DNA of 64,000 nucleotides. It comes from Micromonospora sp. NBC_01699 (GTDB taxonomy: Bacteria > Actinomycetota > Actinomycetes > Mycobacteriales > Micromonosporaceae). This document shows positions 1 through 64,000 of the stretch, piece after piece. How positions within the stretch are numbered: position 1 is the stretch's first letter; the number at the start of each line of letters is the position of its first letter. Below the pieces are notes generated by a model. It was not told where the DNA came from. It searched no databases and saw nothing but the letters and a program-made list of their open reading frames with translations. A program made the translations under genes and the position numbers. The stretch lies in contig NZ_CP109199.1 in NCBI RefSeq assembly GCF_036250065.1, positions 2,294,001-2,358,000 of the forward strand, written 5' to 3'.

Positions 1-134
1 GGGCTATCGGAGGTATGGCCGTTTCGCCGGATGTGACCGTTGGGGTTCGTGCCTGTCGCCGGCTGCCCGGTTACCGAGCGGCAAGTGTGGCGAGCGCCAC
101 GGCGTCACCCTGCGTAGTCGCGGTTTTCCGTGCC

Positions 135-140
135 TAGCCT
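135..140 (+). promoter_or_regulatory. -10 element of a probable leaderless promoter
   Basis: A TAGCCT hexamer ends six bases before the ATG at 147 and no Shine-Dalgarno sequence lies in between. In actinobacteria a TAnnnT box 6-7 bases before a start codon typically places the transcript 5' end at the start codon itself. The same spacing recurs at two other genes here. No convincing -35 box was identified. Confidence 0.45.
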
Positions 141-146
141 CGTCGG

Positions 147-1058
147 ATGCGTGACGACGACAGACTTGTTCCCGAGGAAGACGCCGTGGGCACCACTGAC
201 CGTTCGGCCGAGGCGGCCTCCGTCGAGCCGGTTCCCGATCCGTACGGCGAGCACGACGACACCCCTGGCCGGCTCGACCGGATGGCCACCGGACTGCGGA
301 GCGTGACGCGTACGTGGGCCCGGCTGTGGGGCTCGTTGCGGCACACCCGCCCGGTGCCGCGTACGGTGGCCGTCGGGTTGCTCTGCGCCCTCGGCCTGCT
401 CGCCTTCACCCAGGGCCGGATAGTGACCGGGAACACACCCGCCGAGAGCGGGTCGAGCGCCGAGCGGGCCGCCCTCGTCCAGCGGGCCCGGGCGGAACAG
501 CCCGCCTCCCGGTCGGAGAAGCGTACGGAGGCCAGCCCGGCGGCAACCCCGGATCCGGACGTACCGGCAGCGAGCCCGGCCGCCCCCGCGCCGCCCCCGC
601 CGCCGGTCGACCCCGGCCCGGTCGCCGGCCTGACCGGGGTGCAGATGGACAACGCCAAGGCGATCGTCCGGACCGGTCACGACATGGGCATGCCCCGCCG
701 CGCTCTGATCATCGGCGTGGCGACCGCGATGCAGGAGAGCAACCTGCTCAACCTGGCCAACGACGCCCTGCCCGAGTCACTGGACCACTCGAACCAGGGC
801 ACCGGCTGGGACCACGACTCGGTCGGCCTGTTCCAGCAGCGAACCAGCAGCGGCTGGGGCCCGGTCGACAAACTCATGGACCCCGCGTACGCGACCGCCC
901 AGTTCTTCAACGCGCTGCGGCGGATCCCCGGCTGGCAGCAGTTGCCGCTGACCGACGCGGCGCAGGCCGTACAGGTGTCGGCGTTCCCCGGCTACTACGC
1001 CCGGCACGAGGGCGCGGCGACCGAGGTGGTCGACGCGATCATCCCGCCGAAGCGCTGA
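147..1058 (+). CDS. membrane-anchored lysozyme-fold (transglycosylase-like) protein
   Basis: 303 residues. A cytoplasmic N-terminal stretch is followed by one membrane helix at about residues 72-89, a Pro/Ala-rich linker at about 100-158 and an extracytoplasmic globular domain to the end. The domain begins NAKAIVRTGHDMGMPRRALI and has the helix-Glu pattern of the lysozyme-like fold (MQESNLL, candidate catalytic Glu197), followed by DSVGLFQQR. This suggests peptidoglycan cleavage at the outer face of the membrane; activity is inferred. The ATG at 147 is preferred because a TAGCCT box sits at leaderless spacing. An in-frame GTG at 186 behind GAGGAAG is a credible alternative (290 residues). Its end overlaps the convergent neighbour by 20 bases. 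Confidence 0.75.
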   Translation: MRDDDRLVPEEDAVGTTDRSAEAASVEPVPDPYGEHDDTPGRLDRMATGLRSVTRTWARLWGSLRHTRPVPRTVAVGLLCALGLLAFTQGRIVTGNTPAESGSSAERAALVQRARAEQPASRSEKRTEASPAATPDPDVPAASPAAPAPPPPPVDPGPVAGLTGVQMDNAKAIVRTGHDMGMPRRALIIGVATAMQESNLLNLANDALPESLDHSNQGTGWDHDSVGLFQQRTSSGWGPVDKLMDPAYATAQFFNALRRIPGWQQLPLTDAAQAVQVSAFPGYYARHEGAATEVVDAIIPPKR

Positions 1059-1998
1059 CCACTATCCGGTCCAGGTCGGCCGTCCGGCTGCGCCGGTTGC
1101 CGAACTCGACCGTGTTGGCGCCGGCCCGCAGCGACAGCGTGACCGACACCGCCGCGACCGGATCACTGTCGGAACCGGTGTCCGCGAACGACACCTCGGT
1201 CTGCCGGCCGTTCACGGTGACCGTGCCGGACCGTCGCTCGCCGCTGGCGTAGTACAACGTGAGCGTGTAACGGCCGGCGGTCGGCACGGTGATCCGGGAG
1301 AACCGGACAGTGTTGCCGGATCCGTCGCCGATGCCGGTGACCACCGAGCCGCCGGAGGCGCCGCCGCGCGACCGTACGCCGGTCCGGCCCCGGCGTTCCG
1401 CCGCCGGACCCTCCGCCTCGACCGACACGGTGAACGCCGCCGGCGGCGGAAGTTGGGCCGGCTGGTTCGGCGCCGGTGGTTGCGGTGCCGCCAGCGGTGC
1501 CCCGGTACCGCCGTCGGTGCCCGGCGCGACCGCCGGGGCGCCGCTCGGGGTGGCACTCGTTGTCCGGGTCGCGCTCCGGCTGGCCGCGGGTGTTCGGCTG
1601 CCACCGTCGGAGACGCCGGGAACCGGCGAGGTGGCCTGCGGCTGCTGCGGGTCCGTCGGCCCGGTGACGGCCGGCGGGGCCGGCTGGACCTGCCGGTCCG
1701 GCCCGGAACCGGCCAGACCCCGGTCGAGCAGCACCGGTACGCCAACTGCGGCCGCCACGGTGGCGACCGCGACGAGCGCAGTGACCCGCCACCGCCCACC
1801 ACGGGACGGACCGCGCCGCCGTCGGGCGGCCTGCCCCCGCACCGGTGCCGAGCCCGACGGTTCGGGATCGGACGCGGGCACCACCGGGAGCAGCGCGGTC
1901 GCCGCCGCGTCCTCGGGCCGTACCGGTCGGCGCCCGGTCGGCGGTAGCCACCCGCCGATCCGCAGCGGCACCGGATCCTCGTCGCCTGTCCCGGCCAA
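1039..1998 (-). CDS. single-pass membrane protein with C-terminal CBM35/CBM6-like domain
   Basis: 319 residues from a TTG start preceded by GGAGG six bases away; an upstream TTG at 2034 would add 12 residues without a ribosome site. A cytoplasmic N-terminal segment rich in Arg and Pro precedes a membrane helix (TALVAVATVAAAVGVPVLL). A long Pro/Thr/Ser/Ala linker follows, then a beta-sandwich-like domain starting FTVSVEAEGPAAERRG and ending NTVEFGNRRSRTADLDRIVV. The VEAE...GG...GNTVRF pattern and the closing DLDRIVV are typical of carbohydrate-binding modules of families 6/35. It probably presents a sugar-binding module outside the membrane. No catalytic domain is attached, and the ligand is unknown. 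Confidence 0.7.
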   Translation of the reverse strand: MAGTGDEDPVPLRIGGWLPPTGRRPVRPEDAAATALLPVVPASDPEPSGSAPVRGQAARRRRGPSRGGRWRVTALVAVATVAAAVGVPVLLDRGLAGSGPDRQVQPAPPAVTGPTDPQQPQATSPVPGVSDGGSRTPAASRSATRTTSATPSGAPAVAPGTDGGTGAPLAAPQPPAPNQPAQLPPPAAFTVSVEAEGPAAERRGRTGVRSRGGASGGSVVTGIGDGSGNTVRFSRITVPTAGRYTLTLYYASGERRSGTVTVNGRQTEVSFADTGSDSDPVAAVSVTLSLRAGANTVEFGNRRSRTADLDRIVVSASAG

Positions 1999-2189
1999 AG
2001 TTGTCCTCCGTATGCGTCCCGGACCCGTTTCCAACGCCCGACGACGCTACCGCAGCCGGGTCGGCGAGCCGGCGCCGGATCGATGCCCGTGCCTTGATCT
2101 TCCGGGCCACTGTGGACCGGTCCCCGGCACGACCGGTGTGGCGCTCGACCGGGGTGGGTACAACTGAGGGACCACGAGAGGGGTACGAG

Positions 2190-2339
2190 ATGTCATCACT
2201 GGTACGACGGGTCCGAGCTTTCCTTCAGTCACCCCGCGGTCGGCAGTTGGTCGACCGGGGTCGGCGCGAGCTGGCCAAGCCGAGCAACCAGCAGCGGTTG
2301 CGCCAGCTCATGGCCCGGTTCAACGGTCGTCGTCGCTGA
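2190..2339 (+). CDS. small basic protein (49 aa), unknown function
   Basis: A 49-residue, strongly basic protein (MSSLVRRVRAF... ending MARFNGRRR) from an ATG preceded by GAGAGGGG. It has no membrane segment and no cysteine, and looks like one or two amphipathic helices. It lies 72 bases upstream of the EcsC-family gene on the same strand and may be co-transcribed. I do not recognise a family; small Arg-rich proteins of this kind are common in actinomycete annotation. The clear ribosome site and uninterrupted frame support it as a real gene. Confidence 0.55.
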   Translation: MSSLVRRVRAFLQSPRGRQLVDRGRRELAKPSNQQRLRQLMARFNGRRR

Positions 2340-2411
2340 CCGCGTCCAACCCCTACCGGGCCCACCCATACCGTCCGTTGTCCGCACAGCGATCCCCCCT
2401 CGGAGTTCCCC

Positions 2412-3155
2412 GTGACCGACGCTGAACCCGCCGCCACCCGCCCCGACCCGTCCCTGGCTGTTCCCGACGCCGACCCGGCCGACGCCGGGGAAGCCACCGC
2501 GGCGCCACCGGTCGGACTCTGGGAACGGATGCGCGAGGACCCGCAGTACGCCCCCGAGCACCTGGCCCTGGAGGCGGTCCGCCGGCTCGGCCCGGAGGCG
2601 CGGGCCTGGGTCGAGGCCACCCGGACGGCCCATCCCGGGCTCGATCGCGACGGGGTGGCCCAACTCGCCAAGAAGCGATTCGTCGCGCGGGCCCGGCTGT
2701 CCGGCGCGGTCTCCGGGGCCGCCGGGCTGCCCGGCGCGGTGCTCGACATCGGGGTGCTGGCCTGGACCCAGGCCCGGATGGTGCTGCACATCGCGGCCGC
2801 GTACGGGCACGATCCGGAGCACCCGGACCGGGCCACCGACCTGCTGGTGTTGCAGAAGGTGCACAAGGCGGCCGAGACGGCCAGGCTGGCACTGGGGGTG
2901 GCGGCGGGTCGGGAACGCGCCGGTGCGCTGTTCGGTCGCGGCAACACCCCGCTGCGTCAGGCGGTGCTGCGGCTGAGCGTACGGCTGGCCAAGATGGCCG
3001 GGATCCGGGCCGCCAAGCGGGTCTTCGCGAAGGTGATTCCCGGCGCGGCGATCATCCTCGGCACCTGGGCCAACTCGTCGGCCACCACCGACCTGGCCGA
3101 GCGGACGGTCGAGCTCTACGGCCGGCGGGCGGTCAGCGGGGCGCTCAACCGGTGA
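2412..3155 (+). CDS. EcsC-family protein
   Basis: 247 residues from a GTG start behind CGGAG. After a disordered acidic/Pro-rich N-terminus (about 40 residues) the protein follows the EcsC pattern: a helical region with LAKKRFVARARLSGAVSGAAGLPGAVLDIGVLAWTQ, giving a Gly/Ala-rich hydrophobic segment around residues 95-125, and a second hydrophobic region near the end (VIPGAAIILGTWANSS). EcsC was named from the Bacillus Ecs transporter locus, but actinobacterial members usually stand alone and their role is not established. Its end overlaps the convergent SGNH lipoprotein gene by 11 bases. Confidence 0.75.
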   Translation: MTDAEPAATRPDPSLAVPDADPADAGEATAAPPVGLWERMREDPQYAPEHLALEAVRRLGPEARAWVEATRTAHPGLDRDGVAQLAKKRFVARARLSGAVSGAAGLPGAVLDIGVLAWTQARMVLHIAAAYGHDPEHPDRATDLLVLQKVHKAAETARLALGVAAGRERAGALFGRGNTPLRQAVLRLSVRLAKMAGIRAAKRVFAKVIPGAAIILGTWANSSATTDLAERTVELYGRRAVSGALNR

Positions 3156-4014
3156 GGCCGGAGGCGGCCCAGGTGACCTCGGCGAGCTTGTTCTGACCGT
3201 CCACGTCCGGGTGGAAGTAGTCCAGCCGGTTCAGCATGTCCAGGCTGAACCGCACCCGGTGCACCGCACCGCCGTCGTGCCGGCAGCGGGAGCCGTACGC
3301 CCGGCAGGCGGCGACGAGTTGCTTGTTGTAGGCGTCGATCCGGGCCCGGAACACCGATCGGCGGCTCACGTCGGCGGCGGCGGTCGACGTCGGGTTCGCC
3401 AACAGGGCCGGGCAGATGCCCCGGTTCCAGGCCCGGACCGCCTGGGTATCGGAGTGGCCGATCTCCCAGAGCCGGTACAGGTCGGGCAGGCTGATCACCA
3501 GCACCCGCGCCTTCGGCCGCCCCTGCTTGAGTACGGCCAACGCCCGGTCGACCTCCGCCCGGAACTGGGTCACCTCGGTCATGTCCTCGATCCGGCTCCG
3601 ACACGCGTCCATCGCCCCGATCAGCACGGTGACGTAGTCCGCCCCGTCGTTCACGGCCGAGGTCGCCTGACCGGCGAGCTGTCGCGCGCGGGCGCCGGCC
3701 TCCGCCTCGTTGTGCCCGTTGCCACGGATCGCCGGGTTGGCCGCCAGCAGTCGCCGGTAGTGGCTGTCGACCCGCAGGCCGTCCCCGGTCGACCAGGAGT
3801 TGCGCTGGCAGTCGCTCAGCAGCAGGCAGGTGCCGAAACCGGTGCTGATCGAGTCGCCGATCGCGGCCATCGCGGCCGGCAGACCGGGCCGGACGGAGGG
3901 GGAGGCGGGCGGTGCGGGACTGGGCTGCCCGATCCCACCGCCGCCGCTCTCGCAGGCGAGCGCGGCGAGGGCGAGCACGGCGACAGCGGCCGTGGTGGTC
4001 CAGCGACGAGGCAC
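3145..4014 (-). CDS. SGNH/GDSL-family hydrolase, probable lipoprotein
   Basis: 289 residues. The N-terminus is a signal sequence ending LAALACESGGGG, with a Cys at residue 21 in a lipobox-like setting, so the mature protein is probably membrane-anchored outside the cell. Block I is AAIGDSISTGFG (nucleophile Ser), the oxyanion region is VLIGAMDACR, and block V is FHPDVDGQNKLAEV with the Asp/His pair. Cysteine-rich spacers (CLLLSDCQRN, ACRAYGSRCRH) suggest disulfides in an exported enzyme. It is most like actinomycete SGNH esterases/lipases; the substrate is unknown. The block III Asn of the classic family (GxND) is replaced by GAMDA, so the oxyanion hole may be unusual. Confidence 0.75.
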   Translation of the reverse strand: MPRRWTTTAAVAVLALAALACESGGGGIGQPSPAPPASPSVRPGLPAAMAAIGDSISTGFGTCLLLSDCQRNSWSTGDGLRVDSHYRRLLAANPAIRGNGHNEAEAGARARQLAGQATSAVNDGADYVTVLIGAMDACRSRIEDMTEVTQFRAEVDRALAVLKQGRPKARVLVISLPDLYRLWEIGHSDTQAVRAWNRGICPALLANPTSTAAADVSRRSVFRARIDAYNKQLVAACRAYGSRCRHDGGAVHRVRFSLDMLNRLDYFHPDVDGQNKLAEVTWAASGLTG

Positions 4015-4130
4015 TTTATTACCCCGATTCTTCAGCCGAAAGCACGGGTGCGGTAACTCTACGCTGATCCCGACGATGGTCGGAACACGCGAACGGGTTA
4101 ACCGGGGACTCGGCCGGGTAGTTCAGGCAG

Positions 4131-4400
4131 GTGGCGGGAAAATCGCAGCCCACCGGGGCGAAGGGGACGGTCGGGCATCCGTACAGTGCGCTCAACCTGC
4201 GGCTGGTGCTGGCCCTGTTCGGGCTGGTGGTCTCCGCCGGACTGGGCGTGTTGGTGGTGCTCACCGGCCACTGGGTGCCGGCGGTGATCCTCTTCGTGCT
4301 CGCCGCCGTGGCCGTCGTCGACCTGGTGATCATTTTGCGTCGGCGGGCCCAGCGACGCCGGGAGGAACCACCGGGTACGCGCCACTCGCTCTTCGAGTAG
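4131..4400 (+). CDS. DUF6343-like small membrane protein
   Basis: 89 residues with two predicted membrane helices (RLVLALFGLVVSAGLGVLVV and AVILFVLAAVAVVDLVIILR), the second followed by a basic RRRAQRRR stop-transfer tail. The N-terminal pattern GHPYSALNLRLVLALFGL matches small actinobacterial proteins grouped as DUF6343; no function is known. The GTG start lacks a strong ribosome site. It lies 13 bases upstream of the aldehyde dehydrogenase gene and is probably co-transcribed with it. Confidence 0.65.
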   Translation: MAGKSQPTGAKGTVGHPYSALNLRLVLALFGLVVSAGLGVLVVLTGHWVPAVILFVLAAVAVVDLVIILRRRAQRRREEPPGTRHSLFE

Positions 4401-4413
4401 CAGGGGGTACGAC

Positions 4414-5826
4414 ATGTCGATCGCCACCATCAACCCGGCCAACGGACAGCTGCTCAAGACGTACGACTCGATGTCGACGGAGCAGGTCGACGCGGCGATC
4501 GGACGGGCCGACGACGCCTTCCGTACGCTGCACTCCACCACCTTCGCCGAACGCGGCCGGTGGATGAACGCGGCGGCCGACCTGCTGCTGCGGGAGTGCG
4601 ACGAGCTGGCCCGGCTGATGACGGTCGAGATGGGCAAGACCTTCGCCTCGGCCCGCGCCGAGGTGGCCAAGTGCGCCTCGGCCTGCCGGTTCTACGCCGC
4701 GAACGCCGAGGGCTTCCTCGCCGACGAGCCGGGCGACGCCGAGGCGGTCGGCGCCATCCGGGCCTTCACCCGCTACCAACCGCTCGGCCCGGTGCTCGCG
4801 GTGATGCCGTGGAACTTCCCGCTCTGGCAGGTGATGCGGTTTGCCGCGCCCGCCCTGATGGCCGGCAACGTCGGCCTGCTCAAGCACGCGTCGAACGTGC
4901 CGCAGACCGCGCTCTACCTCGACGAACTCTTCCGCCGCGCGGGCTTCCCGGTCGGCGCGTTCCAGGCCCTGATCGTCGGCTACGAGGCGGTCGAGCAGGT
5001 GCTGGTCGACCCACGGGTCAGGGCCGCCACCCTCACCGGCAGCGAACGGGCCGGCCGCTCGGTGGCCCGGATCGCCGGCCAGGAGATCAAGAAGACGGTG
5101 CTGGAACTGGGCGGCAGCGACCCGTTCGTGGTGATGCCCTCGGCCGACATCCAGCGGGCCGCCGAGGTCGCCACCACCGCCCGCTGCCAGAACAACGGCC
5201 AGTCGTGCATCGCCGCCAAGCGGTTCATCGTGCACACCGACGTCTTCGACGCCTTCGCCGCCGCGTTCGCCGCCCGGATGGACGCGTTGCAGGTCGGCGA
5301 CCCGATGGACCCGAGCACCGACGTCGGCCCGCTCGCCACCGAACAGGGGCGAATCGACGTGGAGGAGCAGGTGGACGACGCCGTACGGCTCGGTGCGCGG
5401 GTGCTCTGCGGTGGGCAGCGGCCGGACGGCGACGGCTGGTTCTACCCGCCGACGGTGGTGACCGACCTGACCCCGTCGATGCGGATGTGGACCGAGGAGG
5501 TGTTCGGCCCGGTGGCCGGACTGTTCCGGGCCGAGTCGTACGAGCAGGCGATCGAACTCGCCAACGGCACCAAGTTCGGGCTGGGCTCGAACGCGTGGAC
5601 CACCGACCCGGACGAACAGGAACGTTTCGCCCGGGACCTCGACGCGGGCAGCGTCTTCATCAACGGCATGACCACCTCCTACCCCGAGTTGCCGTTCGGC
5701 GGGGTGAAGAACTCCGGGTACGGCCGGGAACTGTCCGCGTACGGAATCCGGGAGTTCTGCAACACCAAGACGGTGTGGGTGGGTGACGGCGCGGCCAGCG
5801 GTGGCGCCGGTTCGCACAGCGAGTAA
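4414..5826 (+). CDS. NAD(P)-dependent aldehyde dehydrogenase, succinate-semialdehyde type
   Basis: 470 residues, full length for the ALDH superfamily. The cofactor and active-site signatures are present: MPWNFPLWQVMRFAAPALMAGN, the glutamate box LELGGSDPFVV, and the nucleophile in NNGQSCIAAKRF. The C-terminal EVFGPVAGLFRAESYEQAI and PFGGVKNSGYGRELS are also conserved. Overall spacing best matches succinate-semialdehyde dehydrogenases (GabD group), which oxidise succinate semialdehyde to succinate in the cytoplasm, but substrate choice cannot be fixed from sequence alone. It sits between a small membrane protein and an antiporter, with no other GABA-pathway gene nearby. Confidence 0.85.
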   Translation: MSIATINPANGQLLKTYDSMSTEQVDAAIGRADDAFRTLHSTTFAERGRWMNAAADLLLRECDELARLMTVEMGKTFASARAEVAKCASACRFYAANAEGFLADEPGDAEAVGAIRAFTRYQPLGPVLAVMPWNFPLWQVMRFAAPALMAGNVGLLKHASNVPQTALYLDELFRRAGFPVGAFQALIVGYEAVEQVLVDPRVRAATLTGSERAGRSVARIAGQEIKKTVLELGGSDPFVVMPSADIQRAAEVATTARCQNNGQSCIAAKRFIVHTDVFDAFAAAFAARMDALQVGDPMDPSTDVGPLATEQGRIDVEEQVDDAVRLGARVLCGGQRPDGDGWFYPPTVVTDLTPSMRMWTEEVFGPVAGLFRAESYEQAIELANGTKFGLGSNAWTTDPDEQERFARDLDAGSVFINGMTTSYPELPFGGVKNSGYGRELSAYGIREFCNTKTVWVGDGAASGGAGSHSE

Positions 5827-5832
5827 CGCCCC

Positions 5833-5838
5833 TAGGCT
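5833..5838 (+). promoter_or_regulatory. -10 element of a probable leaderless promoter
   Basis: TAGGCT lies seven bases before the ATG at 5846 and within 20 bases of the preceding stop codon, with no ribosome site between. The spacing predicts transcription starting at or next to the ATG. The antiporter could therefore have its own leaderless transcript besides read-through from the dehydrogenase. Confidence 0.45.
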
Positions 5839-5845
5839 GTGCCGC

Positions 5846-7417
5846 ATGGAGGCACTCTTCGAGGTCGTTCTGTTCCTGGCGATCGCGACCCTGGGCGCCG
5901 CCCTGGCCCGCCGATTCGGTCTGCTCGCGCCGATCGTGCTGCTCGTGGTCGGGGTGGCGCTGTCGTTCGTCCCCGGCTTCCCGCTGGTACGCCTGGACCC
6001 CGAACTGGTGCTGGTCGGCATCCTGCCGCCGCTGCTGTACGTCGCCGCGATCCAGACCTCGGTGCCGGCGTTCCGGTACAACCTGCGGCCGATCCTGCTG
6101 CTCGCCGTCGGGCTGGTGCTGTTCACCGCGTTCCTGGTCGGCTTCGTGGTGCACGCCGTGCTGCCGGACGTACCGCTGGCGATCTGCCTGGCTCTCGGCG
6201 CGGTCGTCGCGCCGCCGGACGCGGTCGCGGCCACCGCGGTCGCGCGTCGGATCGGCCTGCCCCGACGGGTGGTGACCATCCTTGAGGGCGAGAGCCTGAT
6301 CAACGACGCGACCGCGCTGGTGCTGCTGCGGGTGGCCACCCTGGCCGCGATCGGCAGCGGGCTCGACACCTTCGGAGTCGCCGGCCAGGTGCTGGTCACC
6401 GCCGGTGGCGGGCTGCTGGTCGGGCTGATCGGCGTCGTGGTCATCGGCTGGCTGCACAAACGGATCAAGGATCCGCTGCTGGACAACACCCTGTCCCTGC
6501 TCACCCCGTTCATCGTGGTCTTCGCCGCCGAGGAGATCCACGCCTCCGGGGTGGTCGCCGTGGTCGTGGTCGGACTCGCCCTCGGACACAAGCTGCCGGT
6601 GTTGCTCTCGGCCGCCTCCCGGCTCCAGACGATGGCCTTCTGGCGGCTGGCCACCTTCCTGCTCGAAGGGCTGGTCTTCCTGCTCGTCGGGCTGCAACTG
6701 CGGGACCTGCTGAGCCGGCTCGACACCGAGATCGGCACGCTGGTGCTGGTCACCGTCGCCGTGCTCGGCACGGTCTTCATCACCCGGTTCCTCTGGATCT
6801 TCCCGGCCAGCCTGCTGGTCCGGCTGGTGCCGCAGGTACGCCGCAACGGCACCGCGCTGCCGGCCCGGGTCTCGGCCGTCCTGTCCTGGGCCGGCATGCG
6901 CGGGGTGGTCACCCTCGGCGCGGCGCTCGCCCTGCCGCTGCCCAGCGACGAGCTGGCCTACCCCCGGGACCTGTTCGTCTGGCTCGCCTTCGTGGTGATC
7001 GTGGTGACCCTGGGGATCCAGGGCGCCACCCTGCCGATGGTCGCCCGGCTGCTGCGGATCCCGGCCGACGACCCGGCCAAGGACGCGCTCGCCGAGGCCG
7101 CCGTGCAGCAGCAGGCCGGCAGGGCGGCCAGGGAACGGCTGGAGGCGGTCGCCGAGGACGCTCCGCCCGCCGTGGTCGAACGCCTCCGGGGGCTGGTCGA
7201 GCAGCGCAGCAACAGTGCCTGGGAGCGGCTGGGGGGCGCCGAACGCGAAACCCCGTCGCAGGCGTACGGTCGGCTGCGGCAGGAGATGATCGACGCGGAG
7301 CGCGAGGTGTTCCGGACCGCCCGGGACGAGGGGCGGATCACGGAAGAGGTGCTCGTGCGGGCGTACCGCGATCTGGATCTGGAAGAGTCGCTGCTGCGAC
7401 GGAAGGGTGAGCGATGA
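5846..7417 (+). CDS. Na+/H+ antiporter, CPA1 (NhaP/YjcE) family
   Basis: 523 residues with about 12 membrane helices, followed by a hydrophilic C-terminal tail of roughly 110 residues rich in Arg/Glu (likely helical, cytoplasmic). Family signatures are visible: APPDAVAATAVARRIGLPRR (the conserved PxDxVA ion site) and EGESLINDATALVLLRVAT. It exchanges cytoplasmic Na+ or K+ for external H+ in pH/salt homeostasis. The start at 5846 removes an upstream in-frame extension that overlaps the previous gene and is favoured by the TAGGCT box. Its stop overlaps the start of the zinc-finger gene (ATGA), so the two are translationally coupled. Confidence 0.88.
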   Translation: MEALFEVVLFLAIATLGAALARRFGLLAPIVLLVVGVALSFVPGFPLVRLDPELVLVGILPPLLYVAAIQTSVPAFRYNLRPILLLAVGLVLFTAFLVGFVVHAVLPDVPLAICLALGAVVAPPDAVAATAVARRIGLPRRVVTILEGESLINDATALVLLRVATLAAIGSGLDTFGVAGQVLVTAGGGLLVGLIGVVVIGWLHKRIKDPLLDNTLSLLTPFIVVFAAEEIHASGVVAVVVVGLALGHKLPVLLSAASRLQTMAFWRLATFLLEGLVFLLVGLQLRDLLSRLDTEIGTLVLVTVAVLGTVFITRFLWIFPASLLVRLVPQVRRNGTALPARVSAVLSWAGMRGVVTLGAALALPLPSDELAYPRDLFVWLAFVVIVVTLGIQGATLPMVARLLRIPADDPAKDALAEAAVQQQAGRAARERLEAVAEDAPPAVVERLRGLVEQRSNSAWERLGGAERETPSQAYGRLRQEMIDAEREVFRTARDEGRITEEVLVRAYRDLDLEESLLRRKGER

Positions 7418-7671
7418 GCTGCGCACATCTGGCCGAGGCGGCCCAGCCGGAGCCGCAGAGCACCGACGGGTGCCAGGACTGCCTGGAGAACGGCTGGTCC
7501 GACTGGGTGCACCTGCGCCTGTGTCTGACCTGTGGCCGAGTGAGCTGCTGCGACTCCTCACCGCGCCGGCACGCCACCGCCCACTCCCACGCCACCGGCC
7601 ACCCGGTCATCCAGTCGTTCCAGCCCGGTGAGTCCTGGCGCTGGTGCTACGCCGACGAACAGGTCGGCTGA
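7414..7671 (+). CDS. UBP-type zinc finger protein
   Basis: 85 residues that are almost entirely one UBP-type (ubiquitin-hydrolase-like) zinc finger. Metal ligands are visible in order: Cys near the N-terminus (SCAHL), CQDC, CLTCG, CC, then the His cluster RRHATAHSHATGHP. In bacteria this fold occurs as a free-standing small protein, often beside CPA1 antiporters, and may regulate the transporter; that link is inferred from the 4-base overlap here. Bacteria lack the ubiquitin tail this fold binds in eukaryotes, so its partner is unknown. Confidence 0.85.
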   Translation: MSCAHLAEAAQPEPQSTDGCQDCLENGWSDWVHLRLCLTCGRVSCCDSSPRRHATAHSHATGHPVIQSFQPGESWRWCYADEQVG

Positions 7672-7730
7672 CCCCCGTCCCGCAGCCCCTGGATGATCCT
7701 TGGCCTACCCGGGTCCCGGAGGTCGCCGCG

Positions 7731-8096
7731 GTGCTCACCGTGACCGCCAGCCCCACCGCCGTGGTCTCCGGAGCGGCTACCACCATCACGATCTCCGGCA
7801 CCTCCAACGATGCCCGCATCGACCTGTTGTCCACCGGCGGGCCGGGCACCCTGACCTCGTTCACCACCTTCGTCTCCTGTGGCGGTGGTTCCTTCAACAC
7901 CCCCAATGACCCCAACCCGACCAACGACACCATTACCTTCACCTGCACCGTCCTCACCGGGTTGTTCAATCGAATGAGTCGGTTGTTCGAAATCTTTGTG
8001 AGGGTTTCTGCTGCCGCATCCGCTTTGCCGGAGCCGGGTTTGATTGGACACCTTTCGGGACATGCTCTATTTCCGACATCGGGCTTTGATGGCTGA
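7731..8096 (+). pseudogene. fragment of an Ig-like repeat surface protein
   Basis: The frame from the GTG at 7731 starts LTVTASPTAVVSGAATTIT and continues for about 75 residues with a beta-sandwich, DUF11/Ig-like character (SFTTFVSCGGGSFNTPND, TFTCTVLTG). After about 7960 base composition drops and the translation loses all family character. There is no signal peptide and no ribosome site, and the typical repeat array is missing. I read it as the remnant of a larger cell-surface protein broken at its 3' side. A genuine short gene is possible but less likely. Confidence 0.35.
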
Positions 8097-8607
8097 CGCT
8101 GTGCGCGCCACATAAGACATGTCGGATTCGTCGGCGCCCCGTCGGCTGGCCCCTGTTGACGCTTGTTTCGCAATACCGTCCCGTGTCAAATCAACGACAC
8201 CGACCAGCCTGGCTGAATACTCTCCCTCACTCAGGGGGCTAATCCGGCTGGAGGTGCAGGTCGGGCGGTGTGCCCGAGCGTGAGCGTCGACCGGCACCGG
8301 TTGTTGTTCTGGACGTCGTCGGGTGCGCCCGACCGATTTGTAAATTCGTAATACTTATTGCGGGTGTAGCCCCGAGGGAATTCAGCACCTATGATTCCGA
8401 GGTGTTCTCCGGGTGGGCGGGGCGGGCGGCCCCGCAGATCCCGGACGTCGATTCTCGCGTCGAATCGCCGTAATCGCACGGATTCCTGATCGGCAATGCG
8501 GAATCCGTTGTAGACCGTGTTTCCAGAAGGCCCGGTTTGGTATGCCTCCGGGCTGATTCCGCAGTTCCTCCGCCCATGAACGTGGTTCGTCGACTTGGGG
8601 GTAGAGA
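8097..8607. other. lower-GC intergenic stretch upstream of the giant LamG gene
   Basis: No supportable gene. GC content is visibly lower than in the surroundings (for example around 8335-8365, TTTGTAAATTCGTAATAC). An 8-bp inverted repeat lies at 8479-8486/8500-8507 (CGGATTCC/GGAATCCG). Together with the preceding fragment this looks like a junction of horizontally acquired DNA. The promoter of the LamG gene should lie here, but I cannot assign it. Confidence 0.4.
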
Positions 8608-11600
8608 GTGCCGAACAAGAACCTGGTCAGGGTTTACAGCGACAGAAAATACGTGTTCACGACGACGGTACGGCATCAGGGTACGACAGTGGCGTTCGCG
8701 ATGGACGACTCCGGGCGCATCTACTACAACGTGCTGAACCTGGAGCTGGGTAGCCGTGCGCGGGGCGAGATCGACAGCTCGTACTGGAGCGACAACCCGC
8801 CGCCGCTGACGTTCCCGAGCGAGATCACCGAGGTCGCTTTCGGTGGCGGCGAGACGGTCGGCGTGCCGCCGGTCAAGCTGGGCGGGCGGGTCGAGGTGGC
8901 CGCCGGCATGCAGGTGCAGCCCGAGGACCTGGACCCGTTCCTGTCCACGACGGCCCGGTTGGGCGTCCAGGCGCCGTTCCAGGTGGTCTCGGACGGCAGG
9001 TACCTGATGCTGTTTCGCCAGTCGGTTCACGAGACGCATCCGGACGCGCTGTTCCGACTGACCGGTGGCGGCGCCTCCGGGGACGCGAGCCGTACGGACT
9101 ATGTCCAGGTGGGTGGGGCCCGGGTGCCGGTGGTGTCCCGCACCGTCCTGTGTGACCGGTTCGTGCAGGTGGGCGCGACGGTCAAGCCGGTGCTTGAGGT
9201 GCGTTACCGGCGTAGCCGGAGCAAGACGTCGCCCGCCTCCGGTAGTGACACCCTGGGCACCCGGGACCTGGACGGTAACCCGTTCTACGAGCCCACCCGG
9301 CAGTTGTCCTTCGTCCGTAACGTCACCGAGGGCAGGTTCGCGGTGATGCTGTTGCCCACCCAGGTCGACGGTGTCTCGCGGTGGCAGCTGTTTGCGGTGA
9401 ACACACTGACCAGTCGTATCGACTCCTTCAACATCGAGCGTGCCGACGATGGGCTGTTCAACCTGGCGGGCACCCAGTTCTACACCAGCCCGGACCCGAG
9501 ATACGCGGCCTCGGTGCTCGAACGCGAGCCCGGCTCGGACCCGTTCACCAAGAAGCCGCTGGTGCCGGTCCCGCTGTCGACCGACCGGGCGGGGACCGCG
9601 TTGCGCCTCGACGGCCAGGACGACCACATCGACCTGGGCAGTGCGCCGAGCGCGCGGTTGCAGGGCGCGTACACGGTGGAAGTGTGGATCAACCCGGCCG
9701 CCACCGGTGGGGTCATCGTGGCCGCCGGGGACGGGACGCAGGCGGGATCGTTCACGCTCCGGTTGACCGCCGCCAAGGGACTGGTGTTGACCCATCCCGG
9801 CACCGGTAACACGCTGACCTCGCCCGATGCGCTGGTGGCGACCGGGCGCTACACCCATGTCGCGGCGGTTTTCGGCGGCGGCACCGGCGGCACCGGGGCC
9901 AAGGGCCGGCTGTACGTCGACGGCGTCGAGGTGGCCAGCGCGGCGATGTCGTTCACCTCCGCCTCGTCCTCCGGGGTGGCGACGTATGTCGGCGCCCGGC
10001 GGTCGGGGACCGGAGCGGCCGACTTCTTCCGTGGTGATGTCGACGAGGTGCGCGTCTGGAGTCAGGCGCGCACGGCCGCCGACCTGGCCCGCGACTTCCG
10101 TCGTCGTCTCGCCGGGGTCGAGCCGGGGTTGGTCGCGTACTACCGCTTCGACGAGGGCACGGGAAGCAGCGTCGCCGATCACACCGACAACGGGTTCGAC
10201 GGCACCGTCAGGGGCGCCGCGGTGTGGGTGACCTCGGGTGCGCCGGTGGGGGACAGCCCGGGACTGTCCCGGGAGACGTTCGGTTTCACGGGCCGGTCGC
10301 TGACCGCCGGGGTGGCCTCGGTGCTGTACTTCCAGCAGGAGGAGACCGTCGCAGGCTACGCCGACCAACCCAGCCCGACGAAGCGGCAGGCGCGGATCCT
10401 GCTGGCGTGCCCGACGGTCGACGCTTCTACCCCGGGTGGTGATCCACTGCTCGCCACCCTCGACCTCGCTCTCGCCACCGACGGCCGGCTGGCGCGGGTA
10501 CCCCGGTCGGTCGCGCTGTCCATCATTGGCCGCCCGAATCCGACCAAGGACATGGACGTGCTCAGCGCGGCTCAGGACGCGGTCACGGCCGCGCAGGCGA
10601 AGCTGGTCATGGATCAGAGTGTCCTTGACCAGGCGGACAAGGCCGTGCGGGATTCTTTTCCGTCGTACGAATACTGGAACGGCAGGTACTGGAACTTCGT
10701 CAATTCCGGGTACTGCTACGACGAGGGCAACTTCGTGTGGCCCCACGATCGTTCGGGTCGGGCGAACGACCTGCTGGGGGCGCTGAACTCGACGTCCTCG
10801 ACCTACAACGCCGCCGTGCGATCCCAGGAGGACGCGAAGGCGCAACTGGCCCGGGACCAGACACTGTTGGCGGACCGACAGGCCACGCTGGCCACGCTCA
10901 GCGGAGGGCTGCAAGGCAGCGACGACGTGACGCTGGCGATGCCGACCGTCGCCGTCGACACCACCGGACTGAGCATCTTCGGCGCCGTGCTGGCCTTCGC
11001 CTGGAGCCAGAACACCCCGGTCCTGCTCGACAGCGCGACCGGCGAGGTGGTGCTGTACTTCCGTGGTGCCGATGGGCAGTTCTTCTCCGTCTACTACGAC
11101 GTCACCGCCTTTCGGGCGATCAAGCAGATCACGCTCCCAACCGGCCGGCTCCAGTTGAGAAGCCGGGACACCGGGGTCGATCTGCCCGCGCTGGGGGTCA
11201 CCGTTTCGGCCGGCCCAGATGCTGCCCACTGCACGGTGGTGGTGACCCGTACGGCGAACAACACGACCCACACCGAGACGTTCAACGCGGTGCCCCGGCG
11301 CGCGGACCAGTTCGCGGCGGTCCTCAACGGCACCCCGACCGGGGACCTGCTCGGCACGGTCGCCTCGGTCCAGGCCAACACCCTGAACCTGGCCGCGCCG
11401 CTCGCCGCGGGACTGGCGTCGGGCACCCGGATCAGCGTGGCCGGGGTGGTCTACCAGCTGCGGGACTCCGTACCCGCCGTCTCCTCCCTCACCCTGACCA
11501 CCAGCCCGGCCACGGTACCGGCGGGTACGCAGGTACGGACCGTGGTTTACGACTACGTCTCGGCCACGGCCAGTCGCCCCGGTGCACGCCTGGAGCAGGG

Positions 11601-14600
11601 CTCGCTGATCGTCGCGGTCGACGCCGGTACGGCCACCGACACCGTGCCCAACGGCCCGGCCGCCGACGTGGTGGCCGGCCGGGGCAACCGCTGGCAGGGC
11701 AACGCCCCCGGGCGGGCGTACGCCTTCGACGGCGCCAAGCGTCTCGCTCTCCCGGCAGCCCAGCGTCCTCGGGCGGCGATGGTCGGCGACGTGACTCTGG
11801 AAGCCTGGGCCAACCCCGGCTTCGCCGGCGGGCAGAGCCGCATCGTGCACGCCAACCTGCCCGGCACCCCCACCACCCGCTACACCCTCGGCGTGTCCGG
11901 CGCCCCCTACCCCTCGGCGCTGGAGTTCAACGGGAGCAACGACTACCTCGACTGCGGCACCGGCATCAACCTGACCGGCACCTCCTTCACGATCGAGTTC
12001 TGGGCCAAGCGGCTGACGAACAGCCGGGAGGACTACATCATCGGCCTCGGCACATCGGGTGCGACAAGCCAGTACATGCACATCGGGTTCCGCTCCAACA
12101 ACGTGTTCTCGATGGATTTCTACAGCGACAGCGTGGACGTTCCTTCCTCTTACCTCGATCTGAACTGGCACCACTGGGCGTGCGTGTACGACCGGGAGGG
12201 CACCAACCGCCTCCAGATCATCTACCGGGACGGGGTGGAAGTCGCCCGTCGTACCGCCAACGCACATTTCGCCGGGACCGGCAAACTCATGCTCGGGCGG
12301 ATCGTCACCGCCCACTGGGACATCAAGGCGTACACCCAGTTGGACGAGGTACGCATCTGGAGTCGCGCCCGTTCCGCCGATGAGTTGAAGGCGGACAAGG
12401 ACCGTCGGCTGACCGGTCGGGAGGCAGGTCTGCTCGGTTACTGGAGTTTCGCCGGTCGGCGGACCACGGACCTGACCGGGCGGGGCAACGACGCGACGAT
12501 CGCCGGGAACCCGAAGGTCGTCGGCTCCAACTTCCCCGGATACAAGGTCCTCGCCGGGGTGGGCGACCAGCTCGTACGCAGCCGGGACGTCTACCCGGCC
12601 GGCCAGTGGGGCCACCTCGCGGCGGTGTTCGAGCAGGACTGGGCGCTGCGTTTCGACGGCGCCGCGTGGCTGGACACCGGCCGTGCCGACGCCCTCAACG
12701 TGGTCAACGACCTGACGATCGAGGTTGCCCTCCGGCTCGACGCGCTGGGCAACACCCAGGGGCTGGTGAGCAAGGGCGGGCTGGCCGACGGCGCCGGCGG
12801 GACCGTGCCGTACGTCTTCTACGTGCAGCCCGACGGGGCGCTGGCCTTCACCTACGAAAACAACGCGAGCACCCAGCCGGGCACCGCCGTCTCCACGACC
12901 AAACTCCAGGCGGGTGTGTTCACTCGGGTCGCGGTCACCCGCAAACCCAACCCGGGCAACCCGAACGCGACGGACGTCCAGTTCTACGTCAACGGCGTAC
13001 AGGCGGGCACCACCGCACTCACCGGCCCGGCGCCGACGGGCAACGACGGGGTCCTCGAAATCGGCCGCTACCGCATCGGCCAGACCGGCTACGGGCTGCG
13101 CGGCGTGCTCAGCGAGGTACGGCTGTGGAACATCGCCCGGGAGGCGGCGAAGATCGGTGTGGCGGTCACCGAGAGCACACCGGGCCTGGTCGCCCAGTGG
13201 ACGTTCCCGGAGAACGCCGGGAACACCACCGCCGACGTCGCCGGCAGCTACACCGGCAGACTGCACAGCGCCAGCTGGGTCAAGACACCCGACCCGGGCG
13301 GCAACCGGTTCCGGCTCTACCAGAACGGCGACGCGACCCCGGCCGACCCGGCTCCGGCCACGGACACCGCCGTGACCGCCGGCTATGGGGCCGAACAGTT
13401 CACCATCGGCGGCTGCACGAACGCCGACGACAGCCTGCGCGACGCCTTCGCCGGCACCCTCGACGAGATCCGGGTGTGGCAGACGGCGCGGACCGGGGAA
13501 CAGATTCTCGACAACGCCTTCACCCGACTGCGCGGGGAGTCCGAGGACCTCGTCTGCTACTACCCGTTCGACGCCTCCTCCACCGTCGCCGGTGCCCCGA
13601 TCCTCGACGCCGGACCGCGCGGGAACAACCTGGCCACCACCGCCGGCAAAGAACCCGCGATCGTGCTCTCCACCTCACCCGTCTCCACCGACACCGCCGA
13701 GGTCCGCTCCGCGCTGACCGGCATCCGTACCGCCTTCCACCAGAGGATCGGCGCCGCCCCCTCGGTGGCCGAGTACGCCGACGTCCAACGGATCCCGTAC
13801 CGAGGCGTCCAGGGAGTGATGAAACGCTGTTACGCCTACCAGCAGGACGGCAACTGGTACCTGGTCACCGGCTACAAGGTCGGTAACCTCGTCAGCACGT
13901 GGGTCGGCCAGGCCCAGTTCGACCCGCAGCTCGTCGGCTACATCGAAGGGGCGCCGCCGGTCCCCTCCGAGAACCTCGTCAAGCGTCCGGGCACCGACGA
14001 CTACGTCGACGCCGCCACGGTCTCCTTCGTTCAGGCCGAAGAGGTCACCAACACCCTGTCGTCCAGCCGGGAGACCAGCATGGACGTCTCGGCGAAGATG
14101 AAGTTCTCCTGGGAGGTCTCGGCGGACGTACTGTCGATCACCGCCCCCCTGGGTATGGGCACCGCCCAACCGCTCGCGAAACTCGCCATGGAGGGCAATC
14201 TCGAATTCGGCCTCGACTTCTCCAACGGCTGGACCAGTGACGCCGAGGTGTCCGAGGGCAGCAACACCACCCGTACCAGCACCGTCGCCCTCAGCGGCGC
14301 GTGGGAGGTCCCGGACCGCCCGCTCAACCCCGCCGCCGGCCAGCGGTGGATCCCGGCCAACACGGGCTACGCCCTGGTCCAGTCCGACACCGCCGACGTC
14401 TTCGCGCTGCGCCTGGAACACACCGGTGCGCTGGTCGCCTACCGGATGATGCCCAACCCCGACATCCCCCGCGACTGGAACATCATCGAGTTCCAGATCA
14501 ACCCGCTGTACACCAAACAGGGCACCCTCGACGGGCTCGTCGGCTACGGACTGACCGGTCCCTTCCCCGACCCCACCCACTATCCCACCGCCGGTGACGG

Positions 14601-15570
14601 CGCCGAGTACAGCTACTTCAAACCCCGCGAGGCGTACGCCCTCAAACGCCGCGTCGAGCGCCAGGCCCAGCAACTACAGAGCTACTACGACTCGGTGTCC
14701 ACCGAGACACACGCCCCCGACCGGACCGCCGAAAAGGCCAAGGAAGTGGCCAACAGGTCGTCGGCCCGGCGCAACCTGGCCAACACCTACGTCTGGACCG
14801 CCGGCGGCGGCTTCTTCGCCGAATCCACCGAGACCACCGACGCGGTCACCGAGACCACCGGCGGGTCCTACTCCGTCAAGGGCACCCTCAGCGGCGGCGG
14901 CATGTTCGAGATCGGCGGCGCCGCGGGCGGCACGAAAATAGGCTTCGAGGCCAGTATCGCGGGCGGCACCAGCGTCACCCGTACCAGGGCGAAGACGGCC
15001 ACGAAGACGTTCGGGCTCGACGTCGAATGCACCGGCGGCCGGGATCTCCAGCGCTACACCAACGGCGAGACCGCCGTCTACGATCCCGCGACCAACCAGC
15101 CCGTCACCACCCCCGGCAGGGTCGACGCGTACCGATTTATGACCTTCTATCTCGACGTCACCAAGGACAACTTCGAGGACTTCTACGGCAAGGTGGTCGA
15201 CCCAATCTGGCTCGCCACCTCCCCCCAGGCCGCCGCCCTACGCCAAGCCAACCAGGCCGACCAGAAACCACCCTGCTGGCGCGTCTTCCACCGGGTCACC
15301 TTCGTCAGCCGCCTACTCGACCCGGTCGCCGCTTCCTCCTCCGCCCCGGCATCCCTGGCCAAGGCGCTGCAAGGCGAAGGCTTCAGCAGCGTCTACGACC
15401 TCATCCAAAGCCTCGAACCCGACATCAGAAGCAATCCCGCGAACCTCGCCGACCTCGCCAACCTGAGCGCCGCCACCACCGAGCTGCTCACCAAGAAGCT
15501 GTACCGGCTCACCCCGTACCGCCAGGAGATCATCGTGCACGTCGCCCGCTACCTCGGCATCGACCGGTGA
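8608..15570 (+). CDS. giant multi-LamG protein with nested LamG domains and novel C-terminal module
   Basis: 2320 residues from a GTG preceded by GGGGGTAGAGA. Layout by eye: a beta-rich N-terminal region (1-325); an intact LamG/concanavalin-A-like domain (about 330-540, ending DEVRVWSQART and AYYRFDEGTG); a predicted helical hairpin (649-685 and 732-765) around an aromatic-rich loop; and a beta-rich spacer (770-1030). A second LamG starts at about 1037 but is interrupted by a complete LamG (1101-1311), resumes at 1312-1343 (ending GQWGHLAAVFEQ), is interrupted by another complete LamG (1344-1565), and finishes at 1566-1675 (FRLYQNG, FTIGG, LDEIRVWQTART). The C-terminal 630 residues match no family I know and hold Ser/Thr-rich alternating strands. 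No signal peptide or membrane helix is seen, so localisation is open. LamG domains usually bind glycans or proteins; function is unknown. Confidence 0.85.
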   Translation: MPNKNLVRVYSDRKYVFTTTVRHQGTTVAFAMDDSGRIYYNVLNLELGSRARGEIDSSYWSDNPPPLTFPSEITEVAFGGGETVGVPPVKLGGRVEVAAGMQVQPEDLDPFLSTTARLGVQAPFQVVSDGRYLMLFRQSVHETHPDALFRLTGGGASGDASRTDYVQVGGARVPVVSRTVLCDRFVQVGATVKPVLEVRYRRSRSKTSPASGSDTLGTRDLDGNPFYEPTRQLSFVRNVTEGRFAVMLLPTQVDGVSRWQLFAVNTLTSRIDSFNIERADDGLFNLAGTQFYTSPDPRYAASVLEREPGSDPFTKKPLVPVPLSTDRAGTALRLDGQDDHIDLGSAPSARLQGAYTVEVWINPAATGGVIVAAGDGTQAGSFTLRLTAAKGLVLTHPGTGNTLTSPDALVATGRYTHVAAVFGGGTGGTGAKGRLYVDGVEVASAAMSFTSASSSGVATYVGARRSGTGAADFFRGDVDEVRVWSQARTAADLARDFRRRLAGVEPGLVAYYRFDEGTGSSVADHTDNGFDGTVRGAAVWVTSGAPVGDSPGLSRETFGFTGRSLTAGVASVLYFQQEETVAGYADQPSPTKRQARILLACPTVDASTPGGDPLLATLDLALATDGRLARVPRSVALSIIGRPNPTKDMDVLSAAQDAVTAAQAKLVMDQSVLDQADKAVRDSFPSYEYWNGRYWNFVNSGYCYDEGNFVWPHDRSGRANDLLGALNSTSSTYNAAVRSQEDAKAQLARDQTLLADRQATLATLSGGLQGSDDVTLAMPTVAVDTTGLSIFGAVLAFAWSQNTPVLLDSATGEVVLYFRGADGQFFSVYYDVTAFRAIKQITLPTGRLQLRSRDTGVDLPALGVTVSAGPDAAHCTVVVTRTANNTTHTETFNAVPRRADQFAAVLNGTPTGDLLGTVASVQANTLNLAAPLAAGLASGTRISVAGVVYQLRDSVPAVSSLTLTTSPATVPAGTQVRTVVYDYVSATASRPGARLEQGSLIVAVDAGTATDTVPNGPAADVVAGRGNRWQGNAPGRAYAFDGAKRLALPAAQRPRAAMVGDVTLEAWANPGFAGGQSRIVHANLPGTPTTRYTLGVSGAPYPSALEFNGSNDYLDCGTGINLTGTSFTIEFWAKRLTNSREDYIIGLGTSGATSQYMHIGFRSNNVFSMDFYSDSVDVPSSYLDLNWHHWACVYDREGTNRLQIIYRDGVEVARRTANAHFAGTGKLMLGRIVTAHWDIKAYTQLDEVRIWSRARSADELKADKDRRLTGREAGLLGYWSFAGRRTTDLTGRGNDATIAGNPKVVGSNFPGYKVLAGVGDQLVRSRDVYPAGQWGHLAAVFEQDWALRFDGAAWLDTGRADALNVVNDLTIEVALRLDALGNTQGLVSKGGLADGAGGTVPYVFYVQPDGALAFTYENNASTQPGTAVSTTKLQAGVFTRVAVTRKPNPGNPNATDVQFYVNGVQAGTTALTGPAPTGNDGVLEIGRYRIGQTGYGLRGVLSEVRLWNIAREAAKIGVAVTESTPGLVAQWTFPENAGNTTADVAGSYTGRLHSASWVKTPDPGGNRFRLYQNGDATPADPAPATDTAVTAGYGAEQFTIGGCTNADDSLRDAFAGTLDEIRVWQTARTGEQILDNAFTRLRGESEDLVCYYPFDASSTVAGAPILDAGPRGNNLATTAGKEPAIVLSTSPVSTDTAEVRSALTGIRTAFHQRIGAAPSVAEYADVQRIPYRGVQGVMKRCYAYQQDGNWYLVTGYKVGNLVSTWVGQAQFDPQLVGYIEGAPPVPSENLVKRPGTDDYVDAATVSFVQAEEVTNTLSSSRETSMDVSAKMKFSWEVSADVLSITAPLGMGTAQPLAKLAMEGNLEFGLDFSNGWTSDAEVSEGSNTTRTSTVALSGAWEVPDRPLNPAAGQRWIPANTGYALVQSDTADVFALRLEHTGALVAYRMMPNPDIPRDWNIIEFQINPLYTKQGTLDGLVGYGLTGPFPDPTHYPTAGDGAEYSYFKPREAYALKRRVERQAQQLQSYYDSVSTETHAPDRTAEKAKEVANRSSARRNLANTYVWTAGGGFFAESTETTDAVTETTGGSYSVKGTLSGGGMFEIGGAAGGTKIGFEASIAGGTSVTRTRAKTATKTFGLDVECTGGRDLQRYTNGETAVYDPATNQPVTTPGRVDAYRFMTFYLDVTKDNFEDFYGKVVDPIWLATSPQAAALRQANQADQKPPCWRVFHRVTFVSRLLDPVAASSSAPASLAKALQGEGFSSVYDLIQSLEPDIRSNPANLADLANLSAATTELLTKKLYRLTPYRQEIIVHVARYLGIDR

Positions 15571-15619
15571 CCCCACGACCGGAGTCGAGATGATCGCGCC
15601 ATAGACACCCGAAGGCCGA

Positions 15620-15654
15620 CGGCCCCGGTGCGGCCACCCGCTGCGCCGGGGCCG
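15620..15654. terminator. GC-rich hairpin between convergent genes
   Basis: A perfect 9-bp stem CGGCCCCGG/CCGGGGCCG lies about 50 bases after the LamG stop. Symmetric stems like this can serve both strands. No T-run follows, as is usual for high-GC actinobacteria. Confidence 0.45.
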
Positions 15655-15683
15655 CGTCGCCCTCAGGTGATCATGGAGTGGGC

Positions 15684-15713
15684 GACCGCCACCCGCGGTA
15701 GCGGGTGGCGGTC
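15684..15713 (-). terminator. terminator hairpin of the GH9 cellulase gene
   Basis: A perfect 13-bp stem (GACCGCCACCCGC, complement from 15701) closes on a 4-base loop GGTA. It begins 18 bases beyond the stop codon of the minus-strand cellulase gene, the expected place for its terminator. Confidence 0.6.
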
Positions 15714-15730
15714 GGCCTGGAGGGGCGGGA

Positions 15731-18700
15731 CTACGTGCAGGCAACGCCGTTGACGGTGAACAGACCGGGCGTGGGGTTGGGGCCGCTGGTGGGGGTGGTG
15801 GCGTTCAGGCCGAAGGTTGCCGTGCCGCCGGGGGAGATGCGGGCGTTGTACGTTTCGTTTCGGGCGGTGATGGTGGCGCCGGACTGGGTGGCCCGGGTCA
15901 TCCACGCCTCGCGCAGCCGCTGGTCGCCGGTGAAGGCGAAGCTCGCCGTCCAGCCGTCGATCGGGGTGCTGCCGGTGTTGGTGATGGTCACCTGTGCGGT
16001 GAACCCGCCACCGCCCTGCCAGGCGCCGTAGTTGACGTAGCTGACCCGGCAGTTCGCCGCCGGGGGTACGGCGGCGGCGCCCTGGTCGGCGAGGAACGAG
16101 GCGATCCAGGCCAGTGCCGAGTTCCAGTTGATCGCCACCTCGTTGGTCGCATACGAGGCGATGTCGTCGACGTAGCAGAACATCGGGGCGCAGCCGGCCA
16201 GCAGGTCCGCCGCGAACGGGTCGTCCAGACTGGCGTTGGCGCCACCGGCGATCGAACCGGCCGGCGGGTTCGGCAGGGCCGGGTTGTACTGGTTGCCGAA
16301 GATCCGGCTGTGCTGGTTGCGGGACGCCTGCTCACCCCAGCCGGTCACGTACGACTGGTTCAGCGCGTTGCGGCCGAAGATGTAGTCCATCCCCTGCACC
16401 GCCCCGTCCCGGTAACGCACGTCCCGGGTCAGGTCGTACGCCGTCGCGAGCACCACCGCGTTGTTGATGATGTTGCCGTTCCCGCCCCAGAAGTAGCTGC
16501 CCGCGCCGCCCGGCATCGGCAGCCCGTACGCCTGACCGGCCAGGGTGGTGAGGTAGCCGTCGGCGGCGGTGCGCACCGAGGCCCGGATCCGGTCCCGTTC
16601 CTGCGGGGCCAGCCCGCTCGGCACGGTGGCCAGGTCGAGCCGGCCGAGTGCGGCAGTGCCGCCCCAGCCGAAGCCGTTGGCGTCGAAGACGTTGCCGGTG
16701 TGGTGCGGTGAGGCGGTCAGGTCGGCCAGGTAGTTCGCCCCGCCGGTGCTCAGGTACAGCTCGGCCGCCGCCCAGTAGAACTCGTCGCTGACGTCGTTGT
16801 CGCTGTAGGTGCCGCCGCCGTTGCCGTCGGTCGGGCTGGCGTACACGGCCGGGTTGGCCTTGGCCGCCGCGTACGCGGTCCGGGCGGCGCTGCCGCACCT
16901 GGCCGCGAACGGCGCGTCGTAGGTGGCGTAGAGCCGGGCGCACTGGGCGGCGGTCGCCGCGAGGTTGAGCGTGGCGGCGGTCGACGGCGGGTGCAGTTCG
17001 CGCGGTTGCGGGTCGGCCTCCGGGGCCAGCGGCAGGCCGGTCCAGTTCTGGTCGTGCATCTTGTGGTGGACCATGCCCGCCTTCGGCTTGCCGGCCGGCA
17101 CCTGCATCCGGAGCAGGAACTCCAGCTCCCAGCGCGCCTCGTCGAGGATGTCCGGCACCCCGTTGTCGCGTTCGGGCACCCGCAGGGTGTTGTCGGCGAG
17201 TCCGGCACCGGCGCCGCCGGTCGGCGCGGTCTTGGTCCGCTCGAACGCGTTCAGTAGCTGGTAGGTGGCGATGCCGCCGTTGACCACGTACTTGCCGTGG
17301 TCGCCGGCGTCGTACCAGCCGCCGCGCGCGTCGAGGCGGTAGTCGCAGACGCCGGGCTGGCAGGGCACGTCGGTGTCGCCCCGGTTCGGGGCCACGCCGA
17401 GGTGACCGGCGGGGCGGGCGTACTCGTCGCCGACCAGGTCGCCGTCGATGGCGATGCCGCTGCGCTGGACGTAGAAGAACTGGAGCGAGTCGGAGCGCAG
17501 TTGCCGGTAGAGGTCACCGGAGATGTCGAACGGGTGGCTGGTCTCGCCGTCGGCGGTCAGCGTGTAGCCGGTGCCGGCGGTCCGGTAGGCGGAGAAGTCG
17601 ATCGTCTGCACCCGCTGGCCGGAGGCGGGGTCCAGGCCGCGCACGGTGGCCAGTCCCTGGGTGACGACCGTCCCGGCGGCGGACTTGAGCTGCCAGGGCA
17701 GGGGTTCGGTGGCGGTGCTGACCACGGTGGCGTTCTTCGGGCCACCGGGAAGGTAACCGACCTGGTTGACGCGTACCCGGGGGCCGGTGTCCGGCACGTA
17801 CGGCGGTTCTTCCTCGCCACCGCGCAGCGAGACGTTGTCCAGGCAGAGGGTGTAGCCGGCGGCGTTGGCGCCGACCTGGAACACGACCTGGGCGAACTCG
17901 GTGTCCACTGTGGCGGTGAAGGTCAGGGTGATCCGCTGCGGGGTCGCGGTCAGCGCCAGGTCCGCGACAAAGAACGAGGTGTACGGTTCCGCGCCGAGTT
18001 GCACCGCCGCGCGTACGCTGGCGCCGGGTGCCGCCGAGGCGTCGAAGGCGAGCGTGTACTCCGACCCGGCGAGCAGCGGTACGTCGTTCTGCCCGACTCC
18101 GGCGTCCCACGGGTTGGCCAGCCCACCGGGCACCACCGAGCAGAGCCGCCCGTCCTGCACACCGGTGGTGGTCCCGTACGAGAACCAGCCGTCGCTACCG
18201 TTGTCGAAGTTCCCGTTGGCGAGCTGTTCCGGTCCGGCCGGGTCGCCCGGCGGATCGGTGCCCGCCTCGCTGCTCAGCGACACGTCGTCCAGGCAGAACG
18301 TGTACGGCTGGGCGTTGCCACCGAGTTGGAAGGTGAGGGTCCCGTTGGTGGAGTCCAGGGTGCCGCTGAAGTCGTACGCGAAGGTCTGCCCGGCCGGGGC
18401 GAGCGCCAGGTCCCGGGCCAGCACCGTGCTGTACGGCGCCTCGTTGAGCTGCACGTTCGCCTTGACGGTGGCCGGGGCGCTGGCCGAGGCGTGCAGGGAC
18501 AGCGCGTAATCGGCGCCGTCGACCAGGGGGATGTCGTTGTGTCCGAGGCTGGCGTCCCAGGGGTTGGCCAGGCCGCCCGGCACCTGGACGCAGAGTCGTC
18601 CGTCGTCCACGGTCGGGGTGAGATTGTCGGTTGCCCACCAGGGGGCGGTGCCGCTGTCGAAGGTGCCGTTGGCGATGTGCTCGGTGGGGGCGGCGTGGGC

Positions 18701-18790
18701 CGCGCCGGGGGTGAGGCCGGTGCCGGTGACGGCGAGGGCGGTCGCGGCGAGGAGCGCGACAGCCCGCCGCTGGCGTCGGGGTCGGGTCAC
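15731..18790 (-). CDS. secreted GH9 endoglucanase with two CBM4-like modules and a CBM2
   Basis: 1019 residues from a GTG start behind GGAAGG. A twin-Arg-like basic stretch and signal peptide end AAHAAPTEH. Two similar CBM4/9-type modules follow (about 35-175 and 185-325; each has [20 protein letters not shown] and GLANPWDA). Next are the CelD N-terminal Ig-like domain (from [11 protein letters not shown], about 337), the GH9 catalytic domain with the Asp motif [17 protein letters not shown] (about 490) and the general-acid Glu in [15 protein letters not shown] (about 880). A C-terminal cellulose-binding CBM2 ends at residue 1019 ([21 protein letters not shown]). It hydrolyses beta-1,4-glucan outside the cell. 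A perfect CebR box upstream indicates cello-oligosaccharide control. It is monocistronic. Confidence 0.92.
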
Positions 18791-18815
18791 GGAGCTTCCT
18801 TCCGAGAGACAGAGG

Positions 18816-18829
18816 TGGGAGCGCTCCCA
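18816..18829. promoter_or_regulatory. CebR-type operator upstream of the cellulase
   Basis: TGGGAGCGCTCCCA is a perfect 14-bp palindrome 26 bases upstream of the cellulase start. It is identical to the established binding site of CebR, the LacI-family repressor of cellulose/cellobiose genes in actinomycetes, which releases DNA in the presence of cellobiose or cellotriose. The repressor gene is not in this window. Confidence 0.85.
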
Positions 18830-19054
18830 ATGACAGCGATGTTGCCAGGCCGTTTCTGGACTGTCAATCGTCGATCCTGAATGGATTGACCGCCGGCCCG
18901 GACCCACCCATCGGTCCGAGCCTGCCCATCGGTCGGACCGATCGCGGGCAGGATCGGTTAACCGACAGCCCACACGCGACCCGTCGACTGTCAGGAACTC
19001 GGCGGATAGGCCAAAATGGATGGTTCGAGCCCACGGGGCGATCGGGGGAAACAG

Positions 19055-20062
19055 GTGACCCAGGAGGACAGGGAATCTCGGCGCGCCTCGGTGGGCCGCG
19101 GCGTACGGCTGGTCGCGGTGCTGCTGAGCCTCGTGGTGGCGGTGACGGCCGTCGTCACCACCGTGCTGCTCACCGGCCCACCGACCGAACAGGACCTGCT
19201 CCGCGAGGCCGGCATCATCGGCAAGCGCGAGCTGCTGATCGGGGTCAAGGACGACCAGCCGGGTATCGCCCAGTTCGACCCGAAGACCGGCATCTTCACC
19301 GGCTTCGACATTGACATCGCCTGGATGATCGCGGCCGACCTCGGGTTCCGGTCGACCGCCGTACGGTTCCTCGCCATCGAGAGCGAGGACCGGGCCAAGA
19401 TGCAGGCGCGTACGAACGACGGTCAGTTTGTCATCGTCGACCTGGTGATCGCCTCGTACAGCATCACCGAGGAGCGGGAACGGCTCAGCGGGGTCACGTT
19501 CTCCGCGCCGTACCTGGCCACCGAGCAGTCGGTGATCACCCGCCGGGACTACGGCGGGCCTGTCGACACCCTGATCGACCTGCGCGGCCGAAAGGTGTGC
19601 AGCCTCTCCACCGCCACCTCCGAGTCACCGGCGTCGAAGGCCGGCGTCGAACTGGTCAGCAAGAAACGGATCAGCGAGTGTGTGGACGCGCTGCTCGCCG
19701 GTGAGGTGGAGGCGGTCACCACCGACGCCGCGATCCTGGCCGGCTTCGTGGCCCGGTATCCGGGGCAGTTGTCGCACCACGACATCGGCCTCGACCCGTC
19801 GGAGATGTACGGCGTCAACACCGGTGCCAACGAGGCCCTGCGTGACCTGGTCAACCTTTCGCTGTACGAGTCGCTGACCGACCCGCGCGACCGCCGGTGG
19901 GAGGACGCGTTCGACCGGCACCTGCGCCCGGAGCAGCCGGTGAACCTGCCCCAGCCGGTCGCCATCGCGCAGCAGCCGGACGTGGAAGAGGTGGAGGTAC
20001 GGCGGTGGCCCTGGGAGACGGCGGCGATCCGGCCGCGGACGGCGGTGGCGACCGTACGGTAA
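19055..20062 (+). CDS. membrane-anchored amino-acid-binding protein (GluB/SBP_bac_3 type)
   Basis: 335 residues from a GTG behind GGGGGAAA; an ATG at 19016 would extend it by 13 residues. A short basic N-terminus precedes an uncleaved-looking membrane helix ([21 protein letters not shown]) with no lipobox Cys. The rest is a class II/family 3 solute-binding domain: [73 protein letters not shown] and the C-terminal [13 protein letters not shown]. This matches glutamate-binding GluB relatives. No ABC permease or ATPase gene follows. Instead it overlaps by 58 bases a gene for a polytopic membrane protein, so it may be a sensor or receptor rather than a transporter subunit. Confidence 0.78.
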
Positions 20063-21108
20063 GCGCGCGCCAGGCCCAGCACTGGCTGCTCACCCTGGTC
20101 CCGACGTTCCCGCTGCTACTGCTGGTGCTGCGACTGTGGCACCTGAGTCGGCAGGACCTGTCCACGATGCTGGTGCTGGTGCAGTACGTCAGCCCGCTCG
20201 GTCTGCTCAGCTCCCTGCTGATCACCCTGGTCTGGGTGCTGCCGCTGGTCGTGTTGGTGGTGGCGGCGCTGGGCACCCTGTACTGGGTCAGCGCGGCGGA
20301 CCGGTTCGACCCCGAACGTTCGCTGCTGGCCCGCGCCACCGCCCGGCTGCCCGGCTGGGTGATCATGGTGGCGGTGCTGCTGGCCCTGCTCACCTGGCAG
20401 TTCCGGTTCCTGCCCAGCCTGCTCATGCTGGCCCTGGCCATCCTCGGCCTGCGCACCCGGCAACGGCACCCCGACGACCGTCTCCGCCGGCACCTGTTCT
20501 GCCTGGTCCTGCCGCTGGTCGCGACGCTGCTCGCCGGGGCGTGGCTGGCGCCGGCGGTGATCGCGGCGGTACGGGCCGACGAGCCGGTGACGGTGCTGCT
20601 GCTGGCCCTGCCGCCGGTGCTGGTCGTCTTCCTGACCGGCCCGGTCCCGCGCCCGGTCGCACCGGTGCTCACCCGGTGGGTGCTGGTCGCGGCGGCGCTC
20701 ACCGCGCCGTTCCTGCTCGGTGCGATCTTCCTGCGGGCGCCGATCCTGCCGACCGTGGCGGTCGAGATCGTCTCGGTGCCGCAGGGGCGGGAGCCCGACC
20801 TGTCGACCGCCGGCCTGCCGTCCGGGGCGGTGGAGGTGTTGATCGGGCGGGTGATCAGCGTGGACGACCGGATGACCACGCTGCTCGACGAGCAGGGTTC
20901 GGTCCGTTTCGTACGCAACGACCGGGTGTGGTCGCAGACGCTCTGTCCCGAACTCGAACGGGTGCCCTACAGCACCGTACGGGTGCGCGGCTGGCAGGTG
21001 GAGGAGACGGCGCTGGAGTGGGCGATCCCGCGCCGGACACCCGGTGACCCCGACCCGCGCTGCTCCGGCCGGCCGGTGAGCAGCCCGCCGACGCAGCGCA
21101 CGGGGTGA
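20005..21108 (+). CDS. polytopic membrane protein, unknown function
   Basis: 367 residues from a GTG with GGAGG about seven bases upstream, inside the end of the binding-protein gene. About seven to eight membrane helices are visible (for example LTLVPTFPLLLLVLRLW, LITLVWVLPLVVLVVAALG, WVIMVAVLLALLTW, FLLGAIFLRAPILP). They are followed by an external or cytoplasmic C-terminal domain of about 110 residues (EIVSVPQGREPDLSTAGLP to the end) with one Cys pair. I recognise no transporter signature. The overlap with the solute-binding protein suggests the two work together. Confidence 0.6.
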   Translation: MALGDGGDPAADGGGDRTVSARQAQHWLLTLVPTFPLLLLVLRLWHLSRQDLSTMLVLVQYVSPLGLLSSLLITLVWVLPLVVLVVAALGTLYWVSAADRFDPERSLLARATARLPGWVIMVAVLLALLTWQFRFLPSLLMLALAILGLRTRQRHPDDRLRRHLFCLVLPLVATLLAGAWLAPAVIAAVRADEPVTVLLLALPPVLVVFLTGPVPRPVAPVLTRWVLVAAALTAPFLLGAIFLRAPILPTVAVEIVSVPQGREPDLSTAGLPSGAVEVLIGRVISVDDRMTTLLDEQGSVRFVRNDRVWSQTLCPELERVPYSTVRVRGWQVEETALEWAIPRRTPGDPDPRCSGRPVSSPPTQRTG

Positions 21109-21188
21109 CGGTATGACTACCTAAAGTAAATTCACGGCTTTTGTGGGCCGGCTCCGGTGATCTACTAGAGACATTGTGGCCCCACTCC

Positions 21189-21205
21189 TGGCAGGCTGCC
21201 TGCCA
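21189..21205 (+). promoter_or_regulatory. palindrome overlapping the PP2C start codon
   Basis: TGGCAGGC and GCCTGCCA flank a single T and end on the A of the ATG at 21205. The element occupies the position of the ribosome binding site. In RNA it could fold over the start region, and in DNA it could be an operator. No other ribosome site is visible for the gene. Confidence 0.3.
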
Positions 21206-21939
21206 TGACCCTCAAGCTGCGCGCCGCCGCGGTGACCGATCGTGGCCTGATCCGGAGCGGCAACCAGGACTCCGTGCACACCGGCGCCTGGCTCCTCGCC
21301 GTCGCCGACGGCATGGGTGGCATGGCCGCCGGTGACCTGGCCAGCCGGATCGCCATCGAGACGATCGCCCCGGTGGACCGGCCGACCCCGGACGACGACC
21401 TGGTGGCGGCGCTACAGGAGGCGCTCGGCGAGGCCAGCGTCCGGATCCGTGCCGCGGTCGAGGCGGAACCGACCCGGCAGGGCATGGGCACCACGCTCAC
21501 CGCCCTGCTCTTCTCCGCCGCCGGCACCAGCCTCGCCCTGGCCCACATCGGCGACTCGCGCGCGTACCTGCTGCGCGACGACGATTTCACCCAGGTCACC
21601 CGGGACGACACCTTCGTGCAGTTGCTGGTCGACCAGGGCGTGATCGACGCCGAGCAGGCGCGCAGCCACCCGCGCCGGGCGGTGGTCACCCAGGCGTTGC
21701 AGGGCGAACCGGCGAACCCGGCGTACTCCACCCAGCCGCCGCGGGCGGGGGACCGGTGGCTGCTCTGCTCCGACGGGCTGTCCAACGTGGTCCGGGCCGA
21801 ATCGCTCGCCGAGGCGCTGCGGGCGTACCCGGATCGGGACGCCTGCGCCCACCGGCTGGTCGACCTGGCGTTGCGGGCCGGCGGGCCGGACAACATCACC
21901 GTGGTGGTCGCCGACGTCGCCGACGACCCGGACGAGTGA
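21205..21939 (+). CDS. PP2C-family serine/threonine protein phosphatase
   Basis: 244 residues, the size of a free-standing bacterial PPM/PP2C catalytic domain. All metal-site motifs are present: SGNQDSVHTG, VADGMGGMAAGDLAS, LAHIGDSRAYLLR, LLCSDGLSNVV and GGPDNITVVV. The Asp residues in these motifs bind two Mn2+/Mg2+ ions that activate water for phosphoester hydrolysis. It acts in the cytoplasm, typically opposing Hanks-type Ser/Thr kinases. No kinase gene lies nearby and no membrane or sensor domain is attached. It stands between a membrane-protein gene and a convergent helicase gene. Confidence 0.9.
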   Translation: MTLKLRAAAVTDRGLIRSGNQDSVHTGAWLLAVADGMGGMAAGDLASRIAIETIAPVDRPTPDDDLVAALQEALGEASVRIRAAVEAEPTRQGMGTTLTALLFSAAGTSLALAHIGDSRAYLLRDDDFTQVTRDDTFVQLLVDQGVIDAEQARSHPRRAVVTQALQGEPANPAYSTQPPRAGDRWLLCSDGLSNVVRAESLAEALRAYPDRDACAHRLVDLALRAGGPDNITVVVADVADDPDE

Positions 21940-21981
21940 GCCGGCCCGCTCTGGGCACCGCCGCCAGCGTCACCGCCGGCG

Positions 21982-24585
21982 TCACTGTTTGGGCGGCTTG
22001 ACCCGTCCGCTCGGCTTGGCCCGGCTCGGGTCGTCCGGCCACGGGTGGCGCGGGTAGCGGCCACGCAACTCGCTGCGTACCCGCGGATAGCCGGTCTGCC
22101 AGAACGAGGCCAGATCGCTGGTGACGGCGACCGGACGACCGGCCGGGGAGAGCATGCTCAGCCGTACCGGCACCCGCCCGTCGGCGAGCCGGGGCACGTC
22201 GGCCCAGCCGAAGGTCTCCTGCAACTTCACCGCCAGCACGGGCGAGGTCGGGTCCGTGTAGTCCACCCTGATCCGTGAACCGCTCGGCACGGTCAACCGC
22301 TCCGGGGCCAGCTCGTCCAGCCGGGCCGCCTGCGCGCGCGGAACCAGCCGGCGCAACGCCGAGGCGACGTTGATCCGGCGCAGGTCGGCCCGCCGCCGCG
22401 CGCCGGCCAACTCCGGGGCGAGCCACTGCGGCATCGCGGCCAGCAGCGACTCGTCGTCCACCGTCGGCCACGACTCGCCGAAGGCAACCCGGCAGAAGGC
22501 CAGCCGCAGCCGGGTCGACTCCGCGTCGGGCGTCCAGTCCAGCAGGGCGAGCCCGACCTTGCGTACGCCTTCGAGCAGGGCGGCGGTCAGCTCCGTCTGG
22601 TCCGGCTTCAGTGGGCGCTCGGACAGCACCAGCGCACCGAGCCGTCGTACGTCCCGGGCCTGGACGTCGTTGCCGGCCCAGACCACCTCGCGCTCCTCGA
22701 CGAGCAGCGGGCCACCGGCCTCGCGGGCGGTCGCCTCGTCGATCACGGCGGCCAGCCGGATCTGCGCGCCCCGCCGGCCCGGCGCGCGGTCCGCGACCGC
22801 GATCGCCAACCAAGCCGACCCGGTCAGGCCCGAGCCGGCCGCCAGGTCCGCGGCGGTTCCGCTGGCCATCAGGTACGTCGTCGCGCCCGCCTTGCGCGCC
22901 CGCGCCAGCCGTTCCGGGTACGCGAGCCCGACCAGCAACCCGGCGGCCAGATCATCCGGCAGCCGCCGCCCACCGGAGCCGCCGTCCCCGTTTGCCGACC
23001 GGTTCCCGGCGGCGGTGCTGTCCCCGGTCGGGATGGCGGCGGAAAGTTGTTGGGAGTCGGCGGAGCCGCGCAGCCGGCTCACCTCGGCCCGCCAGCGGGC
23101 GGTGGCGGCCTGGTCGGTGCCGGCGCGCAACCGTCGCCAGACCACCGCCAGATCGTCGTCCCGACCGGCCACCGAGTCCTCGGAGAGCAGCGCCACCACC
23201 TCGGCGGCCCGCTGCGCGCCGAGGGTGTCGGTGCCGTCCAGCAGGGCGCGGGCCAGGCGCGGATGGGCACCCACCGCGGCGATCGCCCGGCCCCGCGTGG
23301 TCACCCGGCCCTCGCCCCCGACGGCGCCCAGCGCTTCGAGGGTGGTCCGGGCGACCTGCATGGCCGCCACCGGTGGCGGGTCGGGCAGCGCCAGGCCGGT
23401 CCCGTCGGGCCGACCCCAGCAGGCCAGTTGCAGCGCGAACGCGGTCAGGTCGGCGGTGGCGATCTCCGGCTCCGGCTGGGCCGGCAACCGGTCGTGGATC
23501 GCCTCCGACCAGCACCGGTAGACCCGTCCGGGGCCCTCACGGCCGGCCCGACCGGCCCGCTGGGTGGCCGCCGACCTCGACACCGCCACGGTGACCAGGG
23601 CACCCAGTCCACGGGCCAGGTCGGTACGCGCCACCCGGCTCAGCCCGGCGTCGACGACCACCCGTACGCCGGGCACGGTCAGGCTGGTCTCCGCCACCGT
23701 GGTGGCCAGCACCACCCGGCGCCGGGTGCCGGGGCGCAACGCCGCGTCCTGGTCCCGCCCCGACTGCCGGCCGTGCAGCGGCAGCACGTCGACCTCGCCC
23801 CGTACGCCGGAGAGCCGGCTGGTGACCCCGGCGATCTCGCCCGCGCCGGGCAGGAAGACCAGCAGGTCGCCGTCGGCCTCGTGCAGGGCCCGGCGAACCG
23901 TGGCCGCCACGTGGTCGAGCATTTTCGGGTCCACCCGCAGCCCGTGCGGCGGATCGACCGGGCGCAGCGGTGGCGCCCACACCACCTCCACCGGGTACAG
24001 CGCCGCCGGGGTCTCGATCACCGGTACCGGGGCCGGCGGTGCGTCCCCGCCCGACGTACCGCCGCTGCCGAGTACGCCGGCCAGCCGCTCCGCGTCGGCG
24101 GTCGCCGACATCGCCAGCAGCCGCAGTTCGGGGCGGAGCGCGGCGCGTACCTCGACGGCGAAGGCGAGCGCGAGATCGGAGTCGAGGTGCCGCTCGTGCG
24201 CCTCGTCGAGCAGCACCGCGCCGACGCCGGCCAACTCGGGGTCGTGCTGGAGGCGTTGCACCAGCAGCCCGGTGGTGACCACCTCGATCCGGGTGCCCGC
24301 GCCGACCCGCCGCTCACCGCGTACGGCGTAGCCGACCGTCCCGCCGACCTGCTCGCCGAGCAGCGCCGACATCCGGCGGGCCGCCGCTCGGGCGGCGATC
24401 CGGCGCGGCTGGGCGACCACTATCCGGCCCTGCACCTCGTCGAGCAGCGCCAGCGGTACCAGCGTGGTCTTGCCGGTGCCTGGCGGCGCGACCAGCACCG
24501 CCGCGCCGCCGGCCCGGAGCGCTTCGAGCAACTCCGGCAGGACATGGCGGACGGGCAGGTCTTCGGTGATCGTCTCGGGTAGCAC
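21982..24585 (-). CDS. hrpB: ATP-dependent helicase HrpB
   Basis: 867 residues, DEAH-box superfamily 2. Visible motifs: Walker A APPGTGKTTLVPLALL (about residue 35), LLDEAHERHLDSDL (motif II), MSATADAERLAGVL (motif III), TTVAETSLTVPGVRVVVDAGL and QRAGRAGREGPGRVYRC (motif VI). HA2-like and HrpB C-terminal domains follow, ending FWQTGYPRVRSELRGRYPRHPWPDDP. This C-terminal signature is specific to HrpB. It is an RNA-helicase-like protein whose cellular substrate is not settled. The GTG start at 24585 is preceded by GAGACT at six bases, resembling the leaderless arrangement. It converges with the PP2C gene. Confidence 0.9.
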   Translation of the reverse strand: MLPETITEDLPVRHVLPELLEALRAGGAAVLVAPPGTGKTTLVPLALLDEVQGRIVVAQPRRIAARAAARRMSALLGEQVGGTVGYAVRGERRVGAGTRIEVVTTGLLVQRLQHDPELAGVGAVLLDEAHERHLDSDLALAFAVEVRAALRPELRLLAMSATADAERLAGVLGSGGTSGGDAPPAPVPVIETPAALYPVEVVWAPPLRPVDPPHGLRVDPKMLDHVAATVRRALHEADGDLLVFLPGAGEIAGVTSRLSGVRGEVDVLPLHGRQSGRDQDAALRPGTRRRVVLATTVAETSLTVPGVRVVVDAGLSRVARTDLARGLGALVTVAVSRSAATQRAGRAGREGPGRVYRCWSEAIHDRLPAQPEPEIATADLTAFALQLACWGRPDGTGLALPDPPPVAAMQVARTTLEALGAVGGEGRVTTRGRAIAAVGAHPRLARALLDGTDTLGAQRAAEVVALLSEDSVAGRDDDLAVVWRRLRAGTDQAATARWRAEVSRLRGSADSQQLSAAIPTGDSTAAGNRSANGDGGSGGRRLPDDLAAGLLVGLAYPERLARARKAGATTYLMASGTAADLAAGSGLTGSAWLAIAVADRAPGRRGAQIRLAAVIDEATAREAGGPLLVEEREVVWAGNDVQARDVRRLGALVLSERPLKPDQTELTAALLEGVRKVGLALLDWTPDAESTRLRLAFCRVAFGESWPTVDDESLLAAMPQWLAPELAGARRRADLRRINVASALRRLVPRAQAARLDELAPERLTVPSGSRIRVDYTDPTSPVLAVKLQETFGWADVPRLADGRVPVRLSMLSPAGRPVAVTSDLASFWQTGYPRVRSELRGRYPRHPWPDDPSRAKPSGRVKPPKQ

Positions 24586-24673
24586 CGGGCCAGTCTCGCA
24601 CCGGTGCCGCTGCCGACGTGGGCTCGGCGGGTCGGTCGACGGCGTGGAGCGGTCGGCCGGTGGTGCGGGGCGC

Positions 24674-24883
24674 TCAGTCGGTGGTGCGCAACGAGCCGTC
24701 GCCGGCACCGCCGACGAAGGCCGCCCATCCCGCCGGCCCGAACAGCAGTACGGGTCCCGGACGGTCCTTGCTGTCCCGGACCGCCACCGCGCCGTCGAGG
24801 ACGGCCACCTCGACACAGTTGCCGTTGCCACTACTGCGGCGGCTCGTACGCCACCGCGCCCGGGTCAGGTCGATCCCCGTCAT
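24674..24883 (-). CDS. DUF397 protein
   Basis: 69 residues, all one DUF397 domain: ARWRTSRRSSGNGNCVEVAVLDGAVAVRDSKDRPGP, then LLFGPAGWAAFV. DUF397 proteins are small partners of HTH/DUF5753 regulators in actinomycetes (WhiJ/AbaA-type loci linked to development and antibiotic control). The HTH gene ends 39 bases upstream on the same strand, so the two form one operon. The ATG start follows AGAGGTACCC-like sequence. Confidence 0.88.
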   Translation of the reverse strand: MTGIDLTRARWRTSRRSSGNGNCVEVAVLDGAVAVRDSKDRPGPVLLFGPAGWAAFVGGAGDGSLRTTD

Positions 24884-24922
24884 GGGTACCTCTTGTCTTC
24901 TGCCGATGAGCCACCGGAGTGA

Positions 24923-25765
24923 TCACAGATAGTTAAGAGAAGCCTCCCGAATTCGGGTCATCGACTCCGCCGGAGTCAGCGCCATCCGGCACAGCTTCTC
25001 GTGCAGCAGGGTATACCCGAGCACCTGATCGGCTTCCTCCAGAGCCAGCCCCATCGTGAGGTTTTCCAGGTAAACCACGGACGCGTCGGCAGCCTCGGCG
25101 AAGCTGAGGATGACGTACGGCGTGGTCATCGCCGGGTGGCCGCCGGCCGTGAAGGGAAGTACCTGAATTGTAACGTTGGGTAACCCTGCGGCCTGGATCA
25201 TGTGGTCCAGCTGGCGGGCCATCACGGTCGCCCCGCCGACCGCCCGGAGGAGGACCGCCTCGTTCAGGACGACGGACAACCGCACCGACGGCTCGCGGTG
25301 CAGCACTGCCTGGCGTTGCAGCCGGGCGGCGACCTTCCGTTCGACGCCACTGTCGCCCGCGGTCAGTAGGTAGATCGCCCGCGCGTATTCCTCCGTCTGT
25401 AAGAGTCCGGGCACCGATTCGGCCTCGTACGTCCGCAGAGCGGCGGCCTCGGCCTCCAGCCCGACATAAAATTCGAACCAGTCGGGCAGTACGTCGCTGT
25501 AGTTCTGCCACCAGCCACGTTCCTGCGCCCCACGGGCGATCTCGATCAGTGCTTCGGCGTCCGCCCCGGTCACCTGGTAGAGCGCCAGTGCGGCGCGTAC
25601 ATCGCGGGGTTTGATGCCGATCTGCGCGTTCTCGATCCGGGACAGGTTGCTCTTGGACATGTCCAGTTGGCGGGCGGCCTGGTCGAGCGTCATCCCGCCA
25701 CGCTCGCGGAGCTGGCGGAGTTCACGGGCTATCCGGCGGCGGCGGACGGTTGGGCTGGCTGTCAC
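24923..25765 (-). CDS. HTH (XRE) regulator with DUF5753 domain
   Basis: 280 residues from a GTG; an upstream extension to 26002 crosses the divergent promoter region and is unlikely. An N-terminal XRE-type helix-turn-helix (LRQLRERGGMTLDQAARQLD, MSKSNLSRIENAQIGI, residues about 12-65) precedes DUF5753, recognisable by QERGWWQNYSDVLPDWFEFY, EAAALRTYEAESVPGLLQTE and TIQVLPFTAGGHPAMT. It is a WhiJ/Scr1-type regulator, encoded with its DUF397 partner immediately downstream. It is divergent from the GPP34 gene across 171 bases. Confidence 0.88.
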   Translation of the reverse strand: MTASPTVRRRRIARELRQLRERGGMTLDQAARQLDMSKSNLSRIENAQIGIKPRDVRAALALYQVTGADAEALIEIARGAQERGWWQNYSDVLPDWFEFYVGLEAEAAALRTYEAESVPGLLQTEEYARAIYLLTAGDSGVERKVAARLQRQAVLHREPSVRLSVVLNEAVLLRAVGGATVMARQLDHMIQAAGLPNVTIQVLPFTAGGHPAMTTPYVILSFAEAADASVVYLENLTMGLALEEADQVLGYTLLHEKLCRMALTPAESMTRIREASLNYL

Positions 25766-25936
25766 GGCGCCGAGTTTCGCACGGCGGTGCCGGCCGGCCC
25801 GACCACGGTCTTGAAACGACTTGAATCCGGGAGTTGCATTGCATCCGCCCGCCGGTGCATCCTTTTCCCGGCGTCGATCAACGGTTATCCAATTCCGATG
25901 TGGACAGTCCACACTCGTCGGACGAAGGGGAGAGTC

Positions 25937-26563
25937 GTGCTTCTCGCGGACGAGTTCTTCCTGATCGCCCATGACGACGCCAAGGGCAAACCCCGGCTGC
26001 ACCAGTCCGCGACCGGACTGGGGCTCGCGGCCGGACTGCTCGGAGAACTACTCCTGTCCCGGCGGATCGTCATCGCCTCGGGCTCGATCACCATCGTCGA
26101 CCGGCGACCACCGGACGACGCCCTGGCCCACACCGTGCTCGACCAGCTGGTGGGGGAGCCGGAGCACCGGTTGGTGCGTACCTGGTTGGGATTTTTGGGT
26201 AGCAGCGCGGCCGAGTCGGTCGGCGAGCGCCTCGCCCGCGCCGGCATGGTCCGGCGGGTGGAGACCCGGCGGCTGCTGCGTACGACGATCGTCTACCAGC
26301 CCGCCGACATGAACGCCGCCGCCTGGCCGGTGACCCGGCTGCGGGCGTCGCTCAGCCGGAGCGAACCGCTGCCGGTGGCGGACGTACTGCTGCTCGCCCT
26401 GCTCGCCGCGACCAACCTGCTGCGCGAGGTGCTGTGGGGCACCGAACCCGGTGTGCAGCACCGGCTCAACCAGCTGATCGACGGGCTGCCGCCGCCCCTG
26501 GCCGAACTGGCCCGGCACACCGAGGCGGCTGTGGGGGCCGCCGTGCTGTCCGGTCGCCCCTGA
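25937..26563 (+). CDS. GPP34 (GOLPH3-like) family protein
   Basis: 208 residues from a GTG behind AAGGGGAGAG. It begins LLADEFFLIAHDDAKGKPRLH, the canonical opening of the GPP34 family, and continues helical throughout (GLGLAAGLLGELLLSRRI, VADVLLLALLAATNLL). The eukaryotic homologue binds phosphatidylinositol-4-phosphate at the Golgi. Actinomycetes carry many copies of unknown role, presumably binding lipids at the inner membrane face. The 126 bases after it are a run of GACCGG-type direct repeats with no gene. Confidence 0.88.
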   Translation: MLLADEFFLIAHDDAKGKPRLHQSATGLGLAAGLLGELLLSRRIVIASGSITIVDRRPPDDALAHTVLDQLVGEPEHRLVRTWLGFLGSSAAESVGERLARAGMVRRVETRRLLRTTIVYQPADMNAAAWPVTRLRASLSRSEPLPVADVLLLALLAATNLLREVLWGTEPGVQHRLNQLIDGLPPPLAELARHTEAAVGAAVLSGRP

Positions 26564-26689
26564 CCGGTCGCCCCGACCGGCCACCTCCGACCGGCGGGAC
26601 CGACCGGCGGGGGTCGACCGGTCGCCCCTGACCGACCGGGCAATCCCGGTCCGGCCACTGCCTCCCTCCTCACCCCCGGAGCAGATTCG

Positions 26690-28219
26690 ATGGCCCCTCC
26701 CTCGTCCCCCTCCCGACCGAGCAACGTCTCCTCCGCGCTGGCCAGCGGCCGGCTCGGCATTCCTTCGGTGGTCTTCTTCGTGCTGTCGGCGGCCGCACCG
26801 CTGACCGTGGTGGCCGGCGTGGTCACCACCGGGTTCGCGGTGACCGGGGTGACCGGTATCCCGCTGGCCTTCCTGCTGATCGGCGCGGTGCTGGCGCTCT
26901 TCTCGGTCGGCTACGTCGCGATGGCGCGGCACACCGCCAACGCCGGGGCGTTCTACGCGTACGTCTCCCGTGGGTTGGGCCGACCGGCCGGAGTGGGCGC
27001 GGCCTGGGTGGCGCTGATCGCGTACAACGCGTTGCAGGTGGGGCTCTACGGGGCGGTCGGCGCGGCGGCGGCGCCCGTGCTTGAGCAACTGTTCGGGATC
27101 CAGGAGCCGCGCTGGTGGGTGATCGCCCTGGTCGCCTGGGCGGTGGTGGCCGGGCTGGGTGTGCTGCGGGTCGACATCAACGGCATGGTGCTGGCCGTAC
27201 TGCTGCTCACCGAGATCGCCATCATCCTCGCCTTCGACCTCGCCGACGTGCTCAGCCCGGCCGGCGGTTCGGTCAGCTTCGAGACCCTCGACCCGTCGAA
27301 CCTGTTCGTGCCCGGCGTCGGGGCGATCCTGGTGCTGGCGGCCACCGGGTTCACCGGTTTCGAGTCCGCGGTCGTGTTCAGCGAGGAGAGCAAGGACCCG
27401 AAGCGGACGGTCCCGGTCGCCACCTACCTCTCCGTCGCGATCATCGCCGGGCTGTACGCGCTCAGCGCCTGGGCGATGACGGTAGCGGCCGGGCCGGACA
27501 ACATCGTCGAGTCGTCGCGTACCGAAGGGGTCGGGCTGATCTTCGTCCTGGCCGACGGCAACCTGGGCGGGACCTTCGTCAGCATCGGGCAGGTGCTCTT
27601 CCTGACCTCGGTGCTGGCGGCGATGATCTCGTTCCACAACACCACCGCCCGGTACACCTTCGCGCTCGGCCGGGAACGGGTCCTGCCCGCGCTCTTCGGC
27701 CGCACCGCCCCCCGTACGGGCGCACCCCGGGCGGCGTCGATCGCGCAGAGCGTACTCGGGCTGATCGTCATCGCCGTCTACGCCATCGCCGGCTGGGACC
27801 CGCTGGTCCAGCTCTTCTACTGGGGCGGCACCGGCGGCGGGTTCGGGGTGCTGCTGCTGATCACGGCCACCTCGATCGCGGTCATCGCCTTCTTCGCCCG
27901 CAACCCGTCCGGGGAGAGCGGCTGGCACCGGCTGATCGCCCCCGGCCTGGCCACGGTGGCCCTGGCGGTCATCGTGTTCATCGCACTGGACAACTTCGCC
28001 ATCCTGCTCGGTGTGGCGCCCGACTCGACGCTGCGCTGGGCATTGCCGGCGGTCTACCCGGTCGCCGCGCTGCTGGGCGTGATCTGGGCATTGGTGCTGC
28101 GGGCCCGCCGCCCGGAGGTGTACGCCACCATCGGCCTCGGCCCGGAGAGCGCGACCGCCGGGTCGGTCCCGGACGGCGACGCCAACCGGCAGCCGGTCGG
28201 CTCGGCGGCCCGGCCGTGA
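26690..28219 (+). CDS. APC-superfamily amino-acid/polyamine permease
   Basis: 509 residues with about 12 membrane helices. It opens with the APC pattern LGIPSVVFFVLSAAAPLTVVAGVVTTGF, continues with NAGAFYAYVSRGLGRPAGVGAAWVALIAYN, the helix-6 region AATGFTGFESAVVFSEESKDPKRTVP, and FHNTTARYTFALGRERVLPALFGRT. It probably imports an amino acid or amine by cation symport. The hydrophilic tail is Arg/Pro-rich. Its stop overlaps the GTG of the acetyltransferase gene, so the two are coupled. The substrate cannot be read from the sequence. Confidence 0.85.
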   Translation: MAPPSSPSRPSNVSSALASGRLGIPSVVFFVLSAAAPLTVVAGVVTTGFAVTGVTGIPLAFLLIGAVLALFSVGYVAMARHTANAGAFYAYVSRGLGRPAGVGAAWVALIAYNALQVGLYGAVGAAAAPVLEQLFGIQEPRWWVIALVAWAVVAGLGVLRVDINGMVLAVLLLTEIAIILAFDLADVLSPAGGSVSFETLDPSNLFVPGVGAILVLAATGFTGFESAVVFSEESKDPKRTVPVATYLSVAIIAGLYALSAWAMTVAAGPDNIVESSRTEGVGLIFVLADGNLGGTFVSIGQVLFLTSVLAAMISFHNTTARYTFALGRERVLPALFGRTAPRTGAPRAASIAQSVLGLIVIAVYAIAGWDPLVQLFYWGGTGGGFGVLLLITATSIAVIAFFARNPSGESGWHRLIAPGLATVALAVIVFIALDNFAILLGVAPDSTLRWALPAVYPVAALLGVIWALVLRARRPEVYATIGLGPESATAGSVPDGDANRQPVGSAARP

Positions 28220-28806
28220 CCGGCCCGCAGATCGAGCGGGCCGAACCGGCCGAGGCCCGCGCGTTGACCGAACTGATCGCCGAGGCGTTCGTCCCGCTGG
28301 CCGCGACCACCTGGTTGGTGCCGGATCCGGCGATCCGCCACAAGATCCTGACGGACAACTTCCACATAGTGGTCGAGCACGCGTTCGAGTGGGGGCTGGT
28401 GGAGACGACCGAGGACCGCAGCGCGGCCGCGGTGTGGCTGCCGGCGGTCGCTGATCCGCTACCCCCGCCGGCCGACTACGACGACCGGGTCGCCGCCGCC
28501 TGTGGCGAGTTCACCGAGCGGTTCCGGCTGCTCGACGACCTGTTCGAGGCGAACCACCCGCACGAGCCCCACCACCACCTGGCCTTCCTCGCGGTCAGGC
28601 CGGACCGGCAGGGCACCGGGATCGGCTCGGCGCTGCTCCGGCACCGGCACGCCCGGCTGGACGAGCAGGGGCTGCCGGCGTACCTGGACGCCAGCAGCAC
28701 CGACAGCCGGGATCTCTATGCCCGGCACGGCTACCGGGTCGCCGAACCGTTCCGCCTGCCCGACGGAACCCCGTTCTGGCCGATGTGGCGGCCGGCGGGA
28801 GGGTGA
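28216..28806 (+). CDS. GNAT-family N-acetyltransferase
   Basis: 196 residues starting at a GTG that overlaps the permease stop (GTGA). The fold is GNAT: an N-terminal AEPAEARALTELIAEAFVPL, a mid-region His/Pro motif HPHEPHHHLAFLAVRPDRQGTGIGSALLRHRH, which contains the acetyl-CoA pyrophosphate loop (RQGTGIGSAL), and the terminal YLDASSTDSRDLYARHGYRV. It resembles small-molecule acetyltransferases. Coupling to the permease suggests it modifies the imported amine or amino acid, which is inference. Confidence 0.85.
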   Translation: MTGPQIERAEPAEARALTELIAEAFVPLAATTWLVPDPAIRHKILTDNFHIVVEHAFEWGLVETTEDRSAAAVWLPAVADPLPPPADYDDRVAAACGEFTERFRLLDDLFEANHPHEPHHHLAFLAVRPDRQGTGIGSALLRHRHARLDEQGLPAYLDASSTDSRDLYARHGYRVAEPFRLPDGTPFWPMWRPAGG

Positions 28807-28850
28807 ACGCCCAATCGGTCAAATCGGCGGATTGACCGATAGGTGACGCG

Positions 28851-28883
28851 GCAGGGGCCGGGCCATGTTGGCCCGGCCCCTGC
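28851..28883. terminator. perfect hairpin between convergent genes
   Basis: A 15-bp perfect stem (GCAGGGGCCGGGCCA and its complement) with a 3-base loop TGT lies between the acetyltransferase and sigma-factor stops and can act for both strands. A second, weaker inverted repeat ATCGGTCAA/TTGACCGAT (28814-28822/28832-28840) precedes it. Confidence 0.7.
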
Positions 28884-28919
28884 CGTCCGGCGTATCGCCG
28901 GTACCTCCCCCAAGGTTTC

Positions 28920-29735
28920 TCAGTACGTCTCGGCGAGTTGTCCGCGCAGCTTGGCCAGTGCGCGGGTCAGCAGTCGGGAGACGTGCATCTGGGAAACGCC
29001 GATCTGGTCGGCGATCTGGGACTGGGTGAGGTTGCCGTAGAAGCGGAGGGTGAGGATCTTCTGCTCGCGCTCGTCGAGGGTGGCGAGGGCGGGGCCGAGG
29101 GCGATCCGGAGTTCGGCCTGTTCGAAGTCGGGGTCCTCGCCGCCGAGCATGTCGCCGAGTTCGGTGGCGCGTTCGCCGTCGCCGGTCGGGGTGGACAGGG
29201 ACACCGCGTTGTACGCGCGGGCGCCTTCCAGGCCCTCAAGGACCTCTTCCTCGGTGACCTTCAGGTGGGCGGCGATGTCGGCGACGGTCGGCGAGCGGCC
29301 GAGGGTTTGGGTGAGGGTGCTGTTGGCCTCGGAGATGCTCAACCGCAGTTCCTGGAGGCGGCGGGGGACCCGGATGTCCCAGGTGCGGTCGCGGAAGTGG
29401 CGCTTCAGCTCACCGATGATGGTGGGGATGGCGTAGCCGGCGAAGTCGACGCCCCGGGTGGGGTCGAACTTGTCGATCGCTTTGATGAGGCCGATGGCCG
29501 CGGTCTGGGCCAGGTCGTCGGTGGGTTCGCCGCGTCCGCCGTAGCGGTGGGCGAGGTGGTTCGCCAGGGGGAGCCAGGCTTCGATGGCCCGGTCCCGCAA
29601 CGCTGCCCGGGACGGGTGTTTCGCCGGCAGCGCGGTCATCGCCAGGAGCAGATCGGTGGCGGAATCGGTGAGCGCGTTCGGGTCGAGCTTCGGTGTCGCC
29701 TTGGTCGCTGTGGCGGTGGTGGTTGACGCGGTCAT
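28920..29735 (-). CDS. SigB/SigF-family RNA polymerase sigma factor
   Basis: 271 residues. Region 2: YGGRGEPTDDLAQTAAIGLIKAIDKFDPTRGVDFAGYAIPTIIGELKRHF. Region 3: TWDIRVPRRLQELRLSISEAN. Region 4: LDEREQKILTLRFYGNLTQSQIADQIGVSQMHVSRLLTRAL. This is the SigB/SigF/SigG stress and sporulation group. The N-terminus is Thr/Ala-rich. No anti-sigma factor or anti-anti-sigma gene is adjacent, which is common among the many actinomycete paralogues. The ATG start is preceded by GGGAGGACC. The 214 bases upstream are AT-rich and probably carry its promoter. Confidence 0.92.
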   Translation of the reverse strand: MTASTTTATATKATPKLDPNALTDSATDLLLAMTALPAKHPSRAALRDRAIEAWLPLANHLAHRYGGRGEPTDDLAQTAAIGLIKAIDKFDPTRGVDFAGYAIPTIIGELKRHFRDRTWDIRVPRRLQELRLSISEANSTLTQTLGRSPTVADIAAHLKVTEEEVLEGLEGARAYNAVSLSTPTGDGERATELGDMLGGEDPDFEQAELRIALGPALATLDEREQKILTLRFYGNLTQSQIADQIGVSQMHVSRLLTRALAKLRGQLAETY

Positions 29736-29949
29736 GGTGGTCCTCCCTGCACCTCGTCCGCGGACAGGACAAGTGCCGTACTCAAAAGTTCGCAGTAGGT
29801 CTTTTGGTTTAGCTGTAAGCCGATCAGTGCAGCCACCATAACCTGTTTAGCCATGCAGAAGCTAGCCGAAAGTATGATGTATATATCTCTCATATTTGGC
29901 TTAACGGTAATAACGGACGTCATTTCGAGGGTCCGGCTACGCTCCCGGC
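29736..29949. other. AT-rich divergent promoter region
   Basis: Between the sigma-factor and MobA-like genes, bases around 29800-29920 have strikingly low GC for this genome (TATGATGTATATATCTCTCA near 29873). It holds no gene. It should contain the promoters of both divergent genes. Confidence 0.5.
29938..29943 (+). promoter_or_regulatory. -10 element of a probable leaderless promoter
   Basis: TACGCT lies six bases before the GTG at 29950, with no ribosome site between. This is the third example of a TAnnnT box at leaderless spacing in the window, here for the molybdenum-cofactor gene pair. Confidence 0.4.
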
Positions 29950-30585
29950 GTGGGATGTGAGCCGACACACGTCGCCGAGCCGGTGGCCGCGCTGGTCCTC
30001 GCCGCCGGTGCCGGGCGGCGCTACGGTCGGCCCAAGGCCCTGGTCGAGTACGGCGGTCGGCTGCTGGTCGAGCGCGCGGTGGCGACCGCCCGCGCCGGGG
30101 GCTGCGCGCCGGTGCTCACCGTGCTCGGTGCCGCAGCCGACACCGTACGGGCCGAGGCCGACCTCACCGGCGCCGTACCGGTCGAGAACCCCGACTGGGC
30201 GACCGGGCTCGGTTCGTCCCTGCGGGCCGGACTCGCCGCGCTGCACGACAGCACAGTGGTCGCCGCGCTGGTGCTGCTGGTGGACATGCCCGGCATCACC
30301 CCGGTGGCGGTCCGCCGGCTGGTCGCGCTGGCCGCCCCGGACACCCTCGCCACCGCCGGGTACGGCAACCGGCGCGGCCACCCCGTCCTGCTCGGACGGG
30401 CGCACTGGGCCGGCGTGTCCGCCCTCGCGATCGGCGACTCGGGCGCCCGCGGATATCTGCGCGAGCACGGGGCGGGCCTGGTGGTGGTGCCCTGCGCCGA
30501 CGTCGCCGACGACACCGACCTGGACACCCCGGCCGACCTCGACGCGGCGGTGCACCGGATGACCGTGGCGGTGGTCGATGGCTGA
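29950..30585 (+). CDS. MobA-like nucleotidyltransferase (molybdenum cofactor)
   Basis: 211 residues. The N-terminal nucleotide-binding signature AALVLAAGAGRRYGRPKALVEYGG and later VENPDWATGLGSSLRAGL and LLVDMPGITP are those of the MobA/MocA cytidylyl- or guanylyltransferase family. Members with this size and a neighbouring xdhC gene usually make molybdopterin cytosine dinucleotide (MocA type), the cofactor form used by xanthine-dehydrogenase-family enzymes. It lies 17 bases before xdhC and so probably serves the xanthine dehydrogenase encoded 5-9 kb downstream. Cytoplasmic. Confidence 0.85.
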   Translation: MGCEPTHVAEPVAALVLAAGAGRRYGRPKALVEYGGRLLVERAVATARAGGCAPVLTVLGAAADTVRAEADLTGAVPVENPDWATGLGSSLRAGLAALHDSTVVAALVLLVDMPGITPVAVRRLVALAAPDTLATAGYGNRRGHPVLLGRAHWAGVSALAIGDSGARGYLREHGAGLVVVPCADVADDTDLDTPADLDAAVHRMTVAVVDG

Positions 30586-30602
30586 GCGGCCACACTGGTG
30601 CC

Positions 30603-31901
30603 ATGCGTGAGGTACTGGACGATCTGATGCGCTGGTGGCACGCGGACGCACCGGTCGGCATGGCCACCGTCGTCGCCACCTGGCGCAGCGCACCCCGGCA
30701 ACCCGGCGCGACGATGCTGGTCGGGCCGGACGGCAGCGTGGTCGGCAGCGTCTCCGGCGGCTGTGTCGAGGCCGCCGTCTACGACCTGTGCCAGGAGGTG
30801 GTGGTCGCCGGGGTGCCCCGGTCCCAGCGGTACGGCGTACACGACGACGACGCGTACGCGGTGGGACTGACCTGCGGCGGCAGCATCGAGGTCTTCGTCG
30901 AACGGGTGGACCGGGACAGCTTCCCCGACCTCGCCGACGTGGCCGCCTCGATCGCCGCGCGGACCCCGGTGGCCGTACTGACCTGCGTGGGCGGGCCGGC
31001 GGATCGGATCGGCCGGCGGATGGTGCTCTGGCCCGACCGGCGGCACGGGTCACTCGGCTCCGGACGGCTGGACGACGCGGCCAGCGACGACGGGCGCGGG
31101 CTGCTCGCCGCCGGGCGGACCGGGTTGCTGAACTACGGCACCGACGGGCAACGTCGGGGCACCGGGCTGACCCTGCTGCTCAACGCGTACGCGCCGCCGG
31201 CCCGGATGATCGTCTTCGGGGCGATCGACTTCGCCGCCGCGGTCGCTCGGGTGGGCACCTTCCTCGGCTACCGGGTGACGGTCTGCGACGCCCGGCCGGT
31301 CTTCGCCACCGCCCGCCGGTTCCCGGACGCCGACGAGGTGGTGGTCGACTGGCCGCACCGCTACCTGGCCGAACAGGCCCGGGCCGGGCAACTGGACGAG
31401 CGGACCGTGGTGTGTGTACTGACCCACGACCCGAAGTTCGACGTGCCGGTGCTCCGGGTCGCGCTCGACCTGCCGCTGGCGTACGTCGGCGCGATGGGTT
31501 CCCGGCGTACCCACCGGGACCGGCTGGCCCGGCTGCGCGAGGCGGGGGTGCCGGAGATGGCGCTGGCCCGGCTCGCCTCGCCGATCGGGCTCGACATCGG
31601 CGCCCGTACGCCGGAGGAGACCGCGGTCAGCATCGCCGCCGAGATAGTGGCCAACCGGTGGGGCGGCAACGGTGCCCGCCTCTCCGACACCGACGGCCGG
31701 ATCCACGCCCACCCCCGCCCGCCCCTGCACAACGGGTCGGTGGGGCAGGGGCGGTCAGCGGGGCAGGCGCAGGGCGAGGAAGAAGTCGACCCGGTCCTCG
31801 AACCGGGACAGGTCCCGGCCGGTGAGCTGTTCGATCCGGCCTATCCGGTAGCGCAACGTGTTGACGTGCAGGTGCAGCACGGACGCGCAGCGGGTCCATG
31901 A
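30603..31901 (+). CDS. xdhC: XdhC family molybdoenzyme accessory protein
   Basis: 432 residues. The XdhC/CoxI N-terminal domain is visible (APRQPGATMLVGPDGSVVGS, SGGCVEAAVYDLC, CGGSIEVFVE). A Rossmann-like C-terminal domain follows (MIVFGAIDFAAAVARVGTFL, VCVLTHDPKFDVPVLRVAL, YVGAMGSRRTHRDRLARL). XdhC sulfurates or protects the molybdenum cofactor and inserts it into xanthine dehydrogenase. The homologous part ends near residue 360; the last 60 residues have no family character and are encoded over the 3' end of the opposite-strand PucR gene (147-base overlap). This suggests loss of an earlier stop codon. Confidence 0.88.
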   Translation: MREVLDDLMRWWHADAPVGMATVVATWRSAPRQPGATMLVGPDGSVVGSVSGGCVEAAVYDLCQEVVVAGVPRSQRYGVHDDDAYAVGLTCGGSIEVFVERVDRDSFPDLADVAASIAARTPVAVLTCVGGPADRIGRRMVLWPDRRHGSLGSGRLDDAASDDGRGLLAAGRTGLLNYGTDGQRRGTGLTLLLNAYAPPARMIVFGAIDFAAAVARVGTFLGYRVTVCDARPVFATARRFPDADEVVVDWPHRYLAEQARAGQLDERTVVCVLTHDPKFDVPVLRVALDLPLAYVGAMGSRRTHRDRLARLREAGVPEMALARLASPIGLDIGARTPEETAVSIAAEIVANRWGGNGARLSDTDGRIHAHPRPPLHNGSVGQGRSAGQAQGEEEVDPVLEPGQVPAGELFDPAYPVAQRVDVQVQHGRAAGP

Positions 31902-33338
31902 CCCGCCCGAGGCGAGGAACGAATCCAGCGTCCGGAGCAGGTTCGCGTTGTGCGTCCGGTCGTACGCGAGCAGCGGGGCGAGCAGTCGGCGTTGGAACGC
32001 CCGTCGGGTGTCGGCCGGTACGCCGGCCAGCAGGAGCAGGTGCGAGGCGAGTTCGTCGGCGCTGACCATGGTCGCCTGCTCGTCGCGGGCGACCGCCGTA
32101 CGTCTCGCGTGCCGGGCCTCCTCGACCGCGCCGCCCAGCGCCGCCGGTCCGGCCGCCAACCCGCTCACCCCGACCGCCAGCCGACCGTTGCCCAGTCCCG
32201 GCCCGTACGCGGCGACCCCGGCGCGGATCGTCTCCAACGCCGCCGGTGCCTGTTCCGGCGGGACGGCCAGCACGGCGAGCACCGTGTCGGCCGACCCCGC
32301 GTCGGTCACCGCCACCTGCTCGGCGGCCGGTCCGACCAGTTCGGCGCAGACGGTCACGGCCAGCTCCGGCGGCGTACGCAGACCGGTCAGGCTGGCGTTC
32401 AGCACCAGGAACGTCGCCTCCGACGGCAGCCCGCAGGAGAGCAGCCTGCCCCGTAGGTCGACCTGTTCGCCGCCGGTCAGGGCGGCGCCGAGCTGGTCGG
32501 CGAGGCGTCGTTCGATCCGCAGCGCCTCGTCGACCTGGGCGCGTTCGAGCGCGACCAGGCTGGTCAGCTCGGCGGCGGCGTCGGCCAGCTCGCTCGCCTC
32601 GGCCGCCTCGGTGCCGCCCCCGGTCGGGACCGGGTGACGCGGGGCGACCGCGCAGGCGAGCAGCCACGAGGCCAGCCGGTGTTCGGGACGACCGGGCACC
32701 CCGAACACCGCGAGCCGGCGACCGTCCACGATGACCTGCGCGGGCAGCCGACCGGCGGCGAGGAAGGCGCGGGCCACCGCCGCCCGGTCAGCCGGGGCCA
32801 GGTCGGCGGTGCCGGCGATCGAACGGCCGGTCGGGGTCAGCACCCAGCAGTCCACGCCCAGCTCGGCGGCGGCCGGTGGCAGCAGGTCGACCAGCCGGGC
32901 ACCGGCCGCCATCGCCGCCACCAGGCCCCGGTGCCGGCCCAGCACGGTCGCCAACCCACTGGCCCGCTGCGCCCACAGGGAGGGGTTCACCTCGTCCACG
33001 ACGTCCCGGAAGGACACTTCGACCGGCACCGCGAACAGCGGCATCCGGTGCCGCCGGCAGGCGTCGACCAGGTCGTCGGGGACCGAACCGAAAACCGCGT
33101 CACCGGCCCCGATCGCGGTCACCGCCGCCTGTGCGCAGGCGGCGACGAACGCCTCCGAGTCGCCGGAGTCGCGCCGCCAGACCAGGCCGGTCAGCACGAT
33201 CTCGCCACCGGACAGGTAACGCCGGGGGTCGGGCAGGTCGGTCACGTACACCCGGCTGACGGGTCGTTCCAGCTCGTCGGCGCCGGTCAACAGGGTCAGT
33301 CGCAACCGTGGCCGGTGCAGCGCCTCGCGTAGCAGCAT
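31755..33338 (-). CDS. PucR-family transcriptional regulator of purine catabolism
   Basis: 527 residues from an ATG behind GGAAGGAA. N-terminal PucR domain (LLREALHRPRLRLTLLTG, YVTDLPDPRRYLSGGEIVLT, about 1-130), a central GGDEF-like CdaR region (TVCAELVGPAAEQVAV ... LAVGVSGLA), and a C-terminal PucR-type helix-turn-helix (TLDSFLASGGSWTRCASVLH, LHVNTLRYRIGRIEQLTGRD). The family includes Bacillus PucR, which responds to purine breakdown products. It is divergent from the uraD operon across 148 bases and is the obvious candidate regulator of it. It converges on, and overlaps, xdhC. Confidence 0.9.
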   Translation of the reverse strand: MLLREALHRPRLRLTLLTGADELERPVSRVYVTDLPDPRRYLSGGEIVLTGLVWRRDSGDSEAFVAACAQAAVTAIGAGDAVFGSVPDDLVDACRRHRMPLFAVPVEVSFRDVVDEVNPSLWAQRASGLATVLGRHRGLVAAMAAGARLVDLLPPAAAELGVDCWVLTPTGRSIAGTADLAPADRAAVARAFLAAGRLPAQVIVDGRRLAVFGVPGRPEHRLASWLLACAVAPRHPVPTGGGTEAAEASELADAAAELTSLVALERAQVDEALRIERRLADQLGAALTGGEQVDLRGRLLSCGLPSEATFLVLNASLTGLRTPPELAVTVCAELVGPAAEQVAVTDAGSADTVLAVLAVPPEQAPAALETIRAGVAAYGPGLGNGRLAVGVSGLAAGPAALGGAVEEARHARRTAVARDEQATMVSADELASHLLLLAGVPADTRRAFQRRLLAPLLAYDRTHNANLLRTLDSFLASGGSWTRCASVLHLHVNTLRYRIGRIEQLTGRDLSRFEDRVDFFLALRLPR

Positions 33339-33486
33339 GGCTGTTCCTTCCGGTCGGGCCACGGGGAGTCGGCTCGGGTTTGGAGGAAGCTACGGAAACC
33401 CTACGGTCCGGGTGTTGCGAATTGGGTGTCGCTGCCGGTTCATCTCGTGCTGACCGGCTGTTGTACTTCACCCAACCCCCGGGGAG

Positions 33487-34137
33487 GTGGAAGTCATCGA
33501 CGCATCGGGCCACACCCTCGCCAGCTTCAACACCCGGCCGGTCGCCGAGGTCGAGCGCGACCTGCTCGCCTGCTGTGCCGTACCGGCCTGGGCGCGGGCG
33601 GTGGTCGCCGGGCGACCGTACCCGGATCTCGGGGTGCTGGTCGCGACCGCCGACGCCGCGCTGGCCGCGCTGACCTGGGACGAGGTCGCGTTGGCCCTGG
33701 CCGCGCACCCGAGGATCGGCGAACACCCCACCGGCAATGATCGGGAGTCGGCCTGGTCGCGGCGCGAACAGGCCGCCGTCACCGACGCCGACGCGCAGGT
33801 CAAGGCCGCGCTGGCGCGGGCAAATCGGGAGTACGAGCAGCGCTTCGGTCACCTCTTCCTGATCTTCGCCAGTGGTCGGAGCCGGGACGAACTGCTCGCC
33901 GCGGCCCGGCAGCGACTCGGCCACGACGACCACACCGAACGGCGGATCGTCCACGGGGAACTGCGCAAGATCGCCCGGCTGCGACTGGAACGACTGCTCG
34001 GCGCCGAGCCGGCCATCCCGACCGAGGCAACCGTCCCGACCGAGGCAACCGTCCCGACCGAGGCAGCCGTCCCGACCGAGGCAGCCATCCCGACCAAGGC
34101 AGCCATCCCGACCGAGGCATCGGGGCCGGCGTCGTGA
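33487..34137 (+). CDS. uraD: OHCU decarboxylase with repetitive C-terminal tail
   Basis: 216 residues. 2-oxo-4-hydroxy-4-carboxy-5-ureidoimidazoline decarboxylase, the last step from urate to S-allantoin. Conserved features: FNTRPVAEVERDLLACCAVPAW, AHPRIGEHP (active-site His), and YEQRFGHLFLIFASGRSRDELLAA. The GTG start follows CGGGGAGGTG. The enzyme proper ends near residue 175. The remaining residues are six near-identical hexapeptides (PTEATV, PTEAAI and so on), encoded by an 18-bp tandem repeat, which is unusual for the family. The stop overlaps the GTG of uraH. Confidence 0.9.
   Translation: MEVIDASGHTLASFNTRPVAEVERDLLACCAVPAWARAVVAGRPYPDLGVLVATADAALAALTWDEVALALAAHPRIGEHPTGNDRESAWSRREQAAVTDADAQVKAALARANREYEQRFGHLFLIFASGRSRDELLAAARQRLGHDDHTERRIVHGELRKIARLRLERLLGAEPAIPTEATVPTEATVPTEAAVPTEAAIPTKAAIPTEASGPAS
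34017..34124 (+). repeat. six 18-bp tandem repeats inside uraD
   Basis: Six consecutive copies of CCCGACCGAGGCAACCGT-type units encode PTEA(T/A)(V/I) hexapeptides at the end of the decarboxylase. Copies differ at one to three positions. All are in frame, so gain or loss of a unit would alter only tail length. Confidence 0.9.
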
Positions 34138-34475
34138 GCGAGACCTGGGCCCGGATCTCCACCCACGTGCTCGACACCGGACGCGGGGCGCCCGCCGCCG
34201 ATGTGCACGTCCGGTTCGAACGCCACGACTCCGGTGGTTGGACGCTCGTGGCGCAGGGACGGACCGACGCGGACGGGCGGCTGCGCGACTGGGTGCCGCT
34301 GCAATCCTGCCAGGCCGGCGGCTACCGGCTGGTCTTCTACGTCGAGACGTACTTCGACGGCGACACGTTCTTCCCGGAGATCACCGTCGCCTTCCAGCTC
34401 CGCGACCCCGACCAGTCGTACCACGTGCCGCTGCTGCTGGGCCGGTACGGCTACACCACCTACCGAGGGAGCTGA
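34134..34475 (+). CDS. uraH: 5-hydroxyisourate hydrolase
   Basis: 113 residues, transthyretin-like fold. Family signatures are complete: the N-terminal ISTHVLDTGRGAPAADV, the Arg region TDADGRL, and the C-terminal tetrapeptide YRGS that distinguishes true hydrolases from transthyretins. It converts 5-hydroxyisourate, the uricase product, to OHCU. The GTG overlaps the uraD stop by four bases, and uricase starts four bases after its own stop, so the three urate-pathway genes are translationally linked. Confidence 0.95.
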   Translation: MSETWARISTHVLDTGRGAPAADVHVRFERHDSGGWTLVAQGRTDADGRLRDWVPLQSCQAGGYRLVFYVETYFDGDTFFPEITVAFQLRDPDQSYHVPLLLGRYGYTTYRGS

Positions 34476-34479
34476 GCTG

Positions 34480-35346
34480 ATGTCGATCGTGCTCGGGGCC
34501 AACCAGTACGGCAAGGCCGAGGTGCGCCTGGTCCGGGTGGCCCGCTCCGGCGACCGCCACGAACTGCGCGACCTCAACGTGACCGTGACGCTCGCCGGCG
34601 ACCTGACCGACACCCACCTGACCGGCGACAACGCCCTGGTCCTGCCGACCGACTCACAGAAGAACACGGTGTACGCCTTCGCCCGCGCCCACGGCGTCGA
34701 CCGGATCGAGGAGTTCGGGCTGCTGCTGGCCCGGCACTTTGTCACCGGCCAGCCGGCGATCGACCGGGCGACGGTCCACATCGAGGAGTACGGCTGGCAG
34801 CGGCTCGGCCCGCACTCGTTCCAGCGGTCCGGCGGTGAGATCCGTACCGCCACGGTCACCTGCACCGGCACGCGGGCCGAGGTGGAGGCCGGGTTGACCG
34901 GGCTGGTGCTGCTCAACTCGACCGACTCGGAGTTCACCGGGTACGTCAAGGACCCGTACACGACGCTGCCGGAGACCACCGACCGGATCCTCGCCACCGC
35001 CGTCGACGCGCACTGGTCCTACCGGGACACCGAACTGGACTGGGAGGGCGCGTACGCGGGTGCGCGCGGCGCGCTGGTCGACGCGTTCGTCGGCACCTAC
35101 AGCCGCTCCCTGCAACAGACCCTCTACGCGATGGGCCACCAGGTACTCACCGACCGCCCGGAGATCACCGAGGTACGGCTGTCGCTGCCGAACAGGCACC
35201 ACCTGCTGGTGGACCTCACCCCGTTCGGGCTCGACAACCCGAACGAGGTGTTCGTCGCCACCGACCGCCCGTACGGGCTGATCGAGGGCACCGTCCGCCG
35301 GGCCGACGACGGGACCGTCGGCCCGGCGGACGGCCGGGGGCGGTGA
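34480..35346 (+). CDS. urate oxidase (uricase)
   Basis: 288 residues, full length for cofactor-free uricase made of two tandem T-fold domains. Visible: LGANQYGKAEVRLVRV (catalytic Lys in the first strand), LPTDSQKNTVYAFARAHGV (catalytic Thr), LNSTDSEFTGYVKDPYTTLP and LSLPNRHHLLVDLTPFG (substrate-binding His/Asn). It oxidises urate to 5-hydroxyisourate with O2, giving H2O2, in the cytoplasm. The ATG follows CGAGGGAGC. Its stop overlaps the next ATG (TGATG). Confidence 0.95.
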   Translation: MSIVLGANQYGKAEVRLVRVARSGDRHELRDLNVTVTLAGDLTDTHLTGDNALVLPTDSQKNTVYAFARAHGVDRIEEFGLLLARHFVTGQPAIDRATVHIEEYGWQRLGPHSFQRSGGEIRTATVTCTGTRAEVEAGLTGLVLLNSTDSEFTGYVKDPYTTLPETTDRILATAVDAHWSYRDTELDWEGAYAGARGALVDAFVGTYSRSLQQTLYAMGHQVLTDRPEITEVRLSLPNRHHLLVDLTPFGLDNPNEVFVATDRPYGLIEGTVRRADDGTVGPADGRGR

Positions 35347-36209
35347 TGGAGTTCCTGGCGCCGGCGAGCTTCACCGAGGCGCTGGCGGCGAAGGCCGCGT
35401 ACCCGGAGGCGCTGCCGATCTGCGGTGGCACCGACGTGATGGTGGAGCTGAACTTCGACCGCCGCCGGCCGGGTGTGCTGCTCGACTTGAGCCGGATCGA
35501 CGCGTTGACGCAGTGGCACTCCGACGGTGAACTGCTCCGGGTCGGTGCCGGGGTGACGTACCGGCGGATCATCGGCGAACTCGGTCGGGCGCTGCCGGGG
35601 CTGGCGCTGGCCGCCCGTACGGTCGGCTCGCCGCAGATCCGCAACCGGGGCACGGTCGGCGGCAACCTCGGTTCGGCGTCGCCGGCCGGGGACGCGCACC
35701 CGCCGCTGCTGGCCGCCGGTGCCCTGGTCGAGCTGGCCTCGGTCCGCGGCACCCGCCGGGTCCCGGTGGCCGAGTTCTTCACCGGACCCAAGCGCAGCGT
35801 ACGGGCGCCCGACGAGCTGATCGCCGCGTTCCTGGTGCCGCCGGCCCGGGGCCCGCAGCAGTTCGCGAAGGTCGGCACCCGCAACGCGATGGTGATCGCG
35901 GTCTGCTCGTTCGGGCTGGCCCTGGACCCGGTGCACCGCCGGGTCGGCACCGGCATCGGCTCGGCCGGGCCGACGCCGTTGCGGGCCGGGGCCGCCGAGG
36001 AACTGCTCGCCGCCGACCTGCCCTGGGACGACGCCGGGGCGTTGCCGGACTCGCTCGCCCGCCGCTTCGGTGAACTGGTCGCGGCGGCGGCCAGCCCGAT
36101 CGACGACGTACGCGGCACCGCCGCCTACCGCCGGCACGCGCTCGCCGTACTGGCCCGGCGGACCCTGCACTGGGCCTGGCGCGACCATCGGGAGGGGAAT
36201 CGGGGATGA
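35346..36209 (+). CDS. xanthine dehydrogenase, FAD-binding subunit
   Basis: 287 residues. CO-dehydrogenase flavoprotein/FAD_binding_5 fold with the key FAD motif QIRNRGTVGGNLGSASPAGD and an N-terminal LPICGGTDVMVELNFDRR. The C-terminal CO_deh_flav_C domain includes VGTRNAMVIAVCSFGLALD. In the heterotrimeric enzyme this subunit takes electrons from the 2Fe-2S subunit and passes them to NAD+. The ATG overlaps the uricase stop; its own stop overlaps the next ATG (ATGA). A GTG one codon earlier is possible. Confidence 0.92.
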   Translation: MEFLAPASFTEALAAKAAYPEALPICGGTDVMVELNFDRRRPGVLLDLSRIDALTQWHSDGELLRVGAGVTYRRIIGELGRALPGLALAARTVGSPQIRNRGTVGGNLGSASPAGDAHPPLLAAGALVELASVRGTRRVPVAEFFTGPKRSVRAPDELIAAFLVPPARGPQQFAKVGTRNAMVIAVCSFGLALDPVHRRVGTGIGSAGPTPLRAGAAEELLAADLPWDDAGALPDSLARRFGELVAAAASPIDDVRGTAAYRRHALAVLARRTLHWAWRDHREGNRG

Positions 36210-36700
36210 GGGTCAACTGCCTGGTGAACGGTGAACCGCGTACCGCCGACGATGTATGGCCGGGGGAGAGCCTGCTCTACCTGCTCCGTGAACGGCTCGG
36301 CCTGCCCGGCGCCAAGAACGCCTGTGAGCAGGGAGAATGTGGCTCGTGCACGGTCTACCTGGACGGTACGCCGGTCTGTGCCTGCCTGGTGGCGGCCGGA
36401 CAGGCCCAGGACCGCGAGGTCCGTACGGTCGAGGGGTTGACCGCCCCGGACGGCACGCTGGACCGGGTGCAGCGGGCGTTCGTCACGGCCGGCGCGGTGC
36501 AGTGCGGGTTCTGCACGCCGGGGCTGATGGTGGCGGTGCACGACCTGCTGGCCCGCGACCCGGCCCCGGCCGATCAGGACATCCGGGAGGCGCTGGCCGG
36601 GAACCTGTGCCGGTGCACCGGTTACGAGCACATCATGGCGGCCGTACGGCTGGCCGCCGCCACCCCCGCAGCCACGGACGGTCACGATGATCATCATTGA
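36206..36700 (+). CDS. xanthine dehydrogenase, [2Fe-2S] subunit
   Basis: 164 residues. N-terminal plant-type ferredoxin domain with CEQGECGSCTVYLDG and the fourth Cys in VCAC. The C-terminal four-helix domain holds the second cluster (QCGFCTPGLM and LAGNLCRCTGYEHIM). The subunit links the molybdenum centre to the FAD subunit. The ATG overlaps the previous stop, and its end overlaps the deaminase start by 14 bases. The terminal GHDDHH tail is an effect of that overlap. Confidence 0.94.
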   Translation: MRVNCLVNGEPRTADDVWPGESLLYLLRERLGLPGAKNACEQGECGSCTVYLDGTPVCACLVAAGQAQDREVRTVEGLTAPDGTLDRVQRAFVTAGAVQCGFCTPGLMVAVHDLLARDPAPADQDIREALAGNLCRCTGYEHIMAAVRLAAATPAATDGHDDHH

Positions 36701-38042
36701 GGGATGCGCGGTCGCGACCGTGGACGCCGACGGCACCGAGTACCGGGACGGCCACGTGGTCGTGGACGAGGGTCGGATCGTCGCCGTCGGAGCGGGACAC
36801 GCCGGCCGCTACCACCGGTCCGTACGCCGGGTCGACGGCACCGGCTGCCTGGTCACCCCCGGCCTGGTCAACACCCACCACCACCTCTACCAGTGGGCGA
36901 CCCGGGGCCTGGCCCAGGAGGAGAACCTCTTCGGCTGGCTCGGCGCGCTCTACCCGGTCTGGGCCGGGCTCGACGCCGAGGTGGTCGCCGCCACCACCGC
37001 CGCCGGCCTCGGTTGGCTCGCCCTGTCCGGCGCCACCACCAGCACCGACCACCACTACGTCTACCCGCGCGACGCGGGCGACGTGATGGCCGCGCAGGTG
37101 CAGGCGGCGACCGAGATCGGGCTGCGGTTCCACCCCACCCGAGGCTCGATGGACCTCGGCCAATCCAACGGCGGGCTGCCGCCGGACAACATCGTCGAGG
37201 ACACCGACGACGCGCTCGCCGCCACCGAGGAGGCGATCGACCGGTTCCACGACCCGGCCGACGACGCCATGATCCGGGTCGCCGTCGCGCCCTGCTCGCC
37301 GTTCTCGGTCACCCCGAAACTGATGACCGAGGCCGCCGCGCTGGCCCGGCGCCGGGGCGTACGGCTGCACACCCACCTCGCCGAGACGATCGAGGAGGAG
37401 CACTACTGCCGCCAGACGCACGGCTGCACCCCGGTCGAGTACGCCGAACGCCTCGGTTGGCTCGGCCCGGACGTCTGGCTGGCGCACGCCGTACACCTCG
37501 ACGACCACGCCGTCGGCCGGCTCGCCGCGACCGGCACCTCGGTCGCCCACTGTCCCAGTTCCAACGCCCGGCTCGGAGCCGGCATCGCCCGGATCCGGGA
37601 CCTGCTCGACGCCGGTGTGCCGGTTGGGCTCGGTGTCGACGGGCCCGCCTCGCAGGAGGCGAACCAGCTCGGCGCCGAGCTGCGCCAGGCCCTCTACGCC
37701 GCCCGGCTGCGCGGCGGCCCGACCGCGCTCACCGCCCGGCAGGCCCTGGCGCTCGGCACCATCGGCGGCGCCCGCTGCCTCGGCCGGGCCGACCGGATCG
37801 GCTCGATCGAGCCCGGCAAGCTCGCCGACCTGACCGTGTGGCGGCTCGACGGGCTCGGCCACACCGGCATCGACGACCCGGTCGCGGCGCTGGTGTTCGG
37901 TCCGCCCGCCCCGGTCGAACTGCTGCTGGTCGGCGGCCGACCGGTGGTCGAGCGCGGCGAACTGCGAACCGCCGACGAGCGGGACCTGATCCGCCGAACC
38001 CGCCGGGCCCACCGGACCCTGACCCGAAGGGCACGCGGATGA
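36687..38042 (+). CDS. 8-oxoguanine deaminase
   Basis: 451 residues, amidohydrolase superfamily, cytoplasmic. Metal and catalytic residues appear in order: NTHHHLYQW (HxH-type ligands), TTSTDHHYVYP, RLHTHLAETIEEEHY (His and Glu), and LGVDGPASQEANQLGAELRQ (Asp ligand). These match 8-oxoguanine deaminases, which turn 8-oxoguanine into urate and so feed directly into the uricase encoded upstream. Its placement between the xanthine dehydrogenase subunits is typical of actinobacterial purine operons. Its stop overlaps the large-subunit ATG (ATGA). Confidence 0.88.
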   Translation: MIIIEGCAVATVDADGTEYRDGHVVVDEGRIVAVGAGHAGRYHRSVRRVDGTGCLVTPGLVNTHHHLYQWATRGLAQEENLFGWLGALYPVWAGLDAEVVAATTAAGLGWLALSGATTSTDHHYVYPRDAGDVMAAQVQAATEIGLRFHPTRGSMDLGQSNGGLPPDNIVEDTDDALAATEEAIDRFHDPADDAMIRVAVAPCSPFSVTPKLMTEAAALARRRGVRLHTHLAETIEEEHYCRQTHGCTPVEYAERLGWLGPDVWLAHAVHLDDHAVGRLAATGTSVAHCPSSNARLGAGIARIRDLLDAGVPVGLGVDGPASQEANQLGAELRQALYAARLRGGPTALTARQALALGTIGGARCLGRADRIGSIEPGKLADLTVWRLDGLGHTGIDDPVAALVFGPPAPVELLLVGGRPVVERGELRTADERDLIRRTRRAHRTLTRRARG

Positions 38043-40384
38043 GCACCCCGGTCGGCACCGCCCCATCCAGCACCGCCTCATCCAGCACCGCCCCATCCAG
38101 CACCGCCCCGCCCAGCACCGCCCCACCGATCACGGCTCCGCCCAGCACCGCTCGGGAGAGCGGCGTGGTCGAGGGTGGCGTCGGGCGGAGTGCTCGGCGG
38201 CCGGACGGGCGGCTGAAGGTCACCGGGGAGTTCGCCTTCTCCTCCGACCTGTGGGCCGACGACATGCTCTGGGGCGCGACCCTGCGCAGCCCGTACCCCC
38301 GGGCCCGACTGCGCGGCATCGACCTGACCGCGGCGCTCGCCCTGCCGGGGGTGTACGCGGTGCTCACCGCCGACGACGTGCCCGGCACCAGGACCTACGG
38401 CCTGGAGATCGCCGACCAGCCGGTACTGGCCTGGGCCGACGTGCACTACCAGGGCGAGGCGATCGCCATCGTGGCCGCCGACCACCCGGAGACCGCCCGC
38501 CGCGCGGTGGCCCGGATCGAGGTCGACTACGAGGTGATCGACCCGGTCACCGACGCCGAGGCGGCACTGGCCGGCGGGCACCTGGTCCGGCACGTCCCGG
38601 TCCGGTACGGCGACCCCGAGGCGACCGCCGACGTGGTGGTCACCGGCGAGTACCGGGTAGGCATGCAGGACCAGGCGTTCCTCGGCCCGGAGTCCGGGCT
38701 CGCCGTGCCCGCCGAGGACGGCGGCGTCGACCTGTTCATCGCCACCCAGTGGCTACACGTCGACCAGGCGCAGGTGGCCGCCTGCCTCGGCCTGCCGCCG
38801 GAGCTGGTCCGGCTCAGCCTGGCCGGGGTCGGCGGTGCGTTCGGCGCCCGCGAGGACCTGTCCATGCAGGTGCACGCCAGCCTGTTGGCATTGCACACCC
38901 GGCGACCGGTGAAGATGGTCTACTCCCGCGAGGAGTCGTTCTTCGGGCACGTGCACCGGCACCCGGCGATCCTGCGCTACGAGCACGGCGCCAGGCGCGA
39001 CGGCACACTCGTCTACGTCCGGGCCCGGATCCTGCTCGACGGCGGTGCCTACACCTCCAGCACCCCGGCCGTGGTCGCCAACGCCGCCACCCTCGGCATC
39101 GGCCCCTACCGGGTCCCGAACGTGACCATGGACGCGTACGGGGTGCGGACCAACAACCCGCCGTGCGGGGCGATGCGCGGCTTCGGCGCGGTCCAGGCGT
39201 GCTTCGCGTACGAATCGCAGATGGACCGGCTCGCCGACGTACTCGGGCTCGATCCGGTGGAGCTACGCACCCGTAATGCGCAGGCCGAGGGCTCGGTGAT
39301 GCCGACCGGGCAGGTGATCGAGGGGCCGGCACCGGTGGCCGAGCTGCTGGCCCTGGTCCGGAACCGACCGGCGGCGCCACCGGCCGCCGACGACCCACGG
39401 GAACGACCCGGTGGGGTGGCCAACACCACGCGCGGCGAGGGGGTCGTACGAGGTGTTGGCTACGCCATCGGGATCAAGAACGTCTGCTTCTCCGAGGGCT
39501 TCGACGACTACGCCACCGCGCGGGTCCGGCTGGAGCTGATCAACGGCGAGCCGGCGGTGCTGGTGCACACCGCCGCCGCCGAGGTCGGCCAGGGCCTGGT
39601 CACCGTGCAGGCGCAGATCGCCCGTACCGAACTGGGCGTCGGGCGGGTCACCGTGGCGACCGCCGACACCGCCGTGGGCAGCGCCGGGTCGTCGTCGGCG
39701 TCACGGCAGACGTACATGACCGGGGGCGCGGTCCGGGCGGCCTGCCAGGCCGTACGGGAGAAGCTGTTCGCCCGCCTCGGCCCCGCCGCCGATCCCGGAC
39801 TGCGCCTGGTCGACGGGCGGGTGCTCAGCGGTGCCGGTGACGTCGTCGCCGACCTGGTTGAACTGCTCGGTGACGAGCCGTTGGAGGAGACCGTGCAGTG
39901 GCGGCACCGGCCAACCGAGTCGCTGCACCCGCTCACCGGCCAGGGCAACGCCCACGTCCAGTACGCCTTCGCCGCACACCGCGCCACGGTCGACGTCGAC
40001 ACCGAACTCGGCCTGGTCCGGGTGGTCGAGATCGCCACCGCGCAGGACGTCGGCAGGGCGGTCAACCCGCAGGCGGTGCTGGGGCAGATCCACGGCGGCA
40101 CCATCCAGGGGCTCGGGCTGGCGGTGATGGAGGAGATCCAGGTGGTCGACGGGCTGATCCGCAACCCGTCCTTCACCGACTACCTGATCCCGACCATCCT
40201 CGACTCGCCGCCGATGCTGGTGGACGTGCTGGAGTTGGCCGACCCGCACGCCCCGTACGGGCTGCGCGGGGTGGGGGAGCCGCCGACCATCTCGTCCACC
40301 CCGGCGGTGGTAGCCGCCATCCGAGCCGCCACCGGCCTGGCCCTCACCACCGTCCCCGTACGCCCCGAACACCTGACGGGCTGA
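38039..40384 (+). CDS. xanthine dehydrogenase, molybdopterin-binding subunit
   Basis: 781 residues. After an N-terminal low-complexity segment (about 40 residues of Ser/Thr/Ala/Pro repeats) come the a/b hammerhead (RRPDGRLKVTGEFAFSSDLW) and the Mo-binding domains. These include GVGGAFGAREDLSMQVHASL, MRGFGAVQACFAYESQMDR, VGSAGSSSASRQTYMTGGAV and the catalytic-Glu motif GVGEPPTISSTPAVV. It hydroxylates hypoxanthine/xanthine to urate at the molybdenum centre. It is the last gene of the coupled operon. The repetitive N-terminus is not part of the usual enzyme. Confidence 0.93.
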   Translation: MSTPVGTAPSSTASSSTAPSSTAPPSTAPPITAPPSTARESGVVEGGVGRSARRPDGRLKVTGEFAFSSDLWADDMLWGATLRSPYPRARLRGIDLTAALALPGVYAVLTADDVPGTRTYGLEIADQPVLAWADVHYQGEAIAIVAADHPETARRAVARIEVDYEVIDPVTDAEAALAGGHLVRHVPVRYGDPEATADVVVTGEYRVGMQDQAFLGPESGLAVPAEDGGVDLFIATQWLHVDQAQVAACLGLPPELVRLSLAGVGGAFGAREDLSMQVHASLLALHTRRPVKMVYSREESFFGHVHRHPAILRYEHGARRDGTLVYVRARILLDGGAYTSSTPAVVANAATLGIGPYRVPNVTMDAYGVRTNNPPCGAMRGFGAVQACFAYESQMDRLADVLGLDPVELRTRNAQAEGSVMPTGQVIEGPAPVAELLALVRNRPAAPPAADDPRERPGGVANTTRGEGVVRGVGYAIGIKNVCFSEGFDDYATARVRLELINGEPAVLVHTAAAEVGQGLVTVQAQIARTELGVGRVTVATADTAVGSAGSSSASRQTYMTGGAVRAACQAVREKLFARLGPAADPGLRLVDGRVLSGAGDVVADLVELLGDEPLEETVQWRHRPTESLHPLTGQGNAHVQYAFAAHRATVDVDTELGLVRVVEIATAQDVGRAVNPQAVLGQIHGGTIQGLGLAVMEEIQVVDGLIRNPSFTDYLIPTILDSPPMLVDVLELADPHAPYGLRGVGEPPTISSTPAVVAAIRAATGLALTTVPVRPEHLTG
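38065..38152 (+). repeat. 15-bp tandem repeats at the start of the molybdenum subunit
   Basis: Five to six imperfect units related to ATCCAGCACCGCCCC encode (S/P)STAP pentapeptides near the N-terminus of the enzyme. All units keep frame. This is the second tandem-repeat extension of a catabolic enzyme within 4 kb. Confidence 0.8.
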
Positions 40385-40496
40385 CGCCGCCGGAAGCGTT
40401 CAAAAATATCTGTGGTGGGATGTCGAGGACGGCGCGCGTGCTTCTACCTCCCTGTGAGAGCGCCGCAGACGGGCGCCAGACGGAGGAGCAGACACG

Positions 40497-40898
40497 ATGA
40501 AGTACATGTTGCTGATGCAGTTCAGCGCCCAGAACACCGACTTCCCCTCGATCGACACCTGGACCCCCGAGGAGATCAAGGCCCACATCGGCTTCATGCA
40601 CGACACCAACGGCAAGCTGATGGCCGCCGGGGAGTGGGTCGACGGGCAGGGCCTGTCCGGGCCGGAACAGGCCAAGATCGTACGGGCCGGTGGTGGCGGG
40701 GCGGCCGTGATCACCGAGGGGCCGTTCGCCGAGACGAAGGAGTTCCTCGCCGGCTACTGGATCGTCGACACCGACACCCCGGAGCGGGCCATCGAACTCG
40801 CCACGCAGATCTCGGCCGCGCCCGGCCCCGGCGGTCGCCCGCTCAACATGCCGATCGAGGTACGTCCGGTCATGTCCGGGCCGCCGCAGGATGTGTGA
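40497..40898 (+). CDS. YciI/DGPF-family protein
   Basis: 133 residues. MKYMLLMQFSAQNTDFPS and the DGPF-type motif VITEGPFAETKEFLAGYWIVD identify the YciI-like (DGPF) family, ferredoxin-like dimers with a conserved His/Asp pocket and no settled reaction. Such genes regularly precede ECF sigma factors of the type encoded next. The ATG follows CGGAGGAG. The stop TGA at 40896 is followed directly by the sigma gene in the same reading frame. Confidence 0.92.
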   Translation: MKYMLLMQFSAQNTDFPSIDTWTPEEIKAHIGFMHDTNGKLMAAGEWVDGQGLSGPEQAKIVRAGGGGAAVITEGPFAETKEFLAGYWIVDTDTPERAIELATQISAAPGPGGRPLNMPIEVRPVMSGPPQDV

Positions 40899-40901
40899 CA
40901 A

Positions 40902-42167
40902 CTGAACCCCAACCGACCCGTCGAGGACCTGCTGCGCGAGCTGGCGCCGCAGGTCGTCGGCGTACTCACCCGCCGGTTCGGTGACTTCACCACCGCCGAG
41001 GACGCCGTGCAGGAGGCGTTGCTGGCAGCCGCTACGCAGTGGCCGCAGGAGGGCCTGCCGGACAACCCACGGGGCTGGCTGATCCAGGTCGGCTACCGCA
41101 GGATGATCGAGCACGTACGCGGCGAGCAGGCCCGGCGCAACCGGGAGGACCTGGCCGCCCGACGCGAGCCGTACGACCAGATGTCGGCGCCCCCGGCGGA
41201 CCTCGAACTGACCGCGGACCGGGACGACACGCTGGTCCTGCTCTTCATGTGCTGCCACCCGGCGCTGTCGCCGACCTCGGCGATATCGCTGACCCTGCGC
41301 GCGGTCGGCGGCCTGTCCACGGCCGAGATCGCCCGCGCGTTCCTCGTGCCCGAGGCCACGATGGCGCAGCGGATCAGCCGAGCCAAGCAGCGGATCAAAT
41401 CCTCCGGCGTCCCGTTCTCGATGCCGGACGCCGCCGACCGGGCCCGCCGGCTGGACGCCGTGCTGCACGTGCTCTACCTGATCTTCAACGAGGGCCACAC
41501 CAGCAGCGCCGGCCCCGACCTGCGGCGGGTCGAGCTGTCCGGTGAGGCGATCCGGCTGGCCCGAGCCCTGCACGCCCTGCTGCCGACCGACAGCGAGGTC
41601 GCCGGGCTGCTGGCGCTGATGCTGCTCACCGAGGCCCGCAGTCCGGCGCGGACCGGCCCCGGCGGCGAGCTGATCTCCCTGGCCGACCAGGACCGTGGCC
41701 GCTGGGACGGCGCCGCGATCGCCGAGGGCGTCGCGCTGGTCATCGCCGCGCTGCCCCGTGGCCCCGTCGGGCCCTACCAGATCCAGGCCGCCATCGCCGC
41801 GCTGCACGACGAGGCACCGAGCGCGGAGAAGACCGACTGGCCGCAGATCCGTGCCCTTTACCAGGTGCTGGAACGCCACTCGGCAAACCCGGTGGTGTCG
41901 CTCAACCTGGCCGTGGCAACCGCCATGGTGTACGGGCCGACCGCCGGCCTCGAAGCCCTCGCCGCCCTGGACGCCGACCCCCGGATGGCCGGACACCACC
42001 GCCTCTACGCGGCCAGGGCGCACCTGTACGAGATGGCCGGCAACCTCCCAGCCGCGATCGACAACTACCGAGCCGCAGCCGGTCGCACCACCAGCCGCCC
42101 CGAACAGCACTACCTGACCCTACGAGCCGCCCGCCTAACAAACCCCCTCAAAACAAACACCCCCTAA
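40902..42167 (+). CDS. ECF-type sigma factor with C-terminal DUF6596 domain
   Basis: 421 residues if translation begins at the CTG at 40902. Region 2 (VEDLLRELAPQVVGVLTRRF, EDAVQEALLAAATQWPQEG, PDNPRGWLIQVGYRRMIEH) and region 4 (SLTLRAVGGLSTAEIARAF, PEATMAQRISRAKQRIKSSG) are clear. A long C-terminal DUF6596/TPR-like part follows. The start is odd: the only ATG/GTG/TTG in frame before the conserved region 2 is too far inside (GTG 41007). A GTG at 40895 that would give the expected N-terminus VTTEPQP is one base out of frame. So either CTG initiates, or a one-base indel lies between about 40900 and 40920. Confidence 0.82.
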   Translation: MNPNRPVEDLLRELAPQVVGVLTRRFGDFTTAEDAVQEALLAAATQWPQEGLPDNPRGWLIQVGYRRMIEHVRGEQARRNREDLAARREPYDQMSAPPADLELTADRDDTLVLLFMCCHPALSPTSAISLTLRAVGGLSTAEIARAFLVPEATMAQRISRAKQRIKSSGVPFSMPDAADRARRLDAVLHVLYLIFNEGHTSSAGPDLRRVELSGEAIRLARALHALLPTDSEVAGLLALMLLTEARSPARTGPGGELISLADQDRGRWDGAAIAEGVALVIAALPRGPVGPYQIQAAIAALHDEAPSAEKTDWPQIRALYQVLERHSANPVVSLNLAVATAMVYGPTAGLEALAALDADPRMAGHHRLYAARAHLYEMAGNLPAAIDNYRAAAGRTTSRPEQHYLTLRAARLTNPLKTNTP

Positions 42168-42202
42168 CCTCCACACCCCCCGCCCGCACCACCAATTCCG
42201 TC

Positions 42203-42271
42203 GATCTTGCACTTGTGGCGCCCGAATTGGCGCATTCATCCGGATTTGCGCACCACCACAACTGCAAGATC
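42203..42271. repeat. long imperfect inverted repeat, REP-like or terminator
   Basis: GATCTTGCACTTGTGG (42203-42218) pairs with CCACAACTGCAAGATC (42256-42271) with a single mismatch, around a 37-base centre that is itself partly symmetric. It lies between convergent genes, starting 36 bases after the sigma-factor stop. Its moderate GC and extended stem look like a dispersed palindromic element serving as a terminator. Confidence 0.55.
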
Positions 42272-42276
42272 GTCGC

Positions 42277-42319
42277 GTGGGGTGGGGTGGGTGGGGGTGG
42301 GGGTGGGGGTGGGGGTGGT
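42277..42319 (+). other. G-run tract with quadruplex potential
   Basis: A run of (G)nT units, including four consecutive GGGGGT hexamers, gives at least six runs of three or more G on the plus strand. It ends at the stop codon of the opposite-strand LRV gene. By sequence rule it can form G-quadruplexes. Confidence 0.6.
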
Positions 42320-43225
42320 TTAGCGGGGGGTTTCGCGGTGGCGGGTGGGGGCGGTGGTTGGTCGTCGGGCGCCGACGCGGGGGGTACGGACGGTGGCGGT
42401 TTTGCGGGGCGTTCGGCCGAAGTCTCGGGCTGCGGCGGCGACGCTTTCGTCGGGGTCGTCTTCGAGCGCTTGCCGGATGTGCGGCGGGACGAGGGTGGAC
42501 GTCGCCATCGACAGCCGTACCTGGACGGCGCGGTCGTCGACCAGGCGGTGCAGGTCGTCCTCGTCCAGTTCGAGCGAGCGGACGAGCGTGGCCCGGACGT
42601 CGACCACGGAATCGCGGGCCAGTACGCCGCGCTGCTCTACGCTGGTCCGGGTGTTGCGGGCCACCCCCTTGCGTACGCGCGCCGTCCGGTCCGCCAGCAG
42701 GGCGGTGATCACGTCGGGGTCGTGGGTGTGGATGGCGAGTCGTTCCCGTACCTCGGGTGAGACATCGTTGATCAGCATCGCGGCCAGGTCGGGTTCGAGT
42801 TCCCGGCTCTCGGCGAGCAGCCCGCGCAGCTCCTTGTCCTGTGCCTCGGCCATCGCCCGGCGCACCGACTCGTCGCAGCCCGGGTTGCCGGCGACCGCCC
42901 AGCGGACCCACCGGTCGGCGTCGCGGACCAGCCGCAGCAGGTTGCCGACCGAGGTCGACGGGTTGCGCGCGACCGCCTCGCGGACGTCACGATCATGGTC
43001 GCGGGTCAGCGGCCGCAGAGCCTGTGCCGGTGCGTCCGTACGGGTCGCCACCGCCTTGCGGACCACGGGTGACGCGTCGGAGGCCAACTCGTAGAGCGTC
43101 GTCTGCGTCGTGGCGGGGTGCTGTGCGAGGGCAAGCCGAGCGTCGACACTCCCGCCGATGTCGCGATGAGCGGTGTCCGACCCGCCGTGCTGGTCGGACT
43201 CGCCGATGTCCTGCTGCTTTCCCAT
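42320..43225 (-). CDS. leucine-rich-repeat-variant (LRV/HEAT-like) protein
   Basis: 301 residues built almost wholly of about 24-residue helical repeats with the LRV pattern: DASPVVRKAVATRTDAPAQA, DHDRDVREAVARNPSTSVGN, DADRWVRWAVAGNPGCDESV, DVSPEVRERLAIHTHDPDVI and others, at least eight in a row. The C-terminal 40 residues are Arg/Thr/Pro-rich. There is no signal peptide, no enzymatic domain and no Fe-S cysteines as in the founding LRV protein. It is probably a cytoplasmic protein-binding scaffold; partner unknown. It converges with the sigma-factor gene. Confidence 0.8.
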   Translation of the reverse strand: MGKQQDIGESDQHGGSDTAHRDIGGSVDARLALAQHPATTQTTLYELASDASPVVRKAVATRTDAPAQALRPLTRDHDRDVREAVARNPSTSVGNLLRLVRDADRWVRWAVAGNPGCDESVRRAMAEAQDKELRGLLAESRELEPDLAAMLINDVSPEVRERLAIHTHDPDVITALLADRTARVRKGVARNTRTSVEQRGVLARDSVVDVRATLVRSLELDEDDLHRLVDDRAVQVRLSMATSTLVPPHIRQALEDDPDESVAAAARDFGRTPRKTATVRTPRVGARRPTTAPTRHRETPR

Positions 43226-43298
43226 GGGTGAAATCCTCTCACGGGACGACTCGGGTATCGCGGGCGTGCGGCGGAGCTGGCCACGGCACGCCCCGGCG

Positions 43299-43964
43299 TC
43301 ACCTCTTCACGGCGAAGGTCTGCTTCGCCAGCTGGTACGCCGGCATCATCTCCTCGACCTCGTCGTTGTCGAAACCGCCGAGGGTCAGCAGCACCGCGCC
43401 CAGCGGTGTCTCCACCATCAGCGCGGCGCCCCGGGTCGCCTCGTCGTCCAGCTCGTCTTTCCGCAGGAAGCTCGCCTCGATCGCGCTGATCGAACCGGCC
43501 TTCGTGTCCCGGTACTGCACCTCGGTAAGGGTGCCGTAGTCGGCGAGGAACTCCTCCAGCGCCTGGCGCGGCGGGACGGTGTCGTCGTCGACGGTCCAGA
43601 CCCGGAGGAACCCGATGTTGCCGGCCGGCTTCGCGTCGATCTCGCAGCGCATGGTCGAGCCGCCCCACTCCGTCAACGCCGCCCACTCCCCGGTGACCTC
43701 GACCGGCTTGGCCAGCCACCGGTCCGGCAGGTCGAAGATGACGGGCAGGACGCACGGCGTACGGCTGGCGCCGACCTTCGTGGCGGCGGCGGCCGGCGCG
43801 ACGTTGTCGTACCACGGGGGGCCGGGCGGCGTCGACGTCGCGGCGCTCGCCGAGGCCGTACCGGTGGCCGGGGTGCCCTTTCCGGCGTCGGCACAGCCGG
43901 CGGCGAGCGAGATGGTGAGCGCGGCCAGCGCCGCCGTACGAAGTCGTTGCCCCACGTTGTCCAC
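43299..43964 (-). CDS. secreted lipoprotein, unknown function
   Basis: 221 residues from a GTG behind CGGGGAG. A signal peptide with a good lipobox (LTISLAAGCADAGKG, Cys at about 22) precedes a short Ser/Thr/Ala linker and a compact domain of about 170 residues (CVLPVIFDLPDRWLAKPVEV ... MMPAYQLAKQTFAVKR). The domain resembles actinomycete lipoproteins of LpqN/PsbP-like shape, but I cannot assign a family. It lies 73 bases downstream of the LRV gene start on the same strand. Confidence 0.7.
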   Translation of the reverse strand: MDNVGQRLRTAALAALTISLAAGCADAGKGTPATGTASASAATSTPPGPPWYDNVAPAAAATKVGASRTPCVLPVIFDLPDRWLAKPVEVTGEWAALTEWGGSTMRCEIDAKPAGNIGFLRVWTVDDDTVPPRQALEEFLADYGTLTEVQYRDTKAGSISAIEASFLRKDELDDEATRGAALMVETPLGAVLLTLGGFDNDEVEEMMPAYQLAKQTFAVKR

Positions 43965-44074
43965 TCCCCGTTGTTGATCGAGCCGAGCCAGCAAACCCGA
44001 GCGGCCCGGCGAAGTCAATTTCCTGCCACGTCAATCTGGTGGAGCGGGGCCGGGACGTGGCAGCGTGCCCCGAC

Positions 44075-44569
44075 ATGGGCGATCAGAACGAGGCGGTGTT
44101 GGCGCAGGCGGTGCGGCTGCGAGAGGAGGGGAGCGCGCGGGCACGGGAGCGACTGGTGGATCTGGCGGATCGGCATCCGCAGGACGCGGCGGTCGCGTAC
44201 CAGGCCGCATGGGCGCACGACTCCGCCGAACTGGAGGCGGAGGCGGTCCCGTTCTACGAGCGGGCGCTGGGCGGTACGGGGCTGTCGGCCGAGGACCGGC
44301 ACGGGGCGTACCTGGGGCTGGGCAGCACCTACCGGGTGCTGGGCCGGTACGACGAGTCGCTGACCACGCTGCGTCGCGCCCTGGACGAGTTCCCCGAGGA
44401 CGCCGCCCTGCTGACCTTCCTGGCCATGGCGCTCTACAACGTCGGCGAGTCCCGGCAGGCCGTGCGGACCCTACTCAAGGTCGTCGTCGCCACCAGCGGG
44501 GACGCGCGGGTACGGGAGTACCGCCGGGCGATCGGGTACTACGCCGACAACCTGGACGAGACCCAGTAG
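44075..44569 (+). CDS. tetratricopeptide-repeat protein
   Basis: 164 residues (an ATG at 44039 would add 12). TPR-like helix pairs are recognisable: PQDAAVAYQAAWAHDSAELE followed by AVPFYERALG, YLGLGSTYRVLGRYDESLTT and ALLTFLAMALYNVGESRQAV. The sequence corresponds to a family of short bacterial TPR proteins with no enzymatic part. It is cytoplasmic and probably mediates protein-protein contact. It is divergent from the lipoprotein gene. Confidence 0.75.
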   Translation: MGDQNEAVLAQAVRLREEGSARARERLVDLADRHPQDAAVAYQAAWAHDSAELEAEAVPFYERALGGTGLSAEDRHGAYLGLGSTYRVLGRYDESLTTLRRALDEFPEDAALLTFLAMALYNVGESRQAVRTLLKVVVATSGDARVREYRRAIGYYADNLDETQ

Positions 44570-44693
44570 GCGTTCCGTAGAAGCCCAGGTCAGGGGCTTT
44601 CCACCGGTTTAGAGTCGGGTGTGACCCGGCTCGACCGGTGATCGGCCCGTGCCGAGTGCCCGTCTGCCTCGCCGACGTAGTGGAAGGGCGACG

Positions 44694-45515
44694 ATGAGCA
44701 CCATTACCACCAGGGACGGCACCGAGATCTACTACAAGGACTGGGGCGAGGGTCCGGTCGTGACCTTCTCCCACGGGTGGCCGTTGAGCGCGGACGCCTG
44801 GGACGGCCAGCTGCTCTTCCTGGTGCAGAACGGCTTCCGGGTGGTGGCGCACGACCGCCGTGGTCACGGTCGGTCGAGCCAGTCCTCGGCCGGCAACGAC
44901 ATGGACGGGTACGCGGACGACCTCGCCGCCGTCATCGAGGCGCTCGACCTGACCGGCGCGACCCTCGTCGGTCACTCCACCGGTGGTGGCGAGGTTGCCC
45001 GCTACATCGGTCGGCACGGCACCGGGCGGGCCGCCAAGGCGGTGCTCATCTCGGCCGTGCCGCCGCTGATGCTCCAGACCGACGACAATCCGGAGGGGCT
45101 ACCGATCAGCGTGTTCGACGAGTTGCGCGCCGGTCTGTTCAAGGACCGGTCGCAGTTCTACAAGGACCTGGCCCTGATGTTCTACGGCGCCAACCGGCCG
45201 GGTGCGAAGGTCTCGCAGGGCATCCTGGACCAGTTCTGGCTCTGGAGCATGCAGTCCGGTCTGAAGAACGCGTACGAGAGCATCAAGGCGTTCTCCGAGA
45301 CGGACTTCACCGAAGACCTGAAGAAGTTCGACATCCCGACCCTGGTCCTGCACGGCGAGGACGACCAGATCGTCCCGGTCAAGGACTCGGGGCCGAAGTC
45401 GGCCCAGCTCATTCCGGGTTCGCAGGAGATCTACTACCCCGGTGCGCCGCACGGGATGACGGCGACGCTCCAGGACCGGGTCAACGCGGACCTGCTCGCC
45501 TTCCTCCGTAGCTGA
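44694..45515 (+). CDS. alpha/beta hydrolase (non-haem chloroperoxidase/arylesterase type)
   Basis: 273 residues from an ATG behind GGAAGGG. Typical of the cofactor-free haloperoxidase/arylesterase group: [47 protein letters not shown], nucleophile Ser in [14 protein letters not shown], Asp in [11 protein letters not shown] and His in [11 protein letters not shown]. It hydrolyses esters and can make peracids in the presence of H2O2. The physiological substrate is unknown. Cytoplasmic; no signal peptide. Confidence 0.9.
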
Positions 45516-45614
45516 GCCGGATAGCATCCCGGTTCCGGCCAGGCTGCACCCGCGCGGACGTGCCCGTAAACTGCCTCGACCCGTCCGGCACCGCGATCCT
45601 CGGAGTGGCTCGGC

Positions 45615-46796
45615 ATGTCCCTCTACAGCACCCGGCGCCTACACGCGCTCCGCATGATCGTCACCGGCGGCGGCACCGGCGGGCACACCTACCCCGCGCT
45701 CACCACGATCAACGCCTTGCAGGCCCGGCTCGCCGAAACCGGCACCGCACCCGACCTGCTCTGGGTCGGCGTCGCCGACGGCCTCGAAGCCAAGATCGCC
45801 GAACGCAACGGCATCCCCTTCCGGGCGATCACCACCGGCAAGCTCCGCCGCTCACCCAACCCCCGTGAGCTGGCCCGCAACGTCGTCGATGCCTTCCGTA
45901 TCCCACTGGGCATCGTGCAGGCGGCCCTCACCGTCGCCCGGACCCGGCCGGCAGTCGTTCTCAGCACCGGCGGATTCGTTTCCGTCCCGATCGGCCTCGC
46001 GGCGGCCCTGTTCCGCGTGCCATATCTGATGCACGAGCAGACGCTCAGCCTGGGCCTGGCCAACCGCATCCTCGCCCGCGTCGCCACTCGGATCCTGCTC
46101 AGCCACGAAGCCTCCCTCGACTACCTGCCGCCGAAGGCCCGCCGCCGGGCGGTCGTCACCGGCAACCCGGTACGGGCGGCGGTGCTCAACGGCAATCCCG
46201 CGAAGGGCCTGGCCGCGTACGGCCTCGATCCGGCTGTCCCGCTCGTGCTGGTGACCGGCGGCGCCGCCGGCGCCCAGCAGATCAACCGGATGCTGACCGG
46301 CACGCTGCCCGACCTGCTACAGCACTGCCAGATCGTCCACCAGTGCGGCAGCCTCAGCCACGCCGAGATGCAGCAGGTCGCCCACGGGCTCCCCGCGCAG
46401 GTCGCGCACCGCTACCGCGTCGTCGACTTCATTCACGACGAACTGCCCGACCTACTCGCTGCGGCGGCCATCGTCGTGGCACGCAGCGGCGCCGGCACCG
46501 TCGCCGAACTCACGACCCTCGGCAAAGCATGCATCCTCATCCCTTACCCGGTCTCCGCTGGGGACGAGCAACGCATCACCGCCCGTCACCTCGCAAAAGC
46601 GGGCGCCGCCGTCATGCTCGACGGAGACCAGGCCACCCCCGACCAACTCCGCGCCGCCATCATGAACCTGCTGACCGACCCGCGCCGCCGAACCGCGATG
46701 TCCCAGGCCGCCACCGCACATGGCCGACCGGATGCCGCCGTCCGAGTCGTAGCCGAGATCCTTGCGGTCTCCGCACACCAGGGCCGCCGCCAGTAA
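45615..46796 (+). CDS. MurG-like GT28 glycosyltransferase, stand-alone paralogue
   Basis: 393 residues. GT-B fold with the MurG hallmarks: MIVTGGGTGGHTYPALTTIN, STGGFVSVPIG, LMHEQTLSLGLANR, VTGNPVRAAVL, LVTGGAAGAQQINR and the UDP-GlcNAc-binding VARSGAGTVAELTTLGKACI. Canonical MurG adds GlcNAc to lipid I. Here the gene is not in a division/cell-wall cluster, the usual HEQN is HEQT, and the DDHQ-type motif reads AGDEQR. It is therefore probably a second, specialised MurG, or a transferase of a related lipid-linked substrate. The C-terminal half shows lower GC than neighbours. Confidence 0.82.
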   Translation: MSLYSTRRLHALRMIVTGGGTGGHTYPALTTINALQARLAETGTAPDLLWVGVADGLEAKIAERNGIPFRAITTGKLRRSPNPRELARNVVDAFRIPLGIVQAALTVARTRPAVVLSTGGFVSVPIGLAAALFRVPYLMHEQTLSLGLANRILARVATRILLSHEASLDYLPPKARRRAVVTGNPVRAAVLNGNPAKGLAAYGLDPAVPLVLVTGGAAGAQQINRMLTGTLPDLLQHCQIVHQCGSLSHAEMQQVAHGLPAQVAHRYRVVDFIHDELPDLLAAAAIVVARSGAGTVAELTTLGKACILIPYPVSAGDEQRITARHLAKAGAAVMLDGDQATPDQLRAAIMNLLTDPRRRTAMSQAATAHGRPDAAVRVVAEILAVSAHQGRRQ

Positions 46797-46942
46797 GGGC
46801 CAGCTATTCGGCCAACAAGCCCCATCGGGTACGCCCGAACGTGCACAGTCGTAATTACATGGGGTGAGTTGCCGTGATTGTCGGTACTTCGAGCTGGTAG
46901 CGCCAACGGAGCCGTGCTCGGACCGCGCGTCGCTAGCTCGCA

Positions 46943-46970
46943 TTGACCTACTTGCCTGATCGCCTATCGT
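46943..46970 (+). promoter_or_regulatory. possible sigma-70-type promoter
   Basis: TTGACC and TATCGT are separated by 16 bases, about 68 bases upstream of the GTG of the membrane-tethered binding protein. The fit is good but not perfect, so this is a candidate only. Confidence 0.35.
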
Positions 46971-47037
46971 GGACGGAGCATTGCAGAGCGTTGCAACTGA
47001 TCGTCCGATCCGGGTGGTGTTTCGATGAGGTGGCAGC

Positions 47038-48207
47038 GTGGTTGATGGTGGGCGGCGGGGAAGACTCCTCCGGGAGTTGTCAATATCGCTGGTGAGCGGA
47101 CTGGTCCTCGCTATCGCCGGCAAGGTCTACGCGTCGTGGGCGGCCACTGGGTGGGCTACGTCGGTCTGGCTCGTGCTCCCGGCGATTGTCGCGGCCGGCG
47201 GGACGGCGTTCGCCGTCACCCGGTACCGCCATCATCCCGGCCGGCGTCAGGTCTTCCTCCTTGTCTCGGCGTTCGTGCAGAAACACTGGGTCGCCGAACT
47301 ACTGGAGAACCTGATCCGGGCACTGGATCGACACGGTGTCGACCTTGTCCTCAAGATCCCGCCGCACGAATACGGCGGGCACGGCCAGCTTCAACAACTC
47401 GCTGAGCTCAGGAGGAACTCCCGGTCCTTCCTCGGCGGCTTCGTTATGGCCGCCGACTGCGCGGCCAACCACGTCGAGTTCGACCGATTCTGCCGGAGCT
47501 TGCGCATCCCGATCGTGTTCATCGGCTCATCGCCTTTTGAGCACGTGCGCGACTACCCACCGAACGCCGCATTGGTGGGCTGCGATGACACCGAGATTGG
47601 CACCCGGTCGGCCGAATGGGTGGCCAAGATTCTGAAGGACCGCGAATTGCCTTACCCGAACGTGCTCGTGGTCGCCAGCACCGAGCATCCCGACCGGCAG
47701 AACTCCTTCGCAGCCCGGCTGCGGACGGAGGTCGCATCCGCCGAGATAACCATCAACGACCAGGGCAGGTTCGATCGGGGGCGGTCCGCTCGGATAGTCG
47801 GCCAGACCCTGGAGGAGGCCCACCGCAAGGGTGTCACCGTCCACGTCGTGTTTTGCACTAACGACGAGATGGCGCTGGGCGCTGTGGACGCGGTCCAGGA
47901 ACGGGCGGCTGCCGGCGAAGGCGTTGGGGACCTGGTGATCGTCGGGGTGGATGGCACTCGTGAGGCGATCGCAACGATCGACACAGGCGGCACCCGATTT
48001 CGGTCGACCGTCGTCCAGGAGTCTGGCCGGGTGGCCGAGATAGCGGTCAGCACTTTGCTCAAGCTCCGGGCGTATGGGCCTGTTGACGTCGAGACATCGA
48101 TACCGACGACGATATATCCGCTCGGCAACGCTTCCACGGCGGTGTCCGGCTCGGGAGGCACCAGGCAGAGCACCGCGCCCCCGATCCCGGGAACCAGAGG
48201 TGGGTGA
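47038..48207 (+). CDS. membrane-tethered LacI/ribose-binding-type sugar-binding protein
   Basis: 389 residues from a GTG behind GATGAGG. Two membrane helices at the N-terminus (ISLVSGLVLAIAGKVYASWA and SVWLVLPAIVAAGGTAFAV) form a hairpin flanked by RRGRLLREL and RYRHHPGRRQ. The rest is a full periplasmic-binding-protein-4/LacI-type domain: VFLLVSAFVQKHWVAELLEN, GGFVMAADCAANHVEFDRFC, ALVGCDDTEIGTRSAEWVAK, VVFCTNDEMALGAVDAVQER and VIVGVDGTREAIATIDTGG. There is no DNA-binding domain, no signal peptide and no ABC partner. By the positive-inside rule both ends, and hence the sugar-binding domain, lie in the cytoplasm. Confidence 0.75.
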   Translation: MVDGGRRGRLLRELSISLVSGLVLAIAGKVYASWAATGWATSVWLVLPAIVAAGGTAFAVTRYRHHPGRRQVFLLVSAFVQKHWVAELLENLIRALDRHGVDLVLKIPPHEYGGHGQLQQLAELRRNSRSFLGGFVMAADCAANHVEFDRFCRSLRIPIVFIGSSPFEHVRDYPPNAALVGCDDTEIGTRSAEWVAKILKDRELPYPNVLVVASTEHPDRQNSFAARLRTEVASAEITINDQGRFDRGRSARIVGQTLEEAHRKGVTVHVVFCTNDEMALGAVDAVQERAAAGEGVGDLVIVGVDGTREAIATIDTGGTRFRSTVVQESGRVAEIAVSTLLKLRAYGPVDVETSIPTTIYPLGNASTAVSGSGGTRQSTAPPIPGTRGG

Positions 48208-48648
48208 GCAGGCACCGCCTCCTCTACCTTGCTGTGCAATATCCGCCGTGGGCGTGTCTGTTGGCCGTACTGACGATGGTCCCGCTGCTGCGATCGCGCC
48301 AACCACGGGGCGCGCTGCCATGGACCTGCCGGATCGTCGATGCTCGTGGTGGTGCTTCCGCAGACCGGCGAAGGGTTCCTTCGCGTACGGTCGATCAGCC
48401 GTTCGAGGCGCGGCGCGGCTGTCCAGCATCGGCATCACTGCCCAGGCTGAAGCACAGCATCGTCCGGTCTCCAACGATCGAGAGCGGTGCAGGGCGTCGT
48501 CGGCCGCTACAGCGGCCCAACCATCGTAGGGATAATCGATACAGCTCCGGCCCGCGTCCGGCCGGTCAGACGCCTTGACTCTGACCTTGGGAGAGACTGC
48601 ACTGTGGGGTCAGGCGGCGCGGGTGCCGGCCGGGGACTGGAGGCGATA
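48208..48648. other. 441-base stretch without a supportable gene
   Basis: A frame starting GTGA at 48204, overlapping the previous stop, runs to 48578 (124 codons). Only its first 35 residues look protein-like (one hydrophobic helix, AVQYPPWACLLAVLTMVPLL); the rest is Arg/Pro-rich noise. It may be the remains of a coupled small membrane protein. Confidence 0.3.
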
Positions 48649-49140
48649 ATGGTCGAGATTCGGTTGCGCGACGTGCCGGAGCAGCACGTGGTGACGGAGA
48701 CGCGCACGGTTGACCAGGCCGGTTTGGAAGCCTGGCTGCCGGGCGCGATGGCACTGGTCGCGGAGCGGGCACGGGCGGCCGGCGGTCTGCTCGGCACTGC
48801 GGACTGGCCGTTCCTGGAGCGGTCCGGTCGTCCGGACGAGCCGGTGTTCATCACCATCTACGAGGGCAATCCCAACGAAGGGCCGACGCCGGTCGAGGTT
48901 TGCGCGACGGTCGCGACCGGAGGTGATCGCAGCATCCCGGAACACCGCGAGGCGTACGCCCGAGTAACGAAATCCCACGTCACCAGTGGAGCGCTCGGCG
49001 GGGTGTACGAGGCGATCGAAAAGTGGATCGCGGTCAATGGCCTTGCCGTCGCCCGCGCGCCCCGCGAGACCTACTGGACCGATTTCCCGTCCGCCGCAGC
49101 CGACGACGAGGTCTTCGACATCGCCTTTCCGGTTACATGA
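48649..49140 (+). CDS. GyrI-like/AraC effector-binding domain protein
   Basis: 163 residues from an ATG behind GGAGGCG. The sequence (MVEIRLRDVPEQHVVTETRT, VFITIYEGNPNEGPTPVEVC, ETYWTDFP near the end) matches free-standing GyrI-like domains (SOUL/BacR-C fold). These bind small hydrophobic or cationic molecules and in some bacteria act as drug sequesterers or as the sensor half of MerR/AraC regulators. No regulator domain is attached. It is isolated on the plus strand between accessory genes. Confidence 0.8.
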   Translation: MVEIRLRDVPEQHVVTETRTVDQAGLEAWLPGAMALVAERARAAGGLLGTADWPFLERSGRPDEPVFITIYEGNPNEGPTPVEVCATVATGGDRSIPEHREAYARVTKSHVTSGALGGVYEAIEKWIAVNGLAVARAPRETYWTDFPSAAADDEVFDIAFPVT

Positions 49141-49254
49141 AGCCAGGCGGGCCCGGTTTGCCGACCATTGGCGAGTCGGCTCCCCGCAGCGATCACGGAA
49201 AGGCCGCCCCGCGACTGTCGCGTACGGGGGACGCGCCAGTCGCGGGGCGAGCGG

Positions 49255-49533
49255 TCAGATGGATCGCTTGACCTGTCGGACTGGTGGGCCGTCGATCCAG
49301 CTCAGGAATCGTGCGTCGGCGACGGGGCGGGACATGCCGCCGACCAGGGCGCTGTCGCGGAAGCTGGCCATGATCATGTGTAGTCGGAGGCGGTCCTGTC
49401 GGCGTGGGTACCAGGACCACATGCGTCGTCTGTAGATCGGGCAGGGCCATTCCTCGCCGTCGTCGGTGCAGTACCAGTCCTGGTTGGGTCGGTGTAGGGC
49501 GCCCTGGCCTTCGGTTGGTTGGTCGTACTCCAT
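49255..49533 (-). CDS. small protein with YCxDDGEEWPC motif, unknown function
   Basis: 92 residues, last gene of a five-gene minus-strand operon. The middle contains WYCTDDGEEWPCPIYRRRMW (two Cys ten residues apart) followed by an Arg/Trp-rich helix (YPRRQDRLRLHMIMASFRDS). Similar short proteins recur in actinomycete accessory loci next to HTH/DUF397 genes; no function is known. The ATG follows CGGAGGTGAC, a strong ribosome site 17 bases after the previous stop. Confidence 0.65.
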   Translation of the reverse strand: MEYDQPTEGQGALHRPNQDWYCTDDGEEWPCPIYRRRMWSWYPRRQDRLRLHMIMASFRDSALVGGMSRPVADARFLSWIDGPPVRQVKRSI

Positions 49534-49550
49534 GGTTTTGTCACCTCCGG

Positions 49551-49823
49551 TTAGATCAGGTGCACCCGTTCGAGGGACCCGTCGGGATTTCGCAGGGTGA
49601 GGCTTCCGTCCCCGTGGTCGATCAGGTCGAGGACCAGGTTGTAGGCGACCAGCGCCCGGTTGATCGTGTCGGTCTTGGAGTCTCGGGTACGCCCGCAGGC
49701 CAGCTCAAGCGCACGAGCCGAACCCGGTACCAGGTTGACGGTGACCTTCACCAGCGACCGACCGCTCTCCTCGGCGGCACCCTCGGCAGAGACACGTTTG
49801 ACTGCGTCCAATCCGTCAGTCAC
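49551..49823 (-). CDS. small ribbon-helix-helix-like protein
   Basis: 90 residues from a GTG that overlaps the stop of the preceding gene (GTGA). The centre reads LVKVTVNLVPGSARALELACGRTRDSKTDTINRALVAYNLV: a short strand with alternating basic/hydrophobic residues followed by two helices, as in CopG/Arc DNA-binding proteins. The tail LIDHGDGSLTLRNPDGSLER forms a likely beta-hairpin. It could be the DNA-binding component of the small operon, perhaps autoregulatory. Confidence 0.65.
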   Translation of the reverse strand: MTDGLDAVKRVSAEGAAEESGRSLVKVTVNLVPGSARALELACGRTRDSKTDTINRALVAYNLVLDLIDHGDGSLTLRNPDGSLERVHLI

Positions 49824-50029
49824 ACGATCACGCCCGCCCCGCTGAGCAGCACCGATACCGGCGAGGTCGGTCTCGCCTCGGTCCACTCCTTGACCGCCCA
49901 ATCGAGCTGCCGGCACTCGTGATCGGCCACGCACTGGGGACAGCGCCGACCGTCAACGTGACCCTGGAGTGTCATCCGTACGGCCCACCAGATCCCGGCC
50001 CTCGTCAGCGGCTCATCCTGCCGGCTCAT
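49820..50029 (-). CDS. small Cys-containing protein, unknown function
   Basis: 69 residues (MSRQDEPLTRAGIWWAVRMT...). It contains RRCPQCVADHECRQLDWAVK, a CxxC and a nearby His/Cys that could bind one zinc ion. Start and stop both overlap neighbours by four bases (ATGA upstream, GTGA downstream), which supports real, coupled translation. Confidence 0.65.
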   Translation of the reverse strand: MSRQDEPLTRAGIWWAVRMTLQGHVDGRRCPQCVADHECRQLDWAVKEWTEARPTSPVSVLLSGAGVIV

Positions 50030-50229
50030 GACTCCCCGTCCCCGTCCCGCGTATCGGTGCTCGTGCCCTTCGGGAGGGCTTGGAGGAATTCGATCGCGCG
50101 GTCCATGTAGGGGCATCCGTACTGGGTGCAGTGGAGACAGACCGGGCGCCACAGGGGTCCCCTGCGGTGTCGTTTCACCTCCGCGCGAGCGATCCACGCC
50201 AACGTCCCTACGCTCAGCTCGCCGCTCAT
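50026..50229 (-). CDS. small Cys/His protein, unknown function
   Basis: 67 residues beginning MSGELSVGTLAWIARAEVKR. The middle, VCLHCTQYGCPYMDRAIEFL, offers Cys-x2-Cys plus Cys and His, a possible zinc knuckle, like the next gene. Its stop overlaps the following ATG. It starts three bases after the first operon gene ends. Confidence 0.62.
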   Translation of the reverse strand: MSGELSVGTLAWIARAEVKRHRRGPLWRPVCLHCTQYGCPYMDRAIEFLQALPKGTSTDTRDGDGES

Positions 50230-50232
50230 CGG

Positions 50233-50442
50233 TCACTCTGTGGGGTTGCGCCGGATGCGCCCGGACATCCCGATCGAGAACAGCTCCATCGGAACGGTCT
50301 GACGCTTCTGGTCGTACCGGCCCTCGTTGGGCATGCGCCGCCGCGTACCGGGAGCAGGGGGCAGGTCGGGCAACCCCTCACCGGAGATCTCCGGGTCGGC
50401 GGTCGAATTGATCTCGTCGTCGCTCACAGGCTGCGCCTCCAT
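50233..50442 (-). CDS. small hydrophilic protein, first gene of the five-gene operon
   Basis: 69 residues (MEAQPVSDDEINSTADPEIS ... MSGRIRRNPTE), acidic at the front and basic at the end, with no cysteine; probably disordered. Longer in-frame extensions upstream cross the divergent promoter region and are rejected. No family recognised. It leads a tightly packed set of five tiny genes divergent from the HTH/DUF5753 gene. Confidence 0.55.
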   Translation of the reverse strand: MEAQPVSDDEINSTADPEISGEGLPDLPPAPGTRRRMPNEGRYDQKRQTVPMELFSIGMSGRIRRNPTE

Positions 50443-50701
50443 CTTGGTTGGTTGGAAGCGGGGCCGCTCCGGCGGGGGACGGAACGGTCCCGCGCAGTCC
50501 CGCCCGTCCTTTGAACTGGGCAAACAGCCGGGTACGGATACCGAGCGGGACCGCTCTGAGGTCCACTCTGTACGCCCGATTCCCTCAACGGCAATACTTC
50601 GGCCTGAGACAATCAGTTTTTTCTTTCTACATATCGACAGGTGCCACCCCGACGATTCATAATCAGCACACCAGACGTAAGAATTTGAGAGAGGGGGCCG
50701 A
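50443..50701. other. divergent promoter region
   Basis: No gene. The half nearest the HTH gene is AT-richer (around 50610-50640, CAGTTTTTTCTTTCTACATA) and probably holds the promoters of both the small-protein operon and the regulator. Confidence 0.45.
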
Positions 50702-51571
50702 ATGGCGGAAAGTGGATCGTCTGTTCCGCGTAGGCAGCTGGGGCGCATGCTCCGGCAGGCGCGGGAGACGGCAGGACTGGGCATCGAGGCGGCGGCCAAG
50801 GAACAGGAATGGTCGCGACCGACCATGTACCGCGTCGAGGCGGGCACCGTCGGAGTCCGTAAGCCGGACGTCGTCGCGATGTGCGCTCTCTACGGTGTCT
50901 CGGCCGAGATGACCGAGGCGATGGTCGGCCTGGCCGCAGAGTCCAAGGCCAAGGGCTGGTGGCACGCGTACGGCGACGTCATCCCAGCCTGGTTCGAGCT
51001 GTACGTAGGGCTGGAGGCAGCCGCCTCACGGCTACGCCACTTCGACCCGGCGTCCGTCCCCGGCCTGCTCCAAACCAGGGAGTACGCCGAAGCGCTGCTC
51101 CGGTCCCGTCTCAGCATCCCCACCGCCGAGGTCGAGCGGCTGGTCGAAGTCCGTGTGGAGCGCAAGCAGTTGCTTCGCCGCAGGTCACCGGCGCCGCCCC
51201 AACTTGACGTGGTGCTCGGCGAGGACGCGATACGCCGTCGCGCACCCGGCATGGCTCAGCAGCTCAGACACCTGGCCGAGCAGGCAACGGCCGAGCGGAT
51301 CTCGATCCGCATCGTTCCCGCCACGGCGGCCGTCCACTACGGGCTCACCAGTGGAAACTTCGTCATCCTGGACTTCCCGCCCGTCGGCGTGCGGTCACCC
51401 GAGCCGACCACCGTATACGTCGAGGCGCTGACCGGGGCGCTTTACCTTGACAAGCCGGCGGAGGTCGCGGTCTACGATGACGCGTGGGACGCGCTCGACA
51501 AGTTGGCCCTGGATCCGGGGCGGTCGGCCGACCTGATGACGATGATCGCCAAGGAGATTGACGATGCGTGA
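50702..51571 (+). CDS. HTH (XRE) regulator with DUF5753 domain
   Basis: 289 residues from an ATG behind GAGAGGGGG. N-terminal helix-turn-helix (RMLRQARETAGLGIEAAAKE, WSRPTMYRVEAGTVGVRKPD, about 15-65) followed by DUF5753: KAKGWWHAYGDVIPAWFELY, EAAASRLRHFDPASVPGLLQ, EDAIRRRAPGMAQQLRHLAE, IRIVPATAAVHYGLTSGNFV. It is the WhiJ/Scr1 type of regulator, with a DUF397 gene overlapping its 3' end by eight bases. It shares family, but only modest identity, with the gene at 24923-25765, so this is a paralogue rather than a recent copy. Confidence 0.9.
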   Translation: MAESGSSVPRRQLGRMLRQARETAGLGIEAAAKEQEWSRPTMYRVEAGTVGVRKPDVVAMCALYGVSAEMTEAMVGLAAESKAKGWWHAYGDVIPAWFELYVGLEAAASRLRHFDPASVPGLLQTREYAEALLRSRLSIPTAEVERLVEVRVERKQLLRRRSPAPPQLDVVLGEDAIRRRAPGMAQQLRHLAEQATAERISIRIVPATAAVHYGLTSGNFVILDFPPVGVRSPEPTTVYVEALTGALYLDKPAEVAVYDDAWDALDKLALDPGRSADLMTMIAKEIDDA

Positions 51572-51763
51572 CCTGACCGGCGCCCGGTGGCGCAAGTCCA
51601 GCCGCAGCAACGGCACGGGCGGCAACTGCGTGGAGGTCGCCGACAACCTGCCCGGTCGTGTGCTCGTCCGGGACACCAAGAACCGCGACGGCGGCACGCT
51701 GACCTTCGGGCCGGAGGCGTGGCGTGCGTTCGTCGGGCTGACCAAGACCCGCTGAACGTCCGC
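51543..51763 (+). repeat. tandem duplication, unit 1 (DUF397 gene plus ribosome site)
   Basis: This segment, from GATCGCCAAGGAGATTGAC through the stop codon and GTCCG, is repeated with few changes at 52003-52223, exactly 460 bases on. The duplicated unit includes the end of the HTH frame and the ribosome site. Confidence 0.85.
51564..51755 (+). CDS. DUF397 protein, copy 1
   Basis: 63 residues (MRDLTGARWRKSSRSNGTGG, VRDTKNRDGGTLTFGPEAWR) forming one DUF397 domain. The ATG lies nine bases after AAGGAG and overlaps the end of the HTH gene. It is the partner of that regulator. An almost identical copy follows 460 bases downstream. Confidence 0.9.
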   Translation: MRDLTGARWRKSSRSNGTGGNCVEVADNLPGRVLVRDTKNRDGGTLTFGPEAWRAFVGLTKTR

Positions 51764-51791
51764 AACAGCGTCCTTAGAGGACATCGACCAG

Positions 51792-51853
51792 AACGTCATC
51801 TCCGGCGCTTCGCTCAAGAGTTTCCTTCTTGACGAAGCGCCGGAGATGACGTT
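51792..51853. terminator. very long perfect hairpin between the two DUF397 copies
   Basis: Arms 51792-51812 and 51833-51853 are perfectly complementary over 21 bases. An inner stem TCAAGA/TCTTGA (51814-51819/51827-51832) continues it after a single bulged C, leaving a 7-base loop. It is strong enough to terminate transcription after copy 1; its length also resembles a mobile palindrome. Confidence 0.65.
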
Positions 51854-51913
51854 TCTGTCGTCTGCTCGGGGGCCGGGGGGCAGCCCCGCGCCTCCAGGGA
51901 AACTAACGCTTTT

Positions 51914-51963
51914 GCCTCGTACATCTTCTTCTGCGTACGTACATCAAAGATGATGTACGAGGC
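51914..51963. repeat. second inverted repeat between the DUF397 copies
   Basis: GCCTCGTACATC (51914-51925) and its complement (51952-51963) form a 12-bp stem, flanked outside by a further AACGC/GCGTT match. GC is low for the genome. Confidence 0.5.
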
Positions 51964-52002
51964 TGATGCGTTATGCGTTCGCCTGCGGTGTCCTGACAGC
52001 GA

Positions 52003-52223
52003 CGATCGCCAAGGAGATTGACAATGCGTGACCTGAGCGGCGCCCGGTGGCGCAAGTCCACCCGCAGCAACGGCACAGGCGGCGACTGTGTGGAGGTCGC
52101 CGACAACCTGCCCGGCATCGTCGGCGTCCGCGACAGCAAGAACCGTGACGGCGGCACGCTGACCTTCGGGCCGGAGGCGTGGCGCGCGTTCCTCGGGCTG
52201 ACCAAGACCCGCTGACCGTCCGT
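52003..52223 (+). repeat. tandem duplication, unit 2
   Basis: Second copy of the 221-base segment at 51543-51763, at a constant offset of 460. Differences are scattered single bases, several changing amino acids. Confidence 0.85.
52024..52215 (+). CDS. DUF397 protein, copy 2
   Basis: 63 residues differing from copy 1 at about eight positions (for example GRVLVRDTK is here GIVGVRDSK). Frame, ribosome site (AAGGAG) and stop are intact, so it is probably expressed. It has no HTH gene directly before it, because the duplication took only the 3' end of that frame. Confidence 0.88.
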   Translation: MRDLSGARWRKSTRSNGTGGDCVEVADNLPGIVGVRDSKNRDGGTLTFGPEAWRAFLGLTKTR

Positions 52224-52283
52224 AGCACCGCCCACCCGTCCGAGCCGTCGACCACGGCCCGGCGCCTCCAGTCGTGCCACTCG

Positions 52284-52333
52284 TGTAGAGAAAGTGTTGC
52301 TATTCGGGGAGGGATAGGCACGCTTTCTCTACA
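52284..52333. repeat. inverted repeat upstream of the phosphoribosyltransferase gene
   Basis: TGTAGAGAAAG (52284-52294) pairs perfectly with CTTTCTCTACA (52323-52333), with a 28-base G-rich interval. It is either the terminator of DUF397 copy 2 or an operator for the gene starting 63 bases further on. Confidence 0.45.
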
Positions 52334-52395
52334 TTAGTGCGGAGGGTCGGCCCAGGGGTGTGGTGTGGGGGGCGGCTCTGTCAGGATGGTGCCCC

Positions 52396-52926
52396 GTGAC
52401 TCTTGTTGATCTCGCCCATCGGGTGAACACCGTGGCCCGGCTGTCCGGCCGGTTCGTGCTCCGTTCCGGCCGCGTTGCCGACGAGTACTTTGACAAGTAT
52501 CGGTTCGAGGCCGACCCCGTACTGCTTGACGCGCTTGCGGCCGAGATGGCCGCGCTCGTACCGCCGGAGACCGAGGTGCTCGCCGGCCTGGAGCTGGGCG
52601 GCATCCCAATCGTGACCGCGCTCGGTCGGCACACCGGGTTGCCGTGCGCGTTCGTCCGCAAGACCGCGAAGGCGTACGGGACCGCTCGGCTGGCCGAGGG
52701 CGCCGACGTCGACGGTGCTCGGGTGCTGATCGTCGAGGACGTGGTCACCTCCGGTGGCCAGATTGCCATCTCCACCGGTCAACTCCGTGAGCTGGGTGCC
52801 CGGATCGAGCATGCGCTCTGCGTCATCGACCGGCAGGAGGGCGGCGCCGAGGCCCTGGCCAGCGACGGTATCGCGCTGCGGTCGCTGCTCACCCGCGCCG
52901 ACCTGGACCGGGCCGCGAGCGCCTGA
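52396..52926 (+). CDS. pyrE: orotate phosphoribosyltransferase
   Basis: 176 residues from a GTG; CAGGAT lies eight bases before it, so initiation may be leaderless or use AGGA. The PRPP-binding signature is VLIVEDVVTSGGQIAIS, the N-terminal half has SGRFVLRSGRVADEYFDKYR (OPRT-type SG...S...YFDKY), and the substrate loop region is VRKTAKAYGTARLAEG. It transfers phosphoribose to orotate to give OMP in pyrimidine synthesis. It is not beside other pyr genes. It is followed by a 13-bp direct duplication (GACCTGGACCGGG) around its stop. Confidence 0.85.
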   Translation: MTLVDLAHRVNTVARLSGRFVLRSGRVADEYFDKYRFEADPVLLDALAAEMAALVPPETEVLAGLELGGIPIVTALGRHTGLPCAFVRKTAKAYGTARLAEGADVDGARVLIVEDVVTSGGQIAISTGQLRELGARIEHALCVIDRQEGGAEALASDGIALRSLLTRADLDRAASA

Positions 52927-52971
52927 CCCGACCTGGACCGGGCCGCGACCGCCTGATCCGGCCGCGCCGGC

Positions 52972-54009
52972 TCAGATCCCGGCGTACGGGGTGTGCTCCA
53001 CCGGGACCGTTTCGCCCGCCGACACCGGTCCCGGTGGGGTGCCGTCGCCGAAGGGCCGCCCGCCGAGCGCCTCCCGGCCGTGCGGGTCGAGCCAGCCGCG
53101 CAGGTCGGGGCCGACCGGCACGATCCCGGTCGGGTTGATGTCCCGGTGCACCACGTAGTAGTGCTCCTTGATCTGGTCGAAGTCGACCGTGTCGCCGAAG
53201 CCGGGGGTCTGGAACAGGTCGCGGGCGTACGCCCACAGCACCGGCATCTCGGTCAGCTTCTGCCGGTTGCACTTGAAGTGCCCGTGGTAGACCGGATCGA
53301 AGCGGACCAGTGTGGTGAACAGCCGCACGTCGGCCTCGGTGATGGTGTCCCCGACCAGGTAACGCTGCCCGTCGAGGCGGGCGGAGAGCCAGTCGAGCCG
53401 GTCGAACAGCCGCCTGTACGCCCGCTCGTACGACTCCTGGGAGCCGGCGAAGCCGCAGCGGTAGACGCCGTTGTTGACGTCACCGAAGACCACCCGGTTC
53501 ACCTCGTCGATCTCCTCCCGCAGCTCCTCGGGGTAGAGCTTCGGGGCGCCCGCCCGGTGGTACGCGGCCCACTCGGTGGAGAGGTCGAGCGACATCCGCG
53601 CGTAGTCGTTGGTGACCACCTGCCCGGTCGGCACGTCCACGATCGCCGGCACGGTGATGCCGCGCTCGTAGCCGGGAAAGCGGGCGAAGTACGCCTCCTG
53701 GAGCCGTTCGATGCCGAGCACCGGGTCACGGCCGCCCGGATCGAGGTCGAAGGTCCAGCTGCGTACGTCGTGGGTCGGCCCGGCCAGGGCCATCGACAGG
53801 ACCTCCTCCAGCCCGAGCAGGCGGCGGACGATGACCATCCGGCTCGCCCACGGGCAGGCCCGCGCGACCGCCAGCCGGTATCGGCCCGGCTCGACCGGGT
53901 AGCCGTCCCGCCCGTCGGCGGTGATCCGGGTGGCGATGTAACGCTGGTCGCGGGTGAATTCGCCGCCGGGGTTCACATAGGCGCCGCCGGCATCGTTCGT
54001 CTTCGACAT
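52972..54009 (-). CDS. glutathionyl-hydroquinone reductase-like GST (Xi class)
   Basis: 345 residues. The Xi-class catalytic motif is ACPWASRMVIVRRLLGLEEV (Cys nucleophile), followed by the thioredoxin-fold part (GITVPAIVDVPTGQVVTNDY) and the helical domain (YLVGDTITEADVRLFTTLVR, FDPVYHGHFKCN, FGDTVDFDQIKEHYYVVHRD). These enzymes reduce S-conjugated hydroquinones. Actinobacteria use mycothiol instead of glutathione, so the thiol here is probably mycothiol (inference). The ATG at 54009 is chosen over 54027 for length. Confidence 0.88.
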   Translation of the reverse strand: MSKTNDAGGAYVNPGGEFTRDQRYIATRITADGRDGYPVEPGRYRLAVARACPWASRMVIVRRLLGLEEVLSMALAGPTHDVRSWTFDLDPGGRDPVLGIERLQEAYFARFPGYERGITVPAIVDVPTGQVVTNDYARMSLDLSTEWAAYHRAGAPKLYPEELREEIDEVNRVVFGDVNNGVYRCGFAGSQESYERAYRRLFDRLDWLSARLDGQRYLVGDTITEADVRLFTTLVRFDPVYHGHFKCNRQKLTEMPVLWAYARDLFQTPGFGDTVDFDQIKEHYYVVHRDINPTGIVPVGPDLRGWLDPHGREALGGRPFGDGTPPGPVSAGETVPVEHTPYAGI

Positions 54010-54076
54010 GCCGCTATCGTCGCGCATCCGGCACCGGCCGGGCGCCAGTTTGCCGCCGTCGACAGGGTAAAACGGA

Positions 54077-54109
54077 CCGGCCGCCGCCCGGCGTACGGGC
54101 GGCGGCCGG
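54077..54109 (-). terminator. terminator hairpin of the M4 protease gene
   Basis: A perfect 14-bp stem CCGGCCGCCGCCCG/CGGGCGGCGGCCGG with loop GCGTA starts 13 bases beyond the protease stop on the minus strand. No T-run. Confidence 0.7.
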
Positions 54110-54122
54110 CAGAGCCGGTGGA

Positions 54123-56363
54123 TCAGAGGGTGAGGGTCCAGGTGTTGATGTAGCCGGTGTCGATCGAGGCCACGTCCTGCACCCGCAGGCGCCAGACGCC
54201 GTTCGCCACCTCACTGGACAGGTTCGCCGTGTACGTGGTGACGATGTTGTCCGCGCTGTCGCTGGAGCTGTTCTTCAGCCGGTACGCGGTGTTGTCCGGC
54301 GCCACCAGGTCGATGACCAGGTCACCCCGGTAGGTGTGGACGATGTTGACCGCGATCGTCGAGGCGGCCCCGGCGTTGCGGTTGCAGCCGGCGATGGTGA
54401 TGCTGCTGGTCACCGCCGCCCCGTTGTCCGGGATCGCGACGTCGGTGCCGTTCGTGCCGGAGCAACTACCACCACCGCTACCGGTCACGGTCAGCGTGTA
54501 CGACGCCGTACGCGTCACGCTGCCGGTGCCGGTGACCGTCACGGTGTACGTGCCGGGCGGGGTCGATGCCGACGTGCTCAGGGTCAGGGTGGCCGAGTTT
54601 CCGGCGGTCACCGACGACGGGCTGAACGCTGCGGTCGTACCAGAGGGCAGGCCGCTGGCCGACAACGCCACCGTCTGCGCGGACCCGGCGGTCACCGCGG
54701 TGTTGATCGTGGTCGTCGCGGCCGAACCCGGCGCGACGCTGCCGGCGGTCGGCGACGCCGAGACGGAGAAGTCGTTCGCCGCGGTGCCGCAGGTCGGCTC
54801 GCCCGACTGGGCCGGCACGCTGATCGCGTTCCAGGCCGCCTTGACCGTGTTGAACTCGGTGCAGCTGCCCGGGTAGAGGTTCTTCGCCGCGTTCAGGGTC
54901 GCCGTACGGATGTTGGCGTAACGCCAGCTGGAGGTCTTGGCCAGCAGCGCGTTGTAGTAGATCTCGCCGGCCTTGCGGATGCTGATGCCGGTGACGGTCG
55001 AGCTGTTGCAGGTCGGGCTGGCCGGCTTGCCGCTGCCCGGGTTGGAACCCTCGGCGGTCAGGTAGAACCAGTGGTTCAGCGGACCGGCGGCGGCGTGCAC
55101 CTCGGTGCTCGGGATCGCGGTCGACCAGCAGTTCGGGTCGCCGGCCAGGGACGGGTTGTACATGTAGCGGATCGGACCGGCACCGACCAGGTCGACCTCT
55201 TCGCCGACCTCGTAGTCCGGCGGGTCGTTCGGGTTGTTGGCGAACGCCTCGGTCAGCGCGCCGAAGATGTCACCGGTCGACTCGTTGATGCCGCCGTTCT
55301 CGTTGCCGCTGCCCGCGCCGCCCGGCGTGTACTGGAAGACGGCGTGACCCAGCTCGTGCGCGACCACGTCGATCGGGGTGGCCTGGCGGGTGTTGGCCTG
55401 GTTGTGGCCGAAGTTGACGTAGCTGCCGTTCCAGTAGGCGTTGACGTCGTTGAGGCCGACCCGGATCGGCGGGCTGCCGCCGCTGCCGGTGATGCCGTTG
55501 CGGCCGAACCAGGAACCGAGCAGGTCCCACTCGCGCTGGGCGCCGTACAGGGCGTCGACGCAGGCGGTTTCCAGGTTGGTGCCGGAGCCGTTGCCCCAGA
55601 CGTCGTCGGTGCCGGTGTACGCGGTGCCGGTCTGCCCGCCGCAGCGCAGCCCGGACCGGGTCGTGTCGGTCATCGAGTACGACGAACCGGAGCCCGAGGT
55701 GTTGATGGTGACCGCGCCGTTGAAGTAACCGGTGCCGGTGCCCGCCTTGACCTCGTCGTACGAGTCCGCGATCGCGCCGGTGGCGGCGTCGACGAAGACG
55801 TGCAGCTTGCTCGGGGTGTTGCCGACCGAGCCGGTCACCACCGTTTCCCAGGCGAGCCGGGGCGCACCCCAGGCGAGCACCACCAGGCGGGCAGCGCTCG
55901 CCTCGGTGACCTTGGTGAGCTGGGCGGCGGCGGTGGCGGTCGCCCGCTCGGTGCTCACCGCCGGGGCGGTGTCGACGGTGATGGTCGACTGCTGCGCGAC
56001 GGAGGTGCCGCGTACCGCACCGGTCGAGTCGGTGGTGACGACCACGTCGCCACCGACCACCGGCAGGCCACGGTAGCTGCGCTCGTACGTGACGTAGTGC
56101 AGCCCGCGGTTGCCGACCTGCACCCCGGTACGGCGCAGCGTGTCGCCGGCCGACCGGTGCAGCGCGGCGGCGGCGCCGTCGACGAGCTGGTCGGCGGCGG
56201 TGGCGGCCAGCTGGGCGGGGGCGGCGCTCGGGGCGGCCGGCACGGGTGCCACGGCACCGGGTGCCACGGCACCGGGTGCCGCGACACCGGGCGTCGCGGT
56301 CAGCGTCAGTGCCGTGCCGGTGGCCAGCGCCACCAGGCTGTGGCTGAGAACCTTACGTCTCAC
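54123..56363 (-). CDS. secreted M4 (thermolysin-like) metallopeptidase with P-domain
   Basis: 746 residues. Signal peptide (SLVALATGTALTLTATPGVAA), then an FTP/PepSY propeptide with GLPVVGGDVVVTTDSTG. The M4 catalytic domain has the zinc motif VVAHELGHAVFQ (about 338) and the third ligand Glu in GGINESTGDIFGAL. A bacterial Ig-like linker follows (about 560-640, SVSASPTAGSVAPGSAATTT), then a C-terminal proprotein-convertase P domain (IPDNGAAVTSSITIAGC ... GYINTWTLTL). It is an extracellular neutral protease made as a zymogen. A short AVAPG repeat lies just after the signal peptide. It is transcribed from its own promoter region, 211 bases after the LuxR gene. Confidence 0.92.
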   Translation of the reverse strand: MRRKVLSHSLVALATGTALTLTATPGVAAPGAVAPGAVAPVPAAPSAAPAQLAATAADQLVDGAAAALHRSAGDTLRRTGVQVGNRGLHYVTYERSYRGLPVVGGDVVVTTDSTGAVRGTSVAQQSTITVDTAPAVSTERATATAAAQLTKVTEASAARLVVLAWGAPRLAWETVVTGSVGNTPSKLHVFVDAATGAIADSYDEVKAGTGTGYFNGAVTINTSGSGSSYSMTDTTRSGLRCGGQTGTAYTGTDDVWGNGSGTNLETACVDALYGAQREWDLLGSWFGRNGITGSGGSPPIRVGLNDVNAYWNGSYVNFGHNQANTRQATPIDVVAHELGHAVFQYTPGGAGSGNENGGINESTGDIFGALTEAFANNPNDPPDYEVGEEVDLVGAGPIRYMYNPSLAGDPNCWSTAIPSTEVHAAAGPLNHWFYLTAEGSNPGSGKPASPTCNSSTVTGISIRKAGEIYYNALLAKTSSWRYANIRTATLNAAKNLYPGSCTEFNTVKAAWNAISVPAQSGEPTCGTAANDFSVSASPTAGSVAPGSAATTTINTAVTAGSAQTVALSASGLPSGTTAAFSPSSVTAGNSATLTLSTSASTPPGTYTVTVTGTGSVTRTASYTLTVTGSGGGSCSGTNGTDVAIPDNGAAVTSSITIAGCNRNAGAASTIAVNIVHTYRGDLVIDLVAPDNTAYRLKNSSSDSADNIVTTYTANLSSEVANGVWRLRVQDVASIDTGYINTWTLTL

Positions 56364-56574
56364 CTGGGTACTCCTTCTTCCGCCGGATGGGGCGGGTCAG
56401 GCCGGGGGTTGGCCGGTCGCACCGGTGGGTGACGGCCGGTCGGGTCGACAGTGGAGACAAGGACGTGCGATGACACGCTAGGCATCGACGCTGGTGACCG
56501 AATCAGGGAAATCCCTTGCCGATCGACAAACGGCCTGGTGTCAGCGTTCGTCCGGCCGCGAACCGGGCCGTTTG

Positions 56575-59424
56575 TCAGCGTTCGTTCAGCCGCGAGCTGA
56601 GCTGGGTGCGGGACCGGACGCCGAGCTTGCGGTAGACCCGGGTCAGGGTCGCCTCGACCGTCTTCACGCTGATGAACAGCCGGGTGGCGATCTCCCGGTT
56701 GCTCGCCCCCTGCCGGACCAGTCCGGCGATGTGCGCCTCGGTGGAGGTGAGCCCCTCGGGCGCGCCCGGTGGCCCGGCCGGTGGCCGGTCACCGGTCTCG
56801 GCGGTCACGCCGGTCACCGTCCGGGGGCGATCGGTGGTACGGGACGCGGCGTCGGGGGAGTACGGTCCGGTCGAGATCCCCTCGGCGCGGGCCAGCACCC
56901 GGTTCGTCTGCTCCACCCACGGCTTCGCCTCCACCTGGAGGAAGATCGTCAGCGCGGCGCCGACCGCCACCCGGGCCGCCGCGTACCGCCGTCGCCTGCG
57001 TTCCGCACCGCCCTGGACCAGCAGCGCGTGCCCGCGTTCGATCGGCTGGTCCAGGGTGGCGAAACACTGCGCGGCGGCGGCCGACAGGTCCACCGCCGAC
57101 CCCGGGTCGCCGCGTTCGGCGAGCACCAGGGCCGCCGCCCGGTCGAGTTGCGCCAGCACACCGGGGCAGTGGCCGAGCCGCAGCGCCGCCCGTCGACCCA
57201 TCGCTATCGTCTCGGTCGCCTCGTCGTACGCGCCCAGCGCGGCCAGGCCGGCGGCCAGGTCGCCGTGCCAGCGCAGCAGCGACGGGTCGGCGACGCCCTG
57301 CTCGGCCTCCAGGTCACGCAGCCGCCGCAACGCGTCCACCCCGGCCCGGTGCTGCCCGGCGCGCAGCCGCGCCTGACCGAGCACGTGCAGGTTGCGGCAG
57401 AGGAAGATGCTGTCGCGTTCCTGTTCGGAGGCGCGCACCCCACGTTCGGCGTACGCCAGGGCGCGGGTCACGCTGCCCCCGGCCAGTTCCGCCACGGCCA
57501 GGGTGTACCAACACGGGCCGGGGCTGCCCCGGGTCTGTTCGCAGACCCGCATCGCCCGCTGGGCGTGCTGCAACGCCTCCCGGCACCGGCCGGAACGGGC
57601 CGACACCTCGGCCAGGCTGCGCAGCACCCCGATCAGCTCCTCACCGCCGCCGCGCTCGGCGGTGGCGAGCATGGTGAGCAGTTCGGCACGGGCGGCGTCG
57701 AGCCGGTCGTCGGCGAGGGCGAACCGGGCGGCCAGGTAGCGCGGGGTCAGGTGCAGCCAGCCGGTCAACTCCGGCACCGGCAGCGCGAGCGCACGGGCCA
57801 GCGTGTCGACATAGTCGGCATGGCCGCGTACCCGCTGCACCTGGGCCCGTACGCCGAGGGCCATCGCCTCGGTGGTCCGGTCGCCCGCCGCCCGCGCGGC
57901 GGTGATCGCCCCGTCGATCTCGGCCACCGCCCGGTCCGGCGTGCCGGCGACCAGGGCCCGCCAGGCCAGTCTGAGTCGCAGCGGCCCGAGCAGGGCGACC
58001 TCGCTCTCGGCGTCGGCCAGCGCCGCCGCGAACGCCTGGTCCATCTCGCCGAGCGCCTGTCCGGCCAGGTCGATCAGCGCGATCCGGGCCCGGACCCGGT
58101 GCGCGGCCGTGGCGTCACCGGCGAGCACCGCCTCGGCGGCCCGGCCGGCGAGGTCGGGTTGCCCGGCCGAGGCCGCCGCCTCCGCCGCGCTGACCAGCCA
58201 CTCCTGCCGGGGCCAGCCCGGCGGGGTACGGTCGGCGGCCAGCAGGTACAGCTCGGCGACCAGCCCTCGGGCGCCCCGGCGCAGGGCCGCCTCGGCCGCC
58301 GCGACCAGTGACCGGGTCACCTCGGCGTCCGGACCCGAACCGGCCAGCGCCCGGTGCCGGGCATCCTCGGCCCGGTCGGTGGCGACCCCGGCCAGCGCGG
58401 CGTGGATCGCCGCCCGGCGCGTCGACTCGGCCTCGTCGACCAGCACGGTCGCCACCCCCGCCGGGGTGAAGCAGACCACCGGGCCGTCCAGCCGGACCAG
58501 TCCGGCCGAGCCGGCGAGCCGGATCTCCCGTTCGGCGTCCGGGCGTCCGGCCAGGCACAACTGCGTCACCGTCGGGCGGGTGGCCAGCGCCGCCACCAGC
58601 AAAGTCTCGGCCACCCCGGTCGGCAGCGCGTCGATCCGCCGGCGCAGCCGGGTCCGGACCGGCTCGGGCAGCGGCACCGGGCGCCAGGCCGGTTCCGGGT
58701 CGGGTCCGAAGGCGCCGCCCAGCGCCAGCGCCAGGTACGGGTTGCCACCGCTGTCCGCGTGCAGCCGGCTCGCCGCCCGGCACGGCAGCCCGTGCGCCTC
58801 CAGCAGTGCGGCCAGGTCGTCGGCGGCCAGCGGCGGTACGGTCAGCTCCAGCACCGGCGGCGGACAGAGCCGGCTGGCCCAGTGGTCCGAGCCGGGTTCG
58901 ACCAGCCGCCGGGCGGCCACCGTACGGATCGGCTGGTCACCGGTGCGGCGTACGACGTAGCCGATCATCCCGGCCGAGGCCGCGTCGAGCCACTGGGTGT
59001 CGTCGAGCACCAGCAGGACCGGTTGCCGGGCGGCCACCGTCTCCAGCACCCGGCACAGCGCCCGCCGGCACGCCAACCCGCCTTCGCCTTCGCTGCCGAG
59101 CGAGCCGGACAGGACCGCTTCGACCACCGCCCGGTACGGCGCCGACAGCGCCTCCACCGCGTCCGGCGGAAGCTGGGTGAACAGGTCGACCAGTCCGGAG
59201 TAGAGCAGGGACCGCTCGGGTTCGGCCGGACTGAGCCGCAGGACGAGTTCCCCGCGTTCGGCCGCCGTCGCGGCGACCACGTCCAGCAGCGCGGACTTGC
59301 CGATGCCGTCGGGTCCGGCGAGCACCACCCCGCCGCCCGTGGCGAGCCGTCGTTCGATGCCGGCCAGCAGTTCCGTCCGGCCGAGCAGGCCGTTGCGTTC
59401 TTCGGCAGGGAGATCTCCGCCCAG
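56575..59424 (-). CDS. LuxR-family regulator of LAL type (AAA ATPase + HTH)
   Basis: 949 residues if it starts at the CTG at 59424, which has a strong AGGGGGA site five bases upstream and gives the expected opening NGLLGRTELLAGIERRL. The next in-frame GTGs (59331/59328) would delete that conserved segment. Walker A is LAGPDGIGKSALLDVV and Walker B is LLVLDDTQWLDAASAG. A long helical TPR-like region follows, then a C-terminal LuxR HTH (GLTSTEAHIAGLVRQGASNR, EIATRLFISVKTVEATLTRV, YRKLGVRSRTQLSSRL). It is divergent from the allantoin-degradation genes and probably controls them. Confidence 0.88.
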   Translation of the reverse strand: MGGDLPAEERNGLLGRTELLAGIERRLATGGGVVLAGPDGIGKSALLDVVAATAAERGELVLRLSPAEPERSLLYSGLVDLFTQLPPDAVEALSAPYRAVVEAVLSGSLGSEGEGGLACRRALCRVLETVAARQPVLLVLDDTQWLDAASAGMIGYVVRRTGDQPIRTVAARRLVEPGSDHWASRLCPPPVLELTVPPLAADDLAALLEAHGLPCRAASRLHADSGGNPYLALALGGAFGPDPEPAWRPVPLPEPVRTRLRRRIDALPTGVAETLLVAALATRPTVTQLCLAGRPDAEREIRLAGSAGLVRLDGPVVCFTPAGVATVLVDEAESTRRAAIHAALAGVATDRAEDARHRALAGSGPDAEVTRSLVAAAEAALRRGARGLVAELYLLAADRTPPGWPRQEWLVSAAEAAASAGQPDLAGRAAEAVLAGDATAAHRVRARIALIDLAGQALGEMDQAFAAALADAESEVALLGPLRLRLAWRALVAGTPDRAVAEIDGAITAARAAGDRTTEAMALGVRAQVQRVRGHADYVDTLARALALPVPELTGWLHLTPRYLAARFALADDRLDAARAELLTMLATAERGGGEELIGVLRSLAEVSARSGRCREALQHAQRAMRVCEQTRGSPGPCWYTLAVAELAGGSVTRALAYAERGVRASEQERDSIFLCRNLHVLGQARLRAGQHRAGVDALRRLRDLEAEQGVADPSLLRWHGDLAAGLAALGAYDEATETIAMGRRAALRLGHCPGVLAQLDRAAALVLAERGDPGSAVDLSAAAAQCFATLDQPIERGHALLVQGGAERRRRRYAAARVAVGAALTIFLQVEAKPWVEQTNRVLARAEGISTGPYSPDAASRTTDRPRTVTGVTAETGDRPPAGPPGAPEGLTSTEAHIAGLVRQGASNREIATRLFISVKTVEATLTRVYRKLGVRSRTQLSSRLNER

Positions 59425-59658
59425 CGTTTCCCCCTACGTCGCCGAGCCGGGCGTGGTCGACCCGTGGTCGAGGTCCCGGCGGCCTTCGCGCATCGGCCTT
59501 CGTACGGTCGATGCCGCACGTCAGCCTAGGAGCTGCGGCCCAATACATCAATAGGTATGCATAAGTGATGGTCTTGGTGCTGACTGTGGGGGCCGGAACG
59601 GCTACGGTGCTAGCAGGATCAGCTGCACAGGGTGACTCCGGGATGGGGGATACCGACC
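59425..59658. other. divergent promoter region of the allantoin block
   Basis: No gene. A short AT-rich stretch (CAATAGGTATGCATAAGTGA, about 59550-59569) contains promoter-like TATGCA/TAGGTA words, but I cannot assign -35/-10 pairs with confidence. Confidence 0.4.
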
Positions 59659-60852
59659 GTGGCCGACAACACTCCACAGTGGAAAACACTCGACCCCTCG
59701 GTCTACGCCGAACTCGACGCCCTGCTCGGGCCGGTCGACGCGGATCTGGTCCGGACCTATCCGGGACCGGCGTCCGGCCGGCAACCGGTGCACACCGTCT
59801 ACCTGCCGGCCGACCGGATGCACCCCGGCGTCGTACCGGAGTGGGGCGCGGCGGCGCTCGCCGTACTGGCCCAGTTTCCGCCGCCGCCGTACGACGGTGA
59901 ACTGCACGAGCGGGTGGTGCGCAAACTCGACCGGGAACCGATCGAGGACCTGCGGATCGACTTCGAGGACGGGTACGGCGTGCAGCCCGACCGGGTCGAG
60001 GACGAGGCGGCTCGCAGCGCGGCGAAGGCGTTGCGGGCGGCCGGACCGCTGCCGTTCAGCGGACTGCGGATCAAGAGCCTGGAACGCCCGAGCCGACACC
60101 GCGCCGTACGCACCCTGGACATCTTCCTGGAGGCGCTGGACGGGCCACCGCCGGCCGGTTTCGTGGTGACCCTGCCGAAGGTCAGCGCACCCGCGCAGGT
60201 CGAGGCGATGGTCCTGCTCTGTGAGCGGCTGGAGGCGGCGCACGGGCTGCCCGTACGGGCGCTGCGGTTCGAGTTGCAGGTGGAGACGCCGCCGGCCGTA
60301 CTCGGCCCGGACGGCACCGCCACCCTCGCCCGGATGATCGCCGTGGCGGGCGGCCGGTGCACCGCCCTGCACTACGGCACCTACGACTACAGCGCGGCGC
60401 TGGGCGTCGCCGCCGGGCAGCAGAGCATGGCGCACCCGGTGGCGGACTTCGCCAAGGCGGTGATGCAGGTGGTCGCCGCCGGCACCGGCGTACGCCTCTC
60501 CGACGGCTCGACCAACGTGCTCCCGGTCGGCGACGAAGCCGACGTACGGGCCGCCTGGAGCCTGCACGCCGGGCTGGTTCGCCGCTCCCTCGAACAGGGG
60601 ATCTACCAGGGCTGGGACATGCACCCGGCGCAGTTGCCGACCCGGTTCGGGGCCACCTACGGCTTCTTCCGGCAGGGGCGGGTGGCGGCGCGGGACCGGC
60701 TGCGGGCGTACCTGGAGCGGCGCAGCACCGGGGTGCTCGACGAGCCGGCCACCGCGCGGGCGCTGGCCGGATTCCTCCTGCGCGGCCTGGACTGCGGCGC
60801 GTTCGACCCCGACGAGGCCGGCTTCGACCGGGCCGAACTGACGGCCCTGTGA
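59659..60852 (+). CDS. DUF6986 protein, CitE/malate-synthase-like TIM barrel
   Basis: 397 residues from a GTG eight bases after GGGGGA. CitE-superfamily features are visible: EDLRIDFEDGYGVQPDRVED (metal-binding Asp/Glu), LRIKSLERPSRHR, VTLPKVSAPAQVEAM, LRFELQVETPPAVLG and GTYDYSAALGV. It corresponds to DUF6986, which accompanies allantoinase and allantoicase genes in actinobacteria. These pathways release glyoxylate, so a glyoxylate-condensing (malate synthase-like) or related lyase role is a reasonable guess, but the reaction has not been established. It is the first gene of the block. Confidence 0.78.
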   Translation: MADNTPQWKTLDPSVYAELDALLGPVDADLVRTYPGPASGRQPVHTVYLPADRMHPGVVPEWGAAALAVLAQFPPPPYDGELHERVVRKLDREPIEDLRIDFEDGYGVQPDRVEDEAARSAAKALRAAGPLPFSGLRIKSLERPSRHRAVRTLDIFLEALDGPPPAGFVVTLPKVSAPAQVEAMVLLCERLEAAHGLPVRALRFELQVETPPAVLGPDGTATLARMIAVAGGRCTALHYGTYDYSAALGVAAGQQSMAHPVADFAKAVMQVVAAGTGVRLSDGSTNVLPVGDEADVRAAWSLHAGLVRRSLEQGIYQGWDMHPAQLPTRFGATYGFFRQGRVAARDRLRAYLERRSTGVLDEPATARALAGFLLRGLDCGAFDPDEAGFDRAELTAL

Positions 60853-60929
60853 CCCGTGGCCCGACCCGGCCCGACCCGGACCGGTGAAGCACAGCGCGAG
60901 CCGGCCAAACACAGCGGAAGGTGGTGGGC

Positions 60930-62258
60930 ATGAGCGACGACCGGAACGACGACCCCCGTTACGACCTGGTACTGCGCTCGCGTCGGGTGGTGACGCCGCA
61001 CGGGGAGCGCCCGGCGGCGGTCTGCCTGCGCGACGGGCGGATCGCCGCGATCGAGGACTACCACGCGGTGGCCGGCGAGGACCTGGGCGAACTGGCCCTG
61101 CTGCCCGGCCTGGTGGACACCCACGTGCACGTCAACGAGCCCGGCCGGACCGAGTGGGAGGGGTTCCCGACCGCCACTCGGGCGGCCCTGGCCGGCGGGG
61201 TCACCACCATCGTGGACATGCCGCTGAACTCGCTGCCGCCGACCCTGACCGCCGACGCGCTGCGGGCCAAGCGACGGGCCGCCGCCGGCCGCTGCCACGT
61301 CGACGTCGGTTTCTGGGGCGGCGCGGTGCCGGACAACATCGCCGACCTGCCGGGGCTGCACGCCGCCGGGGTGCTCGGCTTCAAGGCGTTCCTGATCGAC
61401 TCCGGGGTGCCGGAGTTCCCGCCGCTGGACCCGGCCGGGCTGTGGCGGGCGCTGGAGGCGGTCGACGCGCTGTTCGTCCTGCACGCCGAGGACCCGGCCG
61501 AGATCCTGCCGGCGCCGGAGTCCGGCCGGTACGCCGACTTCGTCGCCAGCCGCCCACCACAGGCCGAGTCGAAGGCGGTGGCCACCGTGCTCGCCGCCGC
61601 GCGGGCGACCGGCGCACGGGTGCACATCCTCCACCTCAGCGCCGCCGACGTACTGCCGATGATCTCCGAGGCCCGCCGGGACGGGGTACGGGTGACCGCC
61701 GAGACCTGCCCGCACTACCTGGCGCTGACCGCCGAGGAGGTGCCCGACGGCGCGACCGAGTTCAAGTGCTGCCCACCGATCCGCTCGGCCGCCAACCGGG
61801 ACGCGCTCTGGTCCGGCCTGGCCGCCGGTCTGATCGACTGTGTCGTCTCCGACCACTCACCCTGCCCACCGGCGCTGAAGAACTTCGACCGGGGCGACTT
61901 CGGCTCCGCCTGGGGCGGCATCTCGTCGTTGCAGCTCGGCCTGCCGGTGATCTGGACCCAGGCCCGCCAGCGCGGACACAGCCTGTCCGAGGTGGTCCGC
62001 TGGATGGCACGCCGGCCGGCGGAGATCGCCGGGCTGCCGACCAAGGGGCGGATCGAGCCCGGTGCCGACGCCGACCTGGTCGCGTTCAACCCCGACGGCC
62101 GGTTCACCGTCGAGCCGGCCCTGCTGCGGCACCGCCACCCGACCACCCCGTACGCCGGTCGGAAGTTGTTCGGCGAGGTCCGCGCCACCTGGCTGCGCGG
62201 CGACCCGGTCCGGCCGGACCAGCCGCCGCGCGGCCGGTTCCTGCGCCGGGGGGCCTGA
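60930..62258 (+). CDS. allB: allantoinase
   Basis: 442 residues, cyclic amidohydrolase. Metal ligands and catalytic residues appear in order: [19 protein letters not shown] (HxH), [10 protein letters not shown] (carbamylated Lys), [18 protein letters not shown] (His), [11 protein letters not shown] and [11 protein letters not shown] (Asp). The C-terminal [17 protein letters not shown] is typical. It opens the hydantoin ring of allantoin to allantoate, the step after uraD in the block 27 kb upstream. The ATG follows GGAAGGTGG. Its stop overlaps the allantoicase ATG (TGATG). Confidence 0.95.
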
Positions 62259-63352
62259 TGGCCGACTTCACCGAGCTGCCCGACCTCGCCTCCCGGCTGC
62301 TCGGCGGGTCGGTGGTCGACGCCAACGACGAGTTCTTCGCCGCCCGGGACAACCTGGTCAACACCGGCCCGCCGACGTTCACCCCGCAGACCTTCGGGGC
62401 CAAGGGCCAGGTGTACGACGGCTGGGAGACCCGCCGCCGCCGTGAACCCGGCGACGACCACGCGATCGTCCGGCTCGGCGCCGCCGGGATCATCTCCGGG
62501 GTGGTGGTCGACACCGCCTTCTTCACCGGCAACTACCCGCCGTACGTCTCCGTGCAGGCGTGCGGGCTGGAGGGCTACCCGAGCCCGGCCGAGCTGGCCG
62601 CCGCCGACTGGCTGCCGATCGTGCCCCGCTCGGCGGTGCGGGGCGACACGAAGAACGCCTTCCCGGTGACGGACCCGCACCGGTTCACCCACGTACGGCT
62701 GGTCATCCACCCGGATGGCGGGGTGGCCCGGCTGCGGGTGCACGGCATCGTCGTACCCGATCCCCGGCTTTTCCCCGACGGCCTGGTCGACCTCGCGGCG
62801 CTGGAGTACGGCGGCCTGGTGACCGATTGCAGCAACCGGTTCTACGGTTCACCGAACCAGCTCATCGCGCCCGGTCTGGCCCGGGTGATGGGCGAGGGCT
62901 GGGAGACCGCGCGACGCCGGGACACCGGCAACGACTGGGTACGCGTCCGCCTCGCCGCCCCCGGTCGGATCCGCCTCGCCGAGCTGGACACCAGCCACTT
63001 CAAGGGAAACGCGCCCGGCGCCGCCGCGCTGCGCGGCATCGACACCCGGTACGCCGATCCGGCCGACGAGTGGGCCTGGTTCGACCTGCTGCCCCGCGTC
63101 CGCCTGCAACCGGACACCCGACACCGGTTCCCCCTGCCCGACGCCCGCACCGCAACCGAGGTCCGACTGGACGTCTACCCCGACGGCGGAATGGCCCGCC
63201 TCCGCCTCCCCGGCCGAGTTTCCCCCGACGACCTGGCAACCCTGCGCCACCGCTGGTGGACCTCCCTCCCCCCAGCCCACCAACGCCACTCCTCCGCCAC
63301 CCCCATCCCCCCGGACACCCCCTGGCGCCGCTCCCTCCCACCCCCCACCTAG
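62258..63352 (+). CDS. alc: allantoicase
   Basis: 364 residues made of two similar jelly-roll repeats: GAKGQVYDGWETRRRREPGD ... VVVDTAFFTGNYPPYVSVQA and GEGWETARRRDTGNDWVRVR ... AELDTSHFKGNAPGAAALRG. This is the hallmark of allantoicase. It hydrolyses allantoate to ureidoglycolate and urea. The last 25 residues are Pro/His/Ser-rich (HQRHSSATPIPPDTPWRRSL) and beyond the conserved domain. The stop codon coincides with the left edge of the IS630-type element. Confidence 0.93.
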   Translation: MADFTELPDLASRLLGGSVVDANDEFFAARDNLVNTGPPTFTPQTFGAKGQVYDGWETRRRREPGDDHAIVRLGAAGIISGVVVDTAFFTGNYPPYVSVQACGLEGYPSPAELAAADWLPIVPRSAVRGDTKNAFPVTDPHRFTHVRLVIHPDGGVARLRVHGIVVPDPRLFPDGLVDLAALEYGGLVTDCSNRFYGSPNQLIAPGLARVMGEGWETARRRDTGNDWVRVRLAAPGRIRLAELDTSHFKGNAPGAAALRGIDTRYADPADEWAWFDLLPRVRLQPDTRHRFPLPDARTATEVRLDVYPDGGMARLRLPGRVSPDDLATLRHRWWTSLPPAHQRHSSATPIPPDTPWRRSLPPPT

Positions 63353-64000
63353 TGCCTTGACCACCAACGTTGGCCGGGTCCAATGACACGCCGGACCGGG
63401 TTCATGGTGTGAGGTTCGATGGGGTCGAGGCTGTGCGGGTGGCAGAACCCGTTCGAGTACGCCGATTGAGTGATCAAGAGGGTCAGCGGTTGCAACGCCT
63501 GGTGCGTCGCGGTACCGGCTCGGTTGTCCGGCTGCGGCGGGCGATGGTTGTGCTCGCCTCGGCCGGAGGGAACACCGTGCCGGCGATCGCCCGCCTCGTG
63601 CAGGCCGACGAGGATTCCGTGCGGCAGGTGATCCACCGGTTCAACGAGCAGGGGATGCCCAGCCTGGACCCTCGGTGGGCGGGTGGCCGTCCCCGCCAGA
63701 TCAGTCCTGACGATGAGGCCTTCATCGTCGCGACGGCCAACACCCGCCCGATGAAGCTCGGGCGCCCGTTCACCAGGTGGAGCATCCGCAAGCTCGCCGA
63801 GTACCTCGCCGGCAACCCGGACCGGGTCGTCATGGTGGGACGTGAACGTCTGCGGCAGTACCTGCGCAAACATGAGATCACTTTCCAGCGGACAAAGACG
63901 TGGAAGGAGTCCAACGACCCGCAACGAGAGACGAAACTGACCCGTATCGAGCACGTCACCACCCAGTTCTCGGACCGGGTGTTCGCGTTCGACGAGTTCG
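63353..64000 (+). mobile_element. IS630-type insertion sequence, left part
   Basis: The transposase frame, and about 80 bases before it, follow the allantoicase stop directly. The flank contains CTAG at the junction (IS630 elements insert at TA) and a palindrome CCAACGTTGG (63364-63373). The exact left end is not proven, because the right end lies outside the window. Confidence 0.6.
63433..64000 (+). CDS. IS630-family transposase, truncated by the window edge
   Basis: 189 codons visible from a GTG (VRVAEPVRVRRLSDQEGQRL). An N-terminal double helix-turn-helix (RAMVVLASAGGNTVPAIARL, QADEDSVRQVIHRFNEQGMP) is followed by RWAGGRPRQISPDDEAF and WSIRKLAEYLAGNPDRVVMV. The sequence ends at FAFDEF, which contains the first Asp of the DDE triad, so the catalytic core continues past position 64000. 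No stop or frameshift interrupts the visible part, so the element may be intact. Confidence 0.88.
   Translation, partial: MRVAEPVRVRRLSDQEGQRLQRLVRRGTGSVVRLRRAMVVLASAGGNTVPAIARLVQADEDSVRQVIHRFNEQGMPSLDPRWAGGRPRQISPDDEAFIVATANTRPMKLGRPFTRWSIRKLAEYLAGNPDRVVMVGRERLRQYLRKHEITFQRTKTWKESNDPQRETKLTRIEHVTTQFSDRVFAFDEF

What the first reader, a model, noticed from the sequence alone, without database searches (positions are those of the whole stretch)
11716..13630. A LamG domain split by two complete inserted LamG domains
Read in order, the second LamG starts at residue 1037 (AYAFDG) and breaks off after YTLGVSGAP (1092-1100). A full LamG with its own tail follows (1101-1311), then the interrupted domain resumes with YKVLAGVGDQLVRSRDVYPA...GQWGHLAAVFEQ (1312-1343). 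A second full LamG follows (1344-1565), then the outer domain finishes with FRLYQNG, FTIGG and LDEIRVWQTART (1566-1620). The three outer pieces concatenated give one canonical LamG order. LamG domains normally sit side by side; nesting two inside loops of a third is an architecture I do not know.
Basis: partly seen in the sequence, partly recalled or inferred. Interest (0 to 1): 0.75.

Follow-up and report, generated by a model that had tools for sequence, protein, structure and literature searches.

The report
Jelly-roll domains nested inside another
A giant bacterial protein carries a sugar-binding-type domain whose loops have been opened to hold two more complete domains of the same kind, and relatives with an empty or differently filled slot suggest the outer domain works as a socket for swappable binding domains.

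Summary
One 2320-aa frame (8608-15570, +) has a stand-alone LamG, then a host LamG in three pieces (1030-1100, 1312-1343, 1566-1690) around two complete LamG guests (1101-1311, 1344-1565). Both guests match Pfam's LamG profile in full; the outer pieces match complementary parts in order. AlphaFold (pLDDT 82) gives two complete guest jelly rolls with host strands in LamG order; the host could not be superposed. Natural relatives decide it: in 12 of 43 scored rows, from actinomycetes and cyanobacteria, slot 1 is empty, and in 5 of 5 scanned the first two outer pieces run on as one LamG half. Slot-1 guests are not one clade (AU p 2.6e-6), so slot 1 was refilled or its guest replaced. One guest appears itself split by a further LamG (L126), and a sister subfamily nests at another loop. 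Slot 2 was never seen empty (18 of 18 loci). Likely role: a multivalent head with exchangeable carbohydrate-binding domains on a protein with an unknown C-terminal region; function is untested.

The parts
8608..15570 (+). whole gene, 2320 aa, GTG start; no signal peptide evident by eye
   Evidence: relatives matching residues 1-2320
9595..10287 (+). stand-alone LamG domain (residues about 330-560)
   Evidence: Laminin_G_3 93.5 bits, profile 1-150
10288..11649 (+). middle region 561-1014, coiled-coil-like arms by eye; no Pfam match in the window protein
   Evidence: relatives L012 and L013 carry a ricin-type lectin in this region
11695..11907 (+). host LamG, first piece A (residues 1030-1100)
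   Evidence: Laminin_G_3 16-52, 15.1 bits; 22-50 of guest profile
11908..12540 (+). guest 1 in slot 1: complete LamG (residues 1101-1311)
12541..12636 (+). host LamG, middle piece C (residues 1312-1343), between the slots
   Evidence: no Pfam hit; 72-94 of guest profile; continuous with A in slot-1-empty relatives
12637..13302 (+). guest 2 in slot 2: complete LamG (residues 1344-1565)
13303..13677 (+). host LamG, last piece E (residues 1566-1690)
   Evidence: Laminin_G_3 93-150, 27.0 bits for 1566-1680; 111-185 of guest profile
13678..15567 (+). C-terminal region 1691-2320, conserved in relatives, no known family
   Evidence: A3 alignment of 13; no Pfam match in the window protein at E 0.1; best PDB profile hit E 0.37

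Best explanation
The middle of this protein is a compound lectin-type head. One LamG jelly roll (the host) carries two complete LamG jelly rolls (guests) in loops after two of its strands. Shown by sequence: the split, the complete guests, conservation in two phyla, an empty slot 1 in relatives, and slot-1 guests of more than one origin. Inferred: the host folds as one jelly roll despite both inserts; each guest can be accepted because its first and last strands lie together, so it plugs into a hairpin like a long loop; slot 1 is a tolerated insertion point where LamG cassettes are gained, lost or replaced by in-frame recombination between LamG-coding stretches; and the head displays several glycan-binding (or similar) faces in a rigid cluster for the unknown C-terminal region, so that changing the guest changes the target. 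My odds: architecture about 0.95, changing guests about 0.85, display role about 0.5.
For: Pieces and order. Model: pLDDT 82.4, pTM 0.77; two complete guest folds. Conservation. Slot 1: of 49 rows 43 could be scored; 12 empty, 30 with one LamG-sized insert (the window among them), 1 with 437 residues. In 5 of 5 empty relatives scanned, of the 12, continuous A+C matches Laminin_G_3 from 10-13 to 88 at 22.9-41.3 bits, above cut-off in 4, against 15.1 bits for A alone in the window. The state of slot 1 changes at least 4 times on the backbone tree. Slot-1 guests are not one clade: AU p 2.6e-6; 12 changes, 7 forced by well supported branches, one clade in 0% of 200 bootstrap trees. In L082 the guest is closest to that protein's own first LamG (99/96), in L106/L111 to an upstream LamG of the same proteins (99/95). 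Further nestings: L012, L126, L123, L156 and others. Ricin-type lectin in the coiled-coil region of L012 and L013.
Against: None of the 50 fold-search rows shown covers the host, and its coordinates could not be read, so the closed host jelly roll is inferred. A and E are each below Pfam's cut-off alone. Only 10 sequences fed the model. Slot 2 is never empty: guest 2 is present in all 18 main-type loci among the 30 reached through the C-terminal region, so nothing shows slot 2 as exchangeable or guest 2 as a late insert. Of the 12 empty rows four (L099, L108-L110) are near-copies, so they are fewer independent cases. No binding residue or ligand was tested. The C-terminal model never finished, so nothing ties the head to an activity. 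No signal peptide is evident by eye, which is odd for a lectin meant for outside.
Confidence: 0.7

Rival explanations
1. Tandem LamG domains with a degenerate, truncated copy: A is the remnant of one LamG and E the remnant of another, so nothing is nested.
For: A and E are both below the Pfam cut-off alone, and C has no Pfam hit.
Against: A, C and E match complementary, ordered stretches. Slot-1-empty relatives read A+C as one continuous LamG half, with N-part, full guest and complementary C-part, for instance 3-96, full, 97-192 in L129. All three pieces hold residues invariant in ten sequences from two phyla, unlike decaying remnants.
Confidence: 0.04
2. Slot 1 was filled once in an ancestor and then lost several times; the guest tree is distorted by fast evolution or gene conversion rather than by new insertions.
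For: Eleven actinomycete guests, the window's among them, form one clade (99/93). The clade of 8 empty relatives sits among filled ones, which fits a loss.
Against: Guests in L082, L106/L111, L117/L123 and L118/L119 group with LamGs from other positions or other proteins with bootstrap 96 or more; AU test p 2.6e-6. Gene conversion of the guest would still be an exchange of the cassette.
Confidence: 0.25
3. The nested layout is a structural scaffold only: guests are spacers or rigid arms, not binding modules.
For: No ligand-binding residue was tested, and the family is known here only from sequence. Guests vary greatly: the nearest other slot-1 guest can be only 29% identical.
Against: In the coiled-coil region two relatives carry another lectin-type fold (ricin-type), which fits a binding role better than a spacer.
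Confidence: 0.3

Closest known systems
Laminin_G_3 / ConA-like lectin superfamily (PF13385)
   Same: Both guests, the stand-alone LamG and, by its pieces, the host belong to it.
   Different: The host is discontinuous in sequence, with two whole members of the same family in its loops.
LamG domains of PAPP-A, pentraxins and BACOVA_03559 (4dqa)
   Different: Those matches cover one guest only; none of the 18 solved sequences matched by the nested-region profile has a best stretch longer than one LamG of it.
Sialidases with a lectin domain inserted in the propeller (V. cholerae neuraminidase, recalled)
   Same: A LamG-like lectin domain inserted into another domain (recalled); Foldseek lists 1kit, NanB and NanC.
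   Different: There the host is a beta-propeller enzyme (recalled); here host and guests share one fold.
Neurexin/agrin LNS domains with short splice inserts in loops (recalled)
   Same: LamG loops that tolerate inserts which alter binding (recalled).
   Different: Splice inserts are short peptides (recalled); here whole domains of about 210 residues are encoded in the gene.
Designed domain insertions (PMC4737653; search listing and start of abstract seen)
   Same: One beta-sheet-containing protein inserted into another.
   Different: De novo design, not natural LamG in LamG.

Membership tests
Laminin_G_3 (PF13385), guest 1 | full-length profile match above the curated cut-off | tested here: met
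   75.2 bits, positions 1-150 of 151, cut-off 27.6
Laminin_G_3 (PF13385), guest 2 | full-length profile match above the curated cut-off | tested here: met
   76.6 bits, positions 5-150 of 151
Laminin_G_3 (PF13385), host | profile covered by the pieces in order | tested here: met
   window pieces 16-52 (15.1 bits) and 93-150 (27.0 bits), both below cut-off alone; continuous A+C from 10-13 to 88, above cut-off in 4 of 5 slot-1-empty relatives scanned
LamG / ConA-like jelly roll, host | one closed beta-sandwich in three dimensions | tested here: inconclusive
   strands of A, C, E in LamG order in the model; no shown fold-search row covers them
Nested (discontinuous) domain | guest is a complete unit and host continues on both sides | tested here: met
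Nested (discontinuous) domain | relatives without the guest show the host uninterrupted at that site, slot 1 | tested here: met
   12 of 43 scored rows, A+C continuous in 5 of 5 scanned
Nested (discontinuous) domain | the same for slot 2 | tested here: inconclusive
   no relative with slot 2 empty found: guest 2 present in 18 of 18 main-type loci reached through the C-terminal region
Carbohydrate-binding lectin (function) | binds a glycan | not testable with these tools
   needs protein and a glycan array
Known pore-forming families, C-terminal region (considered) | profile or fold match | tested here: inconclusive
   no Pfam match in the window protein; best PDB profile hit E 0.37, an amidohydrolase; AlphaFold job not finished (last poll)

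The most novel reading that the evidence does not exclude
The host LamG is an evolved socket: a beta-sandwich whose hairpins accept whole lectin domains, so that bacteria of distant phyla exchange binding cassettes inside one domain rather than along a chain, up to dolls of three levels (L126).
Probability: 0.5. Interest if true: 0.82.

Novelty: new variant of a known kind. Interest (0 to 1): 0.68.

Why it matters
Domain insertion is known (recalled), but insertion of a fold into itself, at two loops at once, with natural empty, filled and apparently doubly nested states of one site, is a ready-made evolutionary series for asking how insertions are tolerated, how a split beta-sandwich still folds, and how binding proteins change specificity. 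It also gives protein engineers natural hairpin sites that accept 200-residue domains. A plain Pfam scan reports four LamG stretches here and hides the architecture.

Tried and rejected
A homologue with slot 2 empty was sought through the C-terminal region: none among 18 main-type loci; the other 12 of the 30 loci belong to a sister subfamily with a different nesting. Prior descriptions were sought in seven searches aimed at nested or inserted domains; only listings and starts of abstracts were seen, none on nested LamG domains. Two further searches were no help: the first listed 20 of 4,923 papers, none of those listed with the LamG term, the second nothing. Most subscription journals are not held. 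NCBIfam and defence libraries gave no function (the TafC hit is far below its cut-off, 36.7 against 410); four phage families matched, all of unknown function. Rows dropped before counts: duplicate loci L084, L086-L089, L098, L141; L116 and L131 (guest-2 score under 100); L085, which reads as nested by eye but fell under the thresholds. Six of 49 tree rows were not scored for slot 1 (L011, L125, L128, L132, L136, L137); of these L011 holds about three LamG-lengths between A and C and has piece A split too, by eye.

Full report
What was checked. The finding lies in one open frame of 2320 aa, 8608-15570 on the + strand, starting at a GTG. The genome holds one match to it, itself. The window is close to Micromonospora: relatives from M. 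matsumotoense, M. rubida and M. rosaria match residues 1-2320 with 81-86% identity in the best segment.

The split domain. Pfam finds four Laminin_G_3 stretches. Taken apart, residues 1101-1311 and 1344-1565 are each complete (profile 1-150 and 5-150). Residues 1030-1100 match positions 16-52 (15.1 bits, well below the 27.6 cut-off) and 1566-1680 match 93-150 (27.0 bits, just below). The gap is filled by 1312-1343, which has no Pfam hit. On a profile built from guest 1, A, C and E lie at 22-50, 72-94 and 111-185 of 197. The host is therefore A + C + E, with guest 1 after A and guest 2 after C.

Relatives. The scan of genome contigs brought 78 loci, among them full-length relatives in Micromonospora and cyanobacteria. 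Plasmid records added Streptomyces clavuligerus, Streptomyces sp. NBC_00690 and Calothrix. Whole-genome searches, most of which score only a few candidates per genome, found a match to the nested region, whole or in part, in 2 of 101 genomes of the family (own genome included), 2 of 296 of the class (own included), 17 of 341 of another actinomycete family and 21 of 243 from the order of a cyanobacterial relative; some of the last match one guest only. The spread is patchy.

Empty slots. In Streptomyces sp. NBC_00690 (L083) guest 1 is missing and the host reads straight from A to C. In all, 49 rows were set up, each required to hold guest 2, and 43 could be scored: 12 have slot 1 empty (3-8 residues between A and C), 30 hold one LamG-sized insert (window included) and 1 holds 437 residues. 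The empty ones are 9 actinomycete and 3 cyanobacterial rows; four of the nine are near-copies. In 5 of 5 empty relatives scanned, continuous A+C matches Laminin_G_3 from 10-13 to 88, above cut-off in 4. A mechanical rule asking for N-part, full LamG and complementary C-part fired in 14 frames, where 143 frames held a full LamG, duplicates included: 11 of the 12 empty-slot-1 relatives (host plus guest 2; L115 was missed), L126, and L012 with its duplicate L090. It did not fire in loci L014-L079.

History of slot 1. On a tree of guest 2 plus the following regions, the empty/filled state needs at least 4 changes. A tree of 30 slot-1 guest domains (29 single guests and the inner one of L126) with 55 other LamG domains, chosen as nearest or from the same family, does not give one clade; holding them together is rejected (AU p 2.6e-6). 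The careful tree (84 rows, one long branch left out) needs 12 changes, 7 forced by supported branches, and none of 200 bootstrap trees gives one clade. The window's guest belongs to a clade of 11 actinomycete guests (99/93). Others group with a LamG elsewhere in the same protein (L082, L106/L111) or in other proteins (L117/L123, L118/L119). These may be fresh insertions or replacements; the tree cannot tell them apart. The clade of 8 empty rows among filled ones looks like a loss.

More nesting. L126 has a slot-1 guest that appears itself split by a complete LamG: residues 207-268 and 484-640 around 269-483. The C-part matches 58-151 and the inner domain 1-151 of Laminin_G_3; the short N-part has no Pfam LamG match and rests on the family profile (2-39), and profile positions 40-70 are not accounted for. 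L012, in a sister subfamily, has a host split at a later loop (family profile 2-116, full guest, 116-197; Pfam 4-105, 2-151, 128-150, the outer two below cut-off). Of 12 sister loci, 6 show a full LamG followed by a resumed C-part (L156 and L157 with the N-part too); in the other 6 no split is seen, one match starting only at position 52. L123 and L137 have piece E split by about 200 residues; in L123 the insert matches Laminin_G_3 just below cut-off (25.0 bits).

Slot 2. Nothing shows slot 2 empty. Because the first searches used guest 2, a search through the C-terminal region was made in the cyanobacterial order: of the 30 loci fetched, 18 have piece E and all 18 have guest 2, whole or cut by the locus end. 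Slot 2 is thus old and fixed in this sample, slot 1 changeable.

What it may do. The C-terminal region has no recognised family. The inserts identified are mostly lectin-type folds: LamG in the host, and ricin-type in the coiled-coil region of L012 and L013; L082 has a weak crystallin-like match there. The most economical reading is a large protein with a compact, many-faced binding head whose binding parts are exchanged. Binding, targets and the C-terminal activity are not shown.

Verdict. Observation and interpretation hold. The architecture is a new variant of a known kind (domain insertion), unusual because host and guests share a fold, two slots are used at once, one slot is seen empty, filled and differently filled, and the pattern spans two phyla.

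Noticed in passing
window 8378-15655: DNA similarity to three Micromonospora relatives (L002-L004, 85-88%) stops at or near the gene's edges; apart from two short pieces in L002 the flanks do not match, as if this single gene had moved alone.
   Followed up: partly
L126, residues 207-640 of its frame: Apparent LamG inside LamG inside LamG: a slot-1 guest split by a further complete LamG.
   Followed up: partly
L012 and L156-L172: A sister subfamily in cyanobacteria nests a LamG at a later loop of a LamG, with split and unsplit versions.
   Followed up: partly
L123, L137: Host piece E is split by about 200 residues, LamG-like in L123, a further insertion site.
   Followed up: partly
L011, residues about 1058-1836: Moorena relative with piece A split as well and about three LamG-lengths between A and C, read by eye.
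   Followed up: no
window 10288-11649; L012, L013, L082: In the coiled-coil region relatives carry ricin-type lectin domains (L012, L013) or a weak crystallin-like match (L082), a further possible docking place.
   Followed up: partly
window 13678-15567: Conserved 630-aa C-terminal region with no Pfam match in the window protein; the structure job did not finish.
   Followed up: partly
window 15731-18973, - strand: The next large frame looks by eye like a secreted cellulase (glycoside hydrolase family 9 type, recalled); not searched.
   Followed up: no
L171: A second copy of the family in one cyanobacterial genome has four stop codons inside its C-terminal match, so it is probably a broken gene.
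   Followed up: no
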